The notes below the pieces were generated by a model. That model saw only the letters and a program-made list of their open reading frames with translations. It ran no database searches and was not told the origin of the DNA. Of a stretch of 64,000 nucleotides of DNA, positions 1 through 64,000 are shown piece after piece (the stretch's first letter is position 1; the number at the start of each line of letters is the position of its first letter). The DNA lies in the NCBI RefSeq assembly GCF_000348725.1, contig NC_020813.1, positions 930,001-994,000 on the forward strand, in the 5' to 3' direction. The translations under genes and the position numbers were made by a program. Source of the DNA: Pseudobdellovibrio exovorus JSS (GTDB lineage: Bacteria; Bdellovibrionota; Bdellovibrionia; Bdellovibrionales; Bdellovibrionaceae).

Positions 1-119
1 AAGCCATGACCTCATTGATCGAGCCGATCATGATGGTTGTGTTGGGTGGAGCTATCGCGGTGATCCTAGTGGCGATGTACTTACCAGTATTCAGTATGGG
101 AGACACTATTGGCGTCTAA
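1..119 (+). CDS. pilC: Type IV pilus inner-membrane platform protein PilC, C-terminal end only
   Basis: The reading frame is open from the window edge (first full codon at base 3) to TAA at 117-119. It encodes about 38 residues: an IEPIMMVVLG stretch, a hydrophobic helix, and the ending LPVFSMGDTIGV. The 'LIEP..ivvlG..vg.iv.amylPif.m' pattern is the typical end of PilC/GspF platform proteins, which link the assembly ATPases to the growing pilus. The following pilS and pilR genes support PilC over GspF. The 5' part lies outside the window. Confidence 0.85.
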   Translation, partial: AMTSLIEPIMMVVLGGAIAVILVAMYLPVFSMGDTIGV

Positions 120-1677
120 GAGCGACGGGTTCTCTTTTTTAACTACGCCAGATATTCGTCGTCATGTGCGCATGGCGGCGGTGTTTCTGTATTTTGTTTT
201 ATTTCAGTCTTTAGTTTTTTTACAAAAACCCTTTTTGCAACTTGAGTTTGCCGTTGTGTTTTATCTATCGTTCGGTGTTTTGTTCACATCACGCCTTTGG
301 GAAGGTTTTCTTTGGCACGATAAAGAAAACAGTAAAAGTGGGTTTTGGTCATACTTCTTAGACATAGCTGTATTGATTGTTTTTATGAGGTACTTTCCTC
401 ATCTATCGAGTTTTATTTTAGTTCTACAGTTATTTTTACTTTTCTTAGCCAGCTTTGATTTGGATTTAGCAGAGTTATCGATACTGGGGTTTGTCTGCTC
501 TTTAGGAACGTCGCTGATGAATTTAACAGCTTACCAAGCTGGAACTATTCAGAGTGTTTTGTCATTGGCTCTTTTTAATTTGTCTTATTTGTCGGTTATT
601 GTCATTTCACGACAGTTGAATGTAGAGTTTTCAAGTTTACGCACGGACCTCAGTAAAACACGTAAGAAGTGGAAGTCACAGGAACAATTCCTCAATTCAT
701 TGATTGAAAAACTTCCATTCGGATTAGTGGTGATAGATCAAAATCGTGAAGCGGTATTAAAGAATTCGTATTTGAATAAGACGATTCAGCTGTCACAAGA
801 CAAACTGAATGATCTTATCAGCCGTTACAACAGTGTATCGTCTTCAGGAAATGCTGATATTGCTTATTTACCAGAAGGTGCAACAGATAAGCGTCTTATC
901 AACTTGGATTATAGCAGTTACTACGACGAAGAGGTGGACGAGAACTTAGGATTATACTTAGTCCGTGATGTTACGGATATTCGCCGTTTAGAAGCACAGG
1001 TTCGCCAGAATGAAAAGCTAGCGGCTATAGGACAGTTGGCAGCAGGTATTGCCCATGAAATACGAAACCCATTGGCAGGAATCAGTGGCAGTATTCAACT
1101 TTTATCGCAGGATTTTTCAGATCCTACAGAACAAAAGTTAATGAATATTATTTTAAAAGAAATTGATCGCCTGAATGTGCTGATCACAGAATTCTTAGAC
1201 TACGCCAAGCCAGAGAAAGTTCCTGATGCTGAAATCAGTCTAACTCAAGTGGTTGAAGATGTTGTTTTAAATGTTAAAAAGCGGCCTGATATTCCTCAGG
1301 GATTTGAATGGGTTGTTGAAATCCAAGAGGTTTCGATTCTTGGGTTTTCTGAAAAATTAAAGCAGGCTGTTTTGAATATTGTCATCAATGCGGTTCAGGC
1401 TGTGAAAGCTGATAATCCGCAGCGTATTGAAATTCGTCTAAAACGTGATGGCAGTGATGCTGTTTTAAGTATTCGTGATCACGGTGTCGGCATGACAGAA
1501 GAAACCAAAAAGAAGATGTTTGAACCTTTTCATACAACGAAAGTGAAAGGGACCGGACTAGGACTAGCGGTTACTCATAAAATACTAGAGCTTCACAAAG
1601 CGCGTATTGAAATTGAGACGGAATTAAATAAAGGAACTGAATTTATTATTAAAATTCCCATTGCGAAGGGGAGATAG
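109..1677 (+). CDS. pilS: PilS-type membrane sensor histidine kinase
   Basis: This 522-residue kinase probably controls type IV pilin transcription with the next gene. About six hydrophobic segments fill residues 20-165, followed by a coiled linker and a PAS-like domain (about 190-290). The HisKA H-box AAGIAHEIRNPLAG has its phospho-acceptor at His316. The ATPase domain has the N-box NIVINAVQAV, a DHGVGM G1 box and GTGLGLAV. The start is TTG at 109, overlapping the pilC stop by 11 bases, which implies translational coupling. Membrane kinase order and position directly before a sigma54 activator are as in PilS. The signal it senses is not visible. Confidence 0.85.
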   Translation: MASKSDGFSFLTTPDIRRHVRMAAVFLYFVLFQSLVFLQKPFLQLEFAVVFYLSFGVLFTSRLWEGFLWHDKENSKSGFWSYFLDIAVLIVFMRYFPHLSSFILVLQLFLLFLASFDLDLAELSILGFVCSLGTSLMNLTAYQAGTIQSVLSLALFNLSYLSVIVISRQLNVEFSSLRTDLSKTRKKWKSQEQFLNSLIEKLPFGLVVIDQNREAVLKNSYLNKTIQLSQDKLNDLISRYNSVSSSGNADIAYLPEGATDKRLINLDYSSYYDEEVDENLGLYLVRDVTDIRRLEAQVRQNEKLAAIGQLAAGIAHEIRNPLAGISGSIQLLSQDFSDPTEQKLMNIILKEIDRLNVLITEFLDYAKPEKVPDAEISLTQVVEDVVLNVKKRPDIPQGFEWVVEIQEVSILGFSEKLKQAVLNIVINAVQAVKADNPQRIEIRLKRDGSDAVLSIRDHGVGMTEETKKKMFEPFHTTKVKGTGLGLAVTHKILELHKARIEIETELNKGTEFIIKIPIAKGR

Positions 1678-1686
1678 GGAGAAGTT

Positions 1687-3093
1687 ATGAAGTCACGTAT
1701 TCTAGTAGTGGATGACGAGGAATCAATCCGCGAGTTTCTAGAAATCATGTTAAAAAAAGAAAACTACGAGGTGACTACGGCAGAGGATGGTTTGCGTGCC
1801 AAAGAAATCCTTTCTAAAAAAACCTTCGACATGGTGATCTCGGACATGCAGATGCCAAACATGACGGGTATTGAGTTACTGAAACATGTTAAGGAAACGT
1901 ATCCGGATATGGTTTTCATGATCATCACAGCCTTTGGAACAACTGAGTCTGCGGTGGATGCGATGAAAATGGGTGCTTATGACTATGTGACTAAGCCATT
2001 TAAAATCGATGAAGTCAGATTAAATATCGCCAACGCATTAAGATCTAAAAACTTAGAAACTGAAGTGCGTGTGCTGAAGAAGGAATTAGTTAAAGAGTAC
2101 TCATTTCAAAACATGGTGGGTAACTCGTCAGCTATGCACGCGGTATTTGATTTAATCAAAAGAGTATCGCAGGCGCCTACGAATGTGTTAATCACAGGGG
2201 AATCAGGAACGGGTAAAGAGGTTATTGCTAAGGCTATTCACTACAATGGTCCTTTGAAAGATAGACCATTTGTGACAGTTAACTGTGGAGCGATTCCTGA
2301 AAACTTGATGGAATCAGAGATGTTCGGTCACAAAAAAGGTTCTTTTACTGGCGCGATTGTTGATAAAGCTGGTTTATTTGAGGTTGCTGATGGCGGGACA
2401 CTGTTCTTAGATGAGGTCGGTGAGTTGCCGTTGAGCATTCAGGTAAAGCTTCTACGTGCTATCCAAGAGCGTGTTATTCGTAGAGTGGGTGCTACCGAAG
2501 ATATGAAAGTAGATGTGCGTATCATCGCCGCGACTAATCGTAACTTAGAAGACATGGTGGCAAAAGGAACCTTCCGCCAAGATTTATTCTATCGTCTGAA
2601 TGTTATTAACATCAAGAGTCCACCATTACGTGAGCGCTCAGAGGATATTCCATTATTAGCGAATCATTTCTTAAAGAAGTATAATGATAAGCTTAATAAA
2701 GTTATATCATCGATTTCAACGGAAGCGATGGAGATTCTAAAAAACTATAACTATCCTGGGAACGTGCGTGAACTCGAAAATATGATTGAGCGTACAGTGG
2801 CATTAGAGGCCGGTTCGACAATTTTACCTGAGTCATTGCCGCCAATGGTGAATACATCATCTGGTCGTAAAATGGCTTCTAGTAATGAAATTGAGATCGG
2901 TGAAAATGGTTTAGATCTAGATAAAGTTATAGGTCAAATTGAAAAAGAGCTTTTGCTGAAAGCCATTCACACGGCTGGCGGAGTGAAAAAGAAAGCTGCA
3001 AAATTACTACATATCTCATTTAGATCTATGCGCTATCGTATCGAGAAATACAATCTGGGTATTGTTGGCGATGATGAACTTGATGATGAGTAG
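1687..3093 (+). CDS. pilR: PilR-type sigma54-dependent response regulator
   Basis: This 468-residue NtrC-family activator has three domains. The receiver domain (1-120) has acidic residues D9-D10, phospho-acceptor Asp53 and Lys103 (TKP). The AAA+ domain has Walker A GESGTGKE (171-178), the sigma54-contact loop as GSFTGA (218-223) instead of the common GAFTGA, and Walker B LFLDE (239-243). A Fis-type helix-turn-helix lies at the C-terminus (KKKAAKLLHISFRSMRYRI). It starts nine bases after pilS with SD-like GGGAGAAG. In other bacteria PilR with RpoN drives pilA; no pilA is visible here. A Ser at position two of the loop occurs in some active family members. Confidence 0.88.
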   Translation: MKSRILVVDDEESIREFLEIMLKKENYEVTTAEDGLRAKEILSKKTFDMVISDMQMPNMTGIELLKHVKETYPDMVFMIITAFGTTESAVDAMKMGAYDYVTKPFKIDEVRLNIANALRSKNLETEVRVLKKELVKEYSFQNMVGNSSAMHAVFDLIKRVSQAPTNVLITGESGTGKEVIAKAIHYNGPLKDRPFVTVNCGAIPENLMESEMFGHKKGSFTGAIVDKAGLFEVADGGTLFLDEVGELPLSIQVKLLRAIQERVIRRVGATEDMKVDVRIIAATNRNLEDMVAKGTFRQDLFYRLNVINIKSPPLRERSEDIPLLANHFLKKYNDKLNKVISSISTEAMEILKNYNYPGNVRELENMIERTVALEAGSTILPESLPPMVNTSSGRKMASSNEIEIGENGLDLDKVIGQIEKELLLKAIHTAGGVKKKAAKLLHISFRSMRYRIEKYNLGIVGDDELDDE

Positions 3094-3116
3094 TCTTTAT
3101 TCATACTGACATGAAA

Positions 3117-4571
3117 TCAGTGTGAAGCATCGGCGGTGTAGGGCATGGTCACTTGAAAGTGAGCCCCCTGCATCGCAGGTTCCAGAACCGCGATTCTAAA
3201 TCCATGTAAATCTGCAATTTTCTTTGCAATAGATAATCCGAGTCCATAACCACTAGTTTTAACCATAGAATTTATTTTCATAAAACGATCGAAAATCAAC
3301 GGGATATTTTCGCTGTCGATACCGCTGCCATAGTCGACAATATCTAAAGTCGTGGCGTCTTGATTCCATGTGAGGGTCACACTGACAGATTTATCCTGAG
3401 GTGAGTATTTGATCGCATTTTCCAGAATATTATAGATGAGGTTATAAACGAGGTCTTCTTGTCCTTTTAAGGCTTGTCTATCTGCTAAATCATGAATTTT
3501 TACATCTATTTTGATATTTCGAGTAGAAGCTTTCTTCTGCAAGTCTGCAATCACTTGAAATAGGATGGTATCGACTTCGATATCTTGAAAGTGTAGGTGT
3601 TCAAGTCCTGATTCGATACGTGATAGCAATAACATGTGATGCACAATCTTTGTGAGCTTGTCCGTTTCCTCAATCAGGCTTTGTAGGAACTGATCTTGTT
3701 CTTTGTTTTGATTCAAGTGAGTTTCAATTTCACCTTTTAATACAGTGAGCGGTGTCAGAAGTTGGTGCGAGGCATTTGCAATAAAGCGTTCTTGTGAGCG
3801 GAAGGCATCTTCGATTCGATCTAACATTCTGTTATGGGTTTCCGTCAAGGTGCGAATTTCATCATGAGATTCGGGCAGGGCTACGCGATCCGAAAGTCGT
3901 CCAAATTGAACATGATTCATATTATCGATCAGTTGATTAATCGGGGTCATGGCCTTTGACGAGACATAAAAACCAGCAACCACAGAAATTAAAATTAAGA
4001 GTGGAAAACCATAAAGGATAATGGATTTTAAACGCTCTAACTGAGTTTCAAATGTCGTCATGGGAACTGCGATTTGCAAATAATAATCCGGAGGAACTCC
4101 AATATCTAAAGGGAACGTGATAAGGCGATAAGAAGCGGATTCGGCTGCTGACAGATGACTGGTGTCATGCAAGGTCAGGTAGTGTGAGTCATGGCCTTGC
4201 TGTATATAAAGAAAAGCCTCTTTATAAGGAAGGGGCCACTGTTCGAGGCCCTCAGTTTGCACGATGATCTCGCCAGAAGAATGACGAATGCTGATCAGAG
4301 ACTTACCTGTCGAAAAAGGAAAAATTTTATCCTCATCTAAAGGGAAAAGTGTGAAAGCTGGCTCATTAGCAGGTGGGGCTTCTAAACTACGAGTCACATC
4401 AATGGCGTAGTTATAGAGCGAGTTATCAAACTCGTTAAGTAATGAGTCATTGAGTGCGTAATACATAAAAAGAGCAAACGTCAGCGTTGTGGCTCCGAAG
4501 ATCAGAACAAACAGCGCCGTCAGGCGAACTTTGAGATTAGGCTTCTTTAAGAATGTAACCAACGCCAACAA
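3117..4571 (-). CDS. Two-component sensor histidine kinase with HAMP domain
   Basis: This protein of about 484 residues partners the regulator directly upstream (4537-5217). It has a transmembrane helix near residues 17-40, a periplasmic sensor region of about 140 residues, a second helix at about 184-203, and a HAMP linker. The HisKA motif FIANASHQLLTPLTVLKG puts the phospho-acceptor at His269. The ATPase domain has NILENAIKYS, DYGSGI and GYGLGLSIAKK. The layout resembles CusS/QseC-type kinases, but the stimulus is unknown. The start is uncertain: the first usable codon is TTG at 4571, giving a 35-base overlap with the regulator, and no good ribosome-binding site marks it. Confidence 0.82.
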   Translation of the reverse strand: MLALVTFLKKPNLKVRLTALFVLIFGATTLTFALFMYYALNDSLLNEFDNSLYNYAIDVTRSLEAPPANEPAFTLFPLDEDKIFPFSTGKSLISIRHSSGEIIVQTEGLEQWPLPYKEAFLYIQQGHDSHYLTLHDTSHLSAAESASYRLITFPLDIGVPPDYYLQIAVPMTTFETQLERLKSIILYGFPLLILISVVAGFYVSSKAMTPINQLIDNMNHVQFGRLSDRVALPESHDEIRTLTETHNRMLDRIEDAFRSQERFIANASHQLLTPLTVLKGEIETHLNQNKEQDQFLQSLIEETDKLTKIVHHMLLLSRIESGLEHLHFQDIEVDTILFQVIADLQKKASTRNIKIDVKIHDLADRQALKGQEDLVYNLIYNILENAIKYSPQDKSVSVTLTWNQDATTLDIVDYGSGIDSENIPLIFDRFMKINSMVKTSGYGLGLSIAKKIADLHGFRIAVLEPAMQGAHFQVTMPYTADASH

Positions 4572-5217
4572 CCGTATGGATTAATTTTTTATTGAATGAA
4601 GCTGCATCTACTTTCTTTCTTAGTAAATTAACGTAGACATCGATCACGTTACTTCCTGAATCAAAGTTTAAATCCCACACATGTTCGGCTATAGAAACAC
4701 GTCCTAGGGGGATCTCGGGATTTCTAAGAAAGTACTCTAATAGCGAGAACTCTTTTGTCGTTAGGGTGATTTCGACATTTTGTCTTTTCACTTTTCTACG
4801 TACCAAATCCATTTCGATGTCAGAAAACTTGAGTACGGAATCAATACTGCTTGCCGACTGTGTACGACGTAGAAGAGCTCGCACTCGCGCCAAAAGCTCT
4901 TCAAAAGAGAAGGGTTTCGTTAGATAATCATCAGCACCTGCATCAAGCCCATTTACTTTGTCTTTGGTGGTGGTGAGAGCAGTTAGAAGAAGAATAGGAC
5001 CCTTGAAGCCATCCCGTCGTAAGTGACGTGTTGTATCGACGCCACTAGGGCCAGGAAGCATCACATCTAGAATAATTAAATCATATTCACTACTGGCCAC
5101 ATAGGATTCAGCTGTGGGACCTGATTCCGCCACGTCTACAGCATAGCCCACTTCATTAAGGCCTTTTTTAATGAACTGCGAGGTTTTAACTTCATCTTCG
5201 ACTACAAGAATACGCAT
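4537..5217 (-). CDS. OmpR/PhoB-family response regulator
   Basis: This is a 226-residue DNA-binding regulator. The receiver domain has E7-D8 acidic residues, phospho-acceptor Asp51 in IILDVMLPG, and the Lys of LTKPF. A winged-helix effector domain follows (about 128-224), with the family signatures TTKEFSLLEYFLRNP, RVSIAEHVWD and NVIDVYVNLLRKKVD. It is first in a minus-strand pair with its kinase. The spacing and overlap imply one transcript, and the pair resembles heavy-metal or envelope-stress systems, though no target is identifiable. The EamA gene upstream ends 14 bases before the start and may be cotranscribed. Confidence 0.85.
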   Translation of the reverse strand: MRILVVEDEVKTSQFIKKGLNEVGYAVDVAESGPTAESYVASSEYDLIILDVMLPGPSGVDTTRHLRRDGFKGPILLLTALTTTKDKVNGLDAGADDYLTKPFSFEELLARVRALLRRTQSASSIDSVLKFSDIEMDLVRRKVKRQNVEITLTTKEFSLLEYFLRNPEIPLGRVSIAEHVWDLNFDSGSNVIDVYVNLLRKKVDAASFNKKLIHTVVGVGYILKEA

Positions 5218-5231
5218 AGACTCAGTCTGCC

Positions 5232-6113
5232 TTAAGCTCTAAAGAGATGAAATTGTTTTTTTAAAAAACTCAGAATTGCTGGGGCAAATAAAATGATAAC
5301 AGCGATACTGGTCAGTAAAAAGGAGATCCAAGCGTAATCGCCCAATTTTTCGCTGAAAATATAATAGGCTAATATGGAGGCGATAACGGGCTCGATCAAT
5401 TTACCGCAAGCCATGAGGTTGATGTTCATAAATTGAACGAGATAAGTAAAAAGTAAATGTCCTAATAATGTAGGGAAGAGCACAAGGCCAGCTACCGATA
5501 TCCATGAAATGGTGGGATAGCCAGTGAGGGGAGCGCTTTTACCCACAACACAAAGTCCGAATAAAATAGCACATGTACTATACTGGATTACTGCAAAAAC
5601 ACTGTTATCAAGTCGTGTGCGCGCCTGCTTTCCGGTTAACATATAGCCAGCATAGAAAAATGCAGATAGAAGTGCTGACCAATCTCCGTAGTTATTGGAA
5701 AGATGGAAATCATGTATAACCAGCAGATAAATGCTGGTCAGGGCTAATAGGTAAGAAACCATAAGCCGCTTTTTGAAGACTTCGTTGAAAAAAACAATAG
5801 CTCCTATTGAAGTCCAAACAGGATTCGACGAAAAAATAATCATCGTGTTAGAGACTGTCGTATTTTGTGAAGCAAATTTATATGTCCATAGATGCATAAA
5901 AAAGAGGGAGCCAGAAGCCAACGCCCAAAGAAGGTGTTTGTTGAAAGGTGGCCATTTCTTTCTAAGCACAAGTGCTATTAAAAACACTAAAATAGCCGCA
6001 ATAGAAAGGCGATAAAACCCTAAAACTTCAACCGGCATTTGACTGAGTTTTGCCCAGTTCGGAGAAGTTGAAAGACTGAATAAAGCTATAAAATAAAGCA
6101 GTGTGTGCGGCAT
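5232..6113 (-). CDS. EamA/DMT-superfamily membrane exporter
   Basis: This is a 293-residue inner-membrane protein with about ten hydrophobic helices in two repeated halves, the normal size and fold of EamA (RhaT/YdcZ-like) transporters. The first repeat contains FYRLSIAAILVFLIAL and a helix-4 SNPVWTSIGAIVFFNEVF motif. The second contains IEPVIASILAYYIFSEKLG, the family's repeated 'P...l.a.l.l.E' signature. Members export amino acids, nucleobases or metabolites, and the substrate cannot be read from sequence. It lies 14 bases upstream of the two-component genes on the same strand, so it may share their transcript. It is divergent from the FKBP gene. Confidence 0.85.
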   Translation of the reverse strand: MPHTLLYFIALFSLSTSPNWAKLSQMPVEVLGFYRLSIAAILVFLIALVLRKKWPPFNKHLLWALASGSLFFMHLWTYKFASQNTTVSNTMIIFSSNPVWTSIGAIVFFNEVFKKRLMVSYLLALTSIYLLVIHDFHLSNNYGDWSALLSAFFYAGYMLTGKQARTRLDNSVFAVIQYSTCAILFGLCVVGKSAPLTGYPTISWISVAGLVLFPTLLGHLLFTYLVQFMNINLMACGKLIEPVIASILAYYIFSEKLGDYAWISFLLTSIAVIILFAPAILSFLKKQFHLFRA

Positions 6114-6200
6114 GTTATGTGTATGAAATCCTGAGGAATTCGATCATGCTTTATCCTTGAAGACAACATTTTAAGTTCATTTAATGAAAGGAACTCCCAA

Positions 6201-6905
6201 ATGAATAAAATATTAGTTCTGGCTGCGGTTGGCCTGAGTATCACTTTAACAGCTTGTAACAAGGCAGATTTGAAATCAGATAAAGGGCAAGCTTCATACG
6301 CTATCGGCCAACAGATCGGTAAAAATCTTAAGTCTCAGAACATTGAAATTGATCCTAAGACATTGGCGGCTTCACTAGCTGATGCAACTGCTGGTAAGTC
6401 AGAAATGACTGATGAAGAGATCCAAAAAGCTCTTATGAAATTACAAGAGCTTTCTATGAAAAAACAACAGGAAGAAACTGAAAACAATAAAAAGAAATCA
6501 GAAGAATTCTTGGCAAAAAACAAATCTGCTGAAGGCGTAAAAGAGACAGCTTCAGGATTACAATACTCAGTTATCACTGAAGGTACTGGCGCCACTCCAA
6601 AAGCTGATGATATGGTTGTTTGTCACTACACAGGAACATTGATTGATGGAACTAAATTTGACTCATCAGTAGATCGTGGTGAGCCAGCTGAATTCCCAGT
6701 AAGTGGTGTAATCCCAGGTTGGACAGAAGCTTTACAAATGATGAAAGTGGGATCTAAATACAAATTATTTATTCCACCAGATTTAGCTTATGGTCCTCAA
6801 GGTCGCCCAGGTATTCCACCAAATTCAACTTTGATTTTCGAAGTTGAATTGTTGGATATCGTAAAAGCAGAACCACCTGCAAAAGCTTCAAAAGCTAGAA
6901 AATAG
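6201..6905 (+). CDS. FKBP-type peptidyl-prolyl isomerase lipoprotein (Mip/FkpA-like)
   Basis: This 234-residue protein should catalyse proline cis-trans isomerisation in the envelope. A lipoprotein signal ends in the lipobox LTAC with Cys19; Asn follows, which would favour outer-membrane sorting under the E. coli rule. Residues 25-90 resemble the helical Mip/FkpA dimerisation domain (SYAIGQQIGKNL), followed by a Lys/Glu-rich helix. The FKBP domain (about 125-222) has the hallmark VVCHYTGTLIDGTKFDSS, VIPGWTEALQMM and FEVELLDI. An SD-like AAGGAACTC precedes the ATG. It lies 10 bases before pdxH on the same strand. Confidence 0.88.
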   Translation: MNKILVLAAVGLSITLTACNKADLKSDKGQASYAIGQQIGKNLKSQNIEIDPKTLAASLADATAGKSEMTDEEIQKALMKLQELSMKKQQEETENNKKKSEEFLAKNKSAEGVKETASGLQYSVITEGTGATPKADDMVVCHYTGTLIDGTKFDSSVDRGEPAEFPVSGVIPGWTEALQMMKVGSKYKLFIPPDLAYGPQGRPGIPPNSTLIFEVELLDIVKAEPPAKASKARK

Positions 6906-6915
6906 TAAATCAGTT

Positions 6916-7506
6916 ATGAGCTTTGATTTTAAGAAAGACCCTATTGAAAATTTCTTAAGTCTTTATAAACAAGCTCAACTGAAAGGTATTCCGGACGCTA
7001 ATGCTATGTCATTAGCGACAGTGAATGCCGACAACCAACCCTCGGTACGCATTGTCTTTTATAAAGGCATCAGTGAACGAGGGTTTTCTTTTTTTACTAA
7101 CTATAATGGTCGTAAAGGGCAGGATTTAGCGCACAATGCGAAAGTAGCTGCTAACTTTTTCTGGCCTCATCTTGAACAGCAAGTTCGTATCGAAGGACAT
7201 GTAGAAAAGCTATCTCGGGAAGAGTCGGAAGCTTATTTTGCATCACGTCCTCGTCTTAGCCAAATCGGGGCTTGGGGTTCTAATCAATCTGAAATCTTAG
7301 AGTCATTTGATCACTTCACTCAGAAGGTCGCAGCGTTAGAAGAAAAATTCAAAGGTCAGCTTGTTCCATGTCCCCCACACTGGGGAGGGTATCGTATCGT
7401 CCCACATGAGATCGAATTTTGGTTCGGTCAAACAGGGCGTTTACACCAGCGCTATGTCTATCAAGTTGATGGGCAGGGATGGAAGCGCTTTCTTCGGTCT
7501 CCGTAG
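6916..7506 (+). CDS. pdxH: Pyridoxamine 5'-phosphate oxidase
   Basis: The 196-residue enzyme oxidises pyridoxamine or pyridoxine 5'-phosphate to pyridoxal 5'-phosphate using FMN, in the cytoplasm. Family motifs are present in order: the substrate/FMN segment SVRIVFYKGI, SFFTNYNGRKGQDL, WGSNQSE, and the C-terminal WGGYRIVPHEIEFWFGQTGR with a final Arg/His/Trp set. Length is slightly shorter than E. coli PdxH (218) because the N-terminal tail is short. It follows the FKBP gene by 10 bases, and its stop overlaps the GTG of pcp by one base. All three are probably cotranscribed. Confidence 0.93.
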   Translation: MSFDFKKDPIENFLSLYKQAQLKGIPDANAMSLATVNADNQPSVRIVFYKGISERGFSFFTNYNGRKGQDLAHNAKVAANFFWPHLEQQVRIEGHVEKLSREESEAYFASRPRLSQIGAWGSNQSEILESFDHFTQKVAALEEKFKGQLVPCPPHWGGYRIVPHEIEFWFGQTGRLHQRYVYQVDGQGWKRFLRSP

Positions 7507-8096
7507 TGAAAATCTTAGTCACCGGCTTTAAGCCTTTTTTATCCGAAAAAATAAATCCAAGTGAGTTGTTAGCAACAGATCTGGGAAAGAAATTTCCTAA
7601 TGTGGTGACCAGCTTTATTTTGCCAGTTGAGTTTGGTAGAAGCTATGAAGTCTTAAAAGATGTGCTCAAAGCAGAAAAGTTTGATTACATCCTGATGTTG
7701 GGACAAGCCGCCGGACGAGAGAAAATATGTTTTGAAAAGATTGCTTTGAACTGGGTGCAATCAGAAAGTCCAGACGAAGCTAATATTGTTCCTTCAACAC
7801 GGCCGATTGCAGCAGAGCAGCCCTTGGCATTGATGTCATCTTTTCCAGTGGATCAGGTCTATCAGGCGTTGCAGAAGGAGGGACTTCCTGTCAGTCTTTC
7901 TTTTTCAGCGGGCACCTATGTTTGTAATGAGCTGTATTTTAAAGTATCAGCCTTTGAGGACGTTAAATCTGTATTCGTGCATGTGCCTTTAATTGAAGAA
8001 CAAGTGAAAGAAGATAAGCCTCGCCCATTTATAGGCTATGCAGAGCAATTAGAGGTTATGCAGAGAATGATCAGTGTATTGCTGTTGGAGCAATAA
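7506..8096 (+). CDS. pcp: Pyrrolidone-carboxylate peptidase (C15 family)
   Basis: A 196-residue cytosolic cysteine peptidase that removes N-terminal pyroglutamate. Visible motifs: the opening KILVTGFKPF and KINPSE (normally TGFePFgg..iNPS), the Glu of the triad in CFEKIALN, the nucleophile Cys in SAGTYVCNELYF, and His in FVHVPL. I chose GTG at 7506, overlapping the pdxH stop (taGTG), because it places the conserved MKILVTGF at the N-terminus. An upstream ATG at 7479 would add nine non-conserved residues. The 3' end overlaps the convergent apaG by 26 bases. The family is somewhat divergent here, but all triad positions are kept. Confidence 0.85.
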   Translation: MKILVTGFKPFLSEKINPSELLATDLGKKFPNVVTSFILPVEFGRSYEVLKDVLKAEKFDYILMLGQAAGREKICFEKIALNWVQSESPDEANIVPSTRPIAAEQPLALMSSFPVDQVYQALQKEGLPVSLSFSAGTYVCNELYFKVSAFEDVKSVFVHVPLIEEQVKEDKPRPFIGYAEQLEVMQRMISVLLLEQ

Positions 8097-8481
8097 GATA
8101 GAACTCAGGAATTTCGACTTCGAAACTTTCACCATCTTCATCTACGAAATGATAAAAGCCACGCATAGAGCCTGAACTTGTTTTCAAAGGGCAGGCGCTG
8201 TCGTACTCAAAACTCTGTCCGGCTGTGATTTTAGGCTGTAAACCAACAACTCCTGGGCCACGAACTTCTTCGATATGACCTAAGGCATCTGTGATGATCC
8301 AATGGCGGCTCATCAGTTGAGCTGTACTTGAACCTACATTTTTAATCGTGATTTTGTATGCAAAGAAAAAGCGGTGTTGATCCGGCGCCGATTCAGATTC
8401 GACATAGGCCGTTGTGGTCGTGATTTGAAATTCAGTATTCAGCGCTTTTTTAAGACTCATCTTAGGTAAGCGTCTCATCAA
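8071..8481 (-). CDS. apaG: ApaG-domain protein
   Basis: This 136-residue protein carries an ApaG (DUF525) domain, a fibronectin-III-like beta sandwich. Diagnostic stretches are RFFFAYKITIKNVG, LMSRHWIITDALGH, VRGPGVVGLQP, GQSFEYDSACPL and SGSMRGFYHF. ApaG has been linked to Co2+ resistance and Mg2+ efflux in enterics, but its molecular function is unclear. The start at 8481 shares ATGA with the stop of the upstream nuclease (a 4-base overlap), indicating translational coupling. The 3' end overlaps pcp on the other strand. Confidence 0.88.
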   Translation of the reverse strand: MMRRLPKMSLKKALNTEFQITTTTAYVESESAPDQHRFFFAYKITIKNVGSSTAQLMSRHWIITDALGHIEEVRGPGVVGLQPKITAGQSFEYDSACPLKTSSGSMRGFYHFVDEDGESFEVEIPEFYLIAPTAIH

Positions 8482-9518
8482 ACTTTTAGATTTTCAAGAG
8501 TAAAGAAGATGGGGTAATGATCTGAAGGTAAGCGCAATTTTTCTTCCATTGTTTTGGGGCGATCAATATCAAAACCAAATTCGTCTTTATATTGATACAC
8601 AGCTGTTTCCGCGTGACGTACGCACGAGTGCAGCTCGGGTGATAAGAAACAATAGTCTATTTGCTTTCCTTCCGAGCGTCCGCCGCTTTTGATTTGGTAG
8701 AAAGTAAAACGTCTTTCGCTATTTATCTGGCTGACTTCAAGTACATCCTTAAGATCAGTTTCGTTATAAAGAAGTGAAAATTCAGGATCGGGGTTAGGCT
8801 CGCCAGCATAGCCATTCATATCACCAGCTAAAATAACAGGGACCTCTGGCCATTGCTGTCGGATATTTTTGTAGATATTCACGACGGCTTTAAGCTCTGC
8901 ACCACGCTTTTCAGTTCCTCCGGGATCAATTTTTTCTGGATCTAGGCGCGACTTTAAATGCGTTAATAAAATCAAAAGATAGGGATTTTCTCGGTCATTT
9001 GTAAAAAGTCGCAACTCAACACAATCGCGAGAAAAAAGATGGCTGACTGCAGAAGAGTAGCCTGATTGTAAAGATTGGCTTTCGTGTGGGTAGACAAGTT
9101 CTAGCGGGTAGTGGCGGTTGCTGTTGATATCAAAAAAGAAGGGACTTTGTTTTTTGATCAGAAATCCCACATCAATATTGCGATCAGAGTTACCTTCGAT
9201 CAGTACGGGCTGATAAAGCTGTTCAAGGAAGAGCTTGTTGAAGTTTTGCAAGGACTCAAGGCCGCCGACCTCACAAAGCATCATAATGTCCGGAGACTGC
9301 TCTTTAATCAGTTGAGCGATCTGCAGACATTTATCCAAAGATTTATTTTCATAAACAGAACTGGATAGCTTCTGCCACTGAGCCTCATTCATTTTTTGAT
9401 AATGTGGCGGGATTTCGTGGTCAAACAGCAGGAATAGATTTTCAGCATTAAACAGCCCCAATTTAAGGCGTGACGGAGAAGGCAGAGGTGGGCTGTTATT
9501 GGTTGCTCTGGATGTCAT
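8478..9518 (-). CDS. Endonuclease/exonuclease/phosphatase (EEP) family protein
   Basis: A 346-residue member of the EEP superfamily of metal-dependent phosphodiesterases. The active-site motifs run in order: LFNAENLF (Asn), MMLCEVGG (metal Glu), LTHLKSR, ILAGDMNGY (catalytic Asp and Asn), DYCFLSPEL, and the C-terminal SDHYPIFFTL (Asp-His). No signal peptide is apparent, so it is probably cytosolic. Relatives act on DNA, phospholipids or phosphoinositides and the substrate here cannot be told. The start at 9518 is the first ATG, but the ribosome-binding site is weak and about 18 N-terminal residues look unconserved. It is coupled to apaG. Confidence 0.8.
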   Translation of the reverse strand: MTSRATNNSPPLPSPSRLKLGLFNAENLFLLFDHEIPPHYQKMNEAQWQKLSSSVYENKSLDKCLQIAQLIKEQSPDIMMLCEVGGLESLQNFNKLFLEQLYQPVLIEGNSDRNIDVGFLIKKQSPFFFDINSNRHYPLELVYPHESQSLQSGYSSAVSHLFSRDCVELRLFTNDRENPYLLILLTHLKSRLDPEKIDPGGTEKRGAELKAVVNIYKNIRQQWPEVPVILAGDMNGYAGEPNPDPEFSLLYNETDLKDVLEVSQINSERRFTFYQIKSGGRSEGKQIDYCFLSPELHSCVRHAETAVYQYKDEFGFDIDRPKTMEEKLRLPSDHYPIFFTLENLKV

Positions 9519-9568
9519 ATCTAAGGCAACATTATAGCAAATATCTTGGAGCGATGATAGGAGATTCC

Positions 9569-11065
9569 ATGAAAATAGCTACAGTGTTAAAACCATATTT
9601 TCAAATTGAAATAGGAAAAAACGAAAAATCTCAAGGCATAGTCTATGTTTTAGGTGGCAAATCTAAAGAGAAAGTTCAGACAGCTTATAAAAAAATTGTA
9701 GAAGCTGACGCGCTAACTGAGCAAAAAAACTTACTTCTTAAGAGCGAAAAGAAAGTTCAATACTTCCAAGGTAAAACGTCACATATCTGGATTGTGCAAT
9801 TACCTACAGCCGAAGTTAGTGCCTCTGAATCTACTTATACTTATGTACGTGATCAATTAGGCTCTTTGGTTTCGCAATTTAAAACGTATCAACTAGATTC
9901 GATCTCTTTAATTTTGGAACACGTAGATGTTCAAGCTGCGCGTGCAGGTGTTATCGGATTGGAACTCGCAGCCTACAATTTCTTGCAATGCTATAAAGGT
10001 ACAGATGCTAAGTTTCCCCGTGTGACATTACAGGTAGCGGGCAGTGCAGACAAAAAAATCAATCGTCAGTTTTTAAAGGACGCTCAGGATGAGGCCTTAG
10101 CCGTACAGTGGGCTCGTCATTTGGTGAATCTGCCACCGAATGTGGTCAACCCTGAAAGTGTAGAGCAGTTTGTAAAAAGTGTATTTGGTAAATCTGCCGG
10201 AGTTAAATTAGAGGTATGGGATCATAAAAAACTAAAAGCTGAAGGCATGGGTCTACACTTAGCTGTCGGTATGGGATCAGATACTCCTCCGCGCATGATT
10301 CGCATTTGCTATCGCCCTAAGACAAAGAGTTCTAAAAAACCAATTGCCTTCGTTGGTAAAGGCATCACTTTTGATACAGGTGGATTAGATATTAAACCTT
10401 CATCGGCTATGCGCTTGATGAAAAAAGATATGGGTGGATCAGCAGCAGTTTTAGGGCTGGCGTATTGGGTGATTAACTCTGGATACAAACGTGCCTGTGA
10501 TTTCTATCTGGCTTTAGCGGAAAACAGTGTGGATGCAAAGGCGATGCGACCGGGTGATATCTACAAATCACGTGCGGGCCATCTTGTTGAAATTGACAAT
10601 ACAGATGCAGAAGGCCGATTGGTGCTAGCCGATGTAATGGATGTGGCGGCAACTCAGAAAGGGAAAGATGCTCCTGAGTTTTTGATTGATGTGGCCACAC
10701 TGACTGGTGCGATTAAAGTGGCATTAGGAACAGATATCGCAGGACTATTCAGTAATGATGATCAACTCGCGCAGGAGCTTCAGTCTGCGGGGCAAGCTGC
10801 CGGAGACTATAGCTGGAGAATGCCATTGCATCAAAAATACTTTACGTCATTATCATCTTCATTTGCTGACTTTAGAAACTCTGCGGATGGCTTTGGTGGC
10901 GCGATTACAGCGGCCTTATTTTTAGAAAAATACAGTGGTGGAGTGAAGTGGGCCCATCTCGATGTGTACAGTTGGAATGACAGACCCAATGGAGCTCTTA
11001 CAACAGTGGGTGGAAGTGGTCAGCCTGTTCAAGCTCTGATTGAATGGTTAAAACAGAAGGTTTAA
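9569..11065 (+). CDS. pepA: Leucyl aminopeptidase (M17, PepA-like)
   Basis: A 498-residue cytosolic two-metal aminopeptidase, normally a hexamer that releases N-terminal amino acids. The catalytic C-domain shows the metal/Lys motif GKGITFDTGGLDIKPS, MKKDMGGSAAVLGL, and the family signature NTDAEGRLVLADVMD. The N-terminal macro-like domain is divergent. The start is ATG at 9569 because it follows AGGAG by seven bases; the longer open frame from 9470 has no SD and overlaps the divergent nuclease gene. The 3' end sits inside a 13-bp palindrome shared with the convergent neighbour. It is one of three peptidases in the first 26 kb, with pepN and pcp. Confidence 0.9.
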   Translation: MKIATVLKPYFQIEIGKNEKSQGIVYVLGGKSKEKVQTAYKKIVEADALTEQKNLLLKSEKKVQYFQGKTSHIWIVQLPTAEVSASESTYTYVRDQLGSLVSQFKTYQLDSISLILEHVDVQAARAGVIGLELAAYNFLQCYKGTDAKFPRVTLQVAGSADKKINRQFLKDAQDEALAVQWARHLVNLPPNVVNPESVEQFVKSVFGKSAGVKLEVWDHKKLKAEGMGLHLAVGMGSDTPPRMIRICYRPKTKSSKKPIAFVGKGITFDTGGLDIKPSSAMRLMKKDMGGSAAVLGLAYWVINSGYKRACDFYLALAENSVDAKAMRPGDIYKSRAGHLVEIDNTDAEGRLVLADVMDVAATQKGKDAPEFLIDVATLTGAIKVALGTDIAGLFSNDDQLAQELQSAGQAAGDYSWRMPLHQKYFTSLSSSFADFRNSADGFGGAITAALFLEKYSGGVKWAHLDVYSWNDRPNGALTTVGGSGQPVQALIEWLKQKV

Positions 11066-11079
11066 AAAACCTTCTGTTT
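11051..11079. terminator. Bidirectional hairpin spanning the stops of two convergent genes
   Basis: The perfect inverted repeat AAACAGAAGGTTT (11051-11063) / AAACCTTCTGTTT (11067-11079) has a three-base AAA spacer. T-rich sequence follows in both directions, which is the form of a bidirectional intrinsic terminator. It lies entirely within the coding ends of pepA and the convergent gene at 11062-12456, so both stop codons are inside the stem-loop. Confidence 0.75.
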
Positions 11080-12456
11080 TTCTAAAAATTTGTGAAGTTT
11101 ATCAGGGACAAGTTTTTTCCAAAACTTGTCTTTCTTTTTTAAAAGTTTCAAGACATCGTCAGAGTGAATAAACTCGGTCAGTTCATCACAACCCGCAATA
11201 TCTTGAATCATATTATTTTCGATAAAGTGTCTGTAGATGTTTTTGACTTCTGGTTTTGGGAAGAAACTTTTACTCAGCAGGCAAATTTCTGCCGTCTTGT
11301 GCGGATAAATGTAAAGGCGTGAAAATCTACCTAAAAGTTTAGACATTCCCTCTAAAAGTCCACCATTCAAATCAAAGTAAAAACTCTCATCGAAAAGTTT
11401 TTCAAGATGAGTTGCCCCAATAACAATAGCTAACGGGGATTTTGTTGAAAGACGAATATATTCTTTAAGCTGATAAAAAAGAGTAAAGCGAGTCACTAAT
11501 ACAGGAACTTTTAATTCGTTGATCATCTTGACGCGCGAATATGCTTGCTCTGTATTCAGATGAGTTTTCTTAATACGATTATCAATAGTGAATTCAAAAA
11601 CTCCTAGAACATCGTTAGCTTTAAGTGAGAACTCTTTTTTGAAATGAGAAAGTCCCTTTTCAAAGATATCAAGGTGAGTGTTCGTCACAGGATGAAAGAA
11701 GCCACGCTGAATCAGTAAAGACTTATTCCAAAAGAAATCCGCTTGGTTTTGGACTTGCCCATTTTGGTCGACAAAGCAGGCTTCACTATAGCCCTGCTCA
11801 ACTAACATAAGATTAAATTTAATCTCATCAAATTTTGAAAACTCTGAGCCAGAAAAGTAAATCACATCTACCGATAAGGACTCTGATTTTATTTGATCGA
11901 AAAGGCCAGATAAGAACTCCTGTGGATCTTTTCTGCGGTAGAAACAAGAGTGGATCAGATTAACTCCTAGCTTACTAAGAGTCTCTTGTTGTTGTAGGCG
12001 ATACTTATCCAGCATGCGCACGTGTAACATAACTTGTTGAGCTTCTGAGTTAGGAGAGTGCTGAAACTTTAGACCTAACCAACCATGGCAGGATCTTTTA
12101 TCACCCTCTGAAGAGGTGGCGACAGTATCTGCAAAGCTGAAAAAACAGGTGTTTTTATGACGGGTAGGTCCAAGGCGTTCGATCAACTTGCTGTATTCAC
12201 GATCCAACATTTTTTCAAGACGTGACTTACAGACATAACGGCCTGACTTTTCTTTGCCATAGATAATATCACTGTAGGTCATATCATAGGCCGAGATAGT
12301 TAAAGCTATCGTCTGAGACGCCTTACCAGCTTGAAAAAAGTGACGAGCGACTTCTTGACCAGCTCCGATTTCGGCAAAGCTGCCATAAAAAAGAGGGTCA
12401 AGATTAACATCAAGGGCTTTTTCTAAAATAGTTTTAGATCTTCTTTGTTCTGACAT
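11062..12456 (-). CDS. Conserved protein of unknown function
   Basis: This 464-residue protein opens with DVNLDPLFYGSFAEIGAGQE, then ISAYDMTYSDIIYG and FFSFADTVAT, and later SHGWLGLKFQ-like and MLDKYRLQQQETL stretches. I recognise this as a widespread soluble family that databases name inconsistently. There is no signal peptide, membrane helix or TonB box, so 'receptor'-type names would be misleading. The conserved Gly/Ala-rich start and SYD/SFAD motifs suggest an enzyme, but no catalytic motif is assignable. It starts one base after the stop of the DUF502 gene, so the two are probably cotranscribed. The C-terminus overlaps pepA by four bases. Confidence 0.7.
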   Translation of the reverse strand: MSEQRRSKTILEKALDVNLDPLFYGSFAEIGAGQEVARHFFQAGKASQTIALTISAYDMTYSDIIYGKEKSGRYVCKSRLEKMLDREYSKLIERLGPTRHKNTCFFSFADTVATSSEGDKRSCHGWLGLKFQHSPNSEAQQVMLHVRMLDKYRLQQQETLSKLGVNLIHSCFYRRKDPQEFLSGLFDQIKSESLSVDVIYFSGSEFSKFDEIKFNLMLVEQGYSEACFVDQNGQVQNQADFFWNKSLLIQRGFFHPVTNTHLDIFEKGLSHFKKEFSLKANDVLGVFEFTIDNRIKKTHLNTEQAYSRVKMINELKVPVLVTRFTLFYQLKEYIRLSTKSPLAIVIGATHLEKLFDESFYFDLNGGLLEGMSKLLGRFSRLYIYPHKTAEICLLSKSFFPKPEVKNIYRHFIENNMIQDIAGCDELTEFIHSDDVLKLLKKKDKFWKKLVPDKLHKFLEKQKVF

Positions 12457-12457
12457 T

Positions 12458-13063
12458 TTAACTTTTCGGTTGAGAGTCTGTTTTAATCCATGCAGTTAAA
12501 GCCAAACTCATGGCTTTTTCTACAGGTATGTCGATAGGAATAACCTGAGATTTAGGAATCAAAAGGGTATAACCACCTAAGCCGTAGCTCATGGGAATAT
12601 AAACGGCAATTTTATCGGCGCCGATCTGTAGGTTTTTGTCCACATCTTGAAAGCTTTCACGTGTAACTAAACCCAAGATCTCTTTTTGTCCGCCATCAAA
12701 TTTAACAAGTACAACTTTTTGTAGCGCATTTCCACCTTGCTTGCGGGAAAACAGGTTCATCAGATCGCGCAGTGGGGAATAAACGACCTTAATAAGTGGC
12801 ACTTCTGTCAATTTTTCTTGAAGGCGTTGAAAAAGACCTGCTGTAACAAAATTATTTAACAAGAGACCTAATAAGAAGATTAAAATAAGAGTGCTTAAAA
12901 AACCGAATCCTGGGATGTAGTACTGGGTAGGTAAGATGGTTCTGAGTAAATTACCTAGTAAATTTTCAACAATGGTGACACCGGCATATACTATATAGAT
13001 GGTAACCGCTAGAGGTAAGAAGGTGATGAGACCACTGGCAAAAATCTTCTGAAGTTTGTTCAT
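12458..13063 (-). CDS. DUF502-family inner-membrane protein
   Basis: A 201-residue protein with two N-terminal hydrophobic helices (about residues 9-31 and 50-74) joined by a short loop. A soluble domain follows with the family signatures VPLIKVVYSPLRDLMNLF, VVLVKFDGG and the conserved Gly-Leu-Gly-Gly near YIPMSYGLGGYTLLIPK. The DUF502 family has no established biochemical role. It is the first gene of a two-gene minus-strand unit with the conserved unknown at 11062-12456, and is divergent from the OmpA gene. Confidence 0.85.
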   Translation of the reverse strand: MNKLQKIFASGLITFLPLAVTIYIVYAGVTIVENLLGNLLRTILPTQYYIPGFGFLSTLILIFLLGLLLNNFVTAGLFQRLQEKLTEVPLIKVVYSPLRDLMNLFSRKQGGNALQKVVLVKFDGGQKEILGLVTRESFQDVDKNLQIGADKIAVYIPMSYGLGGYTLLIPKSQVIPIDIPVEKAMSLALTAWIKTDSQPKS

Positions 13064-13183
13064 GATCCCATGATTCAGGAAGTCAAAAAAAGAGTCAAGG
13101 ACCGCCTTATTTTAACCCTTGTCATCACGGCTAAAAGCGAATAGCTTCGTGTTTCTTTAAACAAACAATAAGGAGTTAGAATA

Positions 13184-14209
13184 ATGATGAAACTTGTTTT
13201 GTTAGTAATTTTGTCTTTCGGGATCTCAGTTCAAGCTCAACGTTTTGAGTTAGGGGTTGGAGCAGGTACAACTCACCCAGTACAGGGTGAAACTTTCCGT
13301 AACACGGCTAAAACTGGTGATGGCCGCAATTACTGGTTAGGCTACGGTTTTAACAAAAACTGGGGTGTAGAATTAGGTTATGATGATTTCGATTTTGATG
13401 GAACGAACTCTAAACACCAAGCTTACAACTTAAGTGGTGTGTACCGTTTCTTAGCTGAAAAAACAGTTCATCCGATTGCTAAATTGGGTGTGAGCTCTGT
13501 CGATTCAAAAAACATCACAGGCGAAAAAACTAACTCAATCGGTGGAAAAGCGGCAGCTGGTATCGAAGCTGATTTCCGTTATATCTCTATCGGTGCTTTG
13601 TTCAACTACCACTACATTCAAAAAAGCGATAAAGTGGCTGACCTTAAAGACACTCAAGCTTTTATCCCAAGCTTATTCTTAACTATTCACAATGCGGTTG
13701 ATACTGGCGTTAAAGCTAGCCAACCAGTAGCTCCAGTAGCTGTTGTTGAAAGAAAAGATAGCGACGGAGATGGAATCTATGACGAAGACGATCAATGTCC
13801 AAATACACCAGCGGGTGTTGTAACAAACGAAATCGGTTGCTCTGAAAAAGAAAAAGCTTCTGTTCGTTTGAACATTGAATTTGCTACAGGCAAAGCTGAT
13901 ATCTTACCTCAGCACGCTTCTGAAATTCAAAAAGTAGCGAACTTCATGAAACGCTTCCCTCAAACAAAAGTAGAAGTTGCTGGTCACACAGATAATCGTG
14001 GTTCTGCAGCTGTAAACAACGCTCTTTCTCAAAAACGTGCTGATTCAGTTTTAGCAGCTTTAGTAAAAGAGGGTGTTGAAGAGGGTCGTTTAACTGCTAA
14101 AGGTTACGGTTCTGCTCATCCAATCGCAGACAACAATACAGCAGCAGGCCGCGAGCAAAACCGCCGTGTAACTGCTGATATCACTGTTGTTACTGATAAA
14201 AAGAAATAA
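13184..14209 (+). CDS. OmpA-family outer-membrane protein with thrombospondin type-3 motif
   Basis: A 341-residue protein. The signal peptide probably ends at VQAQ (about residue 18). An OmpA-type eight-stranded barrel (about 20-170) follows, with alternating hydrophobic strands and WGVELGYDDFDF. A linker carries a calcium-binding type-3 repeat, DSDGDGIYDEDDQCPNTPAG. The OmpA peptidoglycan-binding domain (about 225-335) has VEVAGHTDNRGS, NNALSQKRADSV and GREQNRRVTADI. It should tether the outer membrane to the cell wall. AAGGAG lies eight bases before the first of two Met codons. Codon use suggests high expression, and a strong terminator follows. Confidence 0.9.
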   Translation: MMKLVLLVILSFGISVQAQRFELGVGAGTTHPVQGETFRNTAKTGDGRNYWLGYGFNKNWGVELGYDDFDFDGTNSKHQAYNLSGVYRFLAEKTVHPIAKLGVSSVDSKNITGEKTNSIGGKAAAGIEADFRYISIGALFNYHYIQKSDKVADLKDTQAFIPSLFLTIHNAVDTGVKASQPVAPVAVVERKDSDGDGIYDEDDQCPNTPAGVVTNEIGCSEKEKASVRLNIEFATGKADILPQHASEIQKVANFMKRFPQTKVEVAGHTDNRGSAAVNNALSQKRADSVLAALVKEGVEEGRLTAKGYGSAHPIADNNTAAGREQNRRVTADITVVTDKKK

Positions 14210-14240
14210 TTCTTTTTTAATATTCTCAAAGTGAAACGTC

Positions 14241-14275
14241 AAAAAGGCTCTCTTGTGTAAAGAGGGCCTTTTTCA
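14241..14275 (+). terminator. Intrinsic terminator after the OmpA gene
   Basis: AAAAAGGCTCTCTT pairs with AAGAGGGCCTTTTT (one G-U pair) across a short GTGTA loop and ends in a T run. It lies 30 bases past the stop at 14209. Confidence 0.85.
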
Positions 14276-14373
14276 TGTCCAAAATATTTTCAAAATTAGC
14301 CAAATTCCGCCCTATTTTGAGAGAAATTAGGACTCTAGTTTAGTTGTCTAGTCCAGTCCCCGATAATGGAGAC

Positions 14374-16221
14374 ATGTGGAAATTAAACTTAAGCCTAGTC
14401 GTGGGTCTCTCATTGTCTGTTGTCGTACCGAGTGCATTAGCACAGGTCAGCGCACCACAAACAGTGACTGGCGAATATATCGTTAAATTCAAACAGCAGT
14501 CCTCTGTGAGCAGCGCGGGATTAAGTAAGATGGCCGGAACCTTCGGCGCATCTGTATCTGTAAAGAATGTCTTTGCGGCGTCTCGTATGATGCATTTAAA
14601 GGTGAATAGCGAAGTGGCTCGCGATGCACTTTATGCTAACCCTGATGTTGAGTTTATTGAGCCTAACTATATATTAAGTGTGAATCCTGTTGATGTGAGC
14701 CCATTAGGGTCTGCTCCGCAGGCTTCTGATAGTTATGGTCAGTCACGTGCTAATGTGCAAGTTCGTGATTCGTGGAATATCCAAAAGCCTTATGACAGTG
14801 GTAACAAAGTCGTTGTTGCGGTTATTGATACGGGTTTAGATCGCGGACATCTTTTATTTAAAGATTCAGGTTCTATCTGGGAAAATGAAAAGGAAAAGAA
14901 TGGCCTTGCAGGTGTGGATGATGATGGAAACGGCTACGTAGATGATATTAATGGTTGGAACTATGTAGGGAGCACTGGAAACGTACACGACGATAATAAC
15001 CACGGAACACATGTGGCGGGTATCGTTTTAGGTGTGGGCCAAGACGTTATGGCGTACCCTGTGCGTGAATCAAAGGTAAAAATCTTACCTCTAAAGTTTT
15101 TAGATTCTAAAGGCGCTGGTTCAACAGCCAATGCAGTCAGCGCGATTTATTATGCTGTCGCTCAAGGAGCTAAGGTCATCAACAACTCTTGGGGTGGACC
15201 TTCTTATTCACAATCTCTACATGAAGCTTATGCTTATGCTTACAATAATGGTGTTGTGATTGTTTCAGCTGCGGGGAACTCGAATACAAATAATGATTCG
15301 ACTCCGATGTATCCGGCAAATATTAATTCTCCGAATAATATCAGTGTCGCTTCAACGACAGATTCAGACTATAAATCATCATTCTCGAACTATGGAGTGG
15401 GCAGTGTGCATGTAGCAGCTCCGGGCTCTTCAATTTTGAGCTCTGTTCCTGGTAGTGGATGTTTTGCTCCAGGTTGTTATCAGATGATGTCGGGGACTTC
15501 AATGGCGGCTCCATTTGTAGCAGGTCTTGCCGCTTTGATCCTGCGTGAAGCTCCACAGTTATCTTCGTACCAAGTTAAAAGTATTATCGAAGGGTCTTTG
15601 GACCGCGTTAGTGGTTTATCGACTGTAGTGTCGACATCTGGTCGCGTGAATGCTTATAAAGCGATTATCAATGCTAAAGCCAATGTAGAGACACCTCCGT
15701 GGTCGCCGGCTTATGCTCCAGATTATAAAACAAGTCGTAGCACGGCCTCAGCTATGGAAGCTCTTCCAGGCGCAGGTTGTGGTTTAGTGAAAGCGTTAGT
15801 GGATAAAGGTGGTACTGGTGGTGGTTCTGGAGCATGGACTCTGGTCGCTATCTTAATGTTGCCATTCGCTGTCGCAGTAGCTTTAAGAAATAGAAAAGAA
15901 GCACAAACTCCAGCGACTGCAAACAGACGTGTTCACGATCGTTTCTCGGTAGCTAAAAAAGCAGTTCTGAAAGCAAACGATCAATTAATTGATATCACAA
16001 CGGCGGATATGTCGGTGGGTGGTATCTCGTTCAAATCGGATGCTGGTTTAAATAAAGGTCAGATCATCGAATTACAATTCAGCGAAAAGTCCGATGAAAA
16101 ATTAGAAGCCGAAGTTGTATGGTGTTCAACTAAACAAGAGTATGGATTAAGGTTCTTGAATGTATCGGAAAGCATTAAGTTCCAGATCCAATCTTGGACT
16201 CAAGGTTTAGTGCCGACATAA
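14374..16221 (+). CDS. Secreted subtilisin-like protease with C-terminal membrane helix and PilZ domain
   Basis: A 615-residue protein. A signal peptide (MWKLNLS to SALA, about 1-22) precedes an I9-type propeptide (TGEYIVKFK to VEFIEPNY, about 27-105). The S8 catalytic domain has Asp152 (VIDTGLD), His210 (NHGTHVAGI) and Ser376 (SGTSMAAPF). A Cys- and Gly-rich linker (GAGCGLV, GGTGGGSGA) and one helix (about 488-506) ending in RNRK resemble a CTERM sorting tail. A complete PilZ domain follows, with RVHDR at 519-523 (RxxxR) and DMSVGG at 545-550 (DxSxxG), both c-di-GMP contacts. Positive-inside topology puts the protease outside and PilZ in the cytoplasm. ATG at 14374 is preferred over TTG at 14344 because it begins the signal peptide. 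Confidence 0.88.
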   Translation: MWKLNLSLVVGLSLSVVVPSALAQVSAPQTVTGEYIVKFKQQSSVSSAGLSKMAGTFGASVSVKNVFAASRMMHLKVNSEVARDALYANPDVEFIEPNYILSVNPVDVSPLGSAPQASDSYGQSRANVQVRDSWNIQKPYDSGNKVVVAVIDTGLDRGHLLFKDSGSIWENEKEKNGLAGVDDDGNGYVDDINGWNYVGSTGNVHDDNNHGTHVAGIVLGVGQDVMAYPVRESKVKILPLKFLDSKGAGSTANAVSAIYYAVAQGAKVINNSWGGPSYSQSLHEAYAYAYNNGVVIVSAAGNSNTNNDSTPMYPANINSPNNISVASTTDSDYKSSFSNYGVGSVHVAAPGSSILSSVPGSGCFAPGCYQMMSGTSMAAPFVAGLAALILREAPQLSSYQVKSIIEGSLDRVSGLSTVVSTSGRVNAYKAIINAKANVETPPWSPAYAPDYKTSRSTASAMEALPGAGCGLVKALVDKGGTGGGSGAWTLVAILMLPFAVAVALRNRKEAQTPATANRRVHDRFSVAKKAVLKANDQLIDITTADMSVGGISFKSDAGLNKGQIIELQFSEKSDEKLEAEVVWCSTKQEYGLRFLNVSESIKFQIQSWTQGLVPT

Positions 16222-16245
16222 TTAATTCAAATTAGTCAAATTAGA

Positions 16246-16272
16246 AAGGGAACACTAAAGCAGTGTGCCCTT
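16246..16272 (-). terminator. Possible hairpin terminator of mgtE
   Basis: On the minus strand AAGGGCACACT pairs with AGTGTTCCCTT (one mismatch) around a GCTTT loop, followed by TTCTAATTT. It overlaps the mgtE stop. The T run is poor, so termination is uncertain. Confidence 0.4.
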
Positions 16273-17613
16273 AAGAATCATACTGGCAACAGTGAAGTAA
16301 ATAATAACCCCTGTGACGTCCACAATCGTGGCAACTGCAGGGGCTGATGCTGAAGCGGGATCGAGTTTAAATTTTCTAAGAATAAACGGCAGCATAGATC
16401 CTGAAATTGTTCCCCAAAGCACAACTCCAATAACAGATGCAGATACCGTGACAGCTAAAAGGCCATAGTGGTCGCCGTAGATTTGTTCACGCCATGGCCA
16501 GAAGTAAATACGCAGAAGACCGATCAAGCCGAGGGCCGCACCCAAGCAAAGTCCTGTGGCAATTTCACGGATAAATACGCGCCACCAGTCACGCAGCTTC
16601 ACTTCACCTAAGGCCATCGCACGAATGATCAAGGTGGAGGCCTGAGACCCTGAGTTACCACCAGAGCTAATAATCAAAGGCAGGAACATGGATAGAACTA
16701 CAGCACGATGAAGGATATCTTCATAGTAGCCCATAGCGCTAGCTGTGAACATTTCACCGACAAATAGAATCAGAAGCCATCCGCCTCTTTTCTTAATCAT
16801 CTCGGTCATCGAAATTTGTAAATAGGGGGCATCCAGAGTCTCAACCGCACCGATTTTGTGAATATCTTCTGTTGCTTCCTCTTGAACAGCTTGCGCGATA
16901 TCATCGAAAGTAACGATACCGACCATTTTATTATTGCTGTCGATAACGGGAATAGCCATCAGTTCATACTTACTAAAAACCTGACCGATATGCTCTTGGT
17001 CCATGTCCACCGAAATTTGAATCACATCGGTATGCATGATCTCTTCCACTTTTTTATTAGAAGCGGAAGCGAAGAGTTCACGAAATGAAACCACACCGAC
17101 AAGATGTTGTTCGGCATCAAGTACATAAGAGTAATATACAGTTTCCACCTGTGTCTTGGCTTGAATACGAATATAGCTGATGGCCTCATCTACATTCATA
17201 TTGGGGCGCAGGCGTATAAAGCGCGAGTTCATCAGACCACCGGCTTTATCTTCGGCATAGGCTAAGAGAGCAGATACTTCCCTTTTTGTCTGTGGATCTA
17301 ACAAGGAAAGGAATTCATCTTTTTTATCTGCATCAGCTTCCTGAATTAAATCGGCGGCATCATCCGGAGCCAAAAGACGTAACCACGAACGCGTCTGCAG
17401 ATGGTTAAGGTCTGCAATGAGTTCATACTGATCTGCCGGAGTTAGATTTAAAAAAAATTCCTCAGCTTCGGTTCTGTTTAAAGATTCGAAGTGAGTTTTG
17501 CGATCTTCCTTACTTAGTTGGGACCAGTTGTCATCGTGTAATAGGGAAAGATCGTTCGTTTCTTCTGTGGACGTGTTTTCAACTTCAGGGTTTTGGTTTT
17601 CATCGTTTTGCAT
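16255..17613 (-). CDS. mgtE: Magnesium transporter MgtE
   Basis: A 452-residue Mg2+ channel of the inner membrane. The order is canonical: an acidic N-terminal helical domain (about 20-135, with LLAPDDAADLIQEAD), two CBS domains (about 140-265, including VVSFRELF and GIVTFDDIA) that gate the pore in response to internal Mg2+, and five transmembrane helices. The pore signature SGGNSGSQASTLIIRA starts near residue 315. The C-terminal helix contains DVTGVIIYF. Length matches the family. It faces the protease gene convergently. A second Mg2+ transporter, CorA, is encoded at 27029. Confidence 0.93.
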   Translation of the reverse strand: MQNDENQNPEVENTSTEETNDLSLLHDDNWSQLSKEDRKTHFESLNRTEAEEFFLNLTPADQYELIADLNHLQTRSWLRLLAPDDAADLIQEADADKKDEFLSLLDPQTKREVSALLAYAEDKAGGLMNSRFIRLRPNMNVDEAISYIRIQAKTQVETVYYSYVLDAEQHLVGVVSFRELFASASNKKVEEIMHTDVIQISVDMDQEHIGQVFSKYELMAIPVIDSNNKMVGIVTFDDIAQAVQEEATEDIHKIGAVETLDAPYLQISMTEMIKKRGGWLLILFVGEMFTASAMGYYEDILHRAVVLSMFLPLIISSGGNSGSQASTLIIRAMALGEVKLRDWWRVFIREIATGLCLGAALGLIGLLRIYFWPWREQIYGDHYGLLAVTVSASVIGVVLWGTISGSMLPFILRKFKLDPASASAPAVATIVDVTGVIIYFTVASMILKGTLL

Positions 17614-17675
17614 AGAATTACCCCTCCGTACGCCGAGACTTGGATATAAAAATTTAAGATGGATTCAAAAATACT

Positions 17676-19433
17676 CTATCTTGATTCTGTAAAGGCCTCA
17701 AGAACTTCTTTGGCAGGACCTAGCTTTTTCACTTTACCTGAATCGAGCCACAGGATTTGATTGCAATCCTCAACTGTCTGAAGACGATGGGCAATGCGAA
17801 TCTGAGTTTTATCAAAAAGAACATCGGTCAGAGCCTTGTTCATTAGACTTTCCGACTGTGGATCGACGTTCGAGGTCGCCTCGTCGAAAATAAAGATTTG
17901 AGCATTCTGCAGTAGACCGCGCGCCAGACTTAAGAGCTGTTTTTCACCATAGGAAAGATTTTGTCCGCGCTCGATGACAGGATCAGTGAGGGCACGTCTT
18001 AAGCCCACGCGTTTCAAGACATCTTCTAGCTCTTGGTTAGACTTCTTTTTAAATAAATCCAAATTGTCACGAATAGTACCAGTTAAGAAGAGCTGATCTT
18101 GCGATATAACAGAGAATAAAGAGCGATGTTTTTCTGTATCGGCTTCGTTGATACCATTGACAAGGATAGCACCTTTTTCAAATGGATAGAGTTTTAAAAG
18201 CACAGCAATCAGTGTAGTTTTGCCAGAGCCAGTGCGCCCAATAATTCCCAGTTTTTCACCTTGCTTCAACTTGAAAGAAACCTGATCTAAAATCAAGTGA
18301 TCCGAAGTAGGATATTTGAAGCAAAGGTTTTCAACTTGAATTTGCTCTTGATTCAAATGCGGAAGTACTTCCTCCGTCTTTTGAGTCAGAGTTTTTTCTT
18401 TTTTAGGGTGCGACGTCGAAAAGTCAGAGTAAGCGGGAAGTTTTATGCCAGACTCTATTGGCGAACGAATGTACTCATCCATTTTTTCCACACCAGTTAA
18501 GGCCTCTTCAAACTGCGAAAACCATTCGAAGAACATCTGTAACGTATTTGTCGATAGTAGAGTGAAGCTTAAAACCACACTGGTTAAGCCGATACCGATA
18601 ACTCCCTGATGAATGAGGTACATACACAGGAACGCATTGACGGCGAAAAGAAGTGACGACACCACATTCAGTTCAAATGAAAAGCGCGTTACGCGCCAGA
18701 AGACGCTCCATTTTGCTGTAAGATATTGAGAATCGTATTCAGAAAATTTTTGAATAAAAGTATTTTTCTTTTCATTCTGACGAATAATCGTCGCCCCTTG
18801 AACCGTTTCAGAGAAGTGAGAAATAGAAGGCGCCCGCAAGACAGATAGCTGTCGTCGTGTTTGGCGTAGTTTTGTTTGATTTTTTGATAGAATAAAATAG
18901 TAAATCACAGCAGAGCTTAATGCCGTGACGAGGAAATAAGGATGGACCAAAACCATCAAAATAATGATCGAGACCAGATCGAATAAAATTGATAGGAACT
19001 CGGCTAAAGGGCCTCCGAACAATCGGAAGACATTTCCATAGTCACTTGAAAAGCGCGTGGTGATCTTTCCTACGGGCTGACTTTCAAAGAATGAAATCGG
19101 GAAGCGTGAGACACGATACGTTGTTTCATCATAAATACGTGAAACAGCCAGAGCGGATAGGCGTGAAAGTAGGGTACGGAACAAAACTGTTAATATAAAT
19201 GAAGCGATGATCAAGCCTAAGAGCTGATAGAACAGCGATGTCAGATTTGTGCGATTGATCTCAGGAGTTTTATCTAAGAAGTCACCGATAACCTGAGCAT
19301 TCGAGATGATTAAATAACGTCCTAGAAAACCAATCAAGATAAGGAAAATAATACGGAATAAAAACGGGCGATACGCTTGCAGAAGAGTATCGTAGACCGT
19401 TTTAGAATAAGCGGTAGAGGGTGAATTCCTCAT
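17676..19433 (-). CDS. ABC exporter half-transporter, catalytically intact NBD
   Basis: A 585-residue membrane-ATPase fusion: six-helix exporter domain (about 1-310), then an ATPase with Walker A GRTGSGKTT, Walker B IFIFDEATSNVD (catalytic Glu present) and switch His in IRIAHRL. Its signature is LSYGEKQL, not LSGGQ. It starts four bases inside the preceding gene (19430-21085), so the two are cotranslated and should form a heterodimer. The pattern resembles the second NBD of ABCC proteins. Substrate is unknown; lipids, peptides or drugs are typical of this fold. Confidence 0.88.
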   Translation of the reverse strand: MRNSPSTAYSKTVYDTLLQAYRPFLFRIIFLILIGFLGRYLIISNAQVIGDFLDKTPEINRTNLTSLFYQLLGLIIASFILTVLFRTLLSRLSALAVSRIYDETTYRVSRFPISFFESQPVGKITTRFSSDYGNVFRLFGGPLAEFLSILFDLVSIIILMVLVHPYFLVTALSSAVIYYFILSKNQTKLRQTRRQLSVLRAPSISHFSETVQGATIIRQNEKKNTFIQKFSEYDSQYLTAKWSVFWRVTRFSFELNVVSSLLFAVNAFLCMYLIHQGVIGIGLTSVVLSFTLLSTNTLQMFFEWFSQFEEALTGVEKMDEYIRSPIESGIKLPAYSDFSTSHPKKEKTLTQKTEEVLPHLNQEQIQVENLCFKYPTSDHLILDQVSFKLKQGEKLGIIGRTGSGKTTLIAVLLKLYPFEKGAILVNGINEADTEKHRSLFSVISQDQLFLTGTIRDNLDLFKKKSNQELEDVLKRVGLRRALTDPVIERGQNLSYGEKQLLSLARGLLQNAQIFIFDEATSNVDPQSESLMNKALTDVLFDKTQIRIAHRLQTVEDCNQILWLDSGKVKKLGPAKEVLEAFTESR

Positions 19434-21085
19434 ATAAGCCCCCGTAAGAACGAGTCGTAACGGGGATTGCTTAAGAACTCGCGAGCTGGTCCATCATACT
19501 CGATACGGCCATTATTCATAAAAAGAATACGATCGCATTCCGGTAGAGCACTGAATCTTTGAGTCGTCAGCAGTATCGAACTTCCTTTGTTACAAATTTC
19601 ACGGAATTCTTGGATGAGTTTTCTTTCGGTTGAAATATCCACAGCGCTTAAAGGATCATCCAAAACTAAAAGACTTTCTGGCTCCATTAACTGACGAGCA
19701 AGACTCACGCGTTGTTTTTGTCCACCTGAAAGATTAAGACCTCTTTCGCCGATAACAGTTTCAAGGCCTTGCTGAACACGATCTAATTCAAAGCTGAACT
19801 GGGCTTGGCCAAGATGATGCATGATCTTATCGTCGTGCTCAATTGGTGATTGATAGAAAAAGTTCATATTGTCACGCAAAGAGGCGCTCATAATGAAGTG
19901 TTCTTGTGGCAAATAGCTGGTTTTTTCTTTAAAGAATCTGTCCGCTTGGAAGGGAGTTTCATTAATAAGAGATCGAATCAATAGACTTTTGCCCGAGCCA
20001 ACAGGGCCAATGAGTGCAATCAGCTCTTTGGGCTTTATAGTCAGATCAATGTTGTGAAGCAACTCATTGCCATCGATGCTGAGACTCAGATTTTTAACCT
20101 CTAAGATGGCCTCTGGAATTGTTTTTTCATGGGCCGCCACTTGTTCATGTACATTTGTTAAATTTAAAAATTGAGCAATACGTTTAAAGGATGTCCATGC
20201 ATCAAATAAAAATGTAAAGAACCAGGGAAGTTGGCGTAGCGGGCGAGACAAGAATACAGTTGTCACCCACAAAAGGGCGATAATATCGGCCTTGCTTAGA
20301 TTTCCTTCGTAGGACCAGATAAAATAACCCAGCATCGCTAAATTCAGCCAGAAAACGACACTGGATGAAATGGAGTTCATGACTTGTCCATTGGTTAGCA
20401 TGTGGATGCGGTTGACAGTTTCCTCACGTCTTTTTTTGATGATTTTATTTTCGAATCCCTCAACCCAGTTGAGGACCTTGAGTCCACGAATATTTTGAAT
20501 CCATTCATTGACTAGGCCCATACGATCAGCGGCTAACATTTTGAATCTAAAGAAAAAAATCGACTGTCTGAAGGCCATAAGGCCATTTAGTAGTAAAAGC
20601 GATAAAACTAACCCAAGGCTAAAAGAGATAGGCAAGTGATAGAAGTGATACAGAAATGCCGGAGTGAGTATCAACGGAAATAGTGTTGTCAGGCCATAAG
20701 GTAGGGACTGTTCTAGCCACACTGTTAAGCTGGGAACGTCTGTTGAATAAAGAGAGACCACTTCGCCTACAGTCTTTTTTTGTAAAGTGAGTGGTTTTAG
20801 CCTGAGGTTGTGTTTATAAAGAGTCTCTGAGATTTTTTTCTGCGCCTGTATGGACTCGCTTTGACCGATGAATAAAGTCATCTGATTTAAAATTAAATAG
20901 AATAGCGCAAGACCTATGCAGATAATTAAAGAGCGATTGTCTAGATCTGTTGAAAAGATTTTTTGATAGTAGGGAACAGCTAATCCAATAATACTGGCTG
21001 CCAAAGACAGGAATAGAATCAGAAAACGTATATGAAGTCTGTCAAAGAAAACAATTTTAAGGATCTTTTTTTCACCAAACGTCAT
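19430..21085 (-). CDS. ABC exporter half-transporter, degenerate NBD
   Basis: A 551-residue membrane-ATPase fusion, the partner of the gene overlapping its stop by four bases. After six helices, the ATPase has Walker A GPVGSGKS and a canonical signature LSGGQKQRVSLA. Walker B is LLVLDDPLSAVD (Asp in place of the catalytic Glu), and the switch His is Gln (TTQRF). Those changes match the first NBD of ABCC-type exporters. With the partner's altered signature, one composite site would be degenerate and the other active. Transcription begins here; the divergent flavin oxidase starts about 107 bases away. Confidence 0.88.
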   Translation of the reverse strand: MTFGEKKILKIVFFDRLHIRFLILFLSLAASIIGLAVPYYQKIFSTDLDNRSLIICIGLALFYLILNQMTLFIGQSESIQAQKKISETLYKHNLRLKPLTLQKKTVGEVVSLYSTDVPSLTVWLEQSLPYGLTTLFPLILTPAFLYHFYHLPISFSLGLVLSLLLLNGLMAFRQSIFFFRFKMLAADRMGLVNEWIQNIRGLKVLNWVEGFENKIIKKRREETVNRIHMLTNGQVMNSISSSVVFWLNLAMLGYFIWSYEGNLSKADIIALLWVTTVFLSRPLRQLPWFFTFLFDAWTSFKRIAQFLNLTNVHEQVAAHEKTIPEAILEVKNLSLSIDGNELLHNIDLTIKPKELIALIGPVGSGKSLLIRSLINETPFQADRFFKEKTSYLPQEHFIMSASLRDNMNFFYQSPIEHDDKIMHHLGQAQFSFELDRVQQGLETVIGERGLNLSGGQKQRVSLARQLMEPESLLVLDDPLSAVDISTERKLIQEFREICNKGSSILLTTQRFSALPECDRILFMNNGRIEYDGPAREFLSNPRYDSFLRGLI

Positions 21086-21192
21086 GGGACCTCAGATTGT
21101 CCTTACAGGAGCTGAAAATGGCTGCATCAAAAATGACGAGATTATTTGCTGGAAGCCAAAAGAGAGTGTAGCATTTTATACATAGGTTGAAA

Positions 21193-22263
21193 ATGAATAT
21201 AAAGAGTAGTCGTCGAAAATTTTTGGAAAAATCACTGTGGGGTGCTGCGGGTATTTCTGCCTACTCTTTGCTTTCAGCCTGTGCATCTTTCGATGACTAC
21301 CTGTTTGATGATCGTGCGGAGTTTGGCGACGAAGTGGCCATCATCGGTGGAGGTATTGCCGGTTTATACATGGGATACAAGCTACGTGAGTCGAAAACAG
21401 GTTTTAGGTTGTTTGAAGGCGGTACGGCGTTTGGTGGAAGAATTAAGTCCAATAATGGTGCCGACTACGGAGCCTCTTTGATCTCAAGTTCTGATCAACG
21501 CGTTTTACGTTTGATAAAAGATTTAGGTTTAGAGACAAAATCGTTAAACAAAGATTACAGTTATTTAGCTGAAGGAATGCAATCAGTAACAGATGGTCTT
21601 GTGGACCGTATAATTGGTTTGATTCCCTATAGAAGTCTGCGTCTGCGCTGGAGATTAATTGAAATCGAAAAAGTATCGGCAGGCTTTCAATTGATTTTTG
21701 AACATCCAACTGGACAAAAGCGTTTTGTGTGTAAACGGGTCGTATTGGCTATTCCTCCTACTCAGTGGATGGGAATTAAAGGTCTGTTGAAGTTGCCCGA
21801 GATGCAGTGGGCAAATAACTGGTTAGAAACTTTGCGAGTTGAAAACACGATTAAGCTTGTCTTGCCATCTCAATTTGCAGCCAGTCCCAATAAAGTGTTG
21901 CAGACGGCTAAGCATGAGTCGGTCAATATGCGTCAGATTATTAAGAAGACAGTCGAGGGAAGTGTCGCCGAAATTGATATAGATTATATCAATAATTCTA
22001 TCACTTCTATCGAGTATATCTATGGGGTGCTTAAACGACACTTACAGGTGAATTACGCCTTTGAGAGGCTGCGCTCGGACCAGATGTACGATTGGCATCA
22101 GGCTAAATTAATTAAGGGTTCCTATTTCCGCAATTTCTTGGCTGTACCCGAGTCTGAAAACCCTTATTTTCAGGTTGTAGGGGATTTTACCGCGGTCAAG
22201 TCTATGTATCGCATGCAAGGAGCTCTTGAGTCTGTTCATGTGGCCCTTGAAGAGCTTGTCTAA
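21193..22263 (+). CDS. Flavin-dependent amine-oxidase-like protein with Tat lipoprotein signal
   Basis: About 356 residues. The N-terminus carries a twin-arginine motif SSRRKFLEKS, a hydrophobic stretch and a lipobox LLSACAS, so it is probably exported folded with its cofactor and lipid-anchored. An FAD-binding Rossmann motif VAIIGGGIAGLYMGYKL follows, then FEGGTAFGGRI and a C-terminal VVGDFTAVKSMYRMQGALES, as in flavin monoamine oxidases. It is shorter than the usual 450 or so residues, and the middle substrate domain is reduced. Substrate is unknown. ATG at 21193 and TTG at 21187 are both possible starts. folE follows 49 bases downstream. Confidence 0.78.
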   Translation: MNIKSSRRKFLEKSLWGAAGISAYSLLSACASFDDYLFDDRAEFGDEVAIIGGGIAGLYMGYKLRESKTGFRLFEGGTAFGGRIKSNNGADYGASLISSSDQRVLRLIKDLGLETKSLNKDYSYLAEGMQSVTDGLVDRIIGLIPYRSLRLRWRLIEIEKVSAGFQLIFEHPTGQKRFVCKRVVLAIPPTQWMGIKGLLKLPEMQWANNWLETLRVENTIKLVLPSQFAASPNKVLQTAKHESVNMRQIIKKTVEGSVAEIDIDYINNSITSIEYIYGVLKRHLQVNYAFERLRSDQMYDWHQAKLIKGSYFRNFLAVPESENPYFQVVGDFTAVKSMYRMQGALESVHVALEELV

Positions 22264-22312
22264 GGGCGATTATTTATTTGGATTTGCAGGCTATCTTCTG
22301 TAAACTTGCGCC

Positions 22313-22996
22313 ATGAGCAAAGCCACAAATAAATCTAATACAACTGGAACAGAGATCGCATTAGAGATCTTAACGAATGTTAGACCATCACCGACAGTAA
22401 CATCCAATTTAAGTGATGAAGAGAAAATCTCTACAATTCAAAAGCATTTCTCTGAGATCATGAAAGTTTTAGGTTTGGATTTAGAAGATGACAGCTTAAA
22501 AGATACACCGAAGCGTATGGCAAAAATGTACGTTAATGAAATTTTCGGTGGTTTAAGTCCGCAAAACTTTCCTAAAATCACAGTTATTGAAAATAAAATG
22601 CAGTACGACCAAATGGTCTGCGTGCAAGATATTGAAGTGATGTCGGTTTGTGAACATCACTTTCAACCTATTGATGGTTTTGCAACTGTTGCGTATATCC
22701 CTAAGAATAAGGTTATCGGACTTTCAAAATTAAATCGTATTGTCAGTTACTTTGCTAAGCGTCCTCAGGTGCAGGAAAGACTGACAAAACAGGTGGCAGA
22801 TTGCTTACAGTATATTCTGGATACAGAAGATGTAGCTGTGCATATCAATGCAAAACACTACTGTGTAATTTCCCGTGGTATTCAAGACACTCATAGCACC
22901 ACGACAACTTCTGATCTTCGTGGAGCTTTTAAAAGTTCCGAGAGCACACGTCTTGAGTTTTTAAAGCAGTGCCGCTCTCGTTTTAATAATGGCTAG
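22313..22996 (+). CDS. folE: GTP cyclohydrolase I
   Basis: A 227-residue enzyme that converts GTP to 7,8-dihydroneopterin triphosphate, first step of folate/pterin synthesis. The zinc site is visible as Cys and His in [11 protein letters not shown] and the later Cys in HYCVISRG. The family signatures [21 protein letters not shown] and [10 protein letters not shown] are intact. The first 30 or so residues are a non-conserved Ser/Thr-rich tail. It converges with pepN, with seven bases between the stops. Confidence 0.93.
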
Positions 22997-23003
22997 ATAC
23001 TTT

Positions 23004-25619
23004 TTAGATACAGCCCTCAAGCAATTCTCGAGCATTGCGAGATAATTGAGGGTTATCTAATAGACGTTTAATCTCTTTTTGTGCCAAGTCTCTTAAATTT
23101 GTTGGATATTTTTTGATAAAATTAAAGCTACCACAGACATTTGCTGCTACTTGTGGATTCATTTTATCAATATTGATGATCTCATCACATAACCATTTAA
23201 AAGTACTGCCATCTTCTTTTTGCATAGCCAGATAATTATCACCAAAGGCAGCATGCAATGAGTAGATGTTGTTAGGGTTTTCACGACTAAATGGTTTTGT
23301 GTCCGCAATTTTTTTAACAGTATCGAAAGTACTTTCTAAAGAGGCTGTTGATTGCACCTGAATCCACTTATTGAAAACCACAGCATCGTCTTTCCAACGA
23401 TTGAAGAAAGTTTCTAAGGCCTGTTGTTTTTCTTGGGAGTCGGTTACACACAGAGCGGATAAAGCGCCGATTTTATCGGTCATATTCGCAGCTTCTTGGA
23501 ACTGATTATAAGCCAACGCCACAGCTTCAGGATGGTTCGCCTCAACTAAGAAACGTAAAACACGATTTTTAAGAGCTCTTGCTCCTACTGAGTTTTCATT
23601 TTTTTGCTGGTGATAAATCTCTTTTAGCAGACTGTGGAATTCGGAAACAATGGCTTGTACAATCGTATTGCGAGCCGCAGACATAGCCTTTGCATCCAGT
23701 ACTGGAATTTCTTGTGCTAAGATATCATCGTCCGGCAATTGCAGCATAAGAGCTTTAAACTGAGGATCAATGTGAGTGTCTCGCAGAATGTAACCGAACG
23801 TTTCTACGATTTGAGGGTTAGCGGCAAGAGGACTTTTTTTAATGCTCAAATCAATTAATCTTTTTAGCTCTTCTAATGTCATTTTAAAGCAAGCTTCACG
23901 ACGATTAAAAGCATCGCTATCAAATTTGATCAAATGTAACAGGTCTTCGTTCGTGGCATTCCAATTCAGTTTAATCGGAGCTGAAAACTCGCGATTAAGT
24001 GACAGAACTGGTTTTTCTACTACATCTGTGAATACAAAAGTCTGCTGTTCTTGTTTTAAATGTAAGACGGATTTGTTATCAGAGTTTAATGATAAATCTG
24101 CGCAATTAAGTTTTATATCACGACCATTTTTATCTAATAAACCGATAAGCAGGGGAATATGGAAAGGTTTTTTGATAGGCTGTTTTTCTGTCAGCGCACA
24201 GCTCTGTTTTAGAGTTAATGCATATTCTTTTTTCTGACTGTCATAAGACTCAGTAACACTAACTTCTGGTGTACCAGCTTGGCTGTACCACAGCTTAAAT
24301 TGAGATAAATCTGCCTTATTAGGGAAGGCTATTGCATCCGAGAAATCAAGAATAGTGACAGCTTGTCCATCATGGCGGCGGAAGTACTCATCCATACCTT
24401 TACGGAATCCGACTGTGCCTACAATTGTTTGCATCATGCGGATAACCTCTGCGCCTTTTTCATAAATTGTCGGGGTGTAGAAGTTATCAACGGCAAGGCA
24501 GCTTTCAGGGCGCACAGGGTGTGAGTTCGGTCCAGCATCTTCTGAAAACTGACGTTGTCTTAAAGAATCAACATCTTTAATTCTTTGAACGGCACGTGAG
24601 TTTAAATCAGACGAGAACTCTTGATCACGGAAAACGGTAAGACCTTCTTTTAAAGAAAGCTCAAACCAATTACGACAAGTGACACGATTCCCAGTCCAGT
24701 TATGAAAGTATTCATGGCCTACAACGGATTCGATGCGATCGAAGTCAGTGTCTGTAGCTGATTCGGGATCTGCTAAAACAAGACGAGAGTTAAAGATATT
24801 CAACCCCTTATTTTCCATAGCACCCATGTTGAAATCGTCAATCGACACAATCATGTATTGGTTCAGATCATACTCAAGACCAAAGCGTTCTTCGTCCCAC
24901 TTCATAGATTTTTTTAGTGATTCTAAAGCATGGTGGCAGCGACTTTGTTTGCCATGCGAAGCATAGACTTCAAGTTTTACATTTTTTCCAGATTGGGTTG
25001 TGAAGTCGCCGCGAACAACTCCGAGGTCTCCAGCAACTAACGCAAATAGGTAGCATGGCTTTTTGTGTGGATCTCTCCACACAGCTTGATGGCGCCCATC
25101 AGCTAGATCTGTCTGAGAAATTAAATCTCCGTTTGACAGAAGAACAGGGTATTTAGCTTTATCGGCTTCCATCGTTACCGAATAACTTGTCATCACATCA
25201 GGTCTATCAAGGAAGTAAGTGATATTACGGAAGCCTTCAGCTTCACACTGTGTTGCAAAGATTCCCTTAGATAAATAAAGTCCTGAACATGATTTATTTT
25301 GTTCAGGATTAATTTCGACTAATGTTTCTAATTTAAATGTATCTGGAGTTTGATGAATAGTTAGATATTCGGCATCCACGGAATAAGCTGAATTTTCAAG
25401 AGTTTCGCCATTTAGTTTAATTTCAATAAGCTTAAGATGAGTGCCGTTTAGAACTAAAGGCTCGTTCGCTTTCTTTTCAAAATCTAAAGTCGTACGAACC
25501 AAAGTTTTATTTTCATGCAGATTGAAATGAAGCTGGATGCTTTTAACCTGATAAGATGGGGCTTTGTAGTCCGTTAAAAGTATTCTTTTAGGTTGAGTTG
25601 ATTCGGCATCCAGTTTCAT
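23004..25619 (-). CDS. pepN: Aminopeptidase N (M1 family)
   Basis: An 871-residue zinc aminopeptidase of the E. coli PepN type and length. The substrate motif GAMENKGLN and zinc motif HEYFHNW are present, with His302, Glu303 and His306; the third ligand Glu lies in SLKEGLTVFRDQEF. The C-terminal half is the helical PepN-type domain. No signal peptide, so it is cytosolic, finishing degradation of peptides. It lies 21 bases downstream of ahpD on the same strand and could be read through from it, though the functions are unrelated. Confidence 0.94.
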   Translation of the reverse strand: MKLDAESTQPKRILLTDYKAPSYQVKSIQLHFNLHENKTLVRTTLDFEKKANEPLVLNGTHLKLIEIKLNGETLENSAYSVDAEYLTIHQTPDTFKLETLVEINPEQNKSCSGLYLSKGIFATQCEAEGFRNITYFLDRPDVMTSYSVTMEADKAKYPVLLSNGDLISQTDLADGRHQAVWRDPHKKPCYLFALVAGDLGVVRGDFTTQSGKNVKLEVYASHGKQSRCHHALESLKKSMKWDEERFGLEYDLNQYMIVSIDDFNMGAMENKGLNIFNSRLVLADPESATDTDFDRIESVVGHEYFHNWTGNRVTCRNWFELSLKEGLTVFRDQEFSSDLNSRAVQRIKDVDSLRQRQFSEDAGPNSHPVRPESCLAVDNFYTPTIYEKGAEVIRMMQTIVGTVGFRKGMDEYFRRHDGQAVTILDFSDAIAFPNKADLSQFKLWYSQAGTPEVSVTESYDSQKKEYALTLKQSCALTEKQPIKKPFHIPLLIGLLDKNGRDIKLNCADLSLNSDNKSVLHLKQEQQTFVFTDVVEKPVLSLNREFSAPIKLNWNATNEDLLHLIKFDSDAFNRREACFKMTLEELKRLIDLSIKKSPLAANPQIVETFGYILRDTHIDPQFKALMLQLPDDDILAQEIPVLDAKAMSAARNTIVQAIVSEFHSLLKEIYHQQKNENSVGARALKNRVLRFLVEANHPEAVALAYNQFQEAANMTDKIGALSALCVTDSQEKQQALETFFNRWKDDAVVFNKWIQVQSTASLESTFDTVKKIADTKPFSRENPNNIYSLHAAFGDNYLAMQKEDGSTFKWLCDEIINIDKMNPQVAANVCGSFNFIKKYPTNLRDLAQKEIKRLLDNPQLSRNARELLEGCI

Positions 25620-25640
25620 TTTAACTCCGATTTTGGAATG

Positions 25641-26189
25641 TTAGTTCAGGCAGCTTAATCCTTTCAGAACTGAAGAAAGGCGTGCCAAGTCATGGATTTT
25701 ATCTCTAGAGACCCCTATGTCAGTCAATGCTTTTTCGTGCGAAGAAACACAGGTAGGGCAGCCATTCACAACAGAGACAGAAAAAGCCATCATTTCAAAT
25801 TTTTCTTTGCCGTTTACTGGTTTTCCTAAAGAGTTCATTCTAAGACCGGCTCTTTGGTAAGCAGCATCTGCTAGAACCTCAGACGACAAGAATCCTTTAA
25901 ATTTGTAATAAGTGTTCAACATACCCATGATAGCCGCAGCTTCATAGCATTCAGCGATCTGCGCTTCTTCTACACCTAATTCTTTTAATTCAGCGCCAGC
26001 AAAAGCCTCAAGCTCTTTCCAGTGTAGAGAGCGTGCAATAGCCGCTGTATTCATAAAGCGCTCTTGTGGATCTAAAGATGAGTCCTCAAGTAATTTTTTT
26101 AGATTTAACGAAAGATCACGGAAAACAGCACTTTCACGTGCTCCGAATGATGACTCAATAAATGCATCAACTTTTTCAGCAATAGACAT
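25641..26189 (-). CDS. ahpD: AhpD-like alkylhydroperoxidase
   Basis: A 182-residue all-helical protein of the carboxymuconolactone-decarboxylase fold, with the catalytic CxxC in VNGCPTCVSSHEKAL (Cys-Pro-Thr-Cys followed by His). AhpD proteins are peroxidases and can recycle AhpC. AGAAGGAGT precedes the ATG. It lies downstream of ahpC on the same strand, but a hairpin with a T run (26211-26245) sits between them, so its expression probably depends on partial read-through. Confidence 0.88.
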   Translation of the reverse strand: MSIAEKVDAFIESSFGARESAVFRDLSLNLKKLLEDSSLDPQERFMNTAAIARSLHWKELEAFAGAELKELGVEEAQIAECYEAAAIMGMLNTYYKFKGFLSSEVLADAAYQRAGLRMNSLGKPVNGKEKFEMMAFSVSVVNGCPTCVSSHEKALTDIGVSRDKIHDLARLSSVLKGLSCLN

Positions 26190-26210
26190 AATTTACTCCT
26201 TCTAGTGATA

Positions 26211-26245
26211 AAAAAAGAGCCTCAGCTTTGCAGCAGAAGCTCTTT
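26211..26245 (-). terminator. Terminator or attenuator between ahpC and ahpD
   Basis: On the minus strand AAAGAGCTTC pairs with GAGGCTCTTT (one G-U pair), with GCT/AGC pairing inside the loop, followed directly by a run of seven T. It lies 22 bases before the ahpD start. The space after it is too short for a normal promoter, so ahpD should be transcribed through it. Confidence 0.75.
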
Positions 26246-26317
26246 GAGTTCAGTATTTAATTTAAAAAATCAATATACGAAACGATTAATAATTTAACTG
26301 TTAAAACTAACAGAAAA

Positions 26318-26854
26318 CTAAACTGTTAAAGTGTCTTGACCTTTTTCCCAGTTACATGGGCAAAGCTCGTCAGTTTGTAATGCATCGACAGTTCTTAGAA
26401 CTTCTTTTACGTTACGACCAACAGAAAGGTCATTTACTGATACCCAGCGAACGATACCTTCTGGATCAACGATGTAAGTTGCACGTAAAGGAACTTGGTC
26501 AGCAGGGTGTAATACACCTAATGCACCAGTTAATTCTTTTTTGATGTCAGCTAACATTGGGTACTCTAAACCTTTAAGGTCAGCGTGGTGAGTTCTCCAT
26601 GCGTGGTGAACGAAGTGAGAGTCACAAGAAACACCAAAAACTTTAGTGTCACGAGCTTTGAAGTTTTTGAATTCTTTGTTGAATTCAGCTAATTCAGTTG
26701 GGCATACGAAAGTGAAATCTAAAGGCCAGAAGAATACAACTGCCCAAGAACCTTTCATGTCTGCATTTGAAATAGTTTTGAATTCTTTACCTTTTTCTAA
26801 ACTAACACAAGCTTGCATAGAAAAAGTTGGAAATTTTTGTCCGATACCTAACAT
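26318..26854 (-). CDS. ahpC: AhpC-type 2-Cys peroxiredoxin
   Basis: A 178-residue thiol peroxidase that reduces H2O2 and organic peroxides. The peroxidatic Cys51 is in FTFVCPTELAEF, with the catalytic Arg further on (VPLRATYIVDP), and the resolving Cys lies in DELCPCNW near the C-terminus. The start is ATG at 26854 because AAGGAG lies seven bases upstream and MLGIGQKFP is the conserved beginning. The longer frame to 26989 runs through the promoter. No AhpF is present; AhpD or TrxA (53444) could be reductants. It is divergent from corA. Confidence 0.93.
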   Translation of the reverse strand: MLGIGQKFPTFSMQACVSLEKGKEFKTISNADMKGSWAVVFFWPLDFTFVCPTELAEFNKEFKNFKARDTKVFGVSCDSHFVHHAWRTHHADLKGLEYPMLADIKKELTGALGVLHPADQVPLRATYIVDPEGIVRWVSVNDLSVGRNVKEVLRTVDALQTDELCPCNWEKGQDTLTV

Positions 26855-26900
26855 AGTTCTCTCCTTATTGGTTTGGTTAAATAAATTAGTTGTGACAGGG

Positions 26901-26950
26901 GATATTTTTGCGTATCGCTTATAAAAACGCAATTTATCATCAAAAATATC
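26901..26950. promoter_or_regulatory. Inverted repeats in the ahpC/corA divergent promoter region
   Basis: The 174-base gap between ahpC and corA contains GATATTTTTG (26901-26910) and its exact complement CAAAAATATC (26941-26950), and a smaller pair TTGCGT (26908-26913) / ACGCAA (26927-26932). The region is AT-rich, with TATAAA-like sequence between the arms. The spacing (about 40 bases, four DNA turns between arm centres) fits two regulator sites on one DNA face. I cannot name the regulator. Confidence 0.45.
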
Positions 26951-27028
26951 TATGACGTGATTGCTAATCCTGAGCAGGAAGCGCCGCATACATTGTCATC
27001 TGCAAGAAACAGGTGTTTGATTAGAATT

Positions 27029-27997
27029 ATGAGCTCAACAGAAGTCGCATTTGGTACGTTTAAATGGGTAGATTACCTGAACCCCTCTAAAGAGGTGCTG
27101 AGGCAATTGGCAGACGAAATGTCTTTGCCACATAAGGTGCTTTATAACTGTTTGGACTCGGACTACCTGCCTCACATTGAAACATACGGGAATACGCACT
27201 TTTTACTATTACGTCTAATGGAACCCAACACACGCCTGAATGCAGACAGTGTGCAGGAACTCACGACCAAGGTGGCGCTGTTCGTTTCGGCAGAGAAGAT
27301 AATTTCTATCCATCGACTTCCCTTAAATGAAATTGGGCAAGTGGAAACCAGAATTAAAGAGGCGGGGACTACAGAGTCGCTAACAAAGCAAAAAATGATC
27401 GCGCTTTTCTATGAGCAAGCAGCTCTGGGCTTTGATAAACCACTGACAGACTTGGAAGCTAAGCTCGACAGTTTCGAGCAGCGTCTTTTCAATAAACGAA
27501 AGTCCAAAAACTTTTTAAAAGAAGGCTTCTATCTTAAAAGGAAAGCTTCTTCTTTTAAAAAAGTATTGAAGCTGACTTTGGATTTAATGGGTAAGCTCAT
27601 CACAAAACTAGAGTGTTCGCAGGCCCATTTTCAAGAAGCAAAGGACAGGCTTGAGCGCAGTCTTTTTTATGCTGAGGATGTCTATGACAATATTCAGTCC
27701 TTGCTTAATCTGCACATGGCCATGGAAGCACAAAAGACGAATGAGGCTTCGTTTAAGACAAACGAGATTATGCGAGTCCTGACTGTACTTTCGATTTTCT
27801 TTTTGCCCTTGAATTTCTTGGCAGGAGTTTTTGGGATGAATTTTGAGTACATCCCGTTCGTCGATCACAAAATGGGTTTTTGGCTGACAATTCTTGTTAT
27901 GTTGCTTATTTCAACAGCACTATTGGTGTATCTTCTAAAGCAAGGGTGGATGGATCGCCCTAACCTTGTGAGTTCTGAAAAAGAAGAGAGCAAATAG
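27029..27997 (+). CDS. corA: CorA-family magnesium/divalent-cation channel
   Basis: About 322 residues. A large cytoplasmic domain with long alpha helices (about 1-255) is followed by two C-terminal transmembrane helices. The pore signature is GVFGMNFEYIP (Gly-Met-Asn), after LSIFFLPLNFLAG, and the second helix is followed by basic residues. These are the defining CorA features. The start is taken as ATG at 27029; a GTG at 26957 would add 24 residues from the promoter region. The ribosome-binding site is weak. With MgtE (16255), the window has two Mg2+ uptake routes. Confidence 0.88.
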   Translation: MSSTEVAFGTFKWVDYLNPSKEVLRQLADEMSLPHKVLYNCLDSDYLPHIETYGNTHFLLLRLMEPNTRLNADSVQELTTKVALFVSAEKIISIHRLPLNEIGQVETRIKEAGTTESLTKQKMIALFYEQAALGFDKPLTDLEAKLDSFEQRLFNKRKSKNFLKEGFYLKRKASSFKKVLKLTLDLMGKLITKLECSQAHFQEAKDRLERSLFYAEDVYDNIQSLLNLHMAMEAQKTNEASFKTNEIMRVLTVLSIFFLPLNFLAGVFGMNFEYIPFVDHKMGFWLTILVMLLISTALLVYLLKQGWMDRPNLVSSEKEESK

Positions 27998-28105
27998 CTA
28001 CGCGCATTAATACAGTGTAAATCTTCCCAATATTGCAGCACTTGTTGATTGTAATTTGTTTGTTAGTACTATGGTCTTGTTATCAACAACATAAAAGGGG
28101 AATTT

Positions 28106-28690
28106 ATGAAAAAACTATTTGTGTTAGCAAATCTGCTTCTATTGACTGCGTGTGATCCGTTTGAAGGAAACTTGTCTGTTAAGTATGCCTTTTTAGTAAA
28201 AGGTAAGGCGAATGCAGTTGTAGCTGCTGGAGATCACAGTGCTAAGTTAGACTTCGATGGTAAAAAGAAAATCACGATCAATCTAAAGCAGAACGGCAAA
28301 AAACAAAAAATCGAATTGAATCTGAACAATAAATTGAATTTACCAAATAATGGTTCTTTCGAATTAACAGCTGCGGATCTTGGCGGACAAGATTTCAGTT
28401 CAAGAGGAACTGTACAAACGCAAACACGTGATTCTGAATTGCGTCGTGAGTATGAGAGCTGCTCTTATCAAAGACGTGAACATGTTTGTTACCCAACTAA
28501 AAACGGAGTTGTTTGCCGTGATGAGTATCGCACTGTTTATGGGCGCCGCCCAGTGGAATTCATCGATCGTACGACATATCAACAACTAGCGGTAAACTTC
28601 ATTCATGCTAATGGCGCTTTGTTAGCTGATTTCAATGGTGATAAACAATCAACAGAAAGATTGTATCGCTATCAAGGTCACTGTTTCTAA
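28106..28690 (+). CDS. Small predicted lipoprotein, unknown function
   Basis: 194 residues. A lipoprotein signal ends at LLTAC with Cys16 followed by Asp, which in enterics would favour inner-membrane retention. The first half is Lys-rich and probably beta-stranded (AKLDFDGKKKITINLKQ). The second half carries three closely spaced Cys (SCSYQ, HVCYPT, VVCRDE) and several Arg/Tyr, then a last Cys near the end. I recognise no family. AAAGGGGAA precedes the ATG, a plausible promoter (TTGATT, 16 bases, TACTAT) lies upstream, and a strong terminator follows, so it is a real single-gene unit. Confidence 0.75.
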   Translation: MKKLFVLANLLLLTACDPFEGNLSVKYAFLVKGKANAVVAAGDHSAKLDFDGKKKITINLKQNGKKQKIELNLNNKLNLPNNGSFELTAADLGGQDFSSRGTVQTQTRDSELRREYESCSYQRREHVCYPTKNGVVCRDEYRTVYGRRPVEFIDRTTYQQLAVNFIHANGALLADFNGDKQSTERLYRYQGHCF

Positions 28691-28725
28691 GACCTAATAA
28701 CAACAGAGACTAAATTCTATAAAAT

Positions 28726-28756
28726 AAAAAAGGCAGAAGTTACTTCTGCCTTTTTT
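28726..28756. terminator. Bidirectional intrinsic terminator
   Basis: AAAAAAGGCAGAAG (28726-28739), loop TTA, then CTTCTGCCTTTTTT to 28756. The stem is perfect and ends in T runs on both strands, so it serves the lipoprotein gene and the prpDBC transcript arriving from the other side. Confidence 0.9.
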
Positions 28757-28810
28757 ATTTGTGTTATCGCTTTAAGACGACCTTATATCAAACGATCATC
28801 TTAATAGAGA

Positions 28811-29056
28811 CTATGGCTTTTCAGCTAATTTCTTTTCCAGATCAGCAATTCTTTTCTCTAACTGACGAATGACGAAATTCACATCATTGGCATCAGCTAA
28901 TTGTTCGCGTTGCGGGTAGCTAGCACAGTGATACATGCCATCTTTGTGTGTCCAGTAAGTGCAATTATAAATTGTTTTTCCGAAAACCTGCGCTGAAGCG
29001 AGCGCAGGAGAAAAAGCCAAAGTAAATAATACGATTTTTTTCATAACTGATTTCAT
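28811..29056 (-). CDS. Small exported coiled-coil protein, unknown function
   Basis: 81 residues. A signal peptide (MKKIVLFTLAFSPALASAQ) gives a mature protein of about 58 residues. It has two Cys (YNCTYW, YHCASY) spaced as for a disulphide, and a heptad-like C-terminus (RQLEKRIADLEKKLAEK). The start ATG at 29056 lies two bases from the prpC stop, and AGAGG inside the end of prpC is its ribosome-binding site, so it is the last gene of the prp operon. No family is recognised. Its link to propionate metabolism is only by position. Confidence 0.7.
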   Translation of the reverse strand: MKSVMKKIVLFTLAFSPALASAQVFGKTIYNCTYWTHKDGMYHCASYPQREQLADANDVNFVIRQLEKRIADLEKKLAEKP

Positions 29057-29058
29057 GG

Positions 29059-30225
29059 TTAACCTCTTTCGTTTAGTGGAGTTACTTTACGTTGAGCGCT
29101 ACCGATGTATTCAGAAAGTGGTCTAATAATACGATTGTTAGCGGCTTGTTCCATGATATGAGCCGACCAACCTGTCGTACGTGCCATAACAAAGATCGGA
29201 GTGAAAAAATCAATTTCAAATCCCATCATGTAATAAGCAGGACCAGCTGGGAAGTCGAGGTTAGGGTAGATTTTTTTCTTTTCAACCATAACTTTTTCTA
29301 AAGATGAATACATCTGCATCCACTTTTGCTCACCAGTAACGTCTGCCATCACTTGCGCATACTTTTTCATTGTTGGAACACGTGAATCACCAGATTTGTA
29401 AACACGATGACCGAAGCCCATTACTTTTTTCTTTTGAGCTAAAGCATCAATCATCCATTGTTCAGCTTTTGCTGGATCCGCGATTTCTAACATCATGTGC
29501 ATCACCATCTCATTTGCACCACCATGTAAAGGTCCTTTAAGGGCGCCGATACCTGCTGTTGTTGCAGAGTAGATGTCAGATTGAGTTGACGTTACAACAC
29601 GTGCTGTAAATGTTGAGGCATTGAAGCTATGCTCAGCGTACAAAATCAAAGACACGTCAAAAGCTTTAACCACCTTTGCATCTGGCACTTTACCAAAGCA
29701 CATATGGAAGAAGTTTTCAGCCATGCTAAGCGCTGGATTTGGTGCGATAAAGTCCAAACCTTTTTTAAAGCGGAAATCGGCAGCGATCATTGTTGGGATT
29801 TTAGCTAAAAGACGAATAGCTTTATCCAAGTTAGTGTCAGGAGACGCATCCCAGATACGCTCGTCTTCACAGCCCAAAAAGCTCACGCCAGTACGGATAG
29901 AGTCCATGGGGTGGCACTTTTTAGGAAGAGCTTTAATAACATTTAGGTTTTCTTTTGAAATATCACGTAAAGAACGTTCTTTTTGCGTGAACGTTTCTAA
30001 TTGTGTTTTGTTCGGTAATTCACCTGTGTATAACAAGTAAGCTACTTCTTCAAAAGAGCAGTTTTCAGCAAGATCTTGAACAGGGTAACCGCGATAAACT
30101 AAAGAGTTAGTTTCCGCATTAACTTTAGAAACGCTCGAAGTGTCCATAACAACACCTTCAAGACCTTTCTTCACATTCATTTTTTCCGGTTCTGCGACAT
30201 AATCTGGGTTGATGTATTCAGCCAT
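29059..30225 (-). CDS. prpC: 2-methylcitrate synthase
   Basis: A 388-residue citrate-synthase-fold enzyme. The catalytic set is visible: His in GALKGPLHGGANE, His in GFGHRVYKSGDSR, and Asp in NLDFPAGPAYY. The short length and the opening GLEGVVMDTSSVSKV match the type that condenses propionyl-CoA with oxaloacetate. The adjoining prpB and prpD make methylcitrate synthase more likely than housekeeping citrate synthase, though such enzymes often accept acetyl-CoA too. It starts eight bases after prpB. Confidence 0.9.
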   Translation of the reverse strand: MAEYINPDYVAEPEKMNVKKGLEGVVMDTSSVSKVNAETNSLVYRGYPVQDLAENCSFEEVAYLLYTGELPNKTQLETFTQKERSLRDISKENLNVIKALPKKCHPMDSIRTGVSFLGCEDERIWDASPDTNLDKAIRLLAKIPTMIAADFRFKKGLDFIAPNPALSMAENFFHMCFGKVPDAKVVKAFDVSLILYAEHSFNASTFTARVVTSTQSDIYSATTAGIGALKGPLHGGANEMVMHMMLEIADPAKAEQWMIDALAQKKKVMGFGHRVYKSGDSRVPTMKKYAQVMADVTGEQKWMQMYSSLEKVMVEKKKIYPNLDFPAGPAYYMMGFEIDFFTPIFVMARTTGWSAHIMEQAANNRIIRPLSEYIGSAQRKVTPLNERG

Positions 30226-30233
30226 TTTATCTC

Positions 30234-31133
30234 CTATTTTAGCTTAAAGTTAAAAATACTTTGATCGAACTGATTGTAGTCTTCGTATGAGGTCAGATCG
30301 TAAAGTTGTTGTCGTGTTTGCATCAGAGGGAGTGCCTCTGCTTGTGAGCCCGTAGACTTAATAATATCGAGTCCTTTTTCAGCGGAACCCATTGCTAATC
30401 GTAAAGTCGTTACAGGATAGATCACCATATTGTAACCTAGGTTTTCCAATTCCGTTTTAGTGTACAATTTGCCTTTTCCGAATTCGGTCATATTAGCTAA
30501 TAGTGGTACGCTGACGGCTTTTCTCATGGCTTCAAATTCTTTTTCATCTTGCAAAGCTTCTGGGAAGATCATCTCTGCACCTGCGTCGACGTAGGCTTTA
30601 GCGCGTTCAATGGCTTTTTCAAGCCCTTCGCTGGCACGAGCATCCGTACGGGCAATAATTAAGAAGTTAGAATCCAAAGCTTTACCTCGAGTGGCCGCTT
30701 TGATTTTTTTGATCATATCATCAGGGCCAACAAGAGATTTGTTATCAAGGTGACCGCAGCGTTTTGGGTTCATCTGGTCTTCTAAGTGGCAACCAGCTAG
30801 GCCCATTTCGATAAACTCTTGAATAGTACGAGTGACGTTCATCGGTTCGCCCCATCCTGTATCAGCATCAATAATTGCTGGTAAGGATGTCGTGCGCGCG
30901 ATTTGACGTCCACGTTGCGCGACCTCGGTCAAAGTAGTTAAGCCAATGTCAGGATAACCTAGATCATTGGATAAAACTGATCCCGAGATATAAACGCCAT
31001 CAAATCCTTTTTTTTCGATGAGCATACTTACTAACGGAGAGAAAGAGCCAGGAAACTGTAACAGTTTCCCAGACTTCAATGCTTCTCTGAAGTTCTTTCT
31101 TTTTTCAGCTGCAGTCAGCGTAGGAAATAACAT
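30234..31133 (-). CDS. prpB: Methylisocitrate lyase
   Basis: A 299-residue member of the isocitrate lyase/PEP mutase family that cleaves 2-methylisocitrate to pyruvate and succinate. Motifs: PGSFSPLVSMLIEKKGFDG, metal site DADTGWGEP, and catalytic loop KRCGHLDNKSL (Lys-Arg-Cys-Gly-His). I prefer ATG at 31133, one base after the prpD stop and giving the usual length; the ATG at 31157 would add eight residues inside prpD. Middle gene of prpDBC. Confidence 0.92.
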   Translation of the reverse strand: MLFPTLTAAEKRKNFREALKSGKLLQFPGSFSPLVSMLIEKKGFDGVYISGSVLSNDLGYPDIGLTTLTEVAQRGRQIARTTSLPAIIDADTGWGEPMNVTRTIQEFIEMGLAGCHLEDQMNPKRCGHLDNKSLVGPDDMIKKIKAATRGKALDSNFLIIARTDARASEGLEKAIERAKAYVDAGAEMIFPEALQDEKEFEAMRKAVSVPLLANMTEFGKGKLYTKTELENLGYNMVIYPVTTLRLAMGSAEKGLDIIKSTGSQAEALPLMQTRQQLYDLTSYEDYNQFDQSIFNFKLK

Positions 31134-31134
31134 C

Positions 31135-32643
31135 TTAGAAAATTCCTTTTTGATCACGTTTGTTGTTGATCAATTTGTCGATTGGAATTTGAACGTTCAA
31201 TTGTTGAATTTCAGTAGCTGTTAACTCAGGTAAGCGCTCACATAAAGAGATGAAACGATTGCGTTCATCTTTTGTGATGATCTCTGAAGTTAAAGTGTCA
31301 AACTTACGGATGTAATCTGCACGTTTGAATGGTTTAGCACCAGCAGGGTGAGCATTCGCAACACCTAATTCATCAACTAGTTTTTCTCCGTTGTTGAAGA
31401 TAATTTCTACACGGCCACCGAAGCGTTTTTTGTTCGGATCTTGATCGTGATACATCTCTGTCCATTTAGCGTCTTCAACAGTTCTGATTTTATTCCAAAG
31501 TCTAACTGTATCAGGGCGGTTAGCGCGCTCAGGAGCATAAGAATCAACGTGGTGCCATGTTCCGTCTTGTAGAGCGACTGCAAAGATGTACATGATCGAG
31601 TGATCTAATGTTTCGCGAGACGCTTTCGGATCCATTTTCTGAGGATCGTTTGCACCCGTACCGATAACATAGTGAGTGTGATGAGATGTATGAATCACGA
31701 TTTCTTTGATATCTTCAAAGTTTGTGATCTTAGTTTTCATACGAGCAGCTAAATCGATCAAGGCTTGAGATTGGTACTCAGCAGAGTGTTCTTTTGTGTA
31801 TGTTTCTAAGATAGCGCGTTTTTCTTCACCAGTTTCAGGTAAAGTAACAAGGTATTGTCCATCTTTGCCATCTAACATGTAAGCGATAACTGAATCTTCA
31901 CCTTCGTAGATTGGTGATGGAGCGCCTTCGCCACGCATACAGCGGTCAGCAGCTTCAATCGCTAACTTACCAGCGTGAGCAGGTGCATAAGCTTTCCAAG
32001 ATGAGATTTCGCCTTTACGAGATTGACGAGTAGTGAAAGACACGTGAACCGCTTGTTGGATCGCTTGGTAAACGATTTCAGTTGGTAAATTTAATAAAGC
32101 ACCAATACCACCAGCAGATGCAGGTGCTAAGTGGGCGATATGATCTTTTTTATGTTTGTGTAAGCAAATAGCTTTAACTAGATCTACGTGTAATTCATAG
32201 CCAGCTACTGCACCACGGATAAAATCTTTACCAGTTTTACCCATTTGTTGAGCTACAGCTAATATTGGTGGGATGTTGTCGCCAGGGTGAGAGTAGTCAG
32301 CAGCTAAGAAAGTGTCGTGATAATCTAATTCACGAACTGCAGTTCCATTGGCCCATGCTGCCCATTCACAAGAAAATTTTTGATCATTCGGCATCCCGAA
32401 AACTGTAGCACCACCAGCACGCGGGTGAGCTAAAGCCATAGAACGTGCAGAAGCAACAGGGCGTCTGTTCGCAGCAGCAATGGCAACCGAAGCATTGTCG
32501 ATAACGCGATTGATGACCATGTCGATAACATCATCTTTGATGGTAGCGTTGTCTGTACAGATTTCTGCCATTTTCCAAGCCAATTGATCTTGGCGGTTTA
32601 AGGTTTCTTTTGATGGGTACACACGTAGCTTGTGTTGACGCAT
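31135..32643 (-). CDS. prpD: 2-methylcitrate dehydratase PrpD
   Basis: A 502-residue MmgE/PrpD-family enzyme that dehydrates 2-methylcitrate to 2-methyl-cis-aconitate. Family features: [40 protein letters not shown], and [26 protein letters not shown] precedes the ATG. It heads the prpDBC operon; the 58 bases upstream, after tamA, are AT-rich and could hold the promoter. No PrpE, AcnD or PrpR is in the window. A housekeeping aconitase must supply the hydratase step. Confidence 0.93.
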
Positions 32644-32701
32644 AGAGGTTCTCCTTACCTATTTAGTATTTAATAAAATGTATAAGCCTATAGAAATTAG
32701 C

Positions 32702-35491
32702 TTAGAAAACGCCTACGGACAAATAAAATGCGCCGTCTGATTCGCCTGCTTTTTTATCAAGTTTGTGCCCGTATTCTAGGTTTAATGGGCCAATGGGAGT
32801 GTTATAGCGGAAGGCAATTCCTACGGCATCGCGCCATTTATTTGTAAGATTAAGTCCTTCAATACGAACCTGTCCACCATCATAAAAAACAGCTCCAGAA
32901 AGATCATATTTATGGCTTAAAGGGAAACGAATTTCAGACTTTACAAGTTCATAGCTCGAACTTGAAAGTAGACGATAAGAGGCGCCGATTTCTTGATTTG
33001 ATGGAAAGAATTCAGAGGATTCAAAACCACGAATTGTTGTACGACCTCCCAGCAGGAAACCGCGTTTATCAAAAGGAACGCCTTCACCTTTTGAGTCGAT
33101 ATTTTTTATATAACCACCACGTAGTGATTGTACAAAAACCCAACCGTCATTATTGATCGGGAAGTAATGTGTCGTCTGTCCAATAATACGATAGAAATCA
33201 TCCACATTGTTATTGCCTAAGAATTCTGTTGAATATTCCGCAGCTAGACGCGAGAAACTACCTTTTGTTGGATTGAAAAGATTGTCGCGATAATCCAAAT
33301 CAATTGTTGGACCAATAGATCCAATAACCAAACTTTCACTTCTGTAATTGTATTTAATTTCATCTTCGTTGGTGATCCCGTGATCTTTATAAGTCGCCAC
33401 ATTGTACGCAAATATTCCAGTTACATGGGATGTGAAATCTTGTTCAATAGCAAAATTAGCAATGTGAGCTTCTGTCACTTTATTGATAGTCACGTCGGCA
33501 ATTGTATTTGAACGAGTCGCACTTGTTCTAAAGCGCGCACGGCTATCAAATAGGTAAGGCCAAACAAAACCGAAGATATATTTTTGTTCTAGGTACTTTA
33601 AAAGAGCGAAATTGTAATTAAGCTCTGCACGGGCGGAAAGACCGACACCCCAGCCGAAGAAGTTTCGATAAGCAATCCCTGCGTATCCATGTAAGGTTCC
33701 GCGATTTTCATCCGTTAAACCGAAACCTAAAAGACGGACACCAGGGTCGCGTTCTACGACTTTTACAAGAACAGTCCTCTGCGAAATATCACTGTCTTTT
33801 TCTAAAGTTGTAATTTCAACGGAGTTAAAATGTCCTGTTCGTTGAAGGCGAGCGACAGATTCGTCGATATTTTGCGGTGTGAGCGTATCGCCAGCCTTAA
33901 AGTCGAGTTCAATATGAATCAATCTATCCTTTGTGCGCGTGTTTCCTTCAATCAAGATAGATTGAACTTTAACCAAAGGCCCTTCTTTAATTTTAAAGTT
34001 CAATTTGGCTTCGCTGTTGTTGTCAGAGTAGGAAATCAGCTCTGGCCCTTCATTGACTAACTCGTATTCGATATAACCTTTTTCTTGGTAATACTCTTTT
34101 AGGCGAACGATGTTGTTTTCAAGTTGAATTAAGCTCAGGTTTTGGCCTGCGTAGGTGCCAAGGATTCCTTGGACTTCTGTTTGGTACTCTTCTGACACGC
34201 CTGTGAATTGCACATCTGAGAGCTTAACTTGTTGGCCTTCATCGAGCTGTAAAAGGATAATACCATTTTGTGGTGATTCTTTTTCGGTAGAGACATAAAT
34301 GCGTGATAACTTCGCATTTACATAGCCATCATTTTGTAAATAGATAAGTAAGTTTTTAGCAGCTAACTCAATATCTTCTTTAAGGTAGGTCTTGTCTTGA
34401 ACTTTTTGTGAAGAGAGTTCATAGAATTTCTTTTTATAGAAATTTTCATCGCGTGAGTACTGACCTGTAATAGTGAAGTCAGCAATTTTAGTAAAGGGGC
34501 CTTCTTGTACATTTAAGAATATTTGGTTGATGTTGTCTTTTGTGATTTCCGTTGAGGTTACCTCTACATGGGGGAATCCTTCAGCAACATAAAAGGCCTT
34601 TAGGTCTTCAATGAGGTCGGGAATCATGTTGCCGTCTTTAGCAACAAAAGTATTCAATTTTAAAATATCATCCTCTAAATACGTATGCTCGAAGCGGTGC
34701 GAGTTGATGACTTCAATGTAGAAGCGCGGTGACGTTTCAAATTTATAGCTCAGGCGGGCGCTTAGCTCATCTGCTGCAAAAATAATTTGAGGGGAAGGAA
34801 TTTGTGTTTGGTAATATCCCTGATTGCTGAGTAGGCCTCTTAAGCGCGTATTAATCTTACTTAAGGTCTCTTGATTGACAGTTGAACGCCAAAAATTGCG
34901 TTGTAATGACTTTTCGATTTGTCTTTGCACAACAGGGCTGTTTAAGCCCGTCAGGGTGATGTTACTCAACTGTGTTTTTTGCTTTCTGTCGACAGTGAAT
35001 AGAACGGATTTAGCAATTGTCGTTTCGTGTACAATTTCTGATGATACCTGTGCAAATCGATAGCCCTGTTCACGATAGTATTGTGTGAGTTTATCCGTTC
35101 CTGCATGCAGATTCTGTTCATCTAAAATATTATTTACATTCAGACCCATGATATTTAGGGCATCAGTTTCATTTAGTCCACTCAGACCAGAGAATGAGAT
35201 CTTTTGAATAGTCGGTGAGATCTCGCCGATCAGAATAACTTCTGACGAATTCGGCGATATTTTGGCAAATTTCAGTGAGTTAAAATTTAAAGTACTATCA
35301 ATTTTTTTAAGAATAGAGTTCAGGGTCGATAAAGAAAGATTTTTTTCCTTTATCTCGGGTGCAACAGAAATGATCTTGTTTGTAATGTCTTCAGGCCAGT
35401 CTTTTAAATTAACTGAGTAGCGCGGTTCTGCCGCCACCGACAAACAAGAAAAAAGACAGACAAAAATGAAAAGTTTCAAAGAAGCTTTCAC
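32702..35491 (-). CDS. tamA: Omp85-family outer-membrane assembly protein (TamA-like, six POTRA domains)
   Basis: 929 residues. After a signal peptide (about 1-21) I count six POTRA-like repeats of 75-80 residues, each with a start like 'I..f.G' and an end like 'Y...GY' (for example LTQYYREQGYRFAQV, LRGLLSNQGYYQTQI, LKEYYQEKGYIEYEL, VARLQRTGHFNSVEI). A 16-strand barrel domain follows, with RGFESSEFFPSN (the conserved RGF loop) and PLNLEYGHKL near the end. E. coli TamA has three POTRA domains and BamA five. Adjacency to TamB favours a TamA role in inserting outer-membrane proteins. Its start overlaps the tamB stop by one base. Confidence 0.85.
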   Translation of the reverse strand: MKASLKLFIFVCLFSCLSVAAEPRYSVNLKDWPEDITNKIISVAPEIKEKNLSLSTLNSILKKIDSTLNFNSLKFAKISPNSSEVILIGEISPTIQKISFSGLSGLNETDALNIMGLNVNNILDEQNLHAGTDKLTQYYREQGYRFAQVSSEIVHETTIAKSVLFTVDRKQKTQLSNITLTGLNSPVVQRQIEKSLQRNFWRSTVNQETLSKINTRLRGLLSNQGYYQTQIPSPQIIFAADELSARLSYKFETSPRFYIEVINSHRFEHTYLEDDILKLNTFVAKDGNMIPDLIEDLKAFYVAEGFPHVEVTSTEITKDNINQIFLNVQEGPFTKIADFTITGQYSRDENFYKKKFYELSSQKVQDKTYLKEDIELAAKNLLIYLQNDGYVNAKLSRIYVSTEKESPQNGIILLQLDEGQQVKLSDVQFTGVSEEYQTEVQGILGTYAGQNLSLIQLENNIVRLKEYYQEKGYIEYELVNEGPELISYSDNNSEAKLNFKIKEGPLVKVQSILIEGNTRTKDRLIHIELDFKAGDTLTPQNIDESVARLQRTGHFNSVEITTLEKDSDISQRTVLVKVVERDPGVRLLGFGLTDENRGTLHGYAGIAYRNFFGWGVGLSARAELNYNFALLKYLEQKYIFGFVWPYLFDSRARFRTSATRSNTIADVTINKVTEAHIANFAIEQDFTSHVTGIFAYNVATYKDHGITNEDEIKYNYRSESLVIGSIGPTIDLDYRDNLFNPTKGSFSRLAAEYSTEFLGNNNVDDFYRIIGQTTHYFPINNDGWVFVQSLRGGYIKNIDSKGEGVPFDKRGFLLGGRTTIRGFESSEFFPSNQEIGASYRLLSSSSYELVKSEIRFPLSHKYDLSGAVFYDGGQVRIEGLNLTNKWRDAVGIAFRYNTPIGPLNLEYGHKLDKKAGESDGAFYLSVGVF

Positions 35492-38400
35492 TACTTGAAC
35501 TCCTCACGATACTCAAGGTCGACCCCTAAGATATCTTTGCTAGTTGTCGGCACATTGGTGACCTGTTCTTGCTGAATAGTATCTTTGTTTTGGTAGTTCA
35601 GTAAGAAAGATATATTCTTGTTATACTGATATTGCAGCTTAACCTCTTGATTCTGATCATTTCCCGTAAATGGTTTGGCGTAAGAGGCTGTGAGCTTATC
35701 TGAAATCTTTTTACTTACAACGACTTTAGGTACAGCGATATTCTTCGTGCTGTCTATAGAAGGGGCCAGTTGCACTGTTAGGCCCAACTTTTCTTGAATT
35801 TTCTTGTTGAGCTGTGATTGGTTACTGATAACCGCTAATACCTCTAGACCTGTTTGTGTCTGTTGGGTAGCAGAGCTAAGATTCTGATCTGTTTCAGATG
35901 TCACTCCAAGAGCTATCAGCGAGAATAAGTCGGCCTCTGACAGAGGAGGCTGACTTGTCGGCTTGATGACAAGTTTCTTCGGAGTCCCTTGCACCAGTAG
36001 GTTGATGTCATAATCAGATATCCGAGAGTTCGCAGCTATGTAGATGTCCGGATTGATTTCGCGAGTCTGATGAAATTGAATAGTCGCAATTTGTACATCA
36101 AACGGCTTATCTTTGAAAATAATTTTAGATCCTGGGCGAATATCAATTTTTCCCGCTAATATCGGAGACTCGGGACTTCCTAGAACTTTTAATTTCCCTA
36201 CAGCTTCGCCTTCAAGCAAAGAGTTGCGAATAAAAATACCGCGCGAGATGTCCACGTTGACATCTAAAGCCAAAGAAGGAATGGATTGCTCTGCACGTTG
36301 AGGAGGAAGAAGAGAGCTAGCCTGTAAAGTCGTCGCTTGGCTTGCATCCTGTTCAAAGTTGGTTTCGACCAGGCCATGAGACACGACATAGTCCACTTTT
36401 AAAGTATAAGGTAACCAATTTCCAGAGAAGTGAACGTTGGCTTTTCCTGAGGAAAAGATTTTATCTGGGAAGGTGATTTCCACATTATCGGCAATGGCAC
36501 GTAAGTTCACGGCGATATTTTTCGGCCCTAGAATATCGACTTGCCCAACTCCAGTGATATCACTTTGCCCAAGCTGTCCAGTAATATCGCCGAGTAAGAT
36601 TTTAGATTTTGAAAATTCAATTGGCGTATTGAGTTTTTCAATAGCTTGAGGGAAGCCTTTCATGGCCACAAACCCATCGCTTAACTCGCCTTCACCCAGT
36701 AACTCGAATGAATTGGGGCGAATTAAAATTTGACTGTTAACATTGAGGTTGCCCGATAAAGACTGAGTAAAAGGCACTAAAAAGTGAAATATTCTAAGCT
36801 GAAGATCTGCAGATAGATCAAGGCGGGTGCTGTTGTTATTGGTGTAGAGCATCTTAAGATCTAAGAAAGCATCGTCACCTTTTAAGTGGATATTATCCAT
36901 GCTGGATAAGCCTGATTTAAAAATCAGGCTAGCGGGCTTTTGTAATTTAAGGGATTGGTTACCCCTTTGTAAAAAGAAGTCATTGATTTTGATCTGGCCC
37001 GTTGCAGTTGAAAAATGTCTTTGTCGAGATGATAAATCAATCTCGGCACTTAAGCTGGAATTAAAGTCCGAGCTCGGGTGTGGTAATGAGGCTAAAGGCA
37101 ATAGAAATAAAGGGTTTAAATCTTGGATAAGGACTTTTGCTGTAAACCCATGATTCTCGTTCCACGGCCAAACGATATTGGACTGAATTTGTCGTCCGAA
37201 AAACTGTCCATCAAAAACAAAGTGATTTTTATTAATGACGATTTTCCCCTGAGAATTAGGATAGTCGAACTTATCATGTGAAACTTGGCGCAAAGAGAAG
37301 TCTAACGCCACCTCAGGTGCGGCAATAGTGCCTGTGACATCACCTTCGGCATACATGACGCCAGCGACAGAAGGAGCAAACTGAATCACATGGTCAGTCT
37401 CTTCTAAGAGTAAAGGATTGGCATTCAGCTGAAGTTGAAAGCGAGGGTCGGCACTCGTCGTGTCGATATGTCCAGTGATTTTGATACGTGATTTTGGTTT
37501 ATTAATAAAGACGTTATCAAAATTTATTTTCTTACCATCAGAAGTTAAATCAGCTTTTAAGATAGTAAAGCTTTCATCGGCGACAGAGCCATTTTTCAAT
37601 TCAGATTTTAAATCGTACTTAAGTTTCCAGAAATCGAATGGTCCTGCAATGTTGACACGAGCAAAACCATTTCCTGTGAGTTGAAAGGGGATTTCGAATT
37701 TTTTATTTAAAATATAAAATAGATCTCGTCCTTGCAGGTTCTTAGATTCAAAGTGGCCTTGTAATTGAGATGCAGAAAAATCGAAAGATAAGTCTCCGCC
37801 CAGATCACTATCGCCGACCTTTAAGCTTGCGTTTGAAAAAAACAACTGGGACTTTCTGTAATTAAGATCTGATTTAAAAAGACCTAGCCTGAAATCTTCT
37901 AAAACAGAGTCTTTCATTTCTAAAGCAGCTGTAATAACTCCGTGGGACGTGTCTCCTGTAGAGGAACCACTGATCTTTAAATCCCCCTCAATTTTAAGGT
38001 CAGCTAAAGACTCGACGTCTTTAAAAGAAAGTCGCTCTGTTTCAAACTTCAAAGAGTAACCTTTTTTAAAGTCGACACTTCCAGCGCTTTTACCCTGAGA
38101 GCTTCCAATGTGGATGGCTGTTTGATAGTTTAGGCCCTGATCTGTAAACTGTACGTCACCATTGAGTTTAGCTTGTTTGAGCTTGATGATGTTAAGTTTT
38201 TCTTGCAGCCCTGGCTTAACCCATAAATCAGCTAAATCGGCATTAATAGAGCAAGAGCCATGGGGGCTGGCTTTAAGAGCTCCTTTACAGTTGGCGGAGC
38301 CGACAGCCGAAAACTCTGCTGGGATGTCATTCAGTTCAAGAGATTTAAAAAGTTTCTGTAGATTAAAACTTCCAATTTGAATTTGAGTGCTAAAGTTATG

Positions 38401-39480
38401 TGGGCTTCGTAGTTCGATGCGCGAATTTTTTAAAAGGATGTCCCCAGATGGATGTTCTAAATTAATTTCACTCAGTTCGATATGACTTTTTTTCAAGTTA
38501 GCTTTGAGCTGCGCTTGACCAAGTTTGATATGATCTACAACCACCTGAGTGGTCTTCGCTTGAAGAGAGCCAGCGATGTCGTCCAAACTGTTAATTTTAA
38601 TGTCGCCTGTGGTCTGAATAGAGCCCGACACAGCAGGTATACGCTGCTTCTGAGGGAATAGTGTTAAGGCCACGCTGCGAACATCTTCTAAATTAAAGCT
38701 ATTTTTGATCTGAAGTTGAGCTTCTGGTGCTGTAAGAAGAGTGCGGACTTTTTTGGTTGAGCCTGTTAAAGACACACTAGAGTTTAAAAGCTTTACGATA
38801 AACTGATTCAGCTGTAACTCATTTTTGTTCCAATTGGCCGAGATGTCAGCCGAAGCCGTAATAGGATGAGATTCTCCTTGTGGAGTGAAGGTAATGTCGA
38901 GGTCTTTGGTTTGTAGATCTAATTCGCCACGCCGATTAGATAAAAGTAAAGAGGGGATGCTCAGATCCACAGTGCCGTTGGGATTGGGCAATTGAATTTC
39001 AATTGAGGATTGTGCGATGACCACGCGCTGAACAGGAACCATTTCTACGATTTTAAAAATATCTTCAACGGGAATTTCAGGAAGGGGTGAATCAGCAGAT
39101 GGTGCAATCGTGTGCTTCCATGTGGCACCATCCAGTTGCACTTTTGAAAGACTCAATTGTCCGATGATTAAATCAAAAATATCGACTTGTCCGCTTGTCC
39201 TCTGAATTTTGATGGGTTCAAAGGGTAAGGAGTCATCTTTAAAGGTAATCTCTGTATCGTAGGCAATCAGTTGTAATTTAAGTAAAGAAAGATCTAAGCG
39301 TCCTACTTGGATCGTCACTGCATTTTGCATCTCATTGATTCGCGGAACTTGTGCAGTGATAAAATCAATCACGCTCGGCTTCACGATTTGAAGCCATATA
39401 GTGGCAAGACTCAGAAGAACAAGAATCGGAGATAAAATTAAGCTTATAAATTTAGTTTTCTTAGTCACGAGTTCCTCCAT
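35491..39480 (-). CDS. tamB: TamB-like translocation/assembly module protein
   Basis: 1329 residues. One N-terminal transmembrane anchor (about 12-32) is followed by a very long beta-rich, low-cysteine region of AsmA/TamB type. The C-terminal DUF490 domain contains SLLEGEAVGKLKVLGSPESP and LFSLIALGVTSE. TamB-type proteins span the periplasm and are thought to carry phospholipids between the membranes, or to assist TamA. Length matches the family (1259 in E. coli). The gene precedes tamA in transcription, the reverse of E. coli, and its start overlaps the upstream TPR gene by 16 bases. Confidence 0.88.
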   Translation of the reverse strand: MEELVTKKTKFISLILSPILVLLSLATIWLQIVKPSVIDFITAQVPRINEMQNAVTIQVGRLDLSLLKLQLIAYDTEITFKDDSLPFEPIKIQRTSGQVDIFDLIIGQLSLSKVQLDGATWKHTIAPSADSPLPEIPVEDIFKIVEMVPVQRVVIAQSSIEIQLPNPNGTVDLSIPSLLLSNRRGELDLQTKDLDITFTPQGESHPITASADISANWNKNELQLNQFIVKLLNSSVSLTGSTKKVRTLLTAPEAQLQIKNSFNLEDVRSVALTLFPQKQRIPAVSGSIQTTGDIKINSLDDIAGSLQAKTTQVVVDHIKLGQAQLKANLKKSHIELSEINLEHPSGDILLKNSRIELRSPHNFSTQIQIGSFNLQKLFKSLELNDIPAEFSAVGSANCKGALKASPHGSCSINADLADLWVKPGLQEKLNIIKLKQAKLNGDVQFTDQGLNYQTAIHIGSSQGKSAGSVDFKKGYSLKFETERLSFKDVESLADLKIEGDLKISGSSTGDTSHGVITAALEMKDSVLEDFRLGLFKSDLNYRKSQLFFSNASLKVGDSDLGGDLSFDFSASQLQGHFESKNLQGRDLFYILNKKFEIPFQLTGNGFARVNIAGPFDFWKLKYDLKSELKNGSVADESFTILKADLTSDGKKINFDNVFINKPKSRIKITGHIDTTSADPRFQLQLNANPLLLEETDHVIQFAPSVAGVMYAEGDVTGTIAAPEVALDFSLRQVSHDKFDYPNSQGKIVINKNHFVFDGQFFGRQIQSNIVWPWNENHGFTAKVLIQDLNPLFLLPLASLPHPSSDFNSSLSAEIDLSSRQRHFSTATGQIKINDFFLQRGNQSLKLQKPASLIFKSGLSSMDNIHLKGDDAFLDLKMLYTNNNSTRLDLSADLQLRIFHFLVPFTQSLSGNLNVNSQILIRPNSFELLGEGELSDGFVAMKGFPQAIEKLNTPIEFSKSKILLGDITGQLGQSDITGVGQVDILGPKNIAVNLRAIADNVEITFPDKIFSSGKANVHFSGNWLPYTLKVDYVVSHGLVETNFEQDASQATTLQASSLLPPQRAEQSIPSLALDVNVDISRGIFIRNSLLEGEAVGKLKVLGSPESPILAGKIDIRPGSKIIFKDKPFDVQIATIQFHQTREINPDIYIAANSRISDYDINLLVQGTPKKLVIKPTSQPPLSEADLFSLIALGVTSETDQNLSSATQQTQTGLEVLAVISNQSQLNKKIQEKLGLTVQLAPSIDSTKNIAVPKVVVSKKISDKLTASYAKPFTGNDQNQEVKLQYQYNKNISFLLNYQNKDTIQQEQVTNVPTTSKDILGVDLEYREEFK

Positions 39481-40535
39481 TCGTGAATAAGAGCTTCTGT
39501 TGAACGATAAGAAGGAACTTTCGCTGAAAGGGACTCTAAAAGTTGAATCGCAATTTCTTTTTGTCCTAGGCCGTAGTAGGCCTGTGCTCTGAGGTATATA
39601 GACCCGTATGTTGATTCGGGTGTAGAGGTCATATCTTTTTCAATGCTCTCTAGATGCTTAAGTAGATCAAGAAAGCGCGAAGATTCAAAAAGTATTTCGG
39701 CTTTAAGCCATTCGCTTGCAAAAGATTTTGGAGCTTTATCGATAAGCTCAAGACTCAGATCGTACAGTTCAAACTGAAGAGCCAATATGGTCAGATTATA
39801 GAGTTGTTCAGGAGCTTCTGTTTGGAGTTTATCTGAAAGTGTACTGATATGCTCTCTGATTTGCGAAATAAAGTCTTCGGTTTCCGGAGAATGTTTTTCA
39901 ACCAGATGGCGGCTGTATTTGTTCGAGCGCGGGGAGCGAACACGAGAAAGAATTTCATCAGCCTTTTTTTCAAGATGCGCTTGATGTAGAAGCTTTACTT
40001 CCGTATCAAGTGGGAACATACGAATCAACTGTTGCAGAGTTTGTTCCTCTTGCTCGCGCAATTGGTAAAGTCGATTGTGATTCAGCTGTGAAATCAATTT
40101 GGTCTTCGTAGCCAAGCGTTCACTGTCGAACTGTTGCCTTTTACTGTCCAGATAAGCCGAGATCGAAGGTATTAAGTTTACCAAGGATGGTGACTTCGAC
40201 GCATTTTCATAATTTTTTTTATCGTCTAATGCAGTTTCGATAATGTCGAGTAATGAAGTTGGAAGCGAGGGTTCAAATTGGTCATAAGCTTCTTTGAAAG
40301 ATCCCCAAGGAAAATCACCAATAGAGTCTTTGTAGAGGCACTTAAGATAAAATTTAAACAACAGGTCAGGTCGACCTGCTGTAATCAGGAAGTGGCTGAT
40401 ACTTTCGGCCTCGGAAGGGCTGATCACATCGCTTTTTTCGTATTTTGCAATGATCTCGGCACAAATTGTTTCAAGAGTATTGCCCTCTTGAAACAAAGAG
40501 TTGATTTCGAGCTCAAGACTGTTGTTACCAGCCAA
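39465..40535 (-). CDS. TPR/helical-repeat protein in the tam operon
   Basis: 356 residues, strongly alpha-helical, with TPR-like pairs in the C-terminal half (LTILALQFELYDLSLELIDKA, GSIYLRAQAYYGLGQKEIAI). It has no signal peptide or membrane helix, so it is probably cytoplasmic. I recognise no named family. It ends 16 bases inside tamB and its start is 15 bases past the efp stop, so it is coupled to TamB and may be cotranscribed with efp. A role as a cytosolic partner of TamB is inference only. Confidence 0.7.
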   Translation of the reverse strand: MAGNNSLELEINSLFQEGNTLETICAEIIAKYEKSDVISPSEAESISHFLITAGRPDLLFKFYLKCLYKDSIGDFPWGSFKEAYDQFEPSLPTSLLDIIETALDDKKNYENASKSPSLVNLIPSISAYLDSKRQQFDSERLATKTKLISQLNHNRLYQLREQEEQTLQQLIRMFPLDTEVKLLHQAHLEKKADEILSRVRSPRSNKYSRHLVEKHSPETEDFISQIREHISTLSDKLQTEAPEQLYNLTILALQFELYDLSLELIDKAPKSFASEWLKAEILFESSRFLDLLKHLESIEKDMTSTPESTYGSIYLRAQAYYGLGQKEIAIQLLESLSAKVPSYRSTEALIHEWRNS

Positions 40536-40550
40536 GGCGAGGCCCCATTA

Positions 40551-41117
40551 TTACTTTTGATTTACACGCTCAACGTAATCGCCGCTCTCAGTGTCAATTC
40601 TAAGAACATCGCCTTCGTTGATGTGAAGTGGAACGTTAACGATCAAACCAGTTTCCATAGTTGCAGGTTTAGTTGCTCCTGTAACGCGGTCACCTTTAAT
40701 GCCTGGATCTGTTTGAGCTACGCGTAAATTAACAGCGTTTGGTACATCTACTACCACAGCTTTTTCATTATAAAGCGTGATCACAACGACCAAGTTTTCA
40801 GTTAAGTAGTTTTTTGCATCACCGATTTCATGATCCATCATGCAAAGTTGTTCGAAGTTTGTTTGGTTCATGAAGTTGAACCCATTGTCGTCTTTGTATA
40901 AAAATGTCATCTCAACATTTTCTACGTTAGGGACTTCAAACTTTTCACCAGACTTGAAAGTTCTTTCTAAGTTCTGACCAGTTAGTAAGCTGCGCATTTT
41001 TGTGCGAGAGAATTGATTCCCTTTTCCTGGTTTAACGTGTTGGAAGTCAACGATCACATAAGGTTGACCATCGACCATTAATTTTAGGCCTTTTTTAAAA
41101 TCAGATGTTTCGTACAT
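40551..41117 (-). CDS. efp: Translation elongation factor P
   Basis: 188 residues, the normal three-barrel EF-P length. EF-P relieves ribosome stalling at polyproline stretches. The modified-lysine loop is HVKPGKGNQF with Lys32, so modification would be of lysyl type (EpmA/EpmB) rather than arginine rhamnosylation. The C-terminal signature near KPATMETGLIVNVPLHINEGD is intact. No epmA is in the window. The start is ATG at 41117 with GGAGTGAATT upstream. Confidence 0.95.
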   Translation of the reverse strand: MYETSDFKKGLKLMVDGQPYVIVDFQHVKPGKGNQFSRTKMRSLLTGQNLERTFKSGEKFEVPNVENVEMTFLYKDDNGFNFMNQTNFEQLCMMDHEIGDAKNYLTENLVVVITLYNEKAVVVDVPNAVNLRVAQTDPGIKGDRVTGATKPATMETGLIVNVPLHINEGDVLRIDTESGDYVERVNQK

Positions 41118-41160
41118 AATTCACTCCAAAGTATTGATTTTCCACTGTAATTCATCTGAA

Positions 41161-41961
41161 TTAAGTCGACAACAAATCGCTTTTATTGGATTCAATTCTG
41201 CGCAGCAACATTTCAAGGGTAGAGATCTTTTTCTCGACGATTAATTTTTGGCGGATTTGAGATGCCGTTTCAGCCGATTTCGATTGAATAAAGGTCGGCT
41301 CTTCAAAAACAGAAAGCTTCAGTTTACGGGATTCGATTTCGGGATGTTTTCCGTGTTGTTCTGAGTATTCATTGAGCAACTTAAGTGCTTTTGCGTTTTC
41401 GTGTCTGACTACTAAAGCATCAATGTACGATAAGGTGCGAACCATTTGCTCATCCGGATGGCTCCATGTCTGATTTGTGCCTTGGTTGTTTGAATTGAAG
41501 GCGTCTTTTTCAGAGAGTTTTTGCATTTGGAAAAGATCATCTTCGTATTCATCGGCTGTTAGGAGTTCCAGCTTCGCGACAGCTCGTCTTGCCAGTTGAT
41601 GAGTGGGATTAAAAAACAAAACTTTCTTGAATGCGGCTAAGGCTTGTTTGCCATTTTTCAGCTCAAGTTGAGCCTCGGCAAGCTCTTGCCATGCTTTCCA
41701 GTTATCAGGAGCTAGAGCTGTGGCGTCGCTTAAAGGCTTCAGGGCTTCTTGATGGGATTTTTTTAGTTTTAAAATACGTCCCATAAGAATCAGGCCACTG
41801 ACGGAACGAGGATGAAATTTTAAGCTTTGTCTAACAAGAGTTTCGGCTTCGGCATTCATATCACGTGAAAGATACATATCTGCCAAGCGGGCAAATTGTG
41901 CAGAACGGGGGTTCTGTTGCAGCTCTTTCTGGAGTTCGGCAATCTCATCTTCTCGTGTCAT
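41161..41961 (-). CDS. Tetratricopeptide-repeat protein
   Basis: 266 residues. Several TPRs occupy about residues 15-145: RSAQFARLADMYLSRDMNAEA, RSVSGLILMGRILKLKKSHQEA and NWKAWQELAEAQLELKNGKQA. The C-terminal half is helical and charged, without clear repeats. No signal peptide or membrane segment. It is 43 bases upstream of efp on the same strand and divergent from ruvC. It probably serves as a protein-binding scaffold; partner unknown. Confidence 0.75.
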   Translation of the reverse strand: MTREDEIAELQKELQQNPRSAQFARLADMYLSRDMNAEAETLVRQSLKFHPRSVSGLILMGRILKLKKSHQEALKPLSDATALAPDNWKAWQELAEAQLELKNGKQALAAFKKVLFFNPTHQLARRAVAKLELLTADEYEDDLFQMQKLSEKDAFNSNNQGTNQTWSHPDEQMVRTLSYIDALVVRHENAKALKLLNEYSEQHGKHPEIESRKLKLSVFEEPTFIQSKSAETASQIRQKLIVEKKISTLEMLLRRIESNKSDLLST

Positions 41962-42020
41962 ATCTATCTAAAATCCTCTCATTTTATTGACTGAAAGAAA
42001 AGCTACTTATTCAATAAGAT

Positions 42021-42530
42021 ATGATTATTTTAGGAATAGACCCTGGTTCAAGATTTTTGGGTTATGGTGTGGTTTCCGTACAGGGAACAAAGATGACACC
42101 GATTGATTATGGGGTTTTAAAATTTGATCCTGACGTGCCTTTGTCAGAACGCCTTCAATCAATAGGGCTTGGCGTGCGAGAACTTTTTGATAGATACAAA
42201 CCGGAACATTTGTCCTTAGAAAAAATATTTTTAGGTAAAAATGCAGATAGCGCTTTTAAAATGGGCCATGCTCGCGGTGTAGTGATTTATGAATCTTTAC
42301 TCGCAAACTGTAAGGTTTACGAATATGCCACACGTGTAGTGAAAAAGGGAATTACGGGCAATGGCGGCGCAGAAAAAGAACATGTTCGCTTAGTTGTTCG
42401 CAATATGTTACAGATTGGCCCAGTTAAATCTTTGGATGCCTCTGATGCTTTGGCTATGGCCTGCTTTCATGCGACCCAGTTAAGAATGATTGATTTGAAA
42501 CAAAGAAGTAAGCAGCAGGAATTAGCGTGA
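42021..42530 (+). CDS. ruvC: Holliday junction endonuclease RuvC
   Basis: 169 residues. The RNase-H-like active site is complete: Asp7 in ILGIDPGSR, Glu in LSLEKIFLGKNADSA, and the C-terminal DASDALAMACFHA acidic pair. RuvC resolves four-way junctions moved by RuvAB. It overlaps ruvA by four bases (GTGA). The gene order C-A-B is compact and must be one transcript. Confidence 0.95.
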   Translation: MIILGIDPGSRFLGYGVVSVQGTKMTPIDYGVLKFDPDVPLSERLQSIGLGVRELFDRYKPEHLSLEKIFLGKNADSAFKMGHARGVVIYESLLANCKVYEYATRVVKKGITGNGGAEKEHVRLVVRNMLQIGPVKSLDASDALAMACFHATQLRMIDLKQRSKQQELA

Positions 42531-43126
42531 TTGGTTTTCTAGAAGGTATTGTTTTTGATGTGACGGCGGACTCGTTCGTTTTAAATGTGAACGGTGTTGG
42601 CTATGATATTTCAGCTTCGGCTCAGACGCTTACGGATGTGCAAGTGTTATTAGGTCAGAATATGAAAGTATGGATTTACACACATGTGCGTGAAGATGCC
42701 TTTCAACTGTTCGGTTTTCTACAAAAACCAGAGAAAGAGTTCTTCATTCAATTGCTTAAGGTGAATGGTGTGGGACCGAAGTCAGCTCTATCGGTGATGT
42801 CGGGTGCTCCAGTGGCACAAATTCAGGATTGGATTGAGTCAAGTGATGCAAAAGCCTTATCGGCTCTTCCTAAAGTAGGCAAGAAAACGGCCGAGCAGAT
42901 TATTCTAACACTTCAGGGTAAGTTAGTTAGAGTGGAAGCTGCGATAGGAAGTAAAGCGAAAGCGAATAAACTTTCCGAGACTCATCGCCAAATTTCATCG
43001 GCGCTTGTGAATTTAGGGTTTAAAAATCAGAATGTGGATCAGTTTGTTGCGACATTGCCTCTGGTAGTGACGATTGAAGAGGGTGTGCGCGAAGGTCTTA
43101 AAAAATTGTCAGGACAAATCGGATGA
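42527..43126 (+). CDS. ruvA: Holliday junction DNA-binding protein RuvA
   Basis: 199 residues. An N-terminal OB fold (MIGFLEGIVFDV, VNGVGYDIS), the helix-hairpin-helix pair (LLKVNGVGPKSALSVMS and LPKVGKKTAEQIIL), and a C-terminal RuvB-binding domain (ISSALVNLGFKNQNV). GTG start at 42527 shared with the ruvC stop; its own stop shares ATGA with ruvB. It holds the junction square-planar for RuvB. Confidence 0.95.
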   Translation: MIGFLEGIVFDVTADSFVLNVNGVGYDISASAQTLTDVQVLLGQNMKVWIYTHVREDAFQLFGFLQKPEKEFFIQLLKVNGVGPKSALSVMSGAPVAQIQDWIESSDAKALSALPKVGKKTAEQIILTLQGKLVRVEAAIGSKAKANKLSETHRQISSALVNLGFKNQNVDQFVATLPLVVTIEEGVREGLKKLSGQIG

Positions 43127-44106
43127 ATCGAGTGATACAAAGTGAGATGCAAGACTTAGATTTAAAATGGGAAAACAAATTAAGACCACAGAGCTTTGAT
43201 GAATTTCCCGGTCAGCATGATGTAAAAGAAAAGTTGAAAGTATTTGTGCAAGCGGCCTCTAAGCGTGGTGAGCCGTTGGATCATACGCTTTTGTTTGGCC
43301 CCCCAGGGTTGGGTAAAACGACCTTAGCACAAATTGTGGCCCATGAATTAAAAGTAGATATTAAAATCACCTCGGCTCCGGCTATTGATAAAAAAGGGGA
43401 TTTGGCGGCGATCTTAACGAGTCTTCGCCCATTTTCGATTTTGTTTATTGACGAGATCCATCGATTGCCCCGTGCAATTGAAGAGTATCTGTATACAGCG
43501 ATGGAAGATTATTACATCGATATCGTTACGGGTGAGGGCTTAGGGTCTCAGTCGATGAAGTTTCAATTGGTGCCGTTTACTTTGATCGGAGCAACGACAC
43601 GCGCTGGATTATTAGATAATCCATTCCGTGATCGTTTTGGTATTCAAGAAAGACTACAATTCTATGATCGTGAAGCTCTTTGTAAAATTCTTCTGCGTTC
43701 TTCAGAGATTTTAAGTTTTAAAATGGACACTGAAGCTGCAACCGAGATTGCGCGACGTGCACGCGGAACTCCGCGTGTGGCTAATCGTCTGCTTAAACGT
43801 GTTCGTGATTATGCAGAAGTCAAAGGCGATGGCACGATCAACAATGACATTGCTGTATATGCTTTAGACCAGTTGGGCGTGGACAAAAATGGCTTAGATG
43901 AAATGGATCGCCGTATATTGAAAGTGATCGCCGAAAAGTATGAAGGCGGTCCTGTTGGTATTGAGACCTTGGCGGCGGCTTTAGGTGAGGAAAGCGAAAC
44001 TCTGGAAGAAGTTTACGAACCATTCCTTATACAAGAGGGCTTTATTCAAAAAACTCCTCGTGGTAGAATGTTAACAAACTACACGAAGCAGATGAATTTG
44101 CTCTAA
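43123..44106 (+). CDS. ruvB: Holliday junction branch-migration ATPase RuvB
   Basis: 327 residues, AAA+ helicase of normal length. Walker A GPPGLGKTT, Walker B LFIDEIHRLP, sensor-1 IGATTRAGLL and arginine-finger region DRFGIQERL are all present, followed by the winged helix (VGIETLAAALGEESETLEEVYEPFLIQ, partial motif EEVYEPFLIQ). It starts in the ATGA overlap with ruvA. lpxC follows 14 bases later and is probably in the same transcript. Confidence 0.96.
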   Translation: MNRVIQSEMQDLDLKWENKLRPQSFDEFPGQHDVKEKLKVFVQAASKRGEPLDHTLLFGPPGLGKTTLAQIVAHELKVDIKITSAPAIDKKGDLAAILTSLRPFSILFIDEIHRLPRAIEEYLYTAMEDYYIDIVTGEGLGSQSMKFQLVPFTLIGATTRAGLLDNPFRDRFGIQERLQFYDREALCKILLRSSEILSFKMDTEAATEIARRARGTPRVANRLLKRVRDYAEVKGDGTINNDIAVYALDQLGVDKNGLDEMDRRILKVIAEKYEGGPVGIETLAAALGEESETLEEVYEPFLIQEGFIQKTPRGRMLTNYTKQMNLL

Positions 44107-44120
44107 ATAGGAATTGAGTT

Positions 44121-45023
44121 ATGTTTTTTCAAAAAACAATTCGTAAGACGGTTGAAGTAGATGGCGTGGGTATTCACTCAGGTGAAAAAACCACACTGCG
44201 TTTCAAGCCAGCACCTGCCAATACGGGAGTTTACTTTATTCGTGCGGATTTACCGCATAGACCTTATTTAAAAGTTTCTGCTAAAAATGTTCAAGCTGTC
44301 AGCTATCAAACGAGTTTAGGTGGACCTGAGTTTCAGGTGAATACAATTGAACACTGTGTTTCGGCTTTATCAGCTTTACGGATAGACAATATTTATATTG
44401 AGCTAGATGGGCCTGAAATCCCTATCTGCGATGGAAGTGCTCAGTATTTTATGAAAGCGCTACTGGGCGGCGAGCTGATCGAATTAGATGAGCCCCGTCG
44501 CTATTGCTATATTACGGAACCTATTTCTTATGTCGAAGGTGAAAAGTCGGCGTATGTGTTACCATATCATGGACTTCGATTAACGGTTACCATTGATTTC
44601 CCTCATGTGGCTATTGGCAAGCAGACATTTGATATGGAAATTAACGAACAGACATTTGTACGTGAAATTGCCAATGCTAGGACTTTCGGTTTTTTAAAAG
44701 ATGTGGATGCGATGAAAGCCGCAGGATTAGCTAAAGGCGGTAGCCTTGAAAACTGTATTGTTTTGGATGACCACCAAGTTGTAAACCCAGAGGGACTGCG
44801 TTTTCGCGATGAATTTGTACGACATAAAGCTTTAGATGCTTTGGGTGACTTAGTGACTCTTGAGATGCCACTAATGGGACACGTAGTTTTAAATCGTGCC
44901 GGTCACGATATTATGAATAAATTGATTAAAAAAATTGTGGCTTCCCCACAGTCCTATCGTTTCGTAGAAATGGGGGCAGACGTGACTCAAGAGCAAAAAA
45001 GATTTGCGAACTGGTCCGTTTAG
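44121..45023 (+). CDS. lpxC: UDP-3-O-acyl-N-acetylglucosamine deacetylase
   Basis: A 300-residue zinc enzyme, the committed step of lipid A synthesis. The metal and catalytic motifs are visible: TIEHCVSALSAL (zinc His), DGSAQYFMKAL, EIANARTFGF, and RHKALDALGD with the second zinc His and Asp. It shows that the organism makes LPS. It follows ruvB by 14 bases, an unusual partner. Confidence 0.95.
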   Translation: MFFQKTIRKTVEVDGVGIHSGEKTTLRFKPAPANTGVYFIRADLPHRPYLKVSAKNVQAVSYQTSLGGPEFQVNTIEHCVSALSALRIDNIYIELDGPEIPICDGSAQYFMKALLGGELIELDEPRRYCYITEPISYVEGEKSAYVLPYHGLRLTVTIDFPHVAIGKQTFDMEINEQTFVREIANARTFGFLKDVDAMKAAGLAKGGSLENCIVLDDHQVVNPEGLRFRDEFVRHKALDALGDLVTLEMPLMGHVVLNRAGHDIMNKLIKKIVASPQSYRFVEMGADVTQEQKRFANWSV

Positions 45024-45176
45024 CTCACCGGAATGCGTTTAATTGATTGCGGTCTTCGTTGCGGGTAAATTGTGCAACGGTAATAATTACATTTTGCTTT
45101 TCTGTAGCCTAGCTGGTAGCTTTGCGGCGACTCAAAAATAACAACGGAAAATCTCAAAATTTATAAGGAGAGATTT

Positions 45177-46283
45177 ATGATTATCGGAGTACCTAAGGAA
45201 ATTAAAATCAGCGAAAACCGCGTAGGGATGACTGAGGCGGGTGCTAAGCAACTAACACTTGAAGGTCACACAGTTATCGTTGAAAAAGATGCTGGTGTTG
45301 GTAGCGGTATCACGAACGAGCAATACGAAAAAGCTGGCGCGAAAATTATCGATACTAAAAAAGAAGTCTATGCAAAAGCTGATATGATCATGAAGGTTAA
45401 AGAACCACTTCCTGATGAATATGAATTAATGAAAGAAAATCAAATTCTTTACACTTACTTGCACTTAGCCGCAGAACCTAAGTTGACAAAAGTTTTGGTA
45501 GAGAAAAAAGTTAAAGCAGTAGCTTACGAAACGATTCAATTGCCAAATCGTTCTTTACCTCTTTTAACTCCGATGTCTGAAGTTGCTGGTCGTATGGCGA
45601 CTCAAGTAGGTGCTTTCTACTTACAAAAAGACCATGGTGGAAAAGGTATTTTGATGGGTGGTGTGACAGGGGTTAAACCAGCTAAGGTTACAATCATTGG
45701 TGGCGGTGTTGTAGGAACTAACGCGGCTAAAATGGCTGTTGGTTTGGGCGCTCAAGTTACGATTTTGGATGTAAGCACAGCTCGTCTTGAATACCTTGAT
45801 GATATTTTCAAAGGCCGTTGCCAAACGTTATTCTCGAATGCAATTAACATCGAAAACTCTGTGGCAGAATCAGATTTAGTTGTTGGTGGTGTTTTGATCA
45901 CAGGCCATAAAGCGCCAACTTTAGTTACTAAAGAGATGATCTCTTCAATGCAAAAAGGTTCTGTTGTGGTTGACGTTGCTGTTGACCAAGGCGGTTGTAT
46001 TGAAACGTGCCGTCCGACATCTCATACAAATCCTACGTATGAAGTTGATGGTGTTATCCATTATTGCGTACCAAATATGCCAGGTGTTGTCCCAAGAACA
46101 TCGACGTATGCGTTGACTAATGTGACATTGAAATATGCTTCTATGTTAGCGGCGATGGGCGTAGAAGACGCTGTAGCTAAAGATGCTTCTTTAATGAAGG
46201 GTCTAAATGTTTATGGTGGATATGTTTGTTACGAGCCAGTAGCACGCGATTTGGGTATGGAATACAGACCATACAAAATCTAA
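45177..46283 (+). CDS. ald: Alanine dehydrogenase
   Basis: A 368-residue NAD-dependent enzyme that interconverts L-alanine and pyruvate plus ammonia. Features: substrate lobe MIIGVPKEIKISENRVGMT, catalytic His in LYTYLHLAAEP, and Rossmann motif VTIIGGGVVGTNAAKMAVG. The 153 bases upstream are free of genes, and AAGGAGAG precedes the ATG. The job is probably catabolism of alanine from prey protein. A terminator follows. Confidence 0.95.
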   Translation: MIIGVPKEIKISENRVGMTEAGAKQLTLEGHTVIVEKDAGVGSGITNEQYEKAGAKIIDTKKEVYAKADMIMKVKEPLPDEYELMKENQILYTYLHLAAEPKLTKVLVEKKVKAVAYETIQLPNRSLPLLTPMSEVAGRMATQVGAFYLQKDHGGKGILMGGVTGVKPAKVTIIGGGVVGTNAAKMAVGLGAQVTILDVSTARLEYLDDIFKGRCQTLFSNAINIENSVAESDLVVGGVLITGHKAPTLVTKEMISSMQKGSVVVDVAVDQGGCIETCRPTSHTNPTYEVDGVIHYCVPNMPGVVPRTSTYALTNVTLKYASMLAAMGVEDAVAKDASLMKGLNVYGGYVCYEPVARDLGMEYRPYKI

Positions 46284-46320
46284 ATTCTATTCTAAATATT
46301 GAATATTAAATTCAGAATTG

Positions 46321-46349
46321 AAAGCCGTAAGCATAACACTTACGGCTTT
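46321..46349. terminator. Terminator between ald and the ComEC C-part
   Basis: AAAGCCGTAAG (46321-46331), loop CATAACA, CTTACGGCTTT (46339-46349), then T-rich sequence. The 11-bp perfect stem works in either direction and overlaps the stop codon of the convergent gene at 46340. Confidence 0.85.
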
Positions 46350-47110
46350 TGTCTTTTCGGATAAGTCTTAAACCAAATGTTTCCCCAGTCTTCGGTTCTA
46401 ATAACAGGTATTTGTGCCCGTCTGAGTCTTTGGACCACATCAGGGTGGGGATGGCGAAAACGAGCGTAGCGAGCCGAGCTAATAGCAAAGGCAAGCGATG
46501 GTAGATGCTCAATAAGTATTTTTCCTGAGCTCGTACGACTTCCATGGTGTCCTAAGATTAAAACCTCGGTCTTTTGCAACTGGAAATGAGGAACCCATTG
46601 TCTTTCCTGTTTGATTGAAGAGTCTCCAGGAAGAAGTACGCCCTGACTTTCAATCACCACAGAGGAGTCGTTAGTATTTTTGATCTCTGTTGGAACCCAT
46701 ATAAACAAGCTATTCTTAATTTGAGGGCATTGGGGAATGCTCAGTTGTAGTAATTTTTGAACGGAAGCTTTTTGTGTTCCGTAGTTAGAATAGAGCAGCC
46801 AGCAAAGTCGTGGCAATTGACGTGCTAAAAAGTGCAAATTAGAAAAGTGATCGTAATCCCAATGGCTGATACTGAGGCGATTTAGTTTTCGCCCACAGTG
46901 GGTAAGTAGTGCTTTCTTGATCTTTTTAAAGGAACCGAATTCCCCACCGACATCATAATGTGAGCAGGAATCCGATTGAATGTGGGATACCCACTGACCT
47001 TGTCCTACATTCCAAGTCACCCAGATTTCTACGTATTCAGGAGCTTCGACATATTTATGCTTGAAGAAGATCATCAGGAAAATTATTAGAAAACGGATAA
47101 GATCAGTCAT
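46340..47110 (-). CDS. ComEC metallo-beta-lactamase domain, encoded as a separate protein
   Basis: 256 residues. One N-terminal hydrophobic helix (LIRFLIIFLMIFF) anchors a metallo-beta-lactamase-fold domain. ComEC-type motifs are present: NVGQGQW (usually DVGQGD), ISHWDYDHFSN metal motif, LLPGDSS and LGHHGSRTSS. In ordinary ComEC this domain is fused after the channel and is thought to process the incoming strand. The start ATG lies within the last eight bases of the channel gene (ATGACTGA overlap, different frame), so translation is coupled. The Asp-to-Asn change in the first motif and Gln for Asp are unusual. Confidence 0.82.
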   Translation of the reverse strand: MTDLIRFLIIFLMIFFKHKYVEAPEYVEIWVTWNVGQGQWVSHIQSDSCSHYDVGGEFGSFKKIKKALLTHCGRKLNRLSISHWDYDHFSNLHFLARQLPRLCWLLYSNYGTQKASVQKLLQLSIPQCPQIKNSLFIWVPTEIKNTNDSSVVIESQGVLLPGDSSIKQERQWVPHFQLQKTEVLILGHHGSRTSSGKILIEHLPSLAFAISSARYARFRHPHPDVVQRLRRAQIPVIRTEDWGNIWFKTYPKRQKP

Positions 47111-48035
47111 TGATGGATTTCCGTTTAGTTCTGATATTTAAAACATGAAAAAGGACATGCAAAGAGCAGATCAAAAGCCAATTGCAGAGGACAAGATAAG
47201 AGGGCAGCTCATAAAATTGATGGCGATAGTCGACTTCAGAGGCCTCTAAGATTTTTCGGAAAATTAAAATTAAAAAATCAAACAGAGGGTATAAAAAATT
47301 GAATATAAGAACTAAAAGACCTAAAGGGAAAAGTAAAAACTCTAAGGCCGGAGATAAAATAATGTTTAAAAAAATAGTACTTAAACTGGGTACTTGAAAA
47401 AATACGATTGTGGGAAAAAGAATGATAAAGAATAAACTCTGTCGAAAGAATGGCGAAGCTGTTGTGAAATAGGAACTGCCAAGTCTGACAGTGAAAGCGG
47501 CCAGCCAGCTTAGCTGCAAACTTAAGGACGTGATCCATTGATGGTTAAAGATCAGTGTCAGTAATCCCACGGCAAAGACTTTAAAGTGCCATGGCCAATG
47601 AATGTGTTTATTGAGTAAATAAACGGTTAAAAAGATAGAGATGAGTGAACGTGTGATTGGCGGATTGAGGCCACAGGCAAGGCTGTAGAGCGCCAATAAA
47701 GCGAGCTTAATATATAAGCTTGCTGGCTGAGCCGATTGCGGAACTCTGCTGAAAAGTTTATCAAAAAGTGTTTCGATCAAAATTAAATGAGCGCCCGAGA
47801 CAACAAATAAATGAATCAGGCCTGTAGTTATGTAAATTTGTGAATGTGCTAAAGTCGAAAAATCTTCAGCACAAACTAAAGCTTTTAATTCGGGAAGAAA
47901 GCTTGCCTTCTGAGGAAGTTTGTTGATGCAAAGTAAGTGCGTCTTTTCTGCAACGGGTTTGATAATTTCGAAGAACGAAACTCGGATTAGACTGAGGCCA
48001 ACGAATGAAATTATAAGCACTAAAAGCAAAAGCAT
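47103..48035 (-). CDS. comEC: ComEC competence channel domain, encoded as a separate protein
   Basis: 310 residues and about eight transmembrane helices. The Competence-domain signature TTGLIHLFVVSGAHLILIE is followed by SLACGLNPPITRSLISIFL and HQWITSLSLQLSWLAAF, as in ComEC/Rec2, which passes single-stranded DNA through the inner membrane during transformation. The N-terminal OB-fold domain (DUF4131) is missing or reduced to about 50 residues. The metallo-beta-lactamase part is in the next gene. dprA (50223) is close by. Confidence 0.83.
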   Translation of the reverse strand: MLLLLVLIISFVGLSLIRVSFFEIIKPVAEKTHLLCINKLPQKASFLPELKALVCAEDFSTLAHSQIYITTGLIHLFVVSGAHLILIETLFDKLFSRVPQSAQPASLYIKLALLALYSLACGLNPPITRSLISIFLTVYLLNKHIHWPWHFKVFAVGLLTLIFNHQWITSLSLQLSWLAAFTVRLGSSYFTTASPFFRQSLFFIILFPTIVFFQVPSLSTIFLNIILSPALEFLLFPLGLLVLIFNFLYPLFDFLILIFRKILEASEVDYRHQFYELPSYLVLCNWLLICSLHVLFHVLNIRTKRKSIND

Positions 48036-48112
48036 CAGCTTTAATGCAAAATGAATGGGCGTGAATTTAAGATTTCATGACAGATTTTAAGTTAAGATGA
48101 TACTTTTTCTTA

Positions 48113-48150
48113 AATAATTAATTATTCCATATAGTTAGTTCTGATCAGAA
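48113..48150. promoter_or_regulatory. Two perfect palindromes in the comEC / 48295 divergent promoter region
   Basis: The 259-base gap (48036-48294) contains AATAATTAATTATT (48113-48126) and TTCTGATCAGAA (48139-48150), both perfect palindromes with centres about 25 bases apart. They are candidate operators for comEC or the LysM operon. I see nothing else in the gap except AT-rich promoter-like sequence. An AT-only palindrome alone could be chance; the pair is more suggestive. Confidence 0.35.
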
Positions 48151-48294
48151 TGGAAGCAAAGCGCTGAAAGTCTTGATAATCAGTAGGTCTAAGGTCTAGA
48201 AAACGTAGTTTTAAACAATACTTGTGGATAACTCGGTTTGTGACGATTGCTTCAGAGGAAACATTCCAGTTTAATAGAGTAAGAGGGTTGCATC

Positions 48295-48678
48295 ATGTTA
48301 CGTCAAAAAATAAAACTCTTTGTCATTTTTTCAATTTTGTCTTCGACAGCATTTTCTGCTGTTAATGAGGACACCAAACTTCTTGAAGAGCTCACAGGCA
48401 AGAAACATGTAACTAAGCAAGATATTTTAGCAAAGCGTTCTGCAGCTCAATCTCCAGCTCAATTGATTTTAAGACAAGCACGTGAAGCTTCCATACAGCG
48501 CCAATATAGACAAGCACTCGAGCATTATGATCGTGTGATCAGACACTATGCAAACACTCAAGAGGTTGTGCAGGCCTATAAGGGAAAAGCAGATCTTTAC
48601 ACCGAGATGGGATTAGAGTCTCCGGCTCAATTGAATCGTCAATTAGCAGATAAAGCGGGTCAGAAGTTTATCAAATGA
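48295..48678 (+). CDS. Small exported TPR-like protein
   Basis: 127 residues. A signal peptide (to about residue 21, SSTAFSA) precedes a helical mature part with one TPR-like pair (REASIQRQYRQALEHYDRVI, VVQAYKGKADLYTEMGLE). It overlaps the LysM gene by four bases (ATGA), so the two are translationally coupled. It probably acts in the periplasm with the LysM protein. No named family recognised. Confidence 0.72.
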   Translation: MLRQKIKLFVIFSILSSTAFSAVNEDTKLLEELTGKKHVTKQDILAKRSAAQSPAQLILRQAREASIQRQYRQALEHYDRVIRHYANTQEVVQAYKGKADLYTEMGLESPAQLNRQLADKAGQKFIK

Positions 48679-50165
48679 AGAAGGCACTTATCGTCTGTCT
48701 TTTGTTAGTGTTGCAGGTACGGGCTCAAGAGTTTGATGACTCTTATGATCCTTCTGTGTCTGAAACGCCTCCGACGGAAGGGGTGGATGTAAATAAGCTT
48801 CCTAAACCTCTTGGTCGCGTGAAGTCGACTATTGATGTGAACACGGAAAGTAGTTCGTTCATAGGTGATCCGGATAATATCGATCCATTAAACCCAAGAA
48901 ATGAAAATATCAAAGACGACGATGAGCCGGTTTTAGATAACATCCGTGATATTTTAAATGCTCCAGCTAAGCCTGCCGTACAACCATCTACCTCGGGAGC
49001 AAGTGAAGGTGGCACATCGACGGGTGCAGTGAAAGCTACAACTTCTAAAAAGAAACCAGCGCCGAGTAAAGCACGGATTTCAAAACGCTCTCCGGATGAT
49101 CCTAACTTAGATTTAGAAAAACGCTTTCATAATATTTACAATCGCTACAACAGTATGCCGACGCCTGAAGATGTTTGGCAGGCAGCGAGTTCCCAGCAGC
49201 AGCAACGCCAATACGTAGTACAAAAAGGTGATACGCTTTGGTCGATCAGTAAAATTTTATTCGGTGATCCAAGTTTTTGGCCAAAGTTGTGGTCTTTGAA
49301 TAAGCAAGGCATTCTGAATCCTCACTTTATTACTCCGAACACGATCATTTACTTTTTTGCAGGTGATGCTCAGAATAGTCCAACGTTATCTGTAGGGTCG
49401 CCGATGATTCGTAATGACGGCTTTCCTAGTGGTGGGGGAAGTGCACCTTCTGGGCCTGTCAGTGGGAATGGGGTAATTCCACCGAGTATTCCTGAAGTTC
49501 GTAATACAGGTTACTTTGACTATCGTACCCGTGATGTCAGTATTCAATTGGATGAAATTCCATCATTCCCTTATGTGTACAACAGCGACATTGTGATTAC
49601 AGATACGCCAGTTAAGACTGCTGTTAAACTTCAAATAGCCGAAACGGCAAAGTTCCGTTGCTACAATGGTCGCTTAGTAAAAAGTATTCGCTATTCTGAA
49701 GACTTAGATGGTGAATACGAAGTTTTTTCTCCTCTTGATACTTTTAAGTCAGCATCAGGCACTATGTATGCATATCGTATTTATGGCACAGCTGTTCCTT
49801 ACGAAAACCGCTACATGAAAATATTGAACTGCAAAGATGTCATCACATCGGACTTGGTCATTTTGCCAAAGGGGCGTATGCAGACGTTGAAAACTCAAAA
49901 GGTTTCACCAACGCGTAGTGCTCGTTTGGTGGGGGGGCCAGATGTGGTATCGCAAAGATTATTTGCTCTTCACCAAAAAGCCTATGTTGATTTTGGTAGT
50001 TATCCGTATGAAGTGGGACAAGAGTACCAAACACGTTCGCAAGTAACGGATGATGTGAATGGGCAAATTCGTGTTCTTGAGAAAAATGGTTCTTACGCTG
50101 TTGTGATTGTGACATCTTTAACTGATGTCTTAGAAATTGGCGATCGTCTGATCACTCTGAAATAA
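48675..50165 (+). CDS. Exported LysM-domain protein
   Basis: 496 residues. Signal peptide (to VRAQ, residue 17), then a low-complexity acidic and Pro/Ser/Lys-rich region (about 18-150). One LysM follows (about 178-230; YVVQKGDTLWSISKILFGDP to ITPNTIIYFF), with an extra FGDPSFWPKLWSLN loop seen in FimV/XkdP-like LysM proteins. A Gly/Pro linker and a beta-rich C-terminal domain of about 220 residues end the protein. It should bind peptidoglycan. Function of the C-terminal domain is unknown. dprA follows 57 bases later. Confidence 0.82.
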   Translation: MKKALIVCLLLVLQVRAQEFDDSYDPSVSETPPTEGVDVNKLPKPLGRVKSTIDVNTESSSFIGDPDNIDPLNPRNENIKDDDEPVLDNIRDILNAPAKPAVQPSTSGASEGGTSTGAVKATTSKKKPAPSKARISKRSPDDPNLDLEKRFHNIYNRYNSMPTPEDVWQAASSQQQQRQYVVQKGDTLWSISKILFGDPSFWPKLWSLNKQGILNPHFITPNTIIYFFAGDAQNSPTLSVGSPMIRNDGFPSGGGSAPSGPVSGNGVIPPSIPEVRNTGYFDYRTRDVSIQLDEIPSFPYVYNSDIVITDTPVKTAVKLQIAETAKFRCYNGRLVKSIRYSEDLDGEYEVFSPLDTFKSASGTMYAYRIYGTAVPYENRYMKILNCKDVITSDLVILPKGRMQTLKTQKVSPTRSARLVGGPDVVSQRLFALHQKAYVDFGSYPYEVGQEYQTRSQVTDDVNGQIRVLEKNGSYAVVIVTSLTDVLEIGDRLITLK

Positions 50166-50222
50166 CTTCAATAGGTTCCAATAGCATCGCTACTTTGGCC
50201 CTCTGTTTGTACCAGAGCTGGT

Positions 50223-51062
50223 ATGCAGAAGGCCATTCTCTTTAAAATTTTACAAAGAAGATTTAAGTTTCGAAATCCGCACCATTGGGTCCAGATACCG
50301 GACGATTTCATTTATACTCAGGATGAGTATCGTTCAGCTAAAGCCTATATTGAAATGCTGGCGAAGCGAGGAATAGCTTTCTCATATCCTGAGTGTCCTT
50401 ATTACCCACCAGCTTTTTTGAGAATGAAAGAGCCTCCATTATTCTTTGAGTATTTAGGCGAGCCGATATGGCTGTCTTTAGATTTGTTGTCTGTTGTTGG
50501 AGCCCGTGATGTGCAGGTTGTGAGTGAACAATGGATGAGGTTACATCTAGGGCCTTTTATGGAGGAAAAGAAAGTGGGTATTGTCAGTGGTGGTGCGAAT
50601 GGCGTGGATCAATTTGCTCACCTGACAGCAATTAAAAATAATGTGCCGACAATTGTGGTGTTACCTAGTGGGTTAATGCAAATGTATCCTCGCTCTTTAC
50701 AGGTGTTGCTTCGAGAGCAAAAAAATAAAGTCTGCTTTTTGAGTGAGTTTGAAGTGAATCAGCCAGTTCACAAAGCGCACTTTTATTTTCGTAATCGTCT
50801 GATTGCAGCTTTAGGACTGTTCACGTTAGTGGTGCAATCTTCTTTGCGTAGTGGAAGTATGCTGACAGTTCATCATTGTCTAGAGGTGGGAAGGCCTGTT
50901 GCCACTGTTCCAGCTCATCCTCAGATGGCAGGTTTCGAAGGGAATATTAAACTGTTACAAGAAGGCGCATTTCTTGTACGAGGCTTTGATGATTTGCGTG
51001 ATTTTTGGAAGGCAGAATTACAGAGTAATCAGAGTTTGTTTGGTGGTAGTCGCCACAAATAG
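50223..51062 (+). CDS. dprA: DNA-processing protein DprA
   Basis: 279 residues. The Rossmann-fold DprA core is clear: DLLSVVGARDVQ, GIVSGGANGVDQFAHL, PSGLMQMYP, HFYFRNRLIAALG, and SSLRSGSMLTVHHCLEVGRPV with the phosphate-binding GS. DprA loads RecA on incoming single strands during transformation. The N-terminal SAM domain is short and the C-terminal winged helix is absent. With comEC nearby, it suggests natural transformation is possible. ATG at 50223 with GAGCTGGT upstream; alternatives are not better. Confidence 0.9.
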   Translation: MQKAILFKILQRRFKFRNPHHWVQIPDDFIYTQDEYRSAKAYIEMLAKRGIAFSYPECPYYPPAFLRMKEPPLFFEYLGEPIWLSLDLLSVVGARDVQVVSEQWMRLHLGPFMEEKKVGIVSGGANGVDQFAHLTAIKNNVPTIVVLPSGLMQMYPRSLQVLLREQKNKVCFLSEFEVNQPVHKAHFYFRNRLIAALGLFTLVVQSSLRSGSMLTVHHCLEVGRPVATVPAHPQMAGFEGNIKLLQEGAFLVRGFDDLRDFWKAELQSNQSLFGGSRHK

Positions 51063-51185
51063 GAGTAAAAATGGTACGCCATCACTACCTGTAGTGGTTG
51101 AAAAATAATGTGAAAAAATCATAAAAAAAGTGAAATTTTCTAAAAAAAGCCTTTGAAAAAAAAGTAAAAGTACTTCTAAATAGAG

Positions 51186-51391
51186 TTAAGGGAGGGGCGA
51201 TGTGGTCAAGGATGACCCCGGTAGTAAGGATGCTACTGCATCGTCTCGTTTTACTTTCAACTCAAATCTGAGTAAAAAATAAGCTCAATCTAAATAAATC
51301 TAAAAGTTAGTGAATCTTAAAAAGGCGAAATAGGCTTAAAATTGAATTGAGCTTATTTGAGTCTGGAGCTTATCTAGTCCCAGACTTTTTT
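51186..51391 (+). ncRNA. Probable structured small RNA with CsrA-type GGA hairpins
   Basis: The 311-base gap between convergent dprA and the Lpt permease has no ORF but is highly structured. A closing stem (51194-51202 with 51239-51247, nine pairs including two G-U) encloses two hairpins. The first is GGTCA-AGGA-TGACC (51204-51217). The second is CGGTAGT-AAGGAT-GCTACTG (51219-51238, two G-U pairs). Both loops show AAGGATG, the core of the CsrA/RsmA consensus (CARGGAUG). Downstream, AATAAGCTCAAT (51279-51290) pairs with ATTGAGCTTATT (51345-51356), and a plus-strand terminator ends at 51391. TTGAAA at 51153 is a possible -35 with a weak -10. The 5' end is inferred; a CsrB/RsmZ-like sponge is the leading guess. 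Confidence 0.5.
51360..51391 (+). terminator. Plus-strand intrinsic terminator ending the intergenic RNA
   Basis: AGTCTGG (51360-51366) pairs with CCAGACT (51380-51386), with a run of six T to 51391. It overlaps the 3' end of the convergent Lpt permease gene but has its T run on the plus strand, so it serves plus-strand transcription from dprA or the small RNA. Confidence 0.75.
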
Positions 51392-52474
51392 CAAATGATA
51401 TAGCCCAAATAGGGTGAACAGAATGTTCGGCAGCCATAGTCCAATTCCCGTTGGAATTTGATTAGAACGTACTAAAGACTCAAAGCTGAGGTAAACCACC
51501 CAGTACAGGATGATAAAGCCTACAGACAGAATAAAGCCTGAGGATTTACCACTACGACGATTGGTGACGATACCAAATGCTAGCCCCAGTATGCCAAAAA
51601 CAAAGCAGGCGGCAGATAGAGCCGAACGCTTGTGGTATTCAATGTCATAGTCTTTGCGCATTTCAGGAGTAATATCCTCGTTACTTTTTCTAAGTGTCAG
51701 AAGCTCTTCTAGATTAAGAGATGACGGAGACTTCTTTTTTTCCTCTAAACGGATAGGATCATTCAACAGGACATCGTAAGTATTGAAGTTAATGACAGTG
51801 TGGGATTCGCCTTTACGATGTATTTGCCCGTTAAAGAGTCTTAGCAAAACAGAGTGCCCCGGATGAGTGGTGTCTGGGATAATTTGTCCTTCAGCTGCAA
51901 CAATAGTCAAAGGTGCATTGGGATTTTTTTCGTCGTAGATAAATAAATCGTTCAAAACTCCCGTCTGCGAATTTACTTTATTTGAGTAAACAACCAGATC
52001 AAAGAAGCCCTCTGAAAATGTACCTTCTTTGATAGAGGCAGCCGCCTTGGTATTGCCTAAGCGGTTGATAAGGACTTCAAACTGTCTATTTCCCCATGGA
52101 GCCAGATAGAACGATGTCTGTGATGAAACTAAAGTTACAAAAAGAGAAAAGGCAATGGCCGGCATGGCAATAGACCATGGATTAACCCCAGAAGATTTGA
52201 AGGCGATGATCTCAGAGTCTTGCGAAAATCGATTGTAAGTTAAGAGCACTGCAAATAGCAGACTCATCGGTAAGAGCAGCGGTAGGAACGAGATACTCAT
52301 ATAGCCCATGATGCGCACCATAGTGGTCCACTTAATTCCGTGTATGAGTAGAAATTCAGTCAGGCGCAGAGCTTGAAACATTAATAGAACGCAGATGAAG
52401 ATAAAAACACCTAGCAAGAAGCTGGGAACTATTTCTGAAAGTATATAAGCAAATACGCGTCTATTTTTGAACAT
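51374..52474 (-). CDS. LptF/LptG-family permease
   Basis: About 366 residues. The layout is typical of YjgP/YjgQ: three N-terminal transmembrane helices (YILSEIVPSFLLGVFIFICV, then LPLLLPMSLLFAVLLTYNR with the conserved DSEIIAFKSSGVNPW), a periplasmic beta-jellyroll, and three C-terminal helices (SALSAACFVFGILGLAFGI). These proteins extract LPS from the inner membrane in the LptB2FG complex. Only one copy is here; a partner must be elsewhere. ATG at 52474 is preferred over GTG at 52504, which overlaps the divergent neighbour. Confidence 0.87.
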   Translation of the reverse strand: MFKNRRVFAYILSEIVPSFLLGVFIFICVLLMFQALRLTEFLLIHGIKWTTMVRIMGYMSISFLPLLLPMSLLFAVLLTYNRFSQDSEIIAFKSSGVNPWSIAMPAIAFSLFVTLVSSQTSFYLAPWGNRQFEVLINRLGNTKAAASIKEGTFSEGFFDLVVYSNKVNSQTGVLNDLFIYDEKNPNAPLTIVAAEGQIIPDTTHPGHSVLLRLFNGQIHRKGESHTVINFNTYDVLLNDPIRLEEKKKSPSSLNLEELLTLRKSNEDITPEMRKDYDIEYHKRSALSAACFVFGILGLAFGIVTNRRSGKSSGFILSVGFIILYWVVYLSFESLVRSNQIPTGIGLWLPNILFTLFGLYHLKKVWD

Positions 52475-52537
52475 CTGGTCCCATCTTAAACAATTTCTTT
52501 GCACAGGTCATGGAGGGTCTTTTACAATAATAGACCA

Positions 52538-53422
52538 ATGGACAGAGTTTTGCTGATTGTAGATGATATTCAGTATTGTCGACATCTTGAAATGACCCTT
52601 CGTAAGGTCGGATTTGAGATCGAGTCGATGAATAGTGAGTTCAATTTGAACGAAACTGTCCTGACTTTTAATCCTGACTATATTATTTGCAGAGGGAACA
52701 GTAATCGCTTATCTGCCCTCAATATTGCTAAAAAGCTAAAAGAGTCTAACACCAGACAGTCAGCAAAGGTCATTCTGGTCTTTCCAGAGGATTTCAACAT
52801 CCCAGCAGAGGATCTGATTAAGCTGAAAATGGATATTCTTTTATTTGAGCCGATCAGTACTTTACGCATAACCATAAGCCTTTTCTCGTTAACAGGTGGA
52901 GACGTGGAGTTTGCAAAAGATAAGCTGCTTAAGTTTGCGATCACCGATAGCCAATTTCGTAATTACGAGCAGCAGCTCTTGATGTCTGCGGGAGTTACGC
53001 TGGATTCTGAAATCGAAGCCATTTCAGAAATGCGTCAATTTTCTCTGGGTAAGGAAGAGGAGCCTATTCAAACAGAGCCGCCGCAGGTAACGCCTCAAAT
53101 TGATGAAGAATTTGTTTATGTCACAGGTAAGGCCGGTGTTGTCCCAGAAGAGTCTCAGTTGATTAGAACGGCAGAGCAAGACAAGCTAAATGAAGAAATC
53201 ACAAATGTTTCAGGTGGGTTAGCGGCAAAAATTGATTCTTATAATCAGGCGATAAATAATCTTGATCAAGACTTGAGACATGGACTGAAAAAAAGGCAAA
53301 CTAAGACGATCGGTAATCAGTTGCATAAAGACTTAATTGCTGAAGGAAAAGCTGATAAAGATTCTATAGAAGAATTGGATGCCGAAAGAAAACGATTCGC
53401 AAATGCTTTATTTAAAAAATAG
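52538..53422 (+). CDS. Degenerate receiver-domain protein with coiled-coil tail
   Basis: About 294 residues. The first 120 look like a response-regulator receiver (DRVLLIVDDIQYC, acidic Asp9-Asp10), but the three chemical positions are lost: the phospho-acceptor is Arg52 (NPDYIICR), the Thr is Phe82 (ILVFPE) and the Lys is Glu104 (LLFEP). A variable, Glu/Pro-rich linker and a helical, charged C-terminus (about 200-294) follow. It is probably a phosphorylation-independent signalling scaffold. ATG at 52538 gives the normal receiver N-terminus. trxA follows by 21 bases. Confidence 0.72.
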   Translation: MDRVLLIVDDIQYCRHLEMTLRKVGFEIESMNSEFNLNETVLTFNPDYIICRGNSNRLSALNIAKKLKESNTRQSAKVILVFPEDFNIPAEDLIKLKMDILLFEPISTLRITISLFSLTGGDVEFAKDKLLKFAITDSQFRNYEQQLLMSAGVTLDSEIEAISEMRQFSLGKEEEPIQTEPPQVTPQIDEEFVYVTGKAGVVPEESQLIRTAEQDKLNEEITNVSGGLAAKIDSYNQAINNLDQDLRHGLKKRQTKTIGNQLHKDLIAEGKADKDSIEELDAERKRFANALFKK

Positions 53423-53443
53423 AAACTATTTAAGGAGTAATTT

Positions 53444-53770
53444 ATGGCACAAAACACACAACCAGTAACAGATGCAACTTTCCAAAATGATGTAATGAAC
53501 TCTTCGACTCCGGTCCTTGTCGATTTCTGGGCTGAATGGTGTGGACCTTGCCGTGCTTTAGCTCCAAAACTTGAAGAGATCGCATCTGAAATGGCAGGTC
53601 AGGTTAAAATCGTGAAAATGAACGTAGATGAAAACCCACAAACTCCGGGCCAATTCGGCATCCGCGGTATTCCTGCGATGTTGTTATTCAAAGATGGAAA
53701 ACAGGTGGGTGAGTTAGTTGGAAATCATCCAAAAGAAAACATCACGCAATTCTTAAAAACACACGCGTAG
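53444..53770 (+). CDS. trxA: Thioredoxin
   Basis: A 108-residue thioredoxin with the active site WAEWCGPCR (Cys33, Cys36), the cis-Pro loop RGIPAMLLF and the C-terminal VGNHPKENITQFL. It is a general cytosolic disulphide reductase and could reduce AhpC. AAGGAG precedes the ATG. Strong palindromic terminator downstream. Confidence 0.96.
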   Translation: MAQNTQPVTDATFQNDVMNSSTPVLVDFWAEWCGPCRALAPKLEEIASEMAGQVKIVKMNVDENPQTPGQFGIRGIPAMLLFKDGKQVGELVGNHPKENITQFLKTHA

Positions 53771-53788
53771 TCCTCAAAAAAATAAATA

Positions 53789-53830
53789 GAAAATAAAAAA
53801 GGGAAGCAACTGCTTCCCTTTTTTATTTTC
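53789..53830. terminator. Long bidirectional terminator between trxA and rodA
   Basis: A perfect 20-bp inverted repeat (53789-53808 with 53811-53830) around a two-base centre: GGGAAGCA / TGCTTCCC core flanked by A and T runs. It terminates trxA and the mre-mrd operon from the two sides. Confidence 0.92.
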
Positions 53831-53846
53831 TTTAGTCTTTTAGAAA

Positions 53847-54974
53847 TTAGAAAAGATAACGTCTATAGGCCACACTCGAAACAAGTCCCAAGCCTGTCAT
53901 CGTGGTCAGCATTCCGGAGCCTCCATAACTGAGTAGAGGTAAAGGAACGCCGACAATAGGTAATAAACCGATCACCATGCCGATATTAACGAACATATGC
54001 CAAAAGATATAAGCTGTGACCCCCACGGTAATGAGGGCGCCAAACTTATCCCTCGCTTGATGGGCAATCTCGAAACATATTTTAAATAGGAAGGCGAAGG
54101 TTATCAGAACGAGGAAGCTTCCAATAAATCCCCATTCTTCGGATAGAACGGCAAAGATAAAGTCTGTGTGGCGTTCAGGTAAAAACTCTAACTGAGATTG
54201 AGTTCCCATACGGAACCCTTTACCTAGAAACTTTCCTGATCCCACAGCAATTTTAGATTGAATAGAGTTATAACCTTTTCCTTGAGGATCTAGATCCGGT
54301 GAAATGAACGTGATCACACGATTCTTTTGATACTCTTTCAGGCCGTAGTTCCATGCCAGAGGTAAAGCAATGATGGCCGCCATAAAGATGGAAACCAAGA
54401 TGCTCTTGCGAATTTTAACAAAGAAAAGCATCGTTCCCCCAATGAACATCAAGGTCATGGCGGTTCCTAGATCGGGCTGTTTCACAGTTAAACCAAATGG
54501 CAAAAGAATCAAGAAAGCGGGGAATGCGATTTCTCGAAGTCCCATACCTTTTCCTTGAGAGTTGTAATGAACAAGAATCTTAGCCAAGACCAGAATCAGA
54601 CAGAGCTTCATCGTTTCAGAAGGTTGATAACGGAAGAAGTGAAGATCAATCCAGCGCTGACCACCCAAGACAACTTTACCTTTAACGTCAGTATAGATCA
54701 GGGCAGCGATATTAACCGCGTACATCAGCCAAATTAGGCGATTGATCCATAGGTAGTCAAAGAAGGTGAGGATAAAGAAAATTGTCCAGCCTCCAACAAG
54801 CCATACAATCTGTTGGATAAAAAGAGACTCCACACTGACTGAGTTAGGTCCGTGTGTGGCACTATATAAATTAAACAATCCGATAACGTTTAAACAGAAG
54901 ATAAGAAGTATAAGGCGAATATCAATTCTGCTTAGAAAATTTCTTTCATTTACATGAAGACCACGTAGACCCAT
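53847..54974 (-). CDS. mrdB: Rod-shape peptidoglycan glycosyltransferase RodA
   Basis: A 375-residue SEDS-family protein with about ten membrane helices. Motifs: FNLYSATHG at the start, the loop GGQRWIDLHFFRYQPSE, and PLPLLSYGGSGMLTTMTGLGLV at the end, which is the SEDS signature. RodA polymerises glycan during elongation with PBP2, whose gene ends two bases upstream. It is the last gene of mreC-mreD-mrdA-mrdB. Confidence 0.94.
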   Translation of the reverse strand: MGLRGLHVNERNFLSRIDIRLILLIFCLNVIGLFNLYSATHGPNSVSVESLFIQQIVWLVGGWTIFFILTFFDYLWINRLIWLMYAVNIAALIYTDVKGKVVLGGQRWIDLHFFRYQPSETMKLCLILVLAKILVHYNSQGKGMGLREIAFPAFLILLPFGLTVKQPDLGTAMTLMFIGGTMLFFVKIRKSILVSIFMAAIIALPLAWNYGLKEYQKNRVITFISPDLDPQGKGYNSIQSKIAVGSGKFLGKGFRMGTQSQLEFLPERHTDFIFAVLSEEWGFIGSFLVLITFAFLFKICFEIAHQARDKFGALITVGVTAYIFWHMFVNIGMVIGLLPIVGVPLPLLSYGGSGMLTTMTGLGLVSSVAYRRYLF

Positions 54975-54976
54975 AA

Positions 54977-56950
54977 TTAGTCCCCGCTACTTTCTGTTGG
55001 AACATGAACGCGTTTGTCGCCTTTTTTCAGGGCATTGGCGATCACATCAGGATGGTACTTTTGAAAATAAGCTTCAATCACATCACGAACGATTGGGGCG
55101 GCACCTGGATTACCATGACAGCTATGCTGAGCAAGTACGGCAACAATAACTTCTGGTTTGTCCCATGGAGCCCATGCGACGTACCAACCATGATGGCGCA
55201 TATGAATGGGGCGGCTTTCACAGCTTTTATAAATTTGATCGGCCGAGAAACTCATAACCTGAGCTGTTCCTGTTTTTCCTGCCATTTGCACACCAGGAAT
55301 TTTCAAACTTCTTGCTGTTCCACGGGTACCATTCGCCACACGGCGCATACCTTCTTTAACCACATCAAAGGTTTCACGATCAATTTTGTATCCATTCGGC
55401 TGCTGTAGAGTCACATCACGCAAGATCTCTGGCGAATTTTCGACAAGGACATTCCCATCATGGTCCACAACTTTTTTGATAATGAAAGGTTTTACAACTT
55501 TTCCGTCCGTCGCAATCGTGTTGTAAGCAATAGCTAACTGTAGAGGAGTCACTGTCACATAACCCTGTCCAATCGCCATGGTTAGGTTTTCACCAGGTTG
55601 CCAGTCTTCACCCCGAATTGATTTTTTCCATGCAGAGCTAGGAAGGCGGCCCGCGGCTTCGCGTTCCATTTCGATTTGCGTGCGGGAACCTAATCCAAGC
55701 AAGCTGATGTAGTTATACATTTTATCAACGCCCAATTTAATACCAAGCTGATAGAAGAAAACGTTACTACTTCTTTCAATTGCATCATAGACATTGATGT
55801 GGCCTTCACCATTTTTATTATGATTATGGTACCAGCGATTACCAAAGTACATACGACCCGGAGCAAATATGACGGTTTTATCTGTAATGACTTTTTCTTG
55901 AAGCGCAGCCAGTGCCACTAGGGGTTTAAATGTAGAGCCGGGCCAGAAGTGATCTTGGATAACTTTGTTGCGTAGTGGTTTGAAAGGATCACTGGTCAAT
56001 TTATTCCAAACACGCGCAGGAATCTCTGTTGCGAAGTAGTTAGGGTCAAAAGAAGGTGAGTTAAGCCACGCAAGGATTTCTCCGTTAGATCTCATGGCCA
56101 CAAGAGCCCCGATACGTTTCAAATCAGTGAATGATTTGTAAGCGGCTTCTTGAATGTCGCGATCAATCGTCAAGTAGGCACTATTTCCGTGTACAGGATC
56201 TAAATCGATGATTTGCTGACCATAAATATTAGGGATTTCAGTAATTGTTTTTCTGCCGTGAGCATCGACTTGGATAAAGCTGACGCCATCTTGTCCGCGG
56301 ATTTTTTCTTCAAGATTTTCCTCAAGACCGCTTTTACCGACGATATCACCTTGTTCAAAAAACAAAGAGCCTTTGTACTTTTCGTTGAGTTTGGAAATTT
56401 CATTGCGTGAGATCTCACCCACGTAACCAAAAAGCTGTGCTCCATTTTCACGTAAAGGGTAATGGCGGATAATAGATTCACGAATCTCAAGGCCCGGTGT
56501 ATCTAGGCGGATACGTTTTAATCTGAAAACCTCTTCACGTGATAAGTTATCTTTTAAACGGATGGTTGCAAACGGACCATTGATACGTCTGTTACGTTTA
56601 AAGCGTTCGATAATTTTTTCAGGTTCAATATCTAAAATAGGACCGACTACGCCAGCAAGTTCTTTTAGATTTTCTACGTATTGAGGTGAAATAATCACTT
56701 CGAAACCGGGTAGGTTTTCGACAAGAGCTTTTCCGTCACGATCTAAAATCAAACCTCGCGGAGCCGAGATTTTATTCTGTTTGATACGATTATTTTCCGA
56801 GAACTGTCTAAGACGATTCCCTTGGAAAATTTGAAGCCATGCTAACCACATCATATAGATCAGAAGGATAGCTACAACAAAGATACCCATAGTGCGATAG
56901 CGACTCTGGAACTCCTTTGCCTCATCGGGATTACTGATATATTCACTCAT
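54977..56950 (-). CDS. mrdA: Penicillin-binding protein 2 (elongation transpeptidase)
   Basis: About 657 residues. One N-terminal helix (about 22-43), a pedestal domain (NRIKQNKISAPRGLILDRDG), then the transpeptidase domain with catalytic Ser in WPGSTFKPLVAL (SxxK), SSN in ERSSNVFFYQLG and KTGTAQV. It crosslinks peptidoglycan for elongation with RodA. I set the start at ATG 56950 because AGGAGG lies eight bases upstream; the longer frame to 57019 runs through mreD. It overlaps mreD by eight bases. Confidence 0.94.
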   Translation of the reverse strand: MSEYISNPDEAKEFQSRYRTMGIFVVAILLIYMMWLAWLQIFQGNRLRQFSENNRIKQNKISAPRGLILDRDGKALVENLPGFEVIISPQYVENLKELAGVVGPILDIEPEKIIERFKRNRRINGPFATIRLKDNLSREEVFRLKRIRLDTPGLEIRESIIRHYPLRENGAQLFGYVGEISRNEISKLNEKYKGSLFFEQGDIVGKSGLEENLEEKIRGQDGVSFIQVDAHGRKTITEIPNIYGQQIIDLDPVHGNSAYLTIDRDIQEAAYKSFTDLKRIGALVAMRSNGEILAWLNSPSFDPNYFATEIPARVWNKLTSDPFKPLRNKVIQDHFWPGSTFKPLVALAALQEKVITDKTVIFAPGRMYFGNRWYHNHNKNGEGHINVYDAIERSSNVFFYQLGIKLGVDKMYNYISLLGLGSRTQIEMEREAAGRLPSSAWKKSIRGEDWQPGENLTMAIGQGYVTVTPLQLAIAYNTIATDGKVVKPFIIKKVVDHDGNVLVENSPEILRDVTLQQPNGYKIDRETFDVVKEGMRRVANGTRGTARSLKIPGVQMAGKTGTAQVMSFSADQIYKSCESRPIHMRHHGWYVAWAPWDKPEVIVAVLAQHSCHGNPGAAPIVRDVIEAYFQKYHPDVIANALKKGDKRVHVPTESSGD

Positions 56951-57503
56951 GTGAAGATACCTCCTGATGAGGTTGAGATGATTTTTGCCACTCGTCTTGA
57001 TCCAGTAATGCCTTATCAAAAGAAGTTAGCGCAAAATACAGAGGGTAGCTGAAAATAAAGTTGATTAGGATTTGTAACAGTCTATCTGCAAACATAAAGG
57101 TGGTGGGTGTGATTTCAAGCAAGTCAGATAGGAAGTAGTAGCTGACTTCGAAGATCATGCTTCCCATTAAAGAGATCGTAATAAAAGCGAAAGCCCCGCT
57201 CAGTTGAATACGATCCTTAACAAACCAAATCGCAGTGAAAGTAATCAGTAGAGTTGTCCACAACATCTTAAGAGGAATCTCAGAGAAGTTAGTGAGGCAA
57301 TAGGCTAGGAAGTAAATGTAGAAAATCGTGAAAACAGGTTTCCACTTCATCGAGATAAAGAAAATAATAATCAGCCATATTTGTGGTGAAGGCAGAAAGG
57401 TGATGATGTTAGGCCAAAAGCTCATTTGAAAGCCGCAGCTTAAAAAGAAAAGCAGCGTGAAGGCTAGAACCTTAAAGCAAAAACGCAAGCGTGTATTACT
57501 CAT
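56943..57503 (-). CDS. mreD: Rod-shape-determining protein MreD
   Basis: A 186-residue integral membrane protein with about five or six helices, the usual MreD length. Sequence is poorly conserved in this family; the identification rests on topology, size and position between mreC and the PBP2 gene, with overlaps of eight bases on each side. It is a membrane part of the elongasome. Confidence 0.85.
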   Translation of the reverse strand: MSNTRLRFCFKVLAFTLLFFLSCGFQMSFWPNIITFLPSPQIWLIIIFFISMKWKPVFTIFYIYFLAYCLTNFSEIPLKMLWTTLLITFTAIWFVKDRIQLSGAFAFITISLMGSMIFEVSYYFLSDLLEITPTTFMFADRLLQILINFIFSYPLYFALTSFDKALLDQDEWQKSSQPHQEVSSHE

Positions 57504-58389
57504 TTGTCGTTCTACTTTCTACTGGAGCTACGATTGCGGCACTTGCTTTTTGGTCATCTTTTAAAAAGTTTTCAAGCGCTGCTGATTTTACAATGAAGAC
57601 TTCTTCCACTTTGTTCGAGTCCACAACGGGCTTCACTTCAATTTGCAAGGATGTATTTTTTGTTTTGCGTTCAACATTGGTGATGACACCTAATGGGAAG
57701 CCTTTAGGGAAGATGTTATCTAGTCCACCCGTAACAATAAGGTCACCATCTTTAACGTCTTCTGTGCGCTCTACGTATTGTAAAATACAAGTGTCTTTAG
57801 TTTTGCCTTCAATAAGGCCATGGGCGCGAGTTCTTTGAATCAAGGCATCCACTACAGAATAGCGGTCGGTGATGAGCATGACGTGAGCAGTTCTTGAAGA
57901 TGGTTGGAAAATGTGACCCACAGCCCCAGAAACTGTCAACACAGCCTGTCCGGCTTTTAAGCCATGGTCAGTCCCTTTATTGATGGTGATTGTATTGTGG
58001 TCAGTGACTAAGTTTCGCCCTATCACCTGAGCCGGGATAAGCTCCATCTTTGTATTGTTTTGAAAATCAAGAAGAGTGCGTAATCTTTCCAGCTCATTTT
58101 GGTTTTCTGTGAAAAGGTTAAGGCGGGCTTTTAACTCGTCATTTTCCTTCTTCAAAGATTGATTATCCGTCTTAACATTGATGATGTTGATGTATTCGGC
58201 AGTTGTCGCACGTACGCCCTCACTCAAATTGAAAAATAGACTTTGTACGCTCTGAGCCAAAAAGGTGAAGGGCTGTGAAAACCAGCTATCCTGAATTGTC
58301 TTTTGCTCCATGTTGATGGAAATCAATGGCAACGAGATAATGGCCAGCAGAATCAATGCTTTTTTGAAATTAAAGTTTAAAAAATTCAA
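57496..58389 (-). CDS. mreC: Rod-shape-determining protein MreC
   Basis: 297 residues. One N-terminal membrane helix (about 11-25), a coiled coil (about 65-105, TDNQSLKKENDELKARLNLF), then the beta-barrel domain with LIPAQVIGRN, DHNTITINKG, VSGAVGHIFQ and DGDLIVTGGLDNIFPKG. MreC links MreB to the PBP2-RodA synthase. It heads the operon; mreB is not next to it, unlike the order in many Proteobacteria. Confidence 0.92.
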   Translation of the reverse strand: MNFLNFNFKKALILLAIISLPLISINMEQKTIQDSWFSQPFTFLAQSVQSLFFNLSEGVRATTAEYINIINVKTDNQSLKKENDELKARLNLFTENQNELERLRTLLDFQNNTKMELIPAQVIGRNLVTDHNTITINKGTDHGLKAGQAVLTVSGAVGHIFQPSSRTAHVMLITDRYSVVDALIQRTRAHGLIEGKTKDTCILQYVERTEDVKDGDLIVTGGLDNIFPKGFPLGVITNVERKTKNTSLQIEVKPVVDSNKVEEVFIVKSAALENFLKDDQKASAAIVAPVESRTTNE

Positions 58390-58534
58390 GTATAACCTCT
58401 GAACCTAAAAAGATAGCAAATCGCATCTAATTTTCAAGCTTACAGCGGAAGATTTTTTATTTTATTTTTTCTTGTAAATGCCTGAATTTCGTGAGGTGAT
58501 ATTGACCTGAAAAGTTAAGAAATCGGAGTGTATA

Positions 58535-60052
58535 ATGAAAAACAGTCATCAAATGTCTGTCAGTGCAAAGATTAAAAAAGGCTTAAGTGACAAAGGTGTC
58601 ACTGTAAGAAGTGTTGTTGCGGTTCTAATTTTCGGGATGATCGTTCTTGTCTTTATCCTATCTGGACGTCACCAAGGTGGCAGTATGTCTATGGGAGCAG
58701 CTGCGGAAGTAAACGGAGAGCTTATTTCTATTAAAGAATTCCAAGAAGAGGAAGAGCGCCTTGCGCAGTACTACTCTCAGCTTTTTGGTGGCCAGTTGGA
58801 TTCAGACATGCAAAGAACTATGCTACGTGGTGAAGTCATGAACACCTTAGTCAGCAAGTCATTGGCAGCTCAAGCTGCTGAAAAGTCTGGCATTTACGCA
58901 ACTGATGCTGAAGTTCGCTACATGATCGTTGAGGAATTACCATATTTCAAAACAGATGGGGTTTTTCAAGCGGACACGTATCGTGCGGTATTGCAGTCAA
59001 ATCGTCTAACGACATCTGAATTTGAAGGCAGAATAAGACAAGATATCAAAAATCAAAGATCAAGACAGTTATTTGAATCGTCTTTGACGGTCTCTGAACT
59101 GCAAAAAGAGATTGAAAAAGAATTAAGATCTTCAAAAATTAATTTGGAATATGCTCAATTAAGTTCAGTTGAGTACGCAAAAGCTCATCCAGTGACAGAC
59201 GCTGAATTGCAAAAAGCACTGGCAACTGAAGACTTCCTTAAAAAAGTGGAAGAAAACTACAAAGTGAACGAAAGCAGCTATGAAACGCCAGCACAGGTAA
59301 GAGCGTCTCACATCCTCATTGCGATGGCTGGTAATGAAGCTGCGGCTTTAGAAAAAGCGAAGCAAGCTTTGAAGCGTCTTGAAAAAGAAAGTTTTGAAAA
59401 AGTAGCAGCACAAGTCAGTGAAGATCCAGGTTCAAAAGTGAAAAACGGTGACTTGGGATATTTCTCTAAAGGTCAGATGGTAAAAGAGTTTGAAGATGCA
59501 GCTTTTTCACTTCCTGTTGGAAAATTGTCTGACATCGTTAAAACTCAATTCGGTTTCCATATCATCAAAGTGACAGACAAAAAAGAAGCGCGTAAAGACT
59601 CTTTTGAATCTGTGAAAAACGCATTGGCTCGTAAGCTTTTGGCTGATGAAAGATATCTTACTTTTGTAAAAGGTGTTGAAGCTGAATTAGCTGCTGGTCG
59701 TCCAGAAGTAGCTGTGGCTCAGTTATCACAGGCAAAAGTAGCATGGAAAGAGACTGGTCTGTTTGATATTGGTGCGGAAGTAGCTCCAGGTATGAACTCA
59801 GCTCAGGCGATCAAATTGGGGTTAGAGCTATCTTCACAACAGCCAGTGGCGAAGCGCCTTATTCGTGAGGGTGATGTTCAGTTCCTTGTGAAATTAAAAG
59901 GGAATAAGTTTGTGAATACAGAATTAAAGCCTGAAGAAGAAAGCGTCTTGGAAAGACAAAAAGCCATGGAAGCGTATGCTGGATGGGTGGATGCTTTCCG
60001 TAAAACAGCTAAGGTTGAAACGAATTCATTCTTAATTAATCCGCCTCAATAA
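58535..60052 (+). CDS. Membrane-anchored parvulin foldase (PpiD/SurA-like)
   Basis: 505 residues. An N-terminal transmembrane helix (about 27-45, VVAVLIFGMIVLVFIL) anchors the protein, followed by a SurA-N-like chaperone domain (about 55-170, EVNGELISIKEFQEEEERL). A parvulin domain (about 255-350) has VRASHILIAM, SEDPGSKVKNGDLGYFSKGQM and FGFHIIKVTDK. It is a periplasmic chaperone for exported proteins. One parvulin domain and about 100 fewer residues than E. coli PpiD (623). Confidence 0.88.
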   Translation: MKNSHQMSVSAKIKKGLSDKGVTVRSVVAVLIFGMIVLVFILSGRHQGGSMSMGAAAEVNGELISIKEFQEEEERLAQYYSQLFGGQLDSDMQRTMLRGEVMNTLVSKSLAAQAAEKSGIYATDAEVRYMIVEELPYFKTDGVFQADTYRAVLQSNRLTTSEFEGRIRQDIKNQRSRQLFESSLTVSELQKEIEKELRSSKINLEYAQLSSVEYAKAHPVTDAELQKALATEDFLKKVEENYKVNESSYETPAQVRASHILIAMAGNEAAALEKAKQALKRLEKESFEKVAAQVSEDPGSKVKNGDLGYFSKGQMVKEFEDAAFSLPVGKLSDIVKTQFGFHIIKVTDKKEARKDSFESVKNALARKLLADERYLTFVKGVEAELAAGRPEVAVAQLSQAKVAWKETGLFDIGAEVAPGMNSAQAIKLGLELSSQQPVAKRLIREGDVQFLVKLKGNKFVNTELKPEEESVLERQKAMEAYAGWVDAFRKTAKVETNSFLINPPQ

Positions 60053-60062
60053 AAATAATAGA

Positions 60063-60479
60063 CTATTTTTTTAGTAAATGATCCGCATTAAAGGCCTCTG
60101 GAAAGAGGTCTTTAAATTTGTAGTTCTTTTCAGAGCCATCCAAGTTAACCAATGTCACATCTGTTTCGGGTGAACCGAACTCGGCGATCACTTGACGGCA
60201 GAAACCACATGGTGGCCATGGCTCTTTTTCATCGCTGGCAACAAAAACAGCTTCGATTTTAGTTTCAGAGACTTTGTTTTCGCTGAAGGCTTTGAAGATA
60301 GCGACTCGTTCAGCGCAAACAGTTCCTCCGTAAGAAGCATTTTCGATATTACAGCCAGAGTAATACTTACCATTTGTCAGTAGGATGCTAGAGCCGATTC
60401 TTTTTTGAGAGTAAGGTGAGTGTGAAAAGAGTAGGGCTTCTTTTGCCAGAGTTTTAAGTTTGTCTTTTAAAGAATTCAT
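60063..60479 (-). CDS. cdd: Cytidine deaminase
   Basis: 138 residues, the small tetrameric type. Zinc and catalytic motifs: CNIENASYGGTVCAERVAIF (Cys-Ala-Glu) and PPCGFCRQVIAEF (Cys-x-x-Cys). It converts cytidine and deoxycytidine to uridine forms in nucleoside salvage, fitting a life on prey nucleotides. It overlaps maf by 26 bases on the same strand. Confidence 0.94.
   Translation of the reverse strand: MNSLKDKLKTLAKEALLFSHSPYSQKRIGSSILLTNGKYYSGCNIENASYGGTVCAERVAIFKAFSENKVSETKIEAVFVASDEKEPWPPCGFCRQVIAEFGSPETDVTLVNLDGSEKNYKFKDLFPEAFNADHLLKK
60090..60113 (+). terminator. Possible terminator of the foldase gene inside cdd
   Basis: AAAGGCCTCT / AGAGGTCTTT pair (one G-U) around a GGAA loop, with only short T runs after it. 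It lies 38 bases past the foldase stop, within the 3' end of convergent cdd. Confidence 0.35.
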
Positions 60480-61074
60480 AGCCTATCTCCTTAAGTCGGT
60501 TCGACAACCATATCATAGGTATACCTTGTATGGCACTAAAGTCGTCGCAATCAATACGTTCGAATAAAATAATCCCCTGTTTTTCTATACGATAGCTTCC
60601 GGCACAGTCGTAGGGGAGGTCGCTCAATAGGTAGTTCTGGAGTTCGTCGGCACTGAGTTGTTTCATCTTCAAGCGGGTGACGTGATTAAGATGCCAGACT
60701 TGATGAGCTGCCATCAGTGTGATCGCCGTAATAAGATTATGCTCTTTACCATTCAGTAAGCTCAGTTGCTGTAAGGCCACTTCATGGGTCATCGGTTTAT
60801 TGAGGATCTTTCCTTGAAAATCCAATAGCTGATCTCCGGCTATAATAAGAGATTCCGAAGAGGTCATGGGCAAGGAAGGTATTTGTGAAAAGACTTTTTG
60901 CGCTTTAGCTTTTGAAAGTCCTTCCGCTACAAACAGAGGTGAAGCGCCTTGGCTGAGAAGAGTTTGCGTCAGAGATTCTTCATCGACATGAGGGGGGTGG
61001 CAGGTGAAAGTCAGACCTGTTTTTCCAAGAAGTTCTTGGCGGTAAATAGAAGAGCTAGCCAGTATGATATTCAT
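60454..61074 (-). CDS. maf: Maf-family nucleotide pyrophosphatase
   Basis: 206 residues. The Maf fold is recognisable from the start NIILASSSIYRQELLGKTG (usually SxSPRR.ELL, here SSSIYRQELL), HVDEESL, IIAGDQLLDFQGKILNKP with the catalytic Asp, and YDCAGSYRIEKQG. Maf proteins hydrolyse non-canonical or modified NTPs. Loss of the SPRR Pro-Arg is atypical, so the substrate range may differ. It overlaps cdd by 26 bases. Confidence 0.88.
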   Translation of the reverse strand: MNIILASSSIYRQELLGKTGLTFTCHPPHVDEESLTQTLLSQGASPLFVAEGLSKAKAQKVFSQIPSLPMTSSESLIIAGDQLLDFQGKILNKPMTHEVALQQLSLLNGKEHNLITAITLMAAHQVWHLNHVTRLKMKQLSADELQNYLLSDLPYDCAGSYRIEKQGIILFERIDCDDFSAIQGIPMIWLSNRLKEIGYEFFKRQT

Positions 61075-61204
61075 GGAGCTCAGTTTAACGGAAGAGAATG
61101 TAAAAAGCTTGCTTAAAACAGATTCATAAATGCTGGTGTAAATGCCTAATAAATAGACTTTAATTTTGCTCAGATCAAAATTATCTTATCTAGAGCTCTG
61201 CAAA

Positions 61205-61219
61205 TGAAAATAATTATCA
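61205..61219 (+). promoter_or_regulatory. Fur box upstream of the Fur gene
   Basis: TGAAAATAATTATCA matches the 7-1-7 Fur inverted repeat TGATAATNATTATCA at every defined position but one. TTCTATTATCATTTT directly after it looks like an extra half-site. It lies about 80 bases before the ATG of the Fur-family gene, so autoregulation is likely. Confidence 0.72.
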
Positions 61220-61301
61220 TTTCTATTATCATTTTATTGTCATTTCGATTGGGGCCAAGTAGAACTGTTCATCGCCCAAAAGGCCAAAACAGAGGTAAAC
61301 T

Positions 61302-61793
61302 ATGCTGCCAAGGCAGAATGATCAGGACATCGTTAGAAAGCAAGAGCGTTACAAAGAAGAGGACTTCAAAAAGATCATCCGTTCGATGGGTTTGAAGATC
61401 ACCGATCAAAGACTTTTAATCATTAACTGTTTACATGACTCTGAGGCTAAATCTGGCGAGCGCCATGTGACCGCTCAGGAGCTTTTTGAAAAAGTCTCTA
61501 AGAAAGATAGCAATATTGGTTTTGCGACGGTGTATCGCTTCCTACGTGATTTGGCGAACAAAGGCTTCGTAACTGAAGTTCGTATGGGCGGGCAATCTTC
61601 CCGCTACGAGCTGACAACCAAAGAGCATCACGATCACTTAACGTGCACTAAATGCGGTAAGATTTGTGAATTCGAGAATAAAAAAATCGAAAAGCTACAA
61701 GTTCAAGTTGCCGAGTATTTTGGCTTTGTTTTGACGAACCACATTCTTGAGCTTTATGGAATATGTCCATCTTGTCAGGCTAAGGGAGAATGA
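61302..61793 (+). CDS. fur: Fur-family metal-responsive repressor
   Basis: 163 residues. A winged-helix domain (about 20-100, GLKITDQRLLIINCLHDSE, FATVYRFLRDLANKGFV) is followed by the dimer/metal domain with HHDHLTCTKCGKICEF and the second CxxC in YGICPSCQ, the structural zinc site. The HxHxxC pattern fits Fur more than Zur or PerR, and the Fur box in its promoter agrees. GAGG precedes the ATG. uvrA starts 14 bases after the stop. Confidence 0.9.
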   Translation: MLPRQNDQDIVRKQERYKEEDFKKIIRSMGLKITDQRLLIINCLHDSEAKSGERHVTAQELFEKVSKKDSNIGFATVYRFLRDLANKGFVTEVRMGGQSSRYELTTKEHHDHLTCTKCGKICEFENKKIEKLQVQVAEYFGFVLTNHILELYGICPSCQAKGE

Positions 61794-61807
61794 TTTAGTC
61801 TGTATAA

Positions 61808-64000
61808 ATGGCTAAGAAACCACTTTCCGATGACTTTGATGGAATCATTGTCAAAGGTGCGCGCGAGCATAATCTTAAAGACGTCTCTATACGAATTCCT
61901 CGTAATAAAATTACGGTTTTTACAGGACTCAGCGGTTCGGGTAAATCGTCATTGGCTTTTGATACTGTGTACGCCGAAGGTCAGCGTCGTTATGTTGAAA
62001 GTCTTTCGGCCTATGCGCGGAATTTTTTAGAACAGCTTAAAAAACCAGAAGTGGATTCAGTTACAGGACTAAGTCCTGCGATTGCAATTGATCAGAAGTC
62101 AGTAGGTTTAAATCCAAGATCCACAGTGGGCACGGTTACTGAAATTTATGACTATCTTCGCTTGTTGTATGCGAAAGTAGGTATTCCCGAGTGTCCGATA
62201 CATCATGTGCCGGTGACATCGCAAACTCCACAGCAAATCATTGATGACATCTTTAAAAAATCAATGGGCACTAAGTTTTATATTTTAGCACCGATGGCTC
62301 AGGCTAAAAAAGGTGAGTTCTTAGCTGAGTTCCAACGATGGGCTAAAAAAGGTTTCGTTAAAGCAAAAGTCGATGGTCAGTACATTGAGCTAGAGCGTGC
62401 TACGAAACTGGCGAAAACGAAAACCCATGATATTGACTTGGTTGTTGATCAACTAATTCTAAAAGATACGATCAAACATCGCCTCAGTGAAAGTATTAAC
62501 ACGGCTTTGTCTTTATCAAATGGACGAGTGATTATTGAAACAGTGAGCGGTGAGCGCATAAATTATTCTTTGCACTCTACCTGTCCTATCTGTGCGTTCA
62601 GCTTCCCTGATTTAGAGCCGCGACTTTTTAGTTTTAATAATCCACGGGGAGCTTGTCCAACATGTAATGGCCTAGGCACTTTAGATCTTGTCGAAGAAGA
62701 GCAGTTTGCTGATTCCGATGTGGGTGGACGAAAATTAGAAAAGGTTAAGTACACTTACAAAGGTAAAAAGGTATCAGAAGAAGATACTGATGATGAGGAA
62801 TCAGAAGAAATGGTTTTGAATGAGTGTCCAGACTGCCAAGGGACACGCCTCAAGCCTGAATCTTTAAGTATTAAAATTGATGAAAAAAATATCGCCCAGT
62901 TATCTGTCATGTCGGCTTTAGAGCTTAAGTCGTTCATGCTCAATTTAGACTGGAGTGAAAAGAATCGCATGATTGCGGACAAGATTGTGAAGCAAATCGT
63001 GTCACGCCTAGAATTCCTAGAGCGAGTGGGAGCTTCGTATTTGTCACTTTCGCGTCCAGCCAGAACTCTGTCTGGTGGGGAAGCTCAAAGAATTCGTTTG
63101 GCGACGCAAGTGGGGTCGGCCCTTATTGGATGTATGTATGTTATGGATGAACCGAGTATTGGACTTCATCCACGTGATCATCATCGTCTTCTAGAGATCA
63201 TCGGAGAACTTAAAGATCGTGGCAATACCGTGATTCTAGTTGAGCATGACGAAGATACGATTCGCTATGCTGATTATGTTGTGGATTTAGGCCCGCGCGC
63301 TGGTGTTTTGGGCGGTGAATTGATCGCGGTAGGGACTCCGGATGAAATCGAAAAAAATCAGAACTCTTTAACAGGGCAGTACTTATCAGGTAAGAAACGT
63401 ATCCCTATTCCAAGCGTCAGACGTAAAGGTTCAGGTAAGACACTGGCTCTTTATGGGGCCTCAGGAAATAATTTAAAAAATGTAAATCTTGAAATTCCAT
63501 TGGGGACACTGACCTGTGTGACAGGTGTTTCTGGCAGTGGAAAAAGTACATTGGTGTTGGACACTCTTTACAAGATTTTAGCACGTGAATTTTTTAGGGC
63601 GAAAGTGTCGCCGTCTCCGTATAAAAAAATTGAAGGTATCGAGCATATTGATAAAGTGATCGATATCAATCAACGTCCGATTGGGCGCACTCCGCGTTCG
63701 ACTCCGGCGACTTATGTGGGACTTTTGCCGATGATTCGGGATTTGTATGCGGCTTTGCCAGAAGCTAAACTGCGCGGCTTTGAGCCTGGTCGATTTAGTT
63801 TTAACGTGAAAGGTGGGCGCTGTGAAACCTGTATGGGTCATGGGCAAATCCGTATGGAGATGCACTTCCTTTCTGACGTCTTTGTCACGTGCGATACGTG
63901 CGGTGGACGTCGTTACAATCGCGAAACCTTAAATGTGAAGTACAAAGAAAAAAGTATCGCAGATGTCTTAGATATGAGTGTTGCTGAGGCTTTTGATTTT
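61808..64000 (+). CDS. uvrA: Excinuclease ABC subunit A, 3' end outside window
   Basis: 731 codons are present and the frame is open at the window end. Seen in order: Walker A GLSGSGKSSLAFD, first zinc finger (CPICAFSFPD to GACPTCNGLG), signature LSGGEAQRIRLATQ, MDEPSIGLHPRD, second Walker A GVSGSGKSTL, and C-terminal zinc finger (GRCETCMGHG to CDTCGGRRYN). UvrA recognises DNA damage for UvrBC. Between the first zinc finger and CPDCQGTRL there are only about 50 residues, Lys- then Glu/Asp-rich, where E. coli has about 118. So the insertion domain is severely shortened. The gene may be cotranscribed with fur. Confidence 0.95.
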   Translation, partial: MAKKPLSDDFDGIIVKGAREHNLKDVSIRIPRNKITVFTGLSGSGKSSLAFDTVYAEGQRRYVESLSAYARNFLEQLKKPEVDSVTGLSPAIAIDQKSVGLNPRSTVGTVTEIYDYLRLLYAKVGIPECPIHHVPVTSQTPQQIIDDIFKKSMGTKFYILAPMAQAKKGEFLAEFQRWAKKGFVKAKVDGQYIELERATKLAKTKTHDIDLVVDQLILKDTIKHRLSESINTALSLSNGRVIIETVSGERINYSLHSTCPICAFSFPDLEPRLFSFNNPRGACPTCNGLGTLDLVEEEQFADSDVGGRKLEKVKYTYKGKKVSEEDTDDEESEEMVLNECPDCQGTRLKPESLSIKIDEKNIAQLSVMSALELKSFMLNLDWSEKNRMIADKIVKQIVSRLEFLERVGASYLSLSRPARTLSGGEAQRIRLATQVGSALIGCMYVMDEPSIGLHPRDHHRLLEIIGELKDRGNTVILVEHDEDTIRYADYVVDLGPRAGVLGGELIAVGTPDEIEKNQNSLTGQYLSGKKRIPIPSVRRKGSGKTLALYGASGNNLKNVNLEIPLGTLTCVTGVSGSGKSTLVLDTLYKILAREFFRAKVSPSPYKKIEGIEHIDKVIDINQRPIGRTPRSTPATYVGLLPMIRDLYAALPEAKLRGFEPGRFSFNVKGGRCETCMGHGQIRMEMHFLSDVFVTCDTCGGRRYNRETLNVKYKEKSIADVLDMSVAEAFDF

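Follow-up and report, generated by a model that had tools for sequence, protein, structure and literature searches.

Introduction

Exported proteins can carry a C-terminal helix that serves as a tag for processing. In Vibrio cholerae, cleavage of the serine protease VesB by RssP requires a proline in the helix of its tag, and the plain rhomboid GlpG cleaves VesB too (PMC11389362). In Myxococcus xanthus, cleavage of MYXO-CTERM by MrtX requires the conserved cysteine of the tag (PMC11980579). Among PilZ proteins, M. xanthus PixB still binds c-di-GMP although its second ligand motif is substituted (PMC8316039), and an enzyme of Bdellovibrio bacteriovorus is reported to make 3',3'-cGAMP (PMC9140294). 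The combination of a subtilisin domain followed by a PilZ domain was listed once, in 2008, for B. bacteriovorus NP_969350.1 with the predicted role 'Signalling' (PMC2605481); the listing itself says nothing of a membrane helix or a tag, nor of conservation, family or mechanism. NP_969350.1 is likely the orthologue of the Pseudobdellovibrio exovorus protein studied here. The open-access papers found contain no description of the tag reported below or of its distribution, no experiment on the S8-PilZ protein, and no case of one protein through which an intracellular second messenger decides what becomes of an exported protease; outside that literature, a paper from 2016 on the c-di-GMP network of B. 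bacteriovorus may discuss the protein.

Results

Domain architecture and predicted topology

The S8-PilZ gene lies in a window of 64,000 nucleotides from P. exovorus JSS. An ORF check found one uninterrupted reading frame across 14374-16221 (Table 1); an alternative in-frame TTG at 14344, which would add 10 residues, is a candidate start. Profile match and D/H/S triad identify the product as a Peptidase S8 (subtilase) of predicted proteolytic activity, and the solved structure closest to its catalytic domain is deseasin MCP-01. The preliminary description of the locus had proposed this triad, which is indeed complete and invariant in 85/85 orthologues, and an I9 propeptide, which has to be corrected: the Pfam match is to Fervidolysin_NPro-like (PF22148, residues 20-98) instead of Inhibitor_I9.

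Table 1. Features of the S8-PilZ gene and its product (window coordinates)
Feature	Position	Strand	Evidence
CDS, 615 aa: signal peptide, propeptide, S8, Cys tag with membrane helix, PilZ	14374..16221	+	ORF, Pfam, full-length homologues
Signal peptide, residues 1-23 (ALA|QV)	14374..14442	+	second most hydrophobic stretch; cleavage position by inspection
Propeptide, about residues 26-98, Fervidolysin_NPro-like	14449..14667	+	Pfam 20-98; folded in model
Peptidase_S8 catalytic domain, residues 143-409	14800..15600	+	Pfam E=3e-54
Catalytic Asp152	14827..14829	+	85/85 orthologues
Catalytic His210	15001..15003	+	85/85 orthologues
Catalytic Ser376	15499..15501	+	85/85 orthologues
Gly468-Cys469-Gly470, tag signature	15775..15783	+	Cys469: 85/85 orthologues, 5/5 relatives without PilZ; unrelated proteins with the tag also invariant here
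Gly-rich low-confidence linker, residues 471-485	15784..15828	+	alignment, structure model
Membrane helix, residues 486-505, with Pro497	15829..15888	+	hydropathy; model helix 486-511; Pro497 84/84 aligned
Basic stop RNRK, residues 505-508	15886..15897	+	sequence, hydropathy/charge analysis
PilZ domain, residues 517-608	15922..16197	+	Pfam E=2e-13, fold match
R519xxxR523, first c-di-GMP motif	15928..15942	+	84/85 orthologues
D545-M-S547-V-G-G550, second ligand motif	16006..16023	+	S547 80/85, G550 83/85, D545 3/85

The single helix and its basic stop were also described correctly: residues 486-505 are the most hydrophobic stretch of the whole protein, ahead of the signal peptide, and RNRK is present. 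In an AlphaFold2 model (mean pLDDT 86) the protease and PilZ domains are well folded, residues 486-511 form a helix, and linkers 106-117, 455-470 and 511-517 are of low confidence. The homologues carry the same topological signs, with a hydrophobic helix in 87/89 and a more positive net charge on its C-terminal side in 82/90. The best reading of these signs is a predicted topology with the protease outside, the helix across the inner membrane and PilZ in the cytoplasm. The outside-inside protein originally proposed, with S8, membrane helix and PilZ in one chain, agrees with these signs, and the conservation and selection described below mark the architecture as real, ancient and selected.

The fusion is conserved across most of the class

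With the full protein as query, 109 of the order's 141 genomes gave matches extending through PilZ, as did 3 class members from beyond the order; several of the order genomes lacking such a match are contig-truncated, incomplete or small. Beyond the class, genomes of the phylum showed no fusion, their matches covering the protease part only, and a search of genome contigs for related loci returned one distant S8 match and nothing else. The preliminary description had warned of a sequencing frameshift or fusion error, with homologues all lacking PilZ; instead, a Pfam match to PilZ was found in 51/51 orthologues tested. Between close pairs, dN in the PilZ part is far below dS (0-0.01 vs 0.35-0.58 in four pairs), and the PilZ domain is under strong purifying selection. 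The tree of the protease region groups by taxonomic family, as expected of vertical inheritance. A gene-fusion or frameshift artefact, or chance, is ruled out by the nearly class-wide fusion together with the low dN of PilZ. More broadly, it is very improbable that annotation or assembly created the architecture or that PilZ is itself exported: nothing other than rarity speaks for either idea, the single frame and class-wide fusion contradict the first, and the hydrophobic helix with its basic inner flank argues against the second.

PilZ is also lost at times. Five PilZ-less S8 sequences occupy separate positions in the protease tree and each keeps the tag, which shows that PilZ was lost repeatedly while protease and tag stayed; about five losses is our best estimate, as a quick tree-building method was used and long branches lead to some of the sequences. 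A sister of one of them (L098, genome G122) retains the protease and tag, followed by a PilZ remnant that Pfam does not recognise. Outside the class, S8 proteins that end in the tag and lack PilZ were found in two genomes (two proteins in G288, one in G301), while the S8 relatives of family f12 stop directly behind their catalytic domain. Most simply, S8 would have gained the tag first, and PilZ would then have been appended behind it in an ancestor of the class. The P. exovorus genome (a single 2.66 Mb contig) encodes 13 PilZ domains and about 13-14 S8 genes; at C1:1976269-1977531 (L011, L001) a tagless S8 gene ends near a convergent PilZ-domain gene, possibly by coincidence.

A possibly modified ligand site in the PilZ domain

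The domain matches PF07238 and has the PilZ fold. The nearest solved folds to its model are the PilZ domains of Alg44, YcgR and MotI, many of them c-di-GMP complexes, the closest being Alg44-c-di-GMP. The claim that both ligand motifs are intact holds for the first, as RxxxR is found in 84/85 orthologues and the sole exception is contig-truncated. It holds in part for the second: [D/N]xSxxG is present in the P. exovorus protein (D545xSxGG), but position 545 is Thr, Ser or Cys in 78/85 orthologues (Thr 45, Ser 28, Cys 5, Asp 3, Asn 1), D or N occurs there in 4/85, and Asp545 is confined to P. exovorus and two near relatives (L025-L027). In the S8-PilZ family the second motif is mostly T/SxSxGG, with S547 and GG nearly invariant. 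The small hydroxyl residue usual at position 545 points to modification of the site more than to decay, and as T/SxSxGG is unusual, another dinucleotide such as cGAMP has to be considered as ligand. In another PilZ protein of the same genome (L003, C1:1351833-1352123), Thr likewise replaces the Asp of the second motif.

The repeated losses, the degenerate PilZ of L098 and the replacement of Asp545 in most orthologues would fit a passenger domain that binds little or no ligand. We consider this improbable given the invariant RxxxR, the Pfam matches in every orthologue tested and the excess of dS over dN.

The membrane helix belongs to a portable cysteine tag

Of all its cysteines, Cys469 alone is shared by the full set of 90 homologues (85 orthologues and 5 PilZ-less relatives); as no partner cysteine is conserved, a disulphide within the protease was rejected. 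It lies in a tag of the form GC[G/A], linker, and helix with a proline and a basic end. In the alignment the linker is Gly/Pro-rich and variable in length, Pro497 is present in 84/84 aligned sequences, and basic residues follow the helix. The spacing from the helix proline to RxxxR is short (mode 16, about 16-20 residues).

A tail profile built from S8 sequences only (A2) showed that unrelated exported proteins also end in this tail: matrixin-like metalloproteases (L150, L154, L156, L157), a C25 gingipain-like protein of 3539 aa (L153), a protein weakly like polysaccharide monooxygenases (L159), and proteins of some 530 aa that match no Pfam domain (L151, L152, L155). A second profile (A3), built from the A2 tails and unrelated tagged proteins, has matches in 108/130 genomes of the class, at 1-4 per genome, including tagged proteins outside its building set. 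Twenty further regions fetched after this search contained at least thirteen proteins tagged at the extreme C-terminus, 4-14 residues past the helix; L162-L165 were assigned as gingipain-like and L166-L169 and L179 as matrixin-like by shared motifs, without a profile. The S8-PilZ protein is a near-constant bearer of the tag and the only type seen with a domain behind it; in P. exovorus and most of genus g4 it is the only tagged protein that A3 finds. In a rule-based scan of 0.92 Mb of DNA for GC-helix tails the convincing cases were S8 paralogues only, the profile search being far more sensitive. NCBIfam CTERM models gave no convincing match to the tag, and the MYXO-CTERM profile matched neither the tails at E<=10 nor the tagged proteins at E<=1. 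These data demonstrate that the membrane helix belongs to a portable, previously unnamed, Cys-containing C-terminal tag; its initial likening to a CTERM tail was right, and understated.

Two groups of tagged proteins deserve mention of their own. Very large C25 gingipain-like proteins of about 1500-3500 aa (L153, L162-L165) end in the same Cys tag in several Bdellovibrionales. The tagged exported family without Pfam domains (L151, L152, L155, L171, L172) comprises proteins of 525-569 aa, one of which weakly resembles the N-terminal region of AgmC (gliding motility).

Candidate processing enzymes

Families of known tag-processing enzymes were compared with the distribution of the tag. CPBP proteases occur in 15 of the 53 well-sequenced genomes of the family and are missing in the other 38; the CPBP protein of P. 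exovorus has no myxosortase match and is present in 2/141 genomes of the order. This distribution rules out a CPBP myxosortase as the general route. The PEP-CTERM/exosortase system and the GlyGly-CTERM/rhombosortase enzyme are ruled out by absence: neither an exosortase nor a rhombosortase above the curated cut-off was found in any of the 53 family genomes. No sortase gene is among the recurring neighbours of the S8-PilZ gene. Ordinary rhomboids occur in all 53 family genomes, a universality that alone proves nothing. Because VesB cleavage needs the helix proline and GlpG also cleaves VesB, a rhomboid may be taken as a reasonable candidate for cutting the tag, and as that only.

The failure to find a dedicated sorting enzyme would suit an uncleaved transmembrane receptor-enzyme permanently anchored by its helix, with Cys469 either carrying a lipid or joined by a disulphide to another molecule, and with PilZ, once it has bound ligand, shifting the oligomeric state and thereby protease activity. 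The retention of PilZ in most orthologues under purifying selection and the position of the sole invariant cysteine close to the membrane are consistent with it. However, the same tag ends unrelated enzymes that have no cytoplasmic domain, suggesting that the tag has a function of its own, and the long, variable, low-confidence linker between S8 and helix would be a poor rigid coupler. We regard a permanent anchor as unlikely.

Gene neighbourhood

Beside the protease gene, a PpiD-like gene (SurA-like and rotamase domains) recurs in 29/60 fetched loci, mostly directly upstream and on the same strand; mreC lies within 5 kb in 25/60 and PBP2 in 24. The sampled neighbours, RodA in L084 included, were confirmed by Pfam. 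The family of P. exovorus has lost this mre/PpiD setting and has a DUF502 gene and mgtE as neighbours instead. A 464-aa ORF at window positions 11062-12456 is conserved beside DUF502 in the loci of family f1 and has no Pfam match. The ancestral setting gives a hint of a role in envelope growth more than of one confined to predation. The tie to predation is weak, given that nearly the whole class has the gene and that it stands beside mre genes in many families.

These neighbours raise the alternative that PilZ localises rather than gates, protein contacts tethering the precursor to the elongation machinery or a pole, with or without nucleotide. The proximity of PpiD/SurA-like, mreC, PBP2 and (in L084) RodA genes in many families and the poor conservation of Asp545 would agree with such a role, but the near-invariance of RxxxR, S547 and GG fits ligand binding and the family of P. 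exovorus lacks the neighbourhood. This alternative seems to us quite unlikely.

Discussion

The reading that we favour, at slightly less than an even chance, is a subtilase precursor that spans the membrane, has in its tag a site for processing or lipidation, and is influenced in retention, release or activity by the state of PilZ. The precursor of the secreted subtilase would span the inner membrane, with the protease outside and PilZ right behind the helix in the cytoplasm. Because it is the last element of the chain in related enzymes, the tag most probably serves as a signal for sorting or anchoring. We infer that Cys469 may be lipidated and that an intramembrane protease, perhaps of the rhomboid type, may cut the helix with its invariant proline, so that the enzyme would be placed on the cell surface or released. 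PilZ, appended behind the tag, would bind c-di-GMP or a relative at RxxxR, and the ligand-bound domain would change how accessible the tag is, or would keep the protein membrane-bound; the direction of control is likewise conjectural, and the ligand state would set where or when the protease acts.

This precursor model is weakened by the enzyme survey, in which CPBP proteases are patchy and exosortases and rhombosortases absent from the family genomes, by the variability of residue 545 and the loss of PilZ without loss of the protease, and by the finding that no tagged protein other than S8-PilZ turned up in P. exovorus and most of g4. A bolder proposal, rather unlikely as a whole, is that Bdellovibrionia have a sorting system of their own, made of a Cys tag with invariant helix proline and a putative enzyme; the S8-PilZ protein would be its core substrate, with surface sorting gated directly by c-di-GMP or another dinucleotide such as cGAMP. 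The c-di-GMP switch of the preliminary description is possible; the portable Cys tag and the placement of PilZ behind it are the better-supported novelty. If the model were true, one protein would let an intracellular second messenger set the fate of an exported protease. The tag would then be a label of surface hydrolases in a lineage of predators, with its sorting enzyme becoming a findable target. Even if the idea of control fails, the tag and a nearly class-wide protease are new and testable parts of the Bdellovibrio envelope.

Compared with known systems, the Cys tag resembles MYXO-CTERM (PMC11980579) in its signature cysteine, helix, basic end and presence on exported hydrolases; the tagged metalloproteases weakly match the NCBIfam 'myxosortase-dependent metalloprotease', and one internal MYXO-CTERM case is known, MXAN_5598. 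In contrast to MYXO-CTERM, there is no model match here, CPBP proteases are missing from most family genomes, the tag has a few matches per genome and not dozens, and the helix proline is invariant. With the GlyGly-CTERM/RssP system (PMC11389362) the protein shares a serine protease bearing a C-terminal helix tag, the helix proline needed for VesB cleavage and a small or Gly-rich linker, whereas the invariant cysteine, the lack of a rhombosortase above cut-off and the PilZ domain behind the tag set it apart. Like Alg44, YcgR and BcsA, finally, which are membrane-linked or multidomain PilZ effectors of an envelope process, it has a matching PilZ fold; unlike all of them, it joins PilZ to an exported protease and belongs to a family with a mostly T/SxSxGG second motif.
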